Below, one piece after another: positions 1-20,963 of a DNA stretch of 20,963 nt. A program made the translations under genes and the position numbers. The notes under the pieces were generated by a model. It saw only the letters and a list, made by a program, of their open reading frames with translations. It did not search any database and was not told the DNA's origin. Source of the stretch: a virus; IMG/VR virus record IMGVR_UViG_3300030107_001143, positions 1-20,963 of that record, one strand, 5' to 3'. How positions within the stretch are numbered: position 1 is the first letter of the stretch; each line of letters starts with the position of its first letter.

Positions 1-2479
1 CGACAATAAACCCAGGAATACGTTTTAATTTATTCTTTGCTTTTGTCCATTTAGAATCAAATTTACCTAAAAGATAATCTTTATAGACATCTTCAAGTTC
101 TTCGCTACTAAACTCTGTTTTAATCCCAAATGCGTCATCACCACCGTATATTTGATCTCCAGAATTAGCGTCATACATTACAAGTGTGTCATTAATAAAA
201 TCAAAAGTAATATCTTCAGCGTTTAATTTCATACCATCGTAAGGGCCAAGAAGCATGTCTTTTTTAAAAGCCCCACCAAGAGGGTCTGTAAAATCCCATT
301 TTCTATCTTCAACTATAGATTTCCATTTTTCTTCGTACTCATCAGCAATAATAGCGAACACATGTGTTTGAATTTCATCGTTACCTTCAAATACTGGAAT
401 TCGTGGAACGAAATTTTTGTTGTAGTATGACCGTGTTGTTCTCATCTCCTTCATAGCCATTCTAAGAGAAGTATCTAATGAATACCCTAGACTTTGTAAT
501 TCATTAACTTTTGGAGCAATGTCTTGATAAAAATGAAATTTACGAATGTCTTTATACTCAGGAGGCAACGATTCAAAATCCGCAGCAGGATCAGAACTAT
601 CCCCAAATAGCCCAAAAAATCTCCACCAATCAGGACTCATGTGTTCTTCAAACGCTTTATCATAGGCTTTTCTATCAGTTTTTCCTATAGTAATTACAGG
701 AGTTCTTGCTTTTTCTGCGGCTGTTACTACATTGTTTTTATTAACATTTAAGTTTGAAGTCATAGAATCAAAGAATTGTTTTTGGTTTGCGTCAGTAGTG
801 AGTAAATCAAGCCCCACTCCATCATTACTATTTTTATATAGTTCATATAGTTGCAAAGCTCTTAAACCAGAATCAGATAAATTATCAGGATCTAATTTAG
901 AAAATCTAAGTTCTCTATACCCTTTCTCAAAATCTTTTATGTGTAATTGATTTTTAAGATTTGATACTAAAGAGTATTTATAAAGTTCTTCATCTTGTAT
1001 ATAGCTTACAGCTTTTTCAGTAGATTCTTTTTGATCATACCCTTCATCGCTAAATTTAGCAACGACAGAGTTAAATCTATCCCCAGTATAAAGAGAGCTG
1101 TCGTTTCTTATTTCATCCATTTTTATATCAATAAATAATCTTTTAAATTCGTAATCAGAAAGATTAGTTTTAACATTTCTTCGTTTTAAAGTTAATTTAA
1201 ATTCGTTAAAATCAGGAGGAAATCCTTCTTTAGAAGCGCTAAAACTTGCAGCAACTAAACTATCTGTTAATTGTTTTTCTATAATAGCTTCATTTTTTTC
1301 TTTTAAAGTGCCATCTAAAACTTGAATTAATCTTTTTGCTTCTTTAGGCGTGTACAACCCTCTCTTTTCTAAATCCAGTATTTTCTGAGCCATATCTGGA
1401 GTTGCTAAATTAGGATCTGCTATTTGAGACTCAAAAAGTCCAAGTTGTACATACCGTTCGTTAAAATCTATAGAAGCTGATTGTGCTAATAATTCTTCGT
1501 CTTTTTCTCGTAAAGTGTTTTTAACATAATCTTTGTCAATTAATTTTCCAGTTCCTGTTTTAAGTTGATTTAAAATATCGTATGCCCATTCTTTTCCTTT
1601 ATTATTAGAGGCTTCATCAATAATCACATCTACAAATTTATTTTCAAGATTAAGACCAGGAAAATTATCATGCTCATAATCTAATTTTTCTTGTAATTTA
1701 GATATAAATTCAGCTTTTTGTTGACCTTTTAAAAGAGATTTTATTTCAAATGGGTCATCTCCCATCATATTCACTGTTTCAGGTAATAATATCGTAGCGT
1801 CAGGTGTTTCATCTATTTCTGTAATTTTATTATTGTAATCAAATATAATACCACCAACAGCATTTTCATAATTGTTTTTAATTCTATCTTCTTTACCCTC
1901 TTGTACTCGTCTTCCATGTAAAAGGTTATTTCGACTTATATTAGTTTTAATTATTTTATTAAATGCTTTCTTATAATAAGGAGAATTTTCTCCTTGGTCT
2001 TCGAAAAATTTATTACGCTTATCTACAATATAGTCGTTGTAACCGTTGGGGTCTGAACCTATATTATTAGGGCCGCCTCCAGTTTCATAAGATTGTTTTA
2101 GTTCATTTTCTATTTCAGCAGAAAATATAGCAGCATCATTTTCCGCTTCTATTTCTAAAGCCCCAACAGCAAACCAAGGATTTACAGATCTAGCATCTAT
2201 ACTAAAATCATTATCTTTTATAGCTTGTCTAAATTTCTTTTTACTATTCCTTCTCCACTCTTTTCCTTTTTCAATTTCTTCTAAACTTTCTTGTTTAAAT
2301 TTGCCTTGATAAAACGTAGACAATGATTTAGATAATGGCCCTAATGCGTCTGCTATATCAGCTAACTCTTTAGTTCTAGGATCAGTAATAGTATTAAAGG
2401 TTGTAGCAGATGCTCCTACTTGCCTACCAGGAGTAATTCCCTTTTGCTTTAAATCTGATGGAGTTATTCTTTTAGCCAT
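1..2479 (-). CDS. Internal virion protein, T7 gp15-like (3' end cut by window edge)
   Basis: An open frame starts at an ATG at 2479 and reads without a stop to base 1, giving about 826 visible residues. An AGGA ribosome site lies about 7 bases upstream of the ATG. The protein begins MAKRITPSDLKQKG and is long, hydrophilic, lysine- and glutamate-rich and probably mostly helical, with no signal peptide or clear membrane segment. I assign it to the gp15 role by position (directly after gp14-like, gp13-like and tail tubular genes in T7 order), size and composition, not by a motif. In T7, gp15 forms part of the internal core that is ejected and builds the DNA channel across the cell envelope. T7 gp15 is about 747 residues, so this protein is already longer although incomplete; a larger core protein or a gp15/gp16-type fusion is possible. 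Gene presence is very secure, the exact role moderately so. Confidence 0.8.
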   Translation of the reverse strand, partial: MAKRITPSDLKQKGITPGRQVGASATTFNTITDPRTKELADIADALGPLSKSLSTFYQGKFKQESLEEIEKGKEWRRNSKKKFRQAIKDNDFSIDARSVNPWFAVGALEIEAENDAAIFSAEIENELKQSYETGGGPNNIGSDPNGYNDYIVDKRNKFFEDQGENSPYYKKAFNKIIKTNISRNNLLHGRRVQEGKEDRIKNNYENAVGGIIFDYNNKITEIDETPDATILLPETVNMMGDDPFEIKSLLKGQQKAEFISKLQEKLDYEHDNFPGLNLENKFVDVIIDEASNNKGKEWAYDILNQLKTGTGKLIDKDYVKNTLREKDEELLAQSASIDFNERYVQLGLFESQIADPNLATPDMAQKILDLEKRGLYTPKEAKRLIQVLDGTLKEKNEAIIEKQLTDSLVAASFSASKEGFPPDFNEFKLTLKRRNVKTNLSDYEFKRLFIDIKMDEIRNDSSLYTGDRFNSVVAKFSDEGYDQKESTEKAVSYIQDEELYKYSLVSNLKNQLHIKDFEKGYRELRFSKLDPDNLSDSGLRALQLYELYKNSNDGVGLDLLTTDANQKQFFDSMTSNLNVNKNNVVTAAEKARTPVITIGKTDRKAYDKAFEEHMSPDWWRFFGLFGDSSDPAADFESLPPEYKDIRKFHFYQDIAPKVNELQSLGYSLDTSLRMAMKEMRTTRSYYNKNFVPRIPVFEGNDEIQTHVFAIIADEYEEKWKSIVEDRKWDFTDPLGGAFKKDMLLGPYDGMKLNAEDITFDFINDTLVMYDANSGDQIYGGDDAFGIKTEFSSEELEDVYKDYLLGKFDSKWTKAKNKLKRIPGFIV

Positions 2480-2500
2480 TTTAAATCCTTATACTTGGGG

Positions 2501-3130
2501 TTATTCATTTCCAAAGAATATATTTGTTTGATTAGAAATATTTCGAGTTTCTATAGCTCCTGAATTTTGATACGCATTTAAAGCTCCTGTTCCTATTTGT
2601 AAAGCTGTTGCTAAAAACGAAGGAGGGGCTATAACTTTTGATCTTAAATTTTCTATTCTATCTCGTGTTCCAATAGAAACTTCATGGAATTGGTCTTCTA
2701 AGTTATCTGAGAAAATATCAAAGTTTCGTTCTGAATTAGTTTGAAACTCTAACTCTTGACGTTCAAAATCATCCAGTAATTGATTAAAAGATTGCCCAGT
2801 AATCCCAGATTCCATAGCACTTGTAGATAAAGTTGATTGTTTTATTTTACGTTCACGAGATACATTCTGTATTTCTTCAGCCATTTTTTCAAACTCTTGA
2901 GCTTGTTGTTTACGGCCATACCCAAACTGTCTTTGCGCGGCGGAAGTAGCACTGGCACTACTAGCTGCATACGCTCGTCTAGAAGCTCTTGCTTGCCTAC
3001 GCCCTGCCGTGTATGAAGCAGCTCCTTGAGCTATTGAAAGCCCCATCCCGACATTAGCGGCCATAGCGGCGGCTGCTGATCCTGTAGCAAACATAGATGT
3101 CCCTACTGCTGCTGCTGTAAATAAACACAT
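2501..3130 (-). CDS. Internal virion protein B, T7 gp14-like
   Basis: This 209-residue protein starts MCLFTAAAVG, has an Ala/Gly/Ser-rich N-terminal half with hydrophobic stretches (about residues 1-40), then a Gln/Arg-rich helical middle (about 45-115) and a mostly polar C-terminus. This is the usual composition of gp14-type internal virion proteins of T7-like phages (T7 gp14 is 196 residues). In T7, gp14 is ejected first and forms the outer-membrane part of the DNA channel. Its ATG overlaps the stop of the gp13-like gene by one base (TAATG), indicating translational coupling. It is followed after 21 bases by the gp15-like gene, exactly the T7 order. Confidence 0.82.
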   Translation of the reverse strand: MCLFTAAAVGTSMFATGSAAAAMAANVGMGLSIAQGAASYTAGRRQARASRRAYAASSASATSAAQRQFGYGRKQQAQEFEKMAEEIQNVSRERKIKQSTLSTSAMESGITGQSFNQLLDDFERQELEFQTNSERNFDIFSDNLEDQFHEVSIGTRDRIENLRSKVIAPPSFLATALQIGTGALNAYQNSGAIETRNISNQTNIFFGNE

Positions 3131-3588
3131 TATTTTATCCTCGCAAATTCATAAAAATTTTCACCGTTTACACCATGTTTGGGTACTTCTCGAAGAAACG
3201 TAAATCCAAGCCATTTTAACCACCTTATGTGTAATGTATTATCTACATGCACATAATTAAAAGTCATATCGTATGATTTTGAAATAATATTTAAATACTT
3301 TTTACTTTCTTTAAGAAACCTAACACGATGTTTGAAAATATCATCAGTACCAAGTAACCATATACTTGCAATATTTAAAGAATCTGGTAACTCACAGCAC
3401 CCGAACATAGCATGGGGGGTGTTGTGTTCATCTACTACTGTGTAACAAATACTAGAATGAACATAACCTAGAAACAAAGCATTAAAAGGATTAAGCCCAT
3501 TAGCTTTTACTTCAATTTTGTCAGCTTCTCGCATCCTTGGAGCAATTAAATGACAATCAGGAACAATTGAAAGTCTTGCTGTAATCAT
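3130..3588 (-). CDS. T7 gp13-like virion assembly protein (GNAT-like fold)
   Basis: This 152-residue protein resembles the phage Gp13 family (DUF2833), which has a GNAT acetyltransferase-like fold. Typical stretches are WLLGTDDIFKHR near residues 77-88, followed by RFLKESKKYL, and then NTLHIRWLKWLGFTFL near residues 117-132; the last is the 'N-x-x-H...L-x-x-x-GF' pattern common at the end of GNAT domains. In T7, gp13 is needed for proper core assembly and may be absent from the mature particle. Enzyme activity is unproven for the family. Its ATG overlaps the tail tubular B stop (ATGA, four bases) and its stop overlaps the gp14-like start, so the three genes are probably translated in series. 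Confidence 0.82.
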   Translation of the reverse strand: MITARLSIVPDCHLIAPRMREADKIEVKANGLNPFNALFLGYVHSSICYTVVDEHNTPHAMFGCCELPDSLNIASIWLLGTDDIFKHRVRFLKESKKYLNIISKSYDMTFNYVHVDNTLHIRWLKWLGFTFLREVPKHGVNGENFYEFARIK

Positions 3589-6071
3589 GCCCTCATTCTT
3601 CGTGTCCTGGGGTTGTATGAAAGCTCAAACTCTGCCGCCATTAGTTTACAAGGTAATGGAGAATCATTGGTAACAACAATACTTGTTTTATCTGCTTTCG
3701 AGAAAACTGGAAATCTAAATTCACCAGATTCAAAAGGAACATTTCCAAGTAAATTTATAGCTGATCCTAAAATACGTCCTGTAAAGGTGTGAGTATTTGC
3801 GTCTCTTTGATCGTTTGTAATAGTGACAGAAAATCCTCCACTATCAGCAAACACAATAGTTCCGTATCGAACTTGTAATCTACCTTTAGGAGCAATAGCA
3901 CTCCCGCCAGCTCTTGTAGCTTCTTTTAAAGTCACATCACTAAATTCATACGTCATTGTGTAGGCTTCCCCCGCAAAAAATGCTAAGTTAGCTAGGGATT
4001 TAGCCGCCGTTACCGTAGTAGTTCCATTTGTGGTAGCGGTTATTCTTTCACCAGTTGTAGTAATAATCTCAATCGACCTACCTGAAACAGGGACGTAAGG
4101 AAGAGTAAAGGTAGTACCTCTCCCACCATCAGCCGCATAACTTACTCGTCTATCAAGTCTTGTGTAATAATCAGATCCAGTGTCTACAGCTCCAGGTTCA
4201 AAGTTTAATTTCTCTATAAAGTAATCTGATCCTCTTTTTATTACTAGAAACAATGTAGATTGAATAAACTCTGCTGCCATTATGGTAGATGAAGTCCCAA
4301 ATTCAAATCTATGCCAAGAATTTTGTAGCCTTTGAGCGTCTTGTGAGTGGTAATTATATACATATATTGAATCTGTTTTTCCAGAGGCGAGAGCTACCAT
4401 TACTTTTTCTTGAGAAGCAGTGGCTAGTTTTGTGATATTTCCAGATATATATTGAGGAACACTCGCAGTTATATCTTGAGAAGCAAAGGTTTCCCCATCA
4501 CCACTAGGAAAATATTCTTGTACGCCTGAATATGATCCTCTTTTATACGCATAATAAATTGATCTAGCAACAGGTATAGGAGTTACAGTAGATAAATTTG
4601 AATAGTCTGTAGTTGGAGTAATACTTACTGTTTTTGTAGTCAATATAGGATCACCAATAAGAGAGAATTGACTGTGATCTGAGAATAGAATTAATCTATC
4701 AACAAAGGGAACAGCACTGTGCATTAAAGCAACTTTGTTGTGAGCCGCTTGAACATCAATAGGTTGAGAATCTAATATATCTAAGACAGTAGATCTAAAG
4801 AAATTAAAGAACGCTCCTGCTCTTGAAAAGACAATACTTTCTCCAGCTAAAATCCCAAGTCTATTTTTAAATAGAAATATATCAGTAATTTTTTGATCGA
4901 CAAAAGTAGGAAAAGGGTTTGTAGTATCGTCCCCTACTTCTCTATACCTCCAGTAAAATTCGGAAGAAGAGTCACTTGCTTTTCTCAATTCAAATACAGG
5001 TGTACTTCCTGACCAAGTTCTAATAAGAACATGCGGCATAGTAGCTTCATTCCATTTGTACTTGTTTCCTGGCTTATCTCTTTCTATCCATACACCATTT
5101 CCGTCACCAGAGTTAGAAGCCTTAAATTCAACATAATAATCATCTAGAGCTTCTTCGGGGTTACCTTTAACTAATACGGTGTAACCATGTCTAGCTTCTA
5201 CAGGTAATTCAGAGAAAGATTGAACTTCATCTTTAATAAGCAGCATGTCTCTACCGCCGTTAGAATCATTGACGGTAATAGTAAAAGATGCTGAACCAGT
5301 GTATTTAACATATACAGAAGATCCTATTTGAACCGCAGTAAGATCGCCATCAGCATCTAATCGTTCTGCTAATTCTTTAGCAATGTAGTTTGTAGCTGCT
5401 GATTCTGATTCAGTTGTCCCAAAATCCCCTCCATCAAAATCTCCATCACTACCAGTATCGGCTTCAGCAGGAGCAGAAGAAACTAAGCCGTCAGGTGTCT
5501 CGTAAACAAATGTTGTATTACTTGTCCCATCATGAAAATTAACTTCATACTTAGCTCCAAACTTTCCTTGTTTTACAAATATAATAGCTTGATCAGCATC
5601 TAAGTTTCCGTTAGGAGGATTAGCTCTAAGACTTGAATTATCACGTTCTACTGTTTTTGAAGTGTTTACTAAAAAGGTAACATCAGCAATAGTAACGGCT
5701 TTAAAATTTGAAGCGGGTTCGGTACTTGTTATATAACTTGAATCAGCGTTTGTGGTTGTAACAGGTCTTTCTACACCATTCTCAATATCATAAATCCAAG
5801 GTTTCGCGTTTTGATCTAAAAAGAAAATATATCTTTCCGTAGAATCTCTATCAATAAAATGAGTAAAGATTTTACTACCTGGAGTAAATGGAGAAGAAAA
5901 CCCAGACACATCAATTTTATCTTGGTGTTCTGTAGGCATTCTTTTAGTCAAGCCTTCAACAATACTAGGGTACGCATTGATTTGATCTTCACACTGCGTA
6001 TCCGAACGTATAGCATCAGGTTGTTGAGATACCCCATTAAGAAGGTTTGGTATATTTTTTGATACTAACAT
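3585..6071 (-). CDS. Tail tubular protein B, T7 gp12-like
   Basis: This 828-residue protein begins MLVSKNIPNLLNGVSQQP, the highly typical N-terminus of T7 gp12 (nozzle) homologues; NGVSQQPD and the following INAYPSIVEGLTKR are diagnostic. T7 gp12 is 794 residues. It forms the hexameric tail nozzle below the gp11 gatekeeper ring. The middle and C-terminal parts are beta-rich and Thr/Ser/Gly-rich, as expected for the propeller and OB-type domains of the nozzle. The start overlaps the gp11-like stop by one base (TAATG) and the stop overlaps the gp13-like start by four. Confidence 0.95.
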   Translation of the reverse strand: MLVSKNIPNLLNGVSQQPDAIRSDTQCEDQINAYPSIVEGLTKRMPTEHQDKIDVSGFSSPFTPGSKIFTHFIDRDSTERYIFFLDQNAKPWIYDIENGVERPVTTTNADSSYITSTEPASNFKAVTIADVTFLVNTSKTVERDNSSLRANPPNGNLDADQAIIFVKQGKFGAKYEVNFHDGTSNTTFVYETPDGLVSSAPAEADTGSDGDFDGGDFGTTESESAATNYIAKELAERLDADGDLTAVQIGSSVYVKYTGSASFTITVNDSNGGRDMLLIKDEVQSFSELPVEARHGYTVLVKGNPEEALDDYYVEFKASNSGDGNGVWIERDKPGNKYKWNEATMPHVLIRTWSGSTPVFELRKASDSSSEFYWRYREVGDDTTNPFPTFVDQKITDIFLFKNRLGILAGESIVFSRAGAFFNFFRSTVLDILDSQPIDVQAAHNKVALMHSAVPFVDRLILFSDHSQFSLIGDPILTTKTVSITPTTDYSNLSTVTPIPVARSIYYAYKRGSYSGVQEYFPSGDGETFASQDITASVPQYISGNITKLATASQEKVMVALASGKTDSIYVYNYHSQDAQRLQNSWHRFEFGTSSTIMAAEFIQSTLFLVIKRGSDYFIEKLNFEPGAVDTGSDYYTRLDRRVSYAADGGRGTTFTLPYVPVSGRSIEIITTTGERITATTNGTTTVTAAKSLANLAFFAGEAYTMTYEFSDVTLKEATRAGGSAIAPKGRLQVRYGTIVFADSGGFSVTITNDQRDANTHTFTGRILGSAINLLGNVPFESGEFRFPVFSKADKTSIVVTNDSPLPCKLMAAEFELSYNPRTRRMRA

Positions 6072-6682
6072 TAGCTGGTTATCCGTTTAACAACATCCCC
6101 ACGATCTATAACCCTATACACACTGTAATTATCAAATATTGAATAATCCGCAGTGTCCATCTCATATTCACGAAGGGCCATAAAAGCTGCTTGTTCATCT
6201 CTAAGACTAAACATGTGATGCTTTTCAGACCCTAACAATCTATCTTGATATATTCTTGCTGAACGAATCATGATATAGCGTCTAGCAGTCTCAGGTAAAT
6301 CAGTAAATTCCATTAAATAGACGACTGTTCCTTTTAAGGTTTCATCAAATAAATAAGTTCTATTTTTTCTATCGTATAATTTTTCGCCTCGAATAACTAA
6401 ATCTATATCTGATTTTTCATTTTCACCTTCTAAATCAACACGAACAGTATTTGTTGTGATGCTGATTTCTTTAGAGGTAGCATCTGGAATTAAAGGTACT
6501 TCTAAATCAGTGTTAAAGTGCCAACCTGCCGATTGAACTTCTCTACTTACTTCATTTAAAATATTCTTTGCCATACTAACATCGGCAGTTACATTTGTTG
6601 TGAGTGAATTCACAGGAGCTTCACCAATGTTAGATAGCATTATGTTGACGGCATCAAGTTCTGTTGTTCTAGATAAAGCCAT
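6071..6682 (-). CDS. Tail tubular protein A, T7 gp11-like
   Basis: I choose the ATG at 6682 (MALSRTTELDAVN), giving 203 residues, because a GGAG site sits 5 bases upstream of it. The frame could start 10 codons earlier at 6712, but that would place the start inside the hairpin of the terminator that follows the capsid gene. The N-terminus 'ELDAVNIMLSNIGEAPV' is the hallmark of gp11-type adaptor (gatekeeper) proteins, which form the ring between portal and nozzle. T7 gp11 is 196 residues. It is the first gene after the capsid terminator and is coupled to the gp12-like gene by a TAATG overlap. Confidence 0.93.
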   Translation of the reverse strand: MALSRTTELDAVNIMLSNIGEAPVNSLTTNVTADVSMAKNILNEVSREVQSAGWHFNTDLEVPLIPDATSKEISITTNTVRVDLEGENEKSDIDLVIRGEKLYDRKNRTYLFDETLKGTVVYLMEFTDLPETARRYIMIRSARIYQDRLLGSEKHHMFSLRDEQAAFMALREYEMDTADYSIFDNYSVYRVIDRGDVVKRITS

Positions 6683-6697
6683 GTAAACTCCTTTTTT

Positions 6698-6735
6698 AAA
6701 AATAGGGGACATCCCAATGTTTCAGAGATGCCCCC
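6698..6735 (-). terminator. Intrinsic terminator after the major capsid gene
   Basis: Read on the minus strand, GGGGGCATC (6735-6727) can pair with GATGTCCCC (6713-6705) through nine base pairs, one a G-U wobble. Two further inner pairs are possible, leaving a loop of about nine bases. TATTTTT (6704-6698) follows at once. Because the wobble is G-U only in the minus-strand RNA (A-C in the plus RNA), the structure favours leftward transcripts. The site matches T7 T-phi, which lies just behind gene 10 and lowers expression of genes 11 onward. The ribosome site of the gp11-like gene follows directly. Confidence 0.85.
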
Positions 6736-6766
6736 CGAAGAGCGATCAATTAAAGATCAATCAGCA

Positions 6767-7786
6767 CTAAGCAGACTTAATACCGATACATCCACGAGAT
6801 CGTAGCCAGTTATGGCCCATAGCATATTTAGCGACCATAAGTGTGCCTTGGTTTTGCACAAGATAATCGGATTCAATAGCTAGATCCATAAGTTTCACAG
6901 TACCTACTGAAGATTTGTGGAATACAACACCGTAGTAATTACGGAAGTCGAAACCTGAGTAACCTTCGTTAGCATCTGCGTTAGTAGCACCAGCATCATT
7001 ACCTGGGGAGTTATTAACAGCAGTGCTGCCAAGAACAGTATCAACAGTACCTGAAGCACCGTCATCTTCGTTAGCGGTTGGAATATGATTACTCATAAAA
7101 CATTGTACGCCACCGACAAGTAATGTTTGACCACCACCAGCTTGTAGACGACCACCTGCACCGTAATCACTGTTGAGTACAGCAGCAGAAGAGTTTGAGC
7201 CACCAGCTTGTGATAGAACGTGGTAGAAAGCGGCTGGAGTAAGTACAGCAAATCTATCGCCTTGAGGGAAATCTCTTTCATCAAGAGTTTGTGCGCCTTC
7301 AAGAATAGCGTCTGTAACATTACCAGCAGAAAGGCCAGCAGTAATAGTCTTGCCGCCAGATACGCCCACAGGGTCTGAAGTATCGAATGACCCAAGAAGG
7401 GCTGAACGAATAATTGCTTTGTCAGCGTGAGCTGCTAGGGCATATCCTAGTTGTTTTGAATAGGTGGATCGCAAATCCCAATGTGCCATAGCTTCTTCAA
7501 TATTAGCAATAAAGCAAGAAGCAATTAAAAGGTCATCAATTAAAATTTCTTTCTCAGCAGTCGTGATAGCAGCACCGTTGATATCAGCACCAGGAGTGTG
7601 ATAAGCAGCAGTAGCACCAGCAGTCATAGGAAAGGTTGCGCTTTTACCTGAAGTTATGGTTCTAACGGTATGAAGAGGCATCATTACGTTGCGCTCCTCG
7701 AACGCCGCTAAAACTTCCCCTCCGAAAACCTTTAAAAATAAGGCTTCAGCAGTTCCACCAGCACCTACAATTGTTTTTGCAGACAT
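6767..7786 (-). CDS. Major capsid protein, T7 gp10A-like
   Basis: This 339-residue protein begins MSAKTIVGAGGTAEALFLKVF and carries the usual gp10-type features: FGGEVLAAFEERNV near residues 21-34, the TSGKSATFPMTAGATAAYHTPG region near 46-67, and ILIDDLLIASCFIANIEEAMAHWD-type sequence near 80-105 in the HK97-fold E-loop and spine region. T7 gp10A is 345 residues. It is the shell subunit. Codon use is visibly less AT-rich than in most neighbours, consistent with high expression. An AAAAGGA site precedes the ATG. I see no slippery sequence near the 3' end, so no 10B-style frameshift product is predicted. It is flanked by a structured leader and an intrinsic terminator. Confidence 0.95.
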   Translation of the reverse strand: MSAKTIVGAGGTAEALFLKVFGGEVLAAFEERNVMMPLHTVRTITSGKSATFPMTAGATAAYHTPGADINGAAITTAEKEILIDDLLIASCFIANIEEAMAHWDLRSTYSKQLGYALAAHADKAIIRSALLGSFDTSDPVGVSGGKTITAGLSAGNVTDAILEGAQTLDERDFPQGDRFAVLTPAAFYHVLSQAGGSNSSAAVLNSDYGAGGRLQAGGGQTLLVGGVQCFMSNHIPTANEDDGASGTVDTVLGSTAVNNSPGNDAGATNADANEGYSGFDFRNYYGVVFHKSSVGTVKLMDLAIESDYLVQNQGTLMVAKYAMGHNWLRSRGCIGIKSA

Positions 7787-7892
7787 GGTTAAATTCCTTT
7801 TGGAAAATTAATTAAAATAATAAAGTCAATGTCTTTTAAGGATTCCAAATAACTGCCACAGTTATCCTTCGCAAAGGACTGTCTTAGTAAAC
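7787..7892 (-). promoter_or_regulatory. Capsid gene leader with two adjacent hairpins
   Basis: This 106-base gap between the lipoprotein gene and the capsid gene is one of the largest non-coding stretches in the window. On the minus strand it holds TCCTT-tgcg-AAGGA (7878-7865), directly abutting ATAACTG-tgg-CAGTTAT (7865-7849), a perfect 7-bp stem. An AT-rich stretch and the capsid ribosome site (AAAAGGA) follow. No U-tract follows the hairpins, so they look more like an RNA processing or stability element than a terminator. In T7 this is the place of the strong phi10 promoter. A late promoter is expected here, but I could not recognise its sequence. Confidence 0.5.
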
Positions 7893-8138
7893 TTATTCAC
7901 CGTCTTCGACATTTAATGATCCAGCATACCAACCTTCTGGTAAAAGAACTGGATTCTTTGATTTCACCCATTGGGTTCCATCATAGTGGTAGACATGGCC
8001 TTTAACGTCATCAGCCAGTCTGATTAAACCATCACTTTCGGGAACGAATACGATCCTGCTGCCTCCGCAACTTACGGCTAAAAGCATTACGAATACGCTT
8101 AGGCACACTAGGAGCATCTTTTGCAGTAGTTTCTTCAT
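7893..8138 (-). CDS. Small lipoprotein, possible outer-membrane spanin
   Basis: I choose the ATG at 8138, giving 81 residues, because it begins a classical lipoprotein signal: two lysines, a hydrophobic segment (about residues 8-22), then A-V-S-C with the modified cysteine at residue 24. The mature part would be about 58 residues and ends near 'LLPEGWYAGSL', a pattern I associate with small phage proteins of unknown function. The frame is open up to 8177, but the longer form would bury the signal. The first 107 bases overlap an out-of-frame 58-residue ORF, an arrangement seen for Rz1-type lipoproteins. Neighbours are a holin candidate upstream and the capsid gene downstream. A spanin role is inferred from context only. 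Confidence 0.65.
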   Translation of the reverse strand: MKKLLQKMLLVCLSVFVMLLAVSCGGSRIVFVPESDGLIRLADDVKGHVYHYDGTQWVKSKNPVLLPEGWYAGSLNVEDGE

Positions 8139-8208
8139 TCGCTTTATCCAATAGTGTTGGTAAAATTTTCTGTACAATTGAACTGATTAAACTGATTAAG
8201 AACGACAT
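8032..8208 (-). CDS. 58-residue protein overlapping the lipoprotein gene
   Basis: This short frame starts at ATG 8208 and ends at TGA 8034-8032. GAGGG lies 7 bases upstream, formed from the last codons of the holin candidate, whose stop is only 3 bases before this ATG. The product begins MSFLISLISSIVQKILPTLL, a hydrophobic or amphipathic N-terminal helix, followed by an acidic linker and a very basic C-terminus ending RRQQDRIRSRK. The final 107 bases are shared, in another frame, with the signal peptide of the lipoprotein. The good ribosome site, tight spacing and hydrophobic N-terminus support a real gene. Function is unknown; an inner-membrane partner of the lipoprotein is one possibility. 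Confidence 0.6.
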   Translation of the reverse strand: MSFLISLISSIVQKILPTLLDKANEETTAKDAPSVPKRIRNAFSRKLRRQQDRIRSRK

Positions 8209-8211
8209 ACA

Positions 8212-8436
8212 TCATCCCTCAGTATCAGATTCCCATTGAGCTTCTTCTTCAGCTTGTTTTTTCTTAACAGAAGCTCGGCTACCTGTATATCCTAAAGCAG
8301 CTAAGGTACTCATAATCATACCTAAAATTTGCCCAAGGCTACTTTCCATAGGAAATGCGCCAGAGGCCATTAAAATTCCTCCGAGCATGGCTCCTGAAGA
8401 TAACCAAAATTCTGTTGATTTATATCCTGGTTTCAT
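8212..8436 (-). CDS. Holin candidate, small two-helix membrane protein
   Basis: This 74-residue protein has two hydrophobic segments, about residues 10-28 (FWLSSGAMLGGILMASGAF) and 33-51 (SLGQILGMIMSTLAALGY), separated by a short turn, then a charged tail (KKKQAEEEAQWES). Two helices with both termini probably cytoplasmic and a charged C-terminus are typical of class II holins, which set the time of lysis by opening the inner membrane. An AGGA site precedes the ATG. It lies between the scaffold gene and the lipoprotein pair, supporting a lysis role. The lysozyme-like gene is far away at 14777-15376, so the lysis genes are split. Membrane topology is clear; holin activity is inferred. Confidence 0.65.
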   Translation of the reverse strand: MKPGYKSTEFWLSSGAMLGGILMASGAFPMESSLGQILGMIMSTLAALGYTGSRASVKKKQAEEEAQWESDTEG

Positions 8437-8448
8437 ACCAATCCTTTC

Positions 8449-9192
8449 TTAGAAAACATTAGAAACAGCTAACCGATTTTGAACGTCTTGTCGGTAAGCA
8501 GGGTCTTTCTCGTATCTTGGATCTCTCATATCTTTAGTAAGTTCTGCAAGAGATCTGTAAGCAGATGTTGAACTTTTTGATCCAGCATTGCCTTGTAATA
8601 ATGAAGGTGATTGGCCGTTAGTTTGACCGAATCTTGCATGAAGACCACGGACAGCCATCATAGCAGTATCCATATCACCACTTTCAACAGCATTGTTGTA
8701 GGCGTTTATTTCTGTTTCACTTAGGTTTTCTTCTGCCCAAGTCATCATACCTTTATAACTCTCTTCGCCACCAACTTCGTTATAAACTGTGGTCAATGAC
8801 TGTTGCGCCATTGCTTGCTGACCTTTGATATAAGCATCAACATATTCACGAGGAATTCCGCTTTCTGTAATTTCTTTAATGGACTCTTCGGAAAGATTCC
8901 CATTTTGAGTAAACTCGTTTGTATATTTTTCAGCATTTTCTCCGAAGAATTGGGGTGTAGTATTAGTTTGTTGAGTTTCTTGTATTTCATTGTTTGAAGA
9001 TCCAAGTTTTGATTCAAGTTCTCCGTAGGCTTTAGCGAGATCTTCAACATTTTTAAACTTCTCAGGTAGCCATTCGGGTCGTTGGTTTTCAACTTGTTCC
9101 GTTTGACTTTGCGCTTCGGTTTGCGGCTCAACACTTTCCTCCGTAGGGGCTTCTGGGCCAGTGACGTTAGGGGGGATATTTAATTTATCCAT
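8449..9192 (-). CDS. Capsid assembly scaffold protein, T7 gp9-like
   Basis: This 247-residue acidic protein is rich in Glu, Gln and Asn. It has a disordered N-terminus followed by 'RPEWLPEKFKNVEDLAKAY' near residues 38-56, the conserved stretch of T7-like scaffold proteins (P-E-W-L-P-E-K-F followed by L-A-K-A-Y). The C-terminus is rich in basic and polar residues, as needed to bind the inner capsid surface. T7 gp9 is about 307 residues. It directs procapsid assembly and leaves before DNA packaging. An AAGGAG site lies 7 bases before the ATG. It sits between portal and capsid genes as in T7, except that three small genes intervene before the capsid. Confidence 0.92.
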   Translation of the reverse strand: MDKLNIPPNVTGPEAPTEESVEPQTEAQSQTEQVENQRPEWLPEKFKNVEDLAKAYGELESKLGSSNNEIQETQQTNTTPQFFGENAEKYTNEFTQNGNLSEESIKEITESGIPREYVDAYIKGQQAMAQQSLTTVYNEVGGEESYKGMMTWAEENLSETEINAYNNAVESGDMDTAMMAVRGLHARFGQTNGQSPSLLQGNAGSKSSTSAYRSLAELTKDMRDPRYEKDPAYRQDVQNRLAVSNVF

Positions 9193-9203
9193 TTATACGC
9201 TCC

Positions 9204-10718
9204 TTATTGTTCTATGGCGGGTTGACTCGCTATATCTAGGGCTTGTGGCCCAAACTGCTGAATCAATGCCTGTTGTTGTTGCTCTTGAATTTCTTGAGCT
9301 ATTTGCTCTTCAGATTTAATTAAACCATTAATATCAATACCTAAAGCTGATGCACGTCTTTTTAGGTATTCGCGCACATTCACAAATTGATTAATAGAAT
9401 CTGGCCCTAATACTTGAGCCAATCCTTGTAAGTATAGATCGAGACGATCCAAATCATTGCCCCTACCTAAAGCCTCAATGCCAGTCACGATAGCAGGAGT
9501 TACGAATTTTTTAGGTAATTTCGGTAACTTCTTCTGTTCAGACATTCTACCCATTAATCTATTTACTAACGGTAATTGAAATTCTTGACTTAAAAGTGAA
9601 TAAATTCCCCCAAGAGATCTTTCTAATGATTGTGTTACTAACCTGATTTCTGCTGCTGTGACTCTATCCGCATCTCTAATTGTCGATTCAGTAAGCATGA
9701 ACGCATACGCCAACCTGTCTTGAAGTTGTTTGGCCGTACTAAGTGCAACTTGAAAATCAGCTTGTTTTTGAACTTGTAGAGTTGAAACATCTCCTGCATT
9801 CCCTTCCACAATAGCTCCATTATCGCTTTGAGCTAATGTTCTCGCTCTCGTTGTACCGTTTGGATTAACAAGAAACAGGACTTTTGCGGAAGCGGCTGTT
9901 CCTTCTACAATTGCTTGAGTTAATGCTTCAAGACTTTTTAGATCGCCTAAATATTGTTCTACAAAACTTCTACCATAATGTTCGCCTTCCACCCTATTCA
10001 TTCTTAGAATAATGTAAGGACTTTTATCTTTTGGAAACGTGCCTCGACTATTAGGAACTTCTTTTCCACCAATTTCTTGGTAAACTTCTACCATATTATT
10101 AGGTAAATAATGAATACAAGTGTACAGATCTATTGCTTTATGTAGAGATAAATTATCAGGATCTAGTGTTTGGATAATTTCTTCTGGAAGAGTTGAAGCA
10201 GCAACAGATTCTTTAGTGATGATTTTTCTAGGATTCCCCATAGGATCACGTTCAATTACAAATCTATTAAGATGAAATACTCTCATAGATCCTTCAGGGG
10301 GTAGATATAAAAGAACATTTCCTGTGACTATTAAGTGTTTAATAGCTTCAAAGGTAGATACACGCACAGAATTTGTTTCTATCTCACGCATGACACTACG
10401 TTCAATAGAACTAAGTGATTGTTCAATTTCAGCCTTAATTTCAGAAGCACCTTCAATTTCTTTTAACGCTTCATTATCTAGAACTAATCTAAAAAAAGGA
10501 GCATTAGGAGGTAATAAAGATAATAATAAAGCTGAAGCTAAATGATTAACTCCCCTAGCTCCTAAAGATTGGTAAGGACAATCAAATAATTTACTATCAG
10601 TCACCCCTTCATCAGGTAACAAAGTAGGGATAGTTAATCTAGCGCAGTCTCTACCTCGTTCGAGATAAGGAAGTCTGTCCGACTCTAATTGAGTGTATAA
10701 AGATTGTGCATTATTCAT
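9204..10718 (-). CDS. Portal (head-tail connector) protein, T7 gp8-like
   Basis: This 504-residue protein matches the T7 gp8 family: the N-terminal YLERGRDCARLTIPTLLP (about residues 18-35), the 'YQSLGARGVNHLASALLLSLLPP' region around 49-71 (cited in part), and 'DADRVTAAEIRLVTQSLER' near 352-370 (the family's R-x-T-A-x-E-I segment). T7 gp8 is 536 residues. It forms the dodecameric ring at the packaging vertex. The C-terminus is Gln-rich (EQQQQALIQQFGPQ). The ATG lies one base after the stop of the gp7.3-like gene and has only a weak ribosome site, so translation is probably coupled to that gene. Confidence 0.95.
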   Translation of the reverse strand: MNNAQSLYTQLESDRLPYLERGRDCARLTIPTLLPDEGVTDSKLFDCPYQSLGARGVNHLASALLLSLLPPNAPFFRLVLDNEALKEIEGASEIKAEIEQSLSSIERSVMREIETNSVRVSTFEAIKHLIVTGNVLLYLPPEGSMRVFHLNRFVIERDPMGNPRKIITKESVAASTLPEEIIQTLDPDNLSLHKAIDLYTCIHYLPNNMVEVYQEIGGKEVPNSRGTFPKDKSPYIILRMNRVEGEHYGRSFVEQYLGDLKSLEALTQAIVEGTAASAKVLFLVNPNGTTRARTLAQSDNGAIVEGNAGDVSTLQVQKQADFQVALSTAKQLQDRLAYAFMLTESTIRDADRVTAAEIRLVTQSLERSLGGIYSLLSQEFQLPLVNRLMGRMSEQKKLPKLPKKFVTPAIVTGIEALGRGNDLDRLDLYLQGLAQVLGPDSINQFVNVREYLKRRASALGIDINGLIKSEEQIAQEIQEQQQQALIQQFGPQALDIASQPAIEQ

Positions 10719-10719
10719 T

Positions 10720-10926
10720 TTAGTACATCACTTCAATACCTGGAGCATCCCCAGGAACTCTGTTAGGTTGATTGGGCCTTCTTATACGAAGTGCTGATGG
10801 CCCTCTTGATCGTTTTCGTCTACGTTCAGCATCAGATTCTTGAACTTTCTTTGCTGTCTCTGCTGGCTCTGGAGGCGTTAAAGCCATTGGAGCGGGTTTC
10901 GGCATTTTAGGCCCACCTATACACAT
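10720..10926 (-). CDS. Small virion-region protein, T7 gp7.3-like
   Basis: I choose ATG 10926 (MCIGGPKMPKPAP), giving 68 residues, because AGGTG lies about 6 bases upstream; a GTG three codons earlier (10935) is possible. The protein has a Pro/Ala-rich N-terminus and a basic 'ERRRKRSRGPSALRIRR' segment, and resembles the small 'MC-x-G-G' proteins found directly before the portal gene in T7-like marine phages. By position it corresponds to T7 gp7.3, a tail assembly or adsorption protein. Sequence similarity to gp7.3 itself is limited, so the role is inferred from position and the basic Arg/Ser-rich tail. Confidence 0.65.
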   Translation of the reverse strand: MCIGGPKMPKPAPMALTPPEPAETAKKVQESDAERRRKRSRGPSALRIRRPNQPNRVPGDAPGIEVMY

Positions 10927-10927
10927 G

Positions 10928-11116
10928 TTAAGCACCTAATCCTTTCTCAACACTAATGTTATATTTTTCCCATAAGAATCTTACAATAGCTCGTTGCCCA
11001 GAATAAAACCATATAACACGATCTTCAGTGTTTAAATCAGGGCATCTCTCAGGAAAACGATTCTCAAGTTCAGCCAATAACTCTCTCGGAATAACAGGAA
11101 ATGATTCTTCTGACAT
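10928..11116 (-). CDS. Hypothetical 62-residue protein
   Basis: I do not recognise this family. The gene is well supported: AAGGAG lies 7 bases before the ATG, and it sits tightly between the sigma-like gene and the gp7.3-like gene. The protein (MSEESFPVIPRELLAELENRF...) looks soluble and helical, with a single cysteine and a Trp/Tyr-rich middle (VIWFYSGQRAIVRFL, about residues 34-48). Small genes at this boundary between DNA metabolism and virion modules are common in T7-like phages and usually have no known function. Confidence 0.7.
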   Translation of the reverse strand: MSEESFPVIPRELLAELENRFPERCPDLNTEDRVIWFYSGQRAIVRFLWEKYNISVEKGLGA

Positions 11117-11133
11117 AAAAATTCTCCTTATAC

Positions 11134-11349
11134 TTATCTATTTAATTCATCCATTGTTTTAGTAGGGTGAGCTTCAAGCCATTCTTGCACCAATGGATCA
11201 CTTTCAAGTTGTTTTCTTAAACGTCTAATCATTCTTTTATTAAGATCACAACAGCCTTGGCTAGTGATTGATCTTTCTTTCCCTTCTTTACGTGAAATCT
11301 CATTAGCAATCTCACGCCAAGTCATAGGCTTAAAGGGAACAGGATTCAT
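11134..11349 (-). CDS. Small helix-turn-helix protein, sigma-region-4-like
   Basis: I choose ATG 11349 (MNPVPFKPMTWREIANEI), giving 71 residues. The frame is open to 11391, but that longer form has no ribosome site, while AGGGG lies about 10 bases before 11349 (a GTG at 11355 is an alternative). The sequence 'MTWREIANEI' near residues 9-18, followed by a polar turn and 'LNKRMIRRLRKQLESD', resembles the helix-turn-helix of sigma70 region 4 ('T-x-x-E-I-A...R-x-x-x-R-L-R'). No region 2 is present, so it cannot be a complete sigma factor. It could bind DNA or host RNA polymerase as a regulator. It overlaps the 3' end of the DUF1599-like gene by 20 bases. The fold assignment is tentative. Confidence 0.55.
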   Translation of the reverse strand: MNPVPFKPMTWREIANEISRKEGKERSITSQGCCDLNKRMIRRLRKQLESDPLVQEWLEAHPTKTMDELNR

Positions 11350-11698
11350 CGTCACAACACCCCTCACTTCCACAATTTTTTTGCTGAACATAAGCAGCTA
11401 GTAGACAGGAATAATTTATAATATCTAATATTGTATCTTCAAAATTTTCATTAGAAACTTTAAATTCACCAGTCTCAGAGAAGGTACTTAATCGACTCAT
11501 CTTATCAGTCATCCTCACTAAGAAACCTTTTTCAGTTGTAGTAATACCTAAAGCCTCACATCTTTCAAAATTAGCGAAAGGCTGCATACCGTGATCCCCT
11601 GCATAATCTGAGTTTTTCTTTGCAGACAGTGACCTAGCTTTGTCGCATAATTTTACATGAAATTTTAAATAATCATCTCTAGTCATTCTGGTTTCCAT
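11330..11698 (-). CDS. DUF1599/Nmad1-like protein with a cysteine-rich tail
   Basis: This 122-residue protein has 'KKNSDYAGD' (about 27-35), PFANFERCEALGI (40-52), 'KGFLVRMTDKMSRL' (57-70) and EDTILDIINYSCLL (87-100). The K-N-x-D-Y-x-G, D-K-x-x-R and D-I-x-N-Y arrangement fits the DUF1599 / nucleotide modification-associated domain 1 family, which I associate with all-alpha nucleotide-binding or nucleotide-handling proteins. The last 14 residues are unusual, with C109, C114, C115 and C120, and could bind a metal. AGGAG lies 8 bases before the ATG, and the gene overlaps the exonuclease stop by 16 bases. A role in nucleotide metabolism fits its place beside exonuclease and polymerase; the substrate is unknown. 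Confidence 0.65.
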   Translation of the reverse strand: METRMTRDDYLKFHVKLCDKARSLSAKKNSDYAGDHGMQPFANFERCEALGITTTEKGFLVRMTDKMSRLSTFSETGEFKVSNENFEDTILDIINYSCLLAAYVQQKNCGSEGCCDDESCSL

Positions 11699-12423
11699 AA
11701 TTTAATCTCCTGATTTTTAGGGTTGTATTCACCATTACGAAGTATTCTCGCCACCCTAGCTTGAACGAGCGCATCGTTTTCTGTTAATCCATTAATTTCA
11801 TAAGTCTCTTTAACTTTAGCCCATGAACATTCTTGATCTAAAATTTTAGCAGCAGTCTTTGGGCCAACCCCAGGACACCCTGAATACCCATCTGTCTGAT
11901 CCCCCATAAGAGATTGATAGAGATGGTAATAATCTGCTTGTTCTAAATTTATTTCAAATATACCGTCTTCATCTTTGTCAGGATTGTAATGTTTAGCTGG
12001 GATTGTTTTCATATCTTTATCAATAGAAACAATAAGAGGATCGCCTTTAATTTTTTTCATCCCAGTAGCTAAAAGACCTAACACATCATCGCCTTCAAGA
12101 TTGTCATATTCGACAACAGTATAAATAGTGCGAAGATAATCTTTTAAAGCTGGAAAAATAACTGGTTTTCTAGTCTTTTTTCTATTACCTTTATATGTAG
12201 GAAGAATATCTTTTCTAAAATTATTCTGCCCCGACAAAGTAATTATCATCTCGCATCCTTCAAGACGTTTATACAATCGAGAAAGAACTATATCTACTCT
12301 TTGTTTAGCTTCTTTAGCATCAGCATGTAAAGTCCAAAAATCATCACCCCAATTAATACTAATTTCTACGGCTGATGAGACTTGATAAAGAATTACATCA
12401 CCGTCAATTAATATTGTGTTCAT
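11683..12423 (-). CDS. 5'-3' exonuclease, T7 gp6-like (FEN superfamily)
   Basis: This 246-residue protein shows the metal-binding residues of the FEN/PIN nuclease fold: D7 and D9 (LIDGD), E110, D112 and D113 (NLEGDDVLG), D135 and D137 (SIDKD), and D175 and D178 (MGDQTDGYSG). The helix-three-turn-helix DNA-binding motif GCPGVGPKTA follows at 182-191. YKGNRKKTRKP at 77-87 fits the helical arch. T7 gp6 is 300 residues. It removes RNA primers, degrades host DNA and helps recombination and concatemer processing. The start overlaps the upstream 72-residue gene by 20 bases, and no separate strong ribosome site is visible, suggesting coupling. Confidence 0.93.
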   Translation of the reverse strand: MNTILIDGDVILYQVSSAVEISINWGDDFWTLHADAKEAKQRVDIVLSRLYKRLEGCEMIITLSGQNNFRKDILPTYKGNRKKTRKPVIFPALKDYLRTIYTVVEYDNLEGDDVLGLLATGMKKIKGDPLIVSIDKDMKTIPAKHYNPDKDEDGIFEINLEQADYYHLYQSLMGDQTDGYSGCPGVGPKTAAKILDQECSWAKVKETYEINGLTENDALVQARVARILRNGEYNPKNQEIKLWKPE

Positions 12424-12622
12424 GTATGTCGCCTCCTGCTTCGGCTGCTATACGCGCCATTTCACACAAACCTAAAATACCGTGGTAAGTTCCTTTAAAA
12501 GAAACAACGTAATCATCGACAGTCCCTGTCCTTTTTTGATTACCCACAAAAACAAAATCATCGTATCTTTTTTTTAATTCTAAAATTAATTGATCGGATG
12601 GAATAAAATCAAGATGGCCCAT
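12404..12622 (-). CDS. Hypothetical 72-residue protein
   Basis: No family is recognised. The protein begins MGHLDFIPSDQLILELKKRYDDFVFVG, looks soluble and mixed alpha/beta, and ends in an acidic, His-containing tail (GGDIHEHNIN). It overlaps the homing endonuclease stop by 14 bases and the exonuclease start by 20 bases. The ribosome site (AAAGAAAG) is weak and lies within the homing endonuclease gene, so before insertion of that gene its translation may have depended on the polymerase gene. Compact packing supports a real gene. Confidence 0.6.
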   Translation of the reverse strand: MGHLDFIPSDQLILELKKRYDDFVFVGNQKRTGTVDDYVVSFKGTYHGILGLCEMARIAAEAGGDIHEHNIN

Positions 12623-12986
12623 AATATACTTTCTTTAAAGATTGAAGTTTTCTATAAATCTTTTCATGTTGAGAACTTTTTACTGGGTATTTCTCCCAAT
12701 CCAATAAAGTAATAGCTTGATTACGTTTCTCTTTTAAAAACGGAAGAAGAACTTTAATAAACTGTAAGGCTTTTTTCCCATTAAAAACTGCGACATAACA
12801 AGGACGACCGCCTGTTTTACCTTTACTCCCTAAACAGCATTTAGTAACTTTTTGTAGATATTTAAGAGTAGGGTAATAACACCCTGTTATAGAAACTCTT
12901 GGTTTGAAATACACATTTCCATTTTTACTTGTAGCTTTAGTCAATTGTATACATCCTTCACCATCCATGATCCCAGCATAATACAC
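12609..12986 (-). CDS. LAGLIDADG homing endonuclease
   Basis: I place the start at GTG 12986, four bases after the polymerase stop codon, giving 125 residues; only a weak GAG ribosome site precedes it. The frame is open up to 13151 inside the polymerase gene, and an ATG at 13106 has a GGGGG-type site, so the start is uncertain. The motif VYYAGIMDGEGCIQL (residues 1-15) is a LAGLIDADG motif; the acidic residues in D-G-E-G would bind the catalytic metal. Later 'ALQFIKVLLPFLKEKRNQA' matches the C-terminal helical part of small free-standing members. Only one LAGLIDADG motif is seen, so it should act as a dimer. Such enzymes cut unoccupied alleles so that their gene is copied in. Confidence 0.82.
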   Translation of the reverse strand: MYYAGIMDGEGCIQLTKATSKNGNVYFKPRVSITGCYYPTLKYLQKVTKCCLGSKGKTGGRPCYVAVFNGKKALQFIKVLLPFLKEKRNQAITLLDWEKYPVKSSQHEKIYRKLQSLKKVYYGPS

Positions 12987-12990
12987 AATC

Positions 12991-14802
12991 TCAGTGTGTT
13001 TCAGCCCAATTTTTTCCAGATCGACTCTCCCCATCAAGGGGACATCTGAAAGAAAGCTCGTACCCAGCTCTTCGTATAGCGTCAACACTGAGTTCTCCAA
13101 CTTCATCTTCAATCCCCCTTTCCACTTCAAATTGTACTTCATCGTGTACATGAGCTACTTGTAAAATTTTGTCAGATAATTTATTTTCTTGAAATGCAAC
13201 GTGCATTAACTCAGTAGCTTTTTTCATAATAATTGCACCAGCAGATTGAAGAAGAAGATTCAATGCTGAATGCTGTGATCTCACTGGAAGGTATCTACCA
13301 TCAAGAGCTTTAATAACTTTATTTTCCTTAGCAGTTTTCTTAACAGCTTCTGTTAAATATTTTAAAGCAGGGACTTGTTTAAAAAATTTATTACGAATAG
13401 TCCTACCTTCTCTACGTCCACCATTAATTATTGATCCCAGCTTTTCATCGCCTCCACCATAAATCATGCAATAAATCATAACCTTGGCTTGCGCTCGATC
13501 AGATAAACCAGCCGCCTTTTGATTAGCTGTATGAATATCTCCTTCAAGAAGCTCCTTCACATACTTACCGTTATCCCAAGGAAACATATAATGAGCAAGG
13601 CATCGAAGCTCTAAACCAGAAGCATCTACCCCCACCATCACTTTTCCTTCAGGAACATTAAATAAAGATCGACATTCCTCCCCCCAGGGAGAGCCGACTG
13701 AAGGGACTTGAGCCATATTGCACCTTCGATGGGTACACCTTGATGAGATAGCTCCGTTTGTGTTGACCTCACCGTGGATTCTTCCGTTCTTTTCTAGTTT
13801 AAGCCATGCCTCATTCCCATCACTAAGCATTCCTAATCTTTTCTGAATGGTAAGGAACTTAACTAGATCTTGGGCTTCAGGATATTTAAGAGAAGATAGA
13901 GTAGCTTCATCAACTTTAGGTCTACCTTCTCCAGTAAATTCTTTAGGCTTCCATCCATACTTATTAATAAAAACATTCGCAATTTCCATACGACTTCCTG
14001 GGTTAAAAGGAATAATCTTTTTCTTTAACGGCCCAGGTTCTAAATATTTTCTAACTTCTTTAGGAGCTTCTGTTTTTGTGTCATAAATATCACGAGTGTT
14101 TATATCAAAATAATACTCAGGCTTTTTCATGTGAATAACAGTGGGAGGAAATTCTTTACGCATCTTTGTTTCAATATCTATTTTTTCTGCCACAAGTTTT
14201 GTATATAATTTTTTTGCCCCTTCAACATTAAACCCAATACCATTCCGTTCTTGCTGCCTTATTATGTTGGCAAAAGAATGTTCTAACATTACAACATCTG
14301 GATTTAAATTCTGATCTTCTAAAAGACTCCAAAGAGCAGCAGTCACTCGAACATCTTGTTTACAATATTCCCCCATTTCATCCGTATATTCATCCCATTG
14401 ATTTGATTCTGAAAAATCTCCTTTGAGTATTCCCATACGAACGCCCCAGGCTTTTAGACTATGGCGACCTACTAAAGAATTAGGAAACTCTTTGTTCCTA
14501 AAATCTTCAGTCTTAATATCAGGCCATGCAATTCTTGTCATTAACAATGTATCTCTTATACATCCAGTAGGTTTCCAGTCAGGATAAAAATGTTGAAGGC
14601 ATGGGATATCAAACGAATGTGCATTATGTCCTACTAAAATATCAGCTTTTCTCATGTGTTCTAAAGCCTCTTCTATAGGTAATAACTTAGCGTCTTCATC
14701 CCCCCTATCCATAACCGCTATACAATGAATAGTCTTTAATCCTTGTAAAGTAATAAAGTTATCTATCGCATTTGTTTCAATGTCGAATATTGTTATTTGC
14801 AT
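12991..14802 (-). CDS. DNA polymerase, family A, T7 gp5-like
   Basis: This 603-residue protein has a 3'-5' exonuclease domain with D7 and E9 (FDIETN), D65 (GHNAHSFDIP) and D150 (YCKQDVRVT), and a polymerase domain with motif A D393 (GVDASGLELR), motif B with R436, K440 and Y444 (RAQAKVMIYCMIYGGGDEK), and motif C H553-D554-E555. The C-terminus 'GKNWAETH' resembles T7 'GPNWAICH'. It is about 100 residues shorter than T7 gp5. The thumb segment holding the thioredoxin-binding loop is clearly reduced: only about 50 residues (215-267) precede the conserved FNPGSR. A perfect AAGGAGGT lies 5 bases before the ATG, inside the lysozyme-like gene, whose end it overlaps by 26 bases. Confidence 0.96.
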   Translation of the reverse strand: MQITIFDIETNAIDNFITLQGLKTIHCIAVMDRGDEDAKLLPIEEALEHMRKADILVGHNAHSFDIPCLQHFYPDWKPTGCIRDTLLMTRIAWPDIKTEDFRNKEFPNSLVGRHSLKAWGVRMGILKGDFSESNQWDEYTDEMGEYCKQDVRVTAALWSLLEDQNLNPDVVMLEHSFANIIRQQERNGIGFNVEGAKKLYTKLVAEKIDIETKMRKEFPPTVIHMKKPEYYFDINTRDIYDTKTEAPKEVRKYLEPGPLKKKIIPFNPGSRMEIANVFINKYGWKPKEFTGEGRPKVDEATLSSLKYPEAQDLVKFLTIQKRLGMLSDGNEAWLKLEKNGRIHGEVNTNGAISSRCTHRRCNMAQVPSVGSPWGEECRSLFNVPEGKVMVGVDASGLELRCLAHYMFPWDNGKYVKELLEGDIHTANQKAAGLSDRAQAKVMIYCMIYGGGDEKLGSIINGGRREGRTIRNKFFKQVPALKYLTEAVKKTAKENKVIKALDGRYLPVRSQHSALNLLLQSAGAIIMKKATELMHVAFQENKLSDKILQVAHVHDEVQFEVERGIEDEVGELSVDAIRRAGYELSFRCPLDGESRSGKNWAETH

Positions 14803-15376
14803 TTAACACCTCCTTAATTCGTTTCCAATATTTATTTGTTTTTGTAGAAGTATGGCCATACGGCCCTCCGTTATGGATGCGACACAGGGTTTCTGTATTG
14901 TAATTAGGCGACCACTTATCCCAATACGACATCATAATCCACTCCGCATAATATTGATTAGACACATCTTTATAACTCCCGCCAATTTCAGGCTTATGGT
15001 TAATGGCATCCATCCAATACTCAGGAGTAATTTGGTACGGCCCATACTCCCCCGCATCCCCAGCAGCATGTTCAGGATCTGGGTGTCCACCAGTCTCAAC
15101 TACTCTAATTGCGTTAAACAAACTCCGAGGGTACATCGTCCATATCGTCCAACCCTTTGATGACTTCATGGAGTCTTCCAGTGATTGAATCGTATTCGAG
15201 TGCCGTAGCAATTCCAGTTGTTCCTGCGTATCTATTTTTGAGGACTCTAACATTGAGCGTGTTTCCTTTCTCTGTGCATTGCTGATCTCGTTCAAAACCA
15301 AGAACTGCATCACTAAGTTGAGCGATAGCAGAACTACCGCGCAACTGACTAAGAGATGTTCTTGCTCCTTCTTCAT
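14777..15376 (-). CDS. Lysozyme-like enzyme, possibly membrane-anchored
   Basis: From ATG 15376 the product is 199 residues: an N-terminal membrane segment (about 8-28), a polar helical linker (about 30-75) and a lysozyme-like domain (about 85-195). The domain has AIRVVETGGHPDP (89-101) with E94 as likely catalytic acid, YGPYQITPEYW (111-121) and CRIHNGGPYGH (165-175). The R-I-H-N-G-G-P signature is that of i-type (destabilase) lysozyme-like proteins, so peptidoglycan is the expected substrate. GGGAG lies 5 bases before 15376. However, residues 1 to about 87 are encoded out of frame inside the helicase gene, so a shorter product from ATG 15169 (after a GGAAG) is possible. The domain is certain, the start is not. 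Confidence 0.75.
   Translation of the reverse strand: MKKEQEHLLVSCAVVLLSLNLVMQFLVLNEISNAQRKETRSMLESSKIDTQEQLELLRHSNTIQSLEDSMKSSKGWTIWTMYPRSLFNAIRVVETGGHPDPEHAAGDAGEYGPYQITPEYWMDAINHKPEIGGSYKDVSNQYYAEWIMMSYWDKWSPNYNTETLCRIHNGGPYGHTSTKTNKYWKRIKEVLNANNNIRH
14808..14815 (-). promoter_or_regulatory. Strong ribosome binding site of the DNA polymerase gene
   Basis: AAGGAGGT on the minus strand is a perfect anti-16S match 5 bases before the polymerase ATG at 14802. It lies inside the last codons of the lysozyme-like gene. It is one of the strongest ribosome sites in the replication block, where several neighbours have weak sites and non-ATG starts. Confidence 0.85.
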
Positions 15377-16781
15377 GGCCTCTCCCTTCTGGACGTTTTA
15401 AATGACTCACTAAAATCATGGCACAATTTGTTTCTTCTACTAAAGAACGAAGTCTAGTCATTGTATTATCAATAAGTCGGCGTTCATCACCTTCAGCTAT
15501 ACCACTGACAACAATACTTAAATGATCTAAAAATATAACTTGGCACTCCATTGACTTAGCCATGTATCTAACTTGATTAATAAGATTATCTGAACTTGTT
15601 GAACCCCAGTGATCATATAAAACCATTCGACCCGAACCTACTGAGGCATCAAACGCTTCTCTCTTCATTTCTTCCGTCACCCCACGATTCTTCCATTCAG
15701 GTGGCGGGATATTAAGATGAATTCCCATAATACCTTCAGCCGTTCTTTTAACACTTTCTTCTAAAGCAATGTACCCAACCTTATGACCGTCCATAATTAA
15801 AGAGTAACATAGCTCCCGACACACTGAAGATTTTCCTATACCTGTACCTGATGTAAGAGTAATTAATTCCCCACTTCTCATCCCATAAAGCATTCTATTA
15901 AACCCAGCCCAAGGGTAATTAATAGATGCTACATCCTTATCTTCAATAATAACATCCCATAATTCTTCCCCAGGGATGACTCCATCAGGTGTCCAAATCT
16001 TAGCATTCCAAATACAGTTAATTAATTCTTTCCCCTTATTCATCATTAAACATTCATTCGCATCTTTCTCTGGTAATGATTGAACTATAGACGCTTTACC
16101 TGGGGATAAAACATTAGCGCATTCAACTGCCGCTTTCTTTCCTGGGGTGTCCATATCAAAACAGAAGACAACATTTTCAAAACTTTCTAACCATTTAGAA
16201 TGATAAGCTACACTTCTAGCAGCACCCGCCGCTCCGTTTGGAATAGAAACAACAGGCCATTTGTTATCTTGAAGTTGACTGATTGACAGACAATCTATCT
16301 CCCCTTCTGTAACAACAATTCTTTTACCGCCTTCTTTCCATAGATGCTGTCCGAATAAGTTTAAGTTTTTACTTTGACCTATGATTCTAAAGTCTTTGTT
16401 TTGAAACCGTAACTTCTGGGCAACCTCATGTCCTTCATCGTTGTGATAAGACATAACATGAACAGGGTTCCCCTTGTAATTACCAACTGAATATCCAAAC
16501 TTTCTACAAGTAGTCTCTTTGATTGATCTTTTTTCTAAATGAATAAATTCTTTTTCATTAATTAAATCACTAGCCATCCTTGACTCCTTCTTTATCGGCT
16601 CTCCATCAGCATGTTCATAATGATTACAGCCGAAACAAAACCCATGCCCATCCGAGTACCTTGCCAAGTTGTCCTTTGATTTACAATTAGGACATGGCTC
16701 ATGTTGTACAAAACTACTGTGAGTTTCTGAATCTATAATTCTTTGATTTGCAGTTCTATTGATGGCTGATCCTTCGCCCAC
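15114..16781 (-). CDS. Primase-helicase, T7 gp4-like
   Basis: I choose GTG 16781, giving 555 residues, because GGAG lies 7 bases upstream; a TTG at 16826 lacks a good site. In order: zinc ribbon C30/C33...C49/C52 (CPNCKS...CFGC), TOPRIM primase domain with E160 (VTEGEID) and D209/D211 (CFDMD), then a RecA-type ring helicase with Walker A SGTGIGKSS (311-319), Walker B D419 (VIFLDH) and KNRYAGTTG near 515-523, comparable to T7's arginine-finger region. The acidic C-terminus (DDMDDVPSEFV) fits the T7 tail that contacts DNA polymerase. T7 gp4A is 566 residues. It makes primers and unwinds DNA at the fork. The start lies within the RusA gene and the end contains the start of the lysozyme-like gene. 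Confidence 0.93.
   Translation of the reverse strand: MGEGSAINRTANQRIIDSETHSSFVQHEPCPNCKSKDNLARYSDGHGFCFGCNHYEHADGEPIKKESRMASDLINEKEFIHLEKRSIKETTCRKFGYSVGNYKGNPVHVMSYHNDEGHEVAQKLRFQNKDFRIIGQSKNLNLFGQHLWKEGGKRIVVTEGEIDCLSISQLQDNKWPVVSIPNGAAGAARSVAYHSKWLESFENVVFCFDMDTPGKKAAVECANVLSPGKASIVQSLPEKDANECLMMNKGKELINCIWNAKIWTPDGVIPGEELWDVIIEDKDVASINYPWAGFNRMLYGMRSGELITLTSGTGIGKSSVCRELCYSLIMDGHKVGYIALEESVKRTAEGIMGIHLNIPPPEWKNRGVTEEMKREAFDASVGSGRMVLYDHWGSTSSDNLINQVRYMAKSMECQVIFLDHLSIVVSGIAEGDERRLIDNTMTRLRSLVEETNCAMILVSHLKRPEGRGHEEGARTSLSQLRGSSAIAQLSDAVLGFERDQQCTEKGNTLNVRVLKNRYAGTTGIATALEYDSITGRLHEVIKGLDDMDDVPSEFV
16575..16590 (-). promoter_or_regulatory. Internal translation start for a helicase-only form (gp4B-like)
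   Basis: Within the primase-helicase gene, GAAGGAG (16590-16584) lies 6 bases before an in-frame ATG at 16577. Initiation there would give a 487-residue protein beginning MASDLINEKEF that lacks the zinc ribbon but keeps the TOPRIM and helicase domains. T7 makes exactly such a short form (gp4B) from an internal start shortly after its zinc domain. This internal ribosome site is better than that of the full-length start. Confidence 0.75.
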
Positions 16782-17107
16782 TTTTTCTCTCCATGAATAA
16801 TCACAATTTGAACATCGTCTTTCCAAACAACACCGTTTAAAATATCAAGAGTTTTTAAGTAGTTATCTATGTCACCTCTCGGATGTTTTAATTTTGATGT
16901 CTTTGGTTTTTTAACATGAAAGGTTGCGCTTACTTCAAGCTGCCCCAAGAGCGGTAAGGTAATGTCAGGAAGAGACTCTGGAAGAACTGACACTACCTTA
17001 ACCGCGTCTTTTCTAAATTCTGTGTACTTCTTGCCGTAATAAACTCCCCACCGAGTTACCCTCGGCCTTGAAGCTGGCACAGGATTCAGATCAAGGGAGA
17101 GATTCAA
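16733..17107 (-). CDS. RusA-type Holliday junction resolvase
   Basis: This 124-residue protein begins with an N-terminal 'NPVPASRPRVT' (8-18) and has the RusA signature HPRGDIDNYLKTLDILNGV (75-93) followed by WKDDVQI (95-101). D79, D81 and D98 (or D97) would bind metal and K85 matches the conserved lysine. E. coli RusA is 120 residues. The enzyme cuts four-way DNA junctions, in T7 terms the job of endonuclease I (gene 3), which is not seen here. The start is TTG at 17107, overlapping the stop of the ssDNA-binding gene (TTGA). A weak GAG lies upstream, so translation is probably coupled. A GTG nine codons later is a less likely start. Confidence 0.9.
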   Translation of the reverse strand: MNLSLDLNPVPASRPRVTRWGVYYGKKYTEFRKDAVKVVSVLPESLPDITLPLLGQLEVSATFHVKKPKTSKLKHPRGDIDNYLKTLDILNGVVWKDDVQIVIIHGEKKWAKDQPSIELQIKEL

Positions 17108-17709
17108 GCGAAATCATACTCATTAGTAGAAGTATTAGGTTCTGTTTTATAGCCTTCAGTTTTCTGAAACCCATAAGCATCTAACCCACCACCTGATGAA
17201 TAAGAAATCAATTCTAATATCTGACAGGCTCGTAGTTTTAAAGATACCCCTGCTCCAATACTAGGAACAAAATAAGGGTGCGCTTCAAAAGCAATTTTAC
17301 CTATCGTTCCAGCCCCTATTTTTTCAGGACTTTCTTCTGTACCTTCCATCATTGGTGTACCTTCAGCATCAAAAATAGCAGGACGCTGTGTCCAAGATTC
17401 ACCTTTGTTATTCCCTGACGCTTTCATTTTAAACTTTAAATCTACATACCCTTCTGGAATATTGTCATCATCGTTATTTGTTTTGTAATAGCTAACTGTC
17501 TTTACTTTTTTATTTTTTTCTTTACAAATTTCATCGTAATGATGATCAAATATACCCTTTAAAGTCCCTAAAAACTCAGCGACTTGTGGGTCTTTTTCTT
17601 CTAGTTGTAACCTTACTTCATACACACCTTCTTCATTAAACCTAGTGTTGGGTGTATTTAAATGAGGCCATACAAATTTCCCTGGGGGTGTAGTCATTCT
17701 TTTATTCAT
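17104..17709 (-). CDS. Single-stranded DNA-binding protein, T7 gp2.5-like
   Basis: I choose ATG 17709 (MNKRMTTPPGKFVWPHLNTP), giving 201 residues, because GGGAG lies 8 bases upstream; the frame continues 11 codons further to 17742, but that form overlaps the polymerase stop and lacks a good site. The protein has the N-terminal 'TPPGKFVWPHLNTP' segment typical of gp2.5-type OB-fold proteins of T7-like phages, and 'GYVDLKFKMKASG' in the core. It ends with an acidic, aromatic tail (TSTNEYDFA), comparable to the T7 gp2.5 C-terminal tail, which contacts DNA polymerase and primase-helicase. T7 gp2.5 is 232 residues. It lies 13 bases after the RNA polymerase gene. Confidence 0.88.
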   Translation of the reverse strand: MNKRMTTPPGKFVWPHLNTPNTRFNEEGVYEVRLQLEEKDPQVAEFLGTLKGIFDHHYDEICKEKNKKVKTVSYYKTNNDDDNIPEGYVDLKFKMKASGNNKGESWTQRPAIFDAEGTPMMEGTEESPEKIGAGTIGKIAFEAHPYFVPSIGAGVSLKLRACQILELISYSSGGGLDAYGFQKTEGYKTEPNTSTNEYDFA

Positions 17710-17722
17710 AATTTTTTCTCCC

Positions 17723-20098
17723 TTATGAAAAATAATAATCACTATCCATTAGTGATTCGATTTGTAAATCACCGTACTCTGGTGTCTCTGGTAATATTAT
17801 ATCTGGTGGTAGCTGTGTTTGTAATTGTTGACGAAAGTTTTCTAATAAATCTTCTTTAAACAAATTAACACTTGCGCTTCGTATACAAGTTGCAAGCGTA
17901 CTACAATTTTCTGCATGAGTGCTATAGCTATCATGAACAGTAGAAATAGAATCAATTCCATTTTCTATAGCAAGTAACACAGTGCTACCTAATAAGCCCC
18001 CGATACCATCAAGTGAATGAATGTAATTAGGAGCAATACCATTTAAATTTTTTCTTTTATTTACTTTCCCATTCCCAAATCTTAAACTGTGTTGACGGAC
18101 GACTTGCCCAATGGCTGTCTTAATGACACGAGCGGAGGTTTTCTCGTAGTCCATCTTGACAATAAAACCATTGGGAGTCACCCATCGAATAGCTGTGTTG
18201 TGGTCGCAACATATAGAGACACAATCTTGTAACCAGTCCATCCCTTTCCTTGCAGACTCTACCACCTCTCCTATAGAGTCCCAAATAATAGAGGCCAACC
18301 AGTTACAAGGTTTGTAAGTCTCTTCCCCAAAAGGGTTTACGTTATTTTTTTCTTTCTTTAATTTGTCATAAAACCATTCATGAGTGTATTGTTTACAAGC
18401 AAAAAATGTAGAGCTGTACACCGTTGTCATAGTGCTTCTTTTACAGGCAGCCCTCGTCACCCCAAACTCTAGCCAAGTACGAGCATAAGGGTGGTCTGAT
18501 CTTTTTAATTTATCTACAACAGAATCAGCCACATCACTGTACACATCCCCTGGTCTTTCACGCTTCACACAATTAGTAGCATACGCTGCAACAGGATCTC
18601 TTAATAACAAACTGAAAAGTTGAAGACCTTGAGTTGTTGCATCTTGGCTTATAGGTAATGAACTCTCATACCCCATACCGTACTCTTTAAATTTAGACCA
18701 CTCAAAACACGCTGCTAAAAATTGCCACGGTTCATCAGCATTGGCCCACTCAGTAAATCCTTTAGGGTCTTTCGCAATACACTCAATCATATCTTGATTG
18801 TTCCAAACCCAATTGATTCTTTCTTCATAGGAATTCTTTGTCATGCCCCAACAATTAGCTACATGAATTGCAAGCCATGCTGTTCCATCTTCTGTTGTTA
18901 TAGGTTTTGTTTCCCCAAAAGTAAGAAGAGACTTTGCCCACTGTGGCCCTTGAGGTGTTAAGAAAAATGGAGTCGGATATAACCTAGCTCTGAAGTCTAA
19001 AAAACTAGGGTAATAAATCTTTTCATTTCTAAACTTATGCGCTACCCATAAAACTTTAGAAAGCTGTAATCTTTTTGAAGCCTGTCTCTCATTATCAAAT
19101 TTAATTTTAGCAGCTAACCTTCTCCATTCTTTTCGTGCTTCTAAATTATCATCTATGTCAATAGGTTTTGTTGGCGGTAAGTCATCAGCCATTGAAGGCA
19201 GCCCACCTAAAGAGATACTTTTTTTCCAACAATAATCCATAACTTTATACACATCAGGATTGATTCTAAAAGAGGTTCTTTGAATAGCATTCACAGCCCT
19301 GTAAACATTATCCATCGGTGCATTTTCGACTTCTTTATAGTAACTTTTTGAGTTTGCTTTTATTAAAGGACGGCGGTGCATCTCTTTCGATGAATACCCT
19401 CCAAGATAAGGATCAGCCCAATCACTAGGAGGCTCTACTGTCGGTAAAAAAACAGGAGACATAAGCTCTGAGAACTCATCTGATTTTTTAATCCACTCTA
19501 ACAAATCTTCAGTAGGTAAAACCATAGTAGTAGCCCTACCCTTTGAAGGTCTTTTTGTAACGATGTCAATGATGCCTGTTGATTGTTTAAATAATTCAAC
19601 ACACACAATCCCCACTTTAAGCGCGTCTGTTTTTGCCCATGAAGAAAGGATGACATCATTTTTTTTAGCAGTGCGCCTAATAAATTTTCTTTTATTAAAG
19701 TAAGAAGTAAATTTATCCAACACTCGTTGCATGTGTTTCCACATAGCTGGATTGTTTTCTTTTAAATCTCTATACCTAATCTCATCCTCAAGATAACGAG
19801 ACACTGCCATAGCGGTTGAGACTAAAGTTTTATGTTGACTAATAGAATCAAGAATAACCTTACAAGATATAGCACTTGTAACTTTTGAAGGTAGGCTTTT
19901 AAGATAAGGCAAGGCTCGATGGCTTCGCCCTGGCTGAAGAGCTGCTGTCTTTAACCAATTGTCTAAAGACTCACTCATTTTTAATGAGCTTTCAGAAAGT
20001 AATCTCTGCCCTGATGGGACGGTGGTTTGTAGCCCCATCTCTTTGGCTTTATTTACTTTAGACCAGTATCGTTGACGACCCAACTCCACCATTTCCAT
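17723..20098 (-). CDS. Single-subunit DNA-dependent RNA polymerase, T7 gp1-like
   Basis: From ATG 20098 the product is 791 residues (T7: 883). Catalytic residues are all present: D486 (ISQDATTQGLQLFS), K553 and Y561 (CKRSTMTTVYSS) and D723 (TVHDSYS). 'NGIAPNYIHSLDG' before motif C is also typical. It transcribes the phage genes from phage-specific promoters. The start is uncertain: ATG 20098 has no ribosome site close by, while GGAGGT at 20131-20126 is ideally placed for an in-frame ATC at 20119, which would add IKQSQLD to the N-terminus. The frame is closed by TGA at 20140-20138, and no ATG, GTG or TTG lies between. The integrase stop is 57 bases upstream of the ATG. Confidence 0.96.
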   Translation of the reverse strand: MEMVELGRQRYWSKVNKAKEMGLQTTVPSGQRLLSESSLKMSESLDNWLKTAALQPGRSHRALPYLKSLPSKVTSAISCKVILDSISQHKTLVSTAMAVSRYLEDEIRYRDLKENNPAMWKHMQRVLDKFTSYFNKRKFIRRTAKKNDVILSSWAKTDALKVGIVCVELFKQSTGIIDIVTKRPSKGRATTMVLPTEDLLEWIKKSDEFSELMSPVFLPTVEPPSDWADPYLGGYSSKEMHRRPLIKANSKSYYKEVENAPMDNVYRAVNAIQRTSFRINPDVYKVMDYCWKKSISLGGLPSMADDLPPTKPIDIDDNLEARKEWRRLAAKIKFDNERQASKRLQLSKVLWVAHKFRNEKIYYPSFLDFRARLYPTPFFLTPQGPQWAKSLLTFGETKPITTEDGTAWLAIHVANCWGMTKNSYEERINWVWNNQDMIECIAKDPKGFTEWANADEPWQFLAACFEWSKFKEYGMGYESSLPISQDATTQGLQLFSLLLRDPVAAYATNCVKRERPGDVYSDVADSVVDKLKRSDHPYARTWLEFGVTRAACKRSTMTTVYSSTFFACKQYTHEWFYDKLKKEKNNVNPFGEETYKPCNWLASIIWDSIGEVVESARKGMDWLQDCVSICCDHNTAIRWVTPNGFIVKMDYEKTSARVIKTAIGQVVRQHSLRFGNGKVNKRKNLNGIAPNYIHSLDGIGGLLGSTVLLAIENGIDSISTVHDSYSTHAENCSTLATCIRSASVNLFKEDLLENFRQQLQTQLPPDIILPETPEYGDLQIESLMDSDYYFS

Positions 20099-20116
20099 GT
20101 CTAATTGAGATTGTTT

Positions 20117-20141
20117 GATGGCAGCACCTCCATGTGATCAC
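20117..20141 (-). promoter_or_regulatory. RNA polymerase gene leader: GGAGGT, ATC codon and palindrome
   Basis: On the minus strand the perfect 8-bp palindrome GTGATCAC (20141-20134) is followed two bases later by GGAGGT (20131-20126), six bases, then an ATC codon (20119-20117) in frame with the polymerase. An out-of-frame 10-codon ORF starting at ATG 20133 with a weak GGTGA site ends TAG two bases before ATG 20098. Whichever start is used, translation of the polymerase is not set up in the standard way. The palindrome beside the ribosome site could be an operator, but that is inference. Confidence 0.5.
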
Positions 20142-20155
20142 CATGTATTTATTAT

Positions 20156-20963
20156 TTATTTAGAGTGTACCATATTATCCAAACGACTGACTGCATCTAT
20201 AAAATTATCAGGACAAAGATGCGTGTATTTTAAAGTCATTCTTTCTGACTTATGACCCGCTAGTTTTTTAATGATAGGAAACGGTGTCCCCAACTGAGCA
20301 AGCCTACTAATATAAGTATGCCTACATGTATGAGGAACAAAGTTTTTATCAGACTGCATGTTCAAATGCTCCCTCATCTTACCCCATGCTGTCCTCAACC
20401 CCTGTTTAGTTACATTCTCAAACGGTTTCTTCTTGTTGCCCCTTAATAATTTAAGAATATCTTTCACTCTCCTAGTTAAAGGCACAGCTCTAGGCTCATC
20501 ATTCTTAGTCTTATCAATCGTAATCATCTTTTTATCTATGTCACTCCACCGAACACCCATAGCTTCTGACACCCGAAACCCCGTATCGCATAGAAACACT
20601 ACGAAATAAGCATACTCCTGATACCCAAACTCTTCTAAAGTATCAGTGATTCTCCTCTCTTCCTTTAAATCAAACCATCGAACACGCCCCACAGGCTCTT
20701 TAAGTTTTCTTATCTTAGGTTTATTTTTAATAGCCCCTATATCAATAGCAACATTCAACATCTTTGATAACGCGCTCAGTTTCCTGTTGATAGTAGCGTT
20801 GGAATTCCCCTCCTCTTTTAATTCAGATATCAGTTGATTGATTAAATCATTATCGACATCACAAATCAAGGTGTCTTCCCCCAGGAATTCAGTCACAATG
20901 TCCCCATTGATGTAGGAAGTTTCCTCACTCTTACTCCCCCTCCAATAGTGATTGTAGGTATAA
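20156..20963 (-). CDS. Tyrosine integrase (5' end cut by window edge)
   Basis: The frame is open to the right edge, so the GTG at 20896 is not the true start: 22 more in-frame residues (including HYWRGSKSEETSYI) precede it and fit the N-terminal core-binding domain. About 268 residues are visible. Counting from the GTG codon as 1, the catalytic set is complete: R108 (CDTGFRVSEA), K131 (IDKTKNDEPRAVP), H189 and R192 (HTCRHTY), H215 (LAGHKSERM) and nucleophile Y224 (LKYTHL). The enzyme inserts the phage genome at an attachment site and, with partners, excises it. It sits directly upstream of the RNA polymerase on the same strand. No attachment site or tRNA fragment is visible in the 57-base gap; it may lie outside the window. 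Confidence 0.95.
   Translation of the reverse strand, partial: YTYNHYWRGSKSEETSYINGDIVTEFLGEDTLICDVDNDLINQLISELKEEGNSNATINRKLSALSKMLNVAIDIGAIKNKPKIRKLKEPVGRVRWFDLKEERRITDTLEEFGYQEYAYFVVFLCDTGFRVSEAMGVRWSDIDKKMITIDKTKNDEPRAVPLTRRVKDILKLLRGNKKKPFENVTKQGLRTAWGKMREHLNMQSDKNFVPHTCRHTYISRLAQLGTPFPIIKKLAGHKSERMTLKYTHLCPDNFIDAVSRLDNMVHSK

Follow-up and report, generated by a model that had tools for sequence, protein, structure and literature searches.

The DNA analysed here, a virus record of 20,963 bases hereafter called the window, belongs to a marine phage and has a T7-like gene order: integrase, an ORF of RNA polymerase size, Gp2.5-like SSB, RusA, primase-helicase, lysozyme, DNA polymerase, exonuclease, portal, scaffold, capsid, tail and internal virion proteins. 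Its closest named relatives are T7-like phages of Roseobacter and Pelagibacter, with helicase identities of about 50%. The integrase gene (20156–20962, minus strand) adjoins the RNA polymerase-sized ORF at the window edge, which suggests a temperate T7-like phage.

The primase-helicase gene (15114–16826, minus strand) is of T7 type, as judged by its matches to PHROG 239 (E 1e-184) and to the Pfam DnaB_C and T7 helicase-primase N domains. Its 3′ end hosts the long form of the lysozyme gene (14777–15376, minus strand; 199 amino acids), which shares 263 bases with it, stop codon included, in the +1 frame, as the original prediction had stated. Only one second carrier of this overlap was found in viral contigs, which were searched by gene, by domain and by a DNA pattern spanning the junction. 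This 4.6 kb contig, L002, has a helicase 79% and a lysozyme 61% identical to those of the window. No match to the lysozyme was obtained at E 0.01 among 50,697 phage records, and bacterial and archaeal genomes gave a single distant planctomycete match, with no helicase adjoining in the part read.

Two other overlaps were observed in this region. As listed, the helicase ORF begins with a TTG, and its first part lies over the end of the RusA gene (16733–16826, minus strand); in its first 40 codons, synonymous change relative to L002 is seen in only 1 of 20 comparable codons. Either this 5′ end is constrained by RusA or the true helicase start lies further in. An HNH endonuclease-like gene (12609–13151, minus strand) overlaps the 3′ end of the polymerase gene, and a similar ORF occupies the same place in L002 (3786–4280).

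The window encodes a real i-type (destabilase) lysozyme domain, located downstream of the helicase stop (14780–15115, minus strand). The product matches Pfam Destabilase PF05497 (E 1.5e-6) with 28.8 bits, above the gathering cut-off of 26.2, and the L002 lysozyme scores just under it (22.9–24.8 bits). A profile built from the two lysozyme domains matches i-type lysozymes of the PDB with E values of 1e-9 to 1e-6. All six top Foldseek matches of the AlphaFold model belong to the i-type lysozymes (E 1.6e-6 to 9e-5), with leech destabilase (8bbu) first and the Tapes japonica lysozyme (2dqa) also among the best. In the model of the long form, a single helix covers residues 2–59 and a low-confidence stretch residues 61–79, and the domain, with pLDDT mostly around 90, begins at about residues 80–84. 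Since the helicase stop coincides with lysozyme codons 87–88, the domain does start almost exactly where the helicase ends, as had been noticed. The likeness to 8bbu and 2dqa concerns the sequence and predicted fold of residues ~84–197, the part matching Pfam Destabilase; the window protein differs in being the product of a phage gene, in having two cysteines in total and in its very long N-terminal helix. I-type lysozymes use a catalytic Glu and Asp pair. In the four sequences compared, Glu94 does not vary, and Asp107, the acidic residue that seems nearest to the expected catalytic Asp, is Met in L002. The two cysteines of the window protein are residues 12, in the hydrophobic segment, and 165, in the catalytic domain; in the L002 protein, too, segment and domain each contain one, although not at the same positions. 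Regulation of P1 Lyz runs through a cysteine in its SAR segment.

The slot between helicase and polymerase, filled by the lysozyme in the window, holds unrelated small genes in the relatives, and in many of them these genes begin at most ~20 bases from the helicase stop. The related phages checked have an Amidase_2-type lysis gene between their endonuclease and helicase genes. This T7 gp3.5-type amidase of Pelagibacter and Roseobacter T7-like phages probably has the same lysis role as the window lysozyme, but it is an unrelated enzyme and its gene is upstream of the helicase. No amidase is present between the endonuclease and helicase genes of the window, and the frame 14777–15376 is its sole recognisable endolysin. 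Because the usual amidase is absent, the lysozyme is likely the endolysin of this phage.

Several ATG codons could start the lysozyme frame. The one at 15376 is preceded, as predicted, by GGGAG with a 5-nt spacer, and this Shine-Dalgarno region (AGAAGGGAGAGGCC; 15377–15389, minus strand) forms an anti-SD duplex of −8.4 kcal/mol in the window, among the stronger starts there, and of −10.7 kcal/mol in L002. The ATG itself sits in the helicase motif GRGHEEG, is made by conserved His-Glu-Glu-Gly codons (CAT GAA GAA) and occurs also in relatives in which the frame is closed, so that alone it is weak evidence. An internal ATG (Met42; 15251–15253, minus strand) is kept in L002, with an AAGGA element ~9 nt upstream (−5.6/−5.4 kcal/mol) that is weaker and more distant than the Shine-Dalgarno at 15376. 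Further in-frame ATGs at 15169 and 15136, also kept in L002, have weak or badly spaced Shine-Dalgarno sites. Since the lysozyme frame runs continuously for ~200 codons, alongside the helicase tail, a helicase-lysozyme fusion made by ribosomal frameshifting could in principle be imagined; we regard it as extremely improbable, as the good Shine-Dalgarno and start codon make it unneeded.

Most helicase homologues without this lysozyme carry 2–6 stops in the same stretch of the alternative frame. The exceptions are L004/L005, L008 and L014, the alternative frame of the last two looking GC-rich. In L004 and L005 the +1 frame stays free of stops for 54 codons, counted from the same ATG, and in L005 no lysozyme follows; this pair is an example of chance openness.

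Evidence for coding in both frames comes from residues 41–87 (15114–15256, minus strand), that is, the polar helical linker and first domain residues lying over helicase codons 523–569. Between the window and L002, synonymous change from helicase codon 524 to the stop is seen at 8/34 codons (0.24) compared to 155/349 (0.44) in the helicase body (Fisher P=0.019), and fourfold sites have changed at 2/15 positions (0.13) compared to 72/130 (0.55; Fisher P=0.002). In a neutral simulation keeping both helicase proteins, the alternative-frame BLOSUM score of residues 41–87 (158) far exceeded the null (92 ± 18; P<0.001 one way and 0.002 the other), and conservation in the lysozyme frame was also detected for residues 42–69 (P ~0.01–0.02). 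Codon usage is likewise unusual. In the tail, leucine is encoded by CTC at 4 of 5 codons in the window and 3 of 4 in L002, compared to 0/31 and 0/35 in the respective helicase bodies; the window figure of 4/5 also contrasts with 5/266 elsewhere. CTC gives Ser in the lysozyme frame, while TTA or CTA before A or G would create stops there; these rare codons therefore keep the lysozyme frame open. As judged by substitution patterns, selection acts on both frames over residues 41–87, which is not found for residues 1–40.

These observations bear on the start at 15169, which the original prediction had offered as the alternative to 15376. If translation began at 15169 or 15136, near the helicase stop, the whole upstream frame would be open by chance and the low divergence of the tail would reflect recombination or helicase constraint. 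The ATGs at both positions are conserved, the slot genes of many relatives start close to the helicase stop, and recombination-like blocks lie over this tail in other pairs of the clade. However, amino-acid change in the helicase tail is not reduced while synonymous change falls, which argues against simple recency or a recent recombination block; tail substitutions are shifted to helicase first positions, a shift that is not significant alone (P 0.08). The lysozyme-frame conservation of residues 42–69 and the CTC codons recurring from Ser41 also speak against it, as do the poor Shine-Dalgarno sites. As the selected stretch starts well upstream of 15169, this start is less likely than those at 15376 or 15253, and we consider it improbable. 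Low synonymous change as a general property of helicase tails was also considered and rejected, since in pairs without the lysozyme (L003/L006, L011/L012 and L013/L015) the tails diverge nearly as much as the bodies; the exceptions are pairs with recombinant-looking tails.

The proposed membrane anchor, residues 1–41 (15254–15376, minus strand; helicase codons 483–523), consists of the ATG and a hydrophobic segment, open in the window and in L002, which could serve as anchor or export signal. The window does encode a hydrophobic segment ahead of the polar linker and domain: residues 7–29 form a 23-residue run without D, E, K or R, and the best 19-residue Kyte-Doolittle mean is 2.33. In L002 the ATG, the strong Shine-Dalgarno and the open frame persist, but the hydrophobicity is weakened, with a short run containing Arg15 and a best 19-residue mean of 1.05; its 12-residue hydropathy is nonetheless the second highest among the loci compared. 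Thus, of the two signs against an anchor named beforehand, stop codons or lost hydrophobicity in a relative with an intact lysozyme domain, the first is absent from L002 and the second is partly present.

We estimated what chance alone would give by fixing the helicase protein and drawing codons at genome usage. The first 41 codons of the +1 frame are then free of stops in 2.9% of draws for the window and 5.5% for L002, with a chance of ~0.15 that one genome is open given that the other is. Given openness, the 19-residue hydropathy of the window has P=0.0034, although the window P-values are inflated, the site having been picked for being open and hydrophobic. L002 provides the independent part, and its hydropathy is within chance (P 0.16–0.24). 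No other open 41-codon +1 stretch in five sampled window genes reaches a mean of 2.33, the nearest being 2.24. The L002 data lend modest support to openness and next to none to hydrophobicity.

Comparison of the two genomes did not reveal constraint on this segment. A drop in synonymous change had been suggested as a check on the helicase 3′ end; it is seen from codon 524 on but not in codons 483–523, where synonymous change (21/35) is not below that of the body and substitutions fall mostly at third positions, the normal pattern. Alternative-frame identity over residues 1–41 is 16/41 compared to a neutral expectation of 19–20, the BLOSUM score between window and L002 is below the null mean (P 0.82–0.96), and their hydropathy profiles are not conserved beyond the null (P 0.29–0.38). 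The original idea of an anchor made by overprinting is therefore borne out in part. Overprinting itself is supported by residues 41–87, and the anchor, only indirectly, by the features kept in L002, by a window hydropathy beyond codon chance and by signal-like N-termini in phage relatives of the domain; against the anchor stand the missing constraint on residues 1–40 and the Arg-interrupted run of L002.

The main rival to a start at 15376 is a start at Met42 (15253), giving a protein of 158 amino acids, a polar linker with an i-type lysozyme, that would be cytoplasmic and released by a holin, the upstream hydrophobic frame being untranslated and partly accidental. Lysozyme-frame constraint begins within one codon of this ATG, which L002 keeps together with its AAGGA element; the anchor segment lacks constraint and conserved hydropathy, and a holin-like gene is present in the window. 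Yet the Shine-Dalgarno is the poorer one, and neither genome has a stop in the upstream frame, whose hydropathy in the window is exceptional. Moreover, the CTC run starts at Ser41, one residue before Met42, and this rare codon is conserved in L002, which hints at a translation start further upstream. We consider a start at 15253 rather unlikely.

Known SAR endolysins include P1 Lyz, phage 21 R and the endolysin of phiKMV, a T7-like phage with a pinholin (PMC6116005; for phiKMV also PMC7312051). The window protein resembles them in its T7-like background, as in phiKMV, in a possible small holin partner encoded elsewhere and in a predicted N-terminal hydrophobic helix before a muralytic domain, although the corresponding segment of L002 is weak and interrupted by Arg. 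It differs in its i-type/destabilase domain and in having its N-terminus inside a helicase gene. SAR segments are weakly hydrophobic, Gly/Ala-rich and able to leave the membrane. The window segment (LLVSCAVVLLSLNLVMQFLVL) is Leu/Val-rich, has no Gly and does not fit this description; its composition is closer to that of a stable membrane anchor than to that of a SAR segment able to detach. Two other phage-borne relatives of the domain, the lysozyme of Cellulophaga phage Calle_1 (QQV89760, annotated Destabilase-like) and that of IMG/VR contig L038, have their own short signal-like N-termini, but are stand-alone genes without helicase overprinting. Signal-anchored endolysins in T7-like phages, destabilase-type phage lysozymes (Calle_1) and gene overlaps are thus each already known. 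A literature search for overprinted SAR endolysins gave no specific hit, nor was the combination of a signal-anchored endolysin, a destabilase domain and an N-terminus inside a helicase gene found in the literature searched.

A candidate lysis partner lies between the scaffold and capsid genes. The 74-amino-acid product of 8212–8436 (minus strand), holin-like as judged from sequence reading and hydropathy only, combines two weakly hydrophobic segments with a charged C-terminus. It matched nothing significantly in Pfam and nothing in phage records; its features suggest a possible pinholin partner, as in phiKMV. Known SAR endolysins have pinholins as partners (PMC6116005, PMC7312051). For this reason, and because the window has a holin-like gene, the idea that an anchored lysozyme can do without a holin carries little weight here. 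The region 7893–8436 (minus strand) holds three small ORFs: the holin-like one, one of 58 amino acids (8032–8208) and an overlapping third with a lipobox-like LLAVSCGG, ending at 7893. Together they resemble a holin/spanin cassette in layout, with no significant Pfam match for any of the three and no phage-record match for the holin-like and lipobox ORFs.

Taken together, these results favor, with a probability of roughly 55%, translation of an N-terminal extension starting at 15376, by which the lysozyme is targeted or anchored to the membrane. The T7-like phage would carry its i-type lysozyme gene in the variable helicase-polymerase slot and translate it from the ATG inside the helicase gene, using the strong Shine-Dalgarno. 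The first ~30 residues would form a hydrophobic helix leading to inner membrane insertion or to the Sec route, and residues 31–80 a polar helical tether. The catalytic domain would sit in the periplasm under restraint until membrane depolarisation, which the holin-like product of 8212–8436 would probably bring about. The start at 15376 and membrane targeting are supported rather than demonstrated; we only infer the topology, how the enzyme is released or activated, and its part in lysis. It is possible, at somewhat below even odds, that the endolysin anchor was gained de novo by overprinting the helicase 3′ end, before a captured animal-type domain whose own signal peptide had been lost. Such an anchor could drift freely as long as its frame remained open and hydrophobic, as far as the helicase protein allows.

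Should translation cover the linker alone, the locus would be an ordinary, well-supported gene overlap of ~140 bases. If the anchor is real, it would clearly exemplify a targeting signal that arose within an essential gene. Its history could be tested, since stops close this frame in most related helicase genes that lack the lysozyme, and an i-type lysozyme would join the signal-anchored endolysins of T7-like phages.
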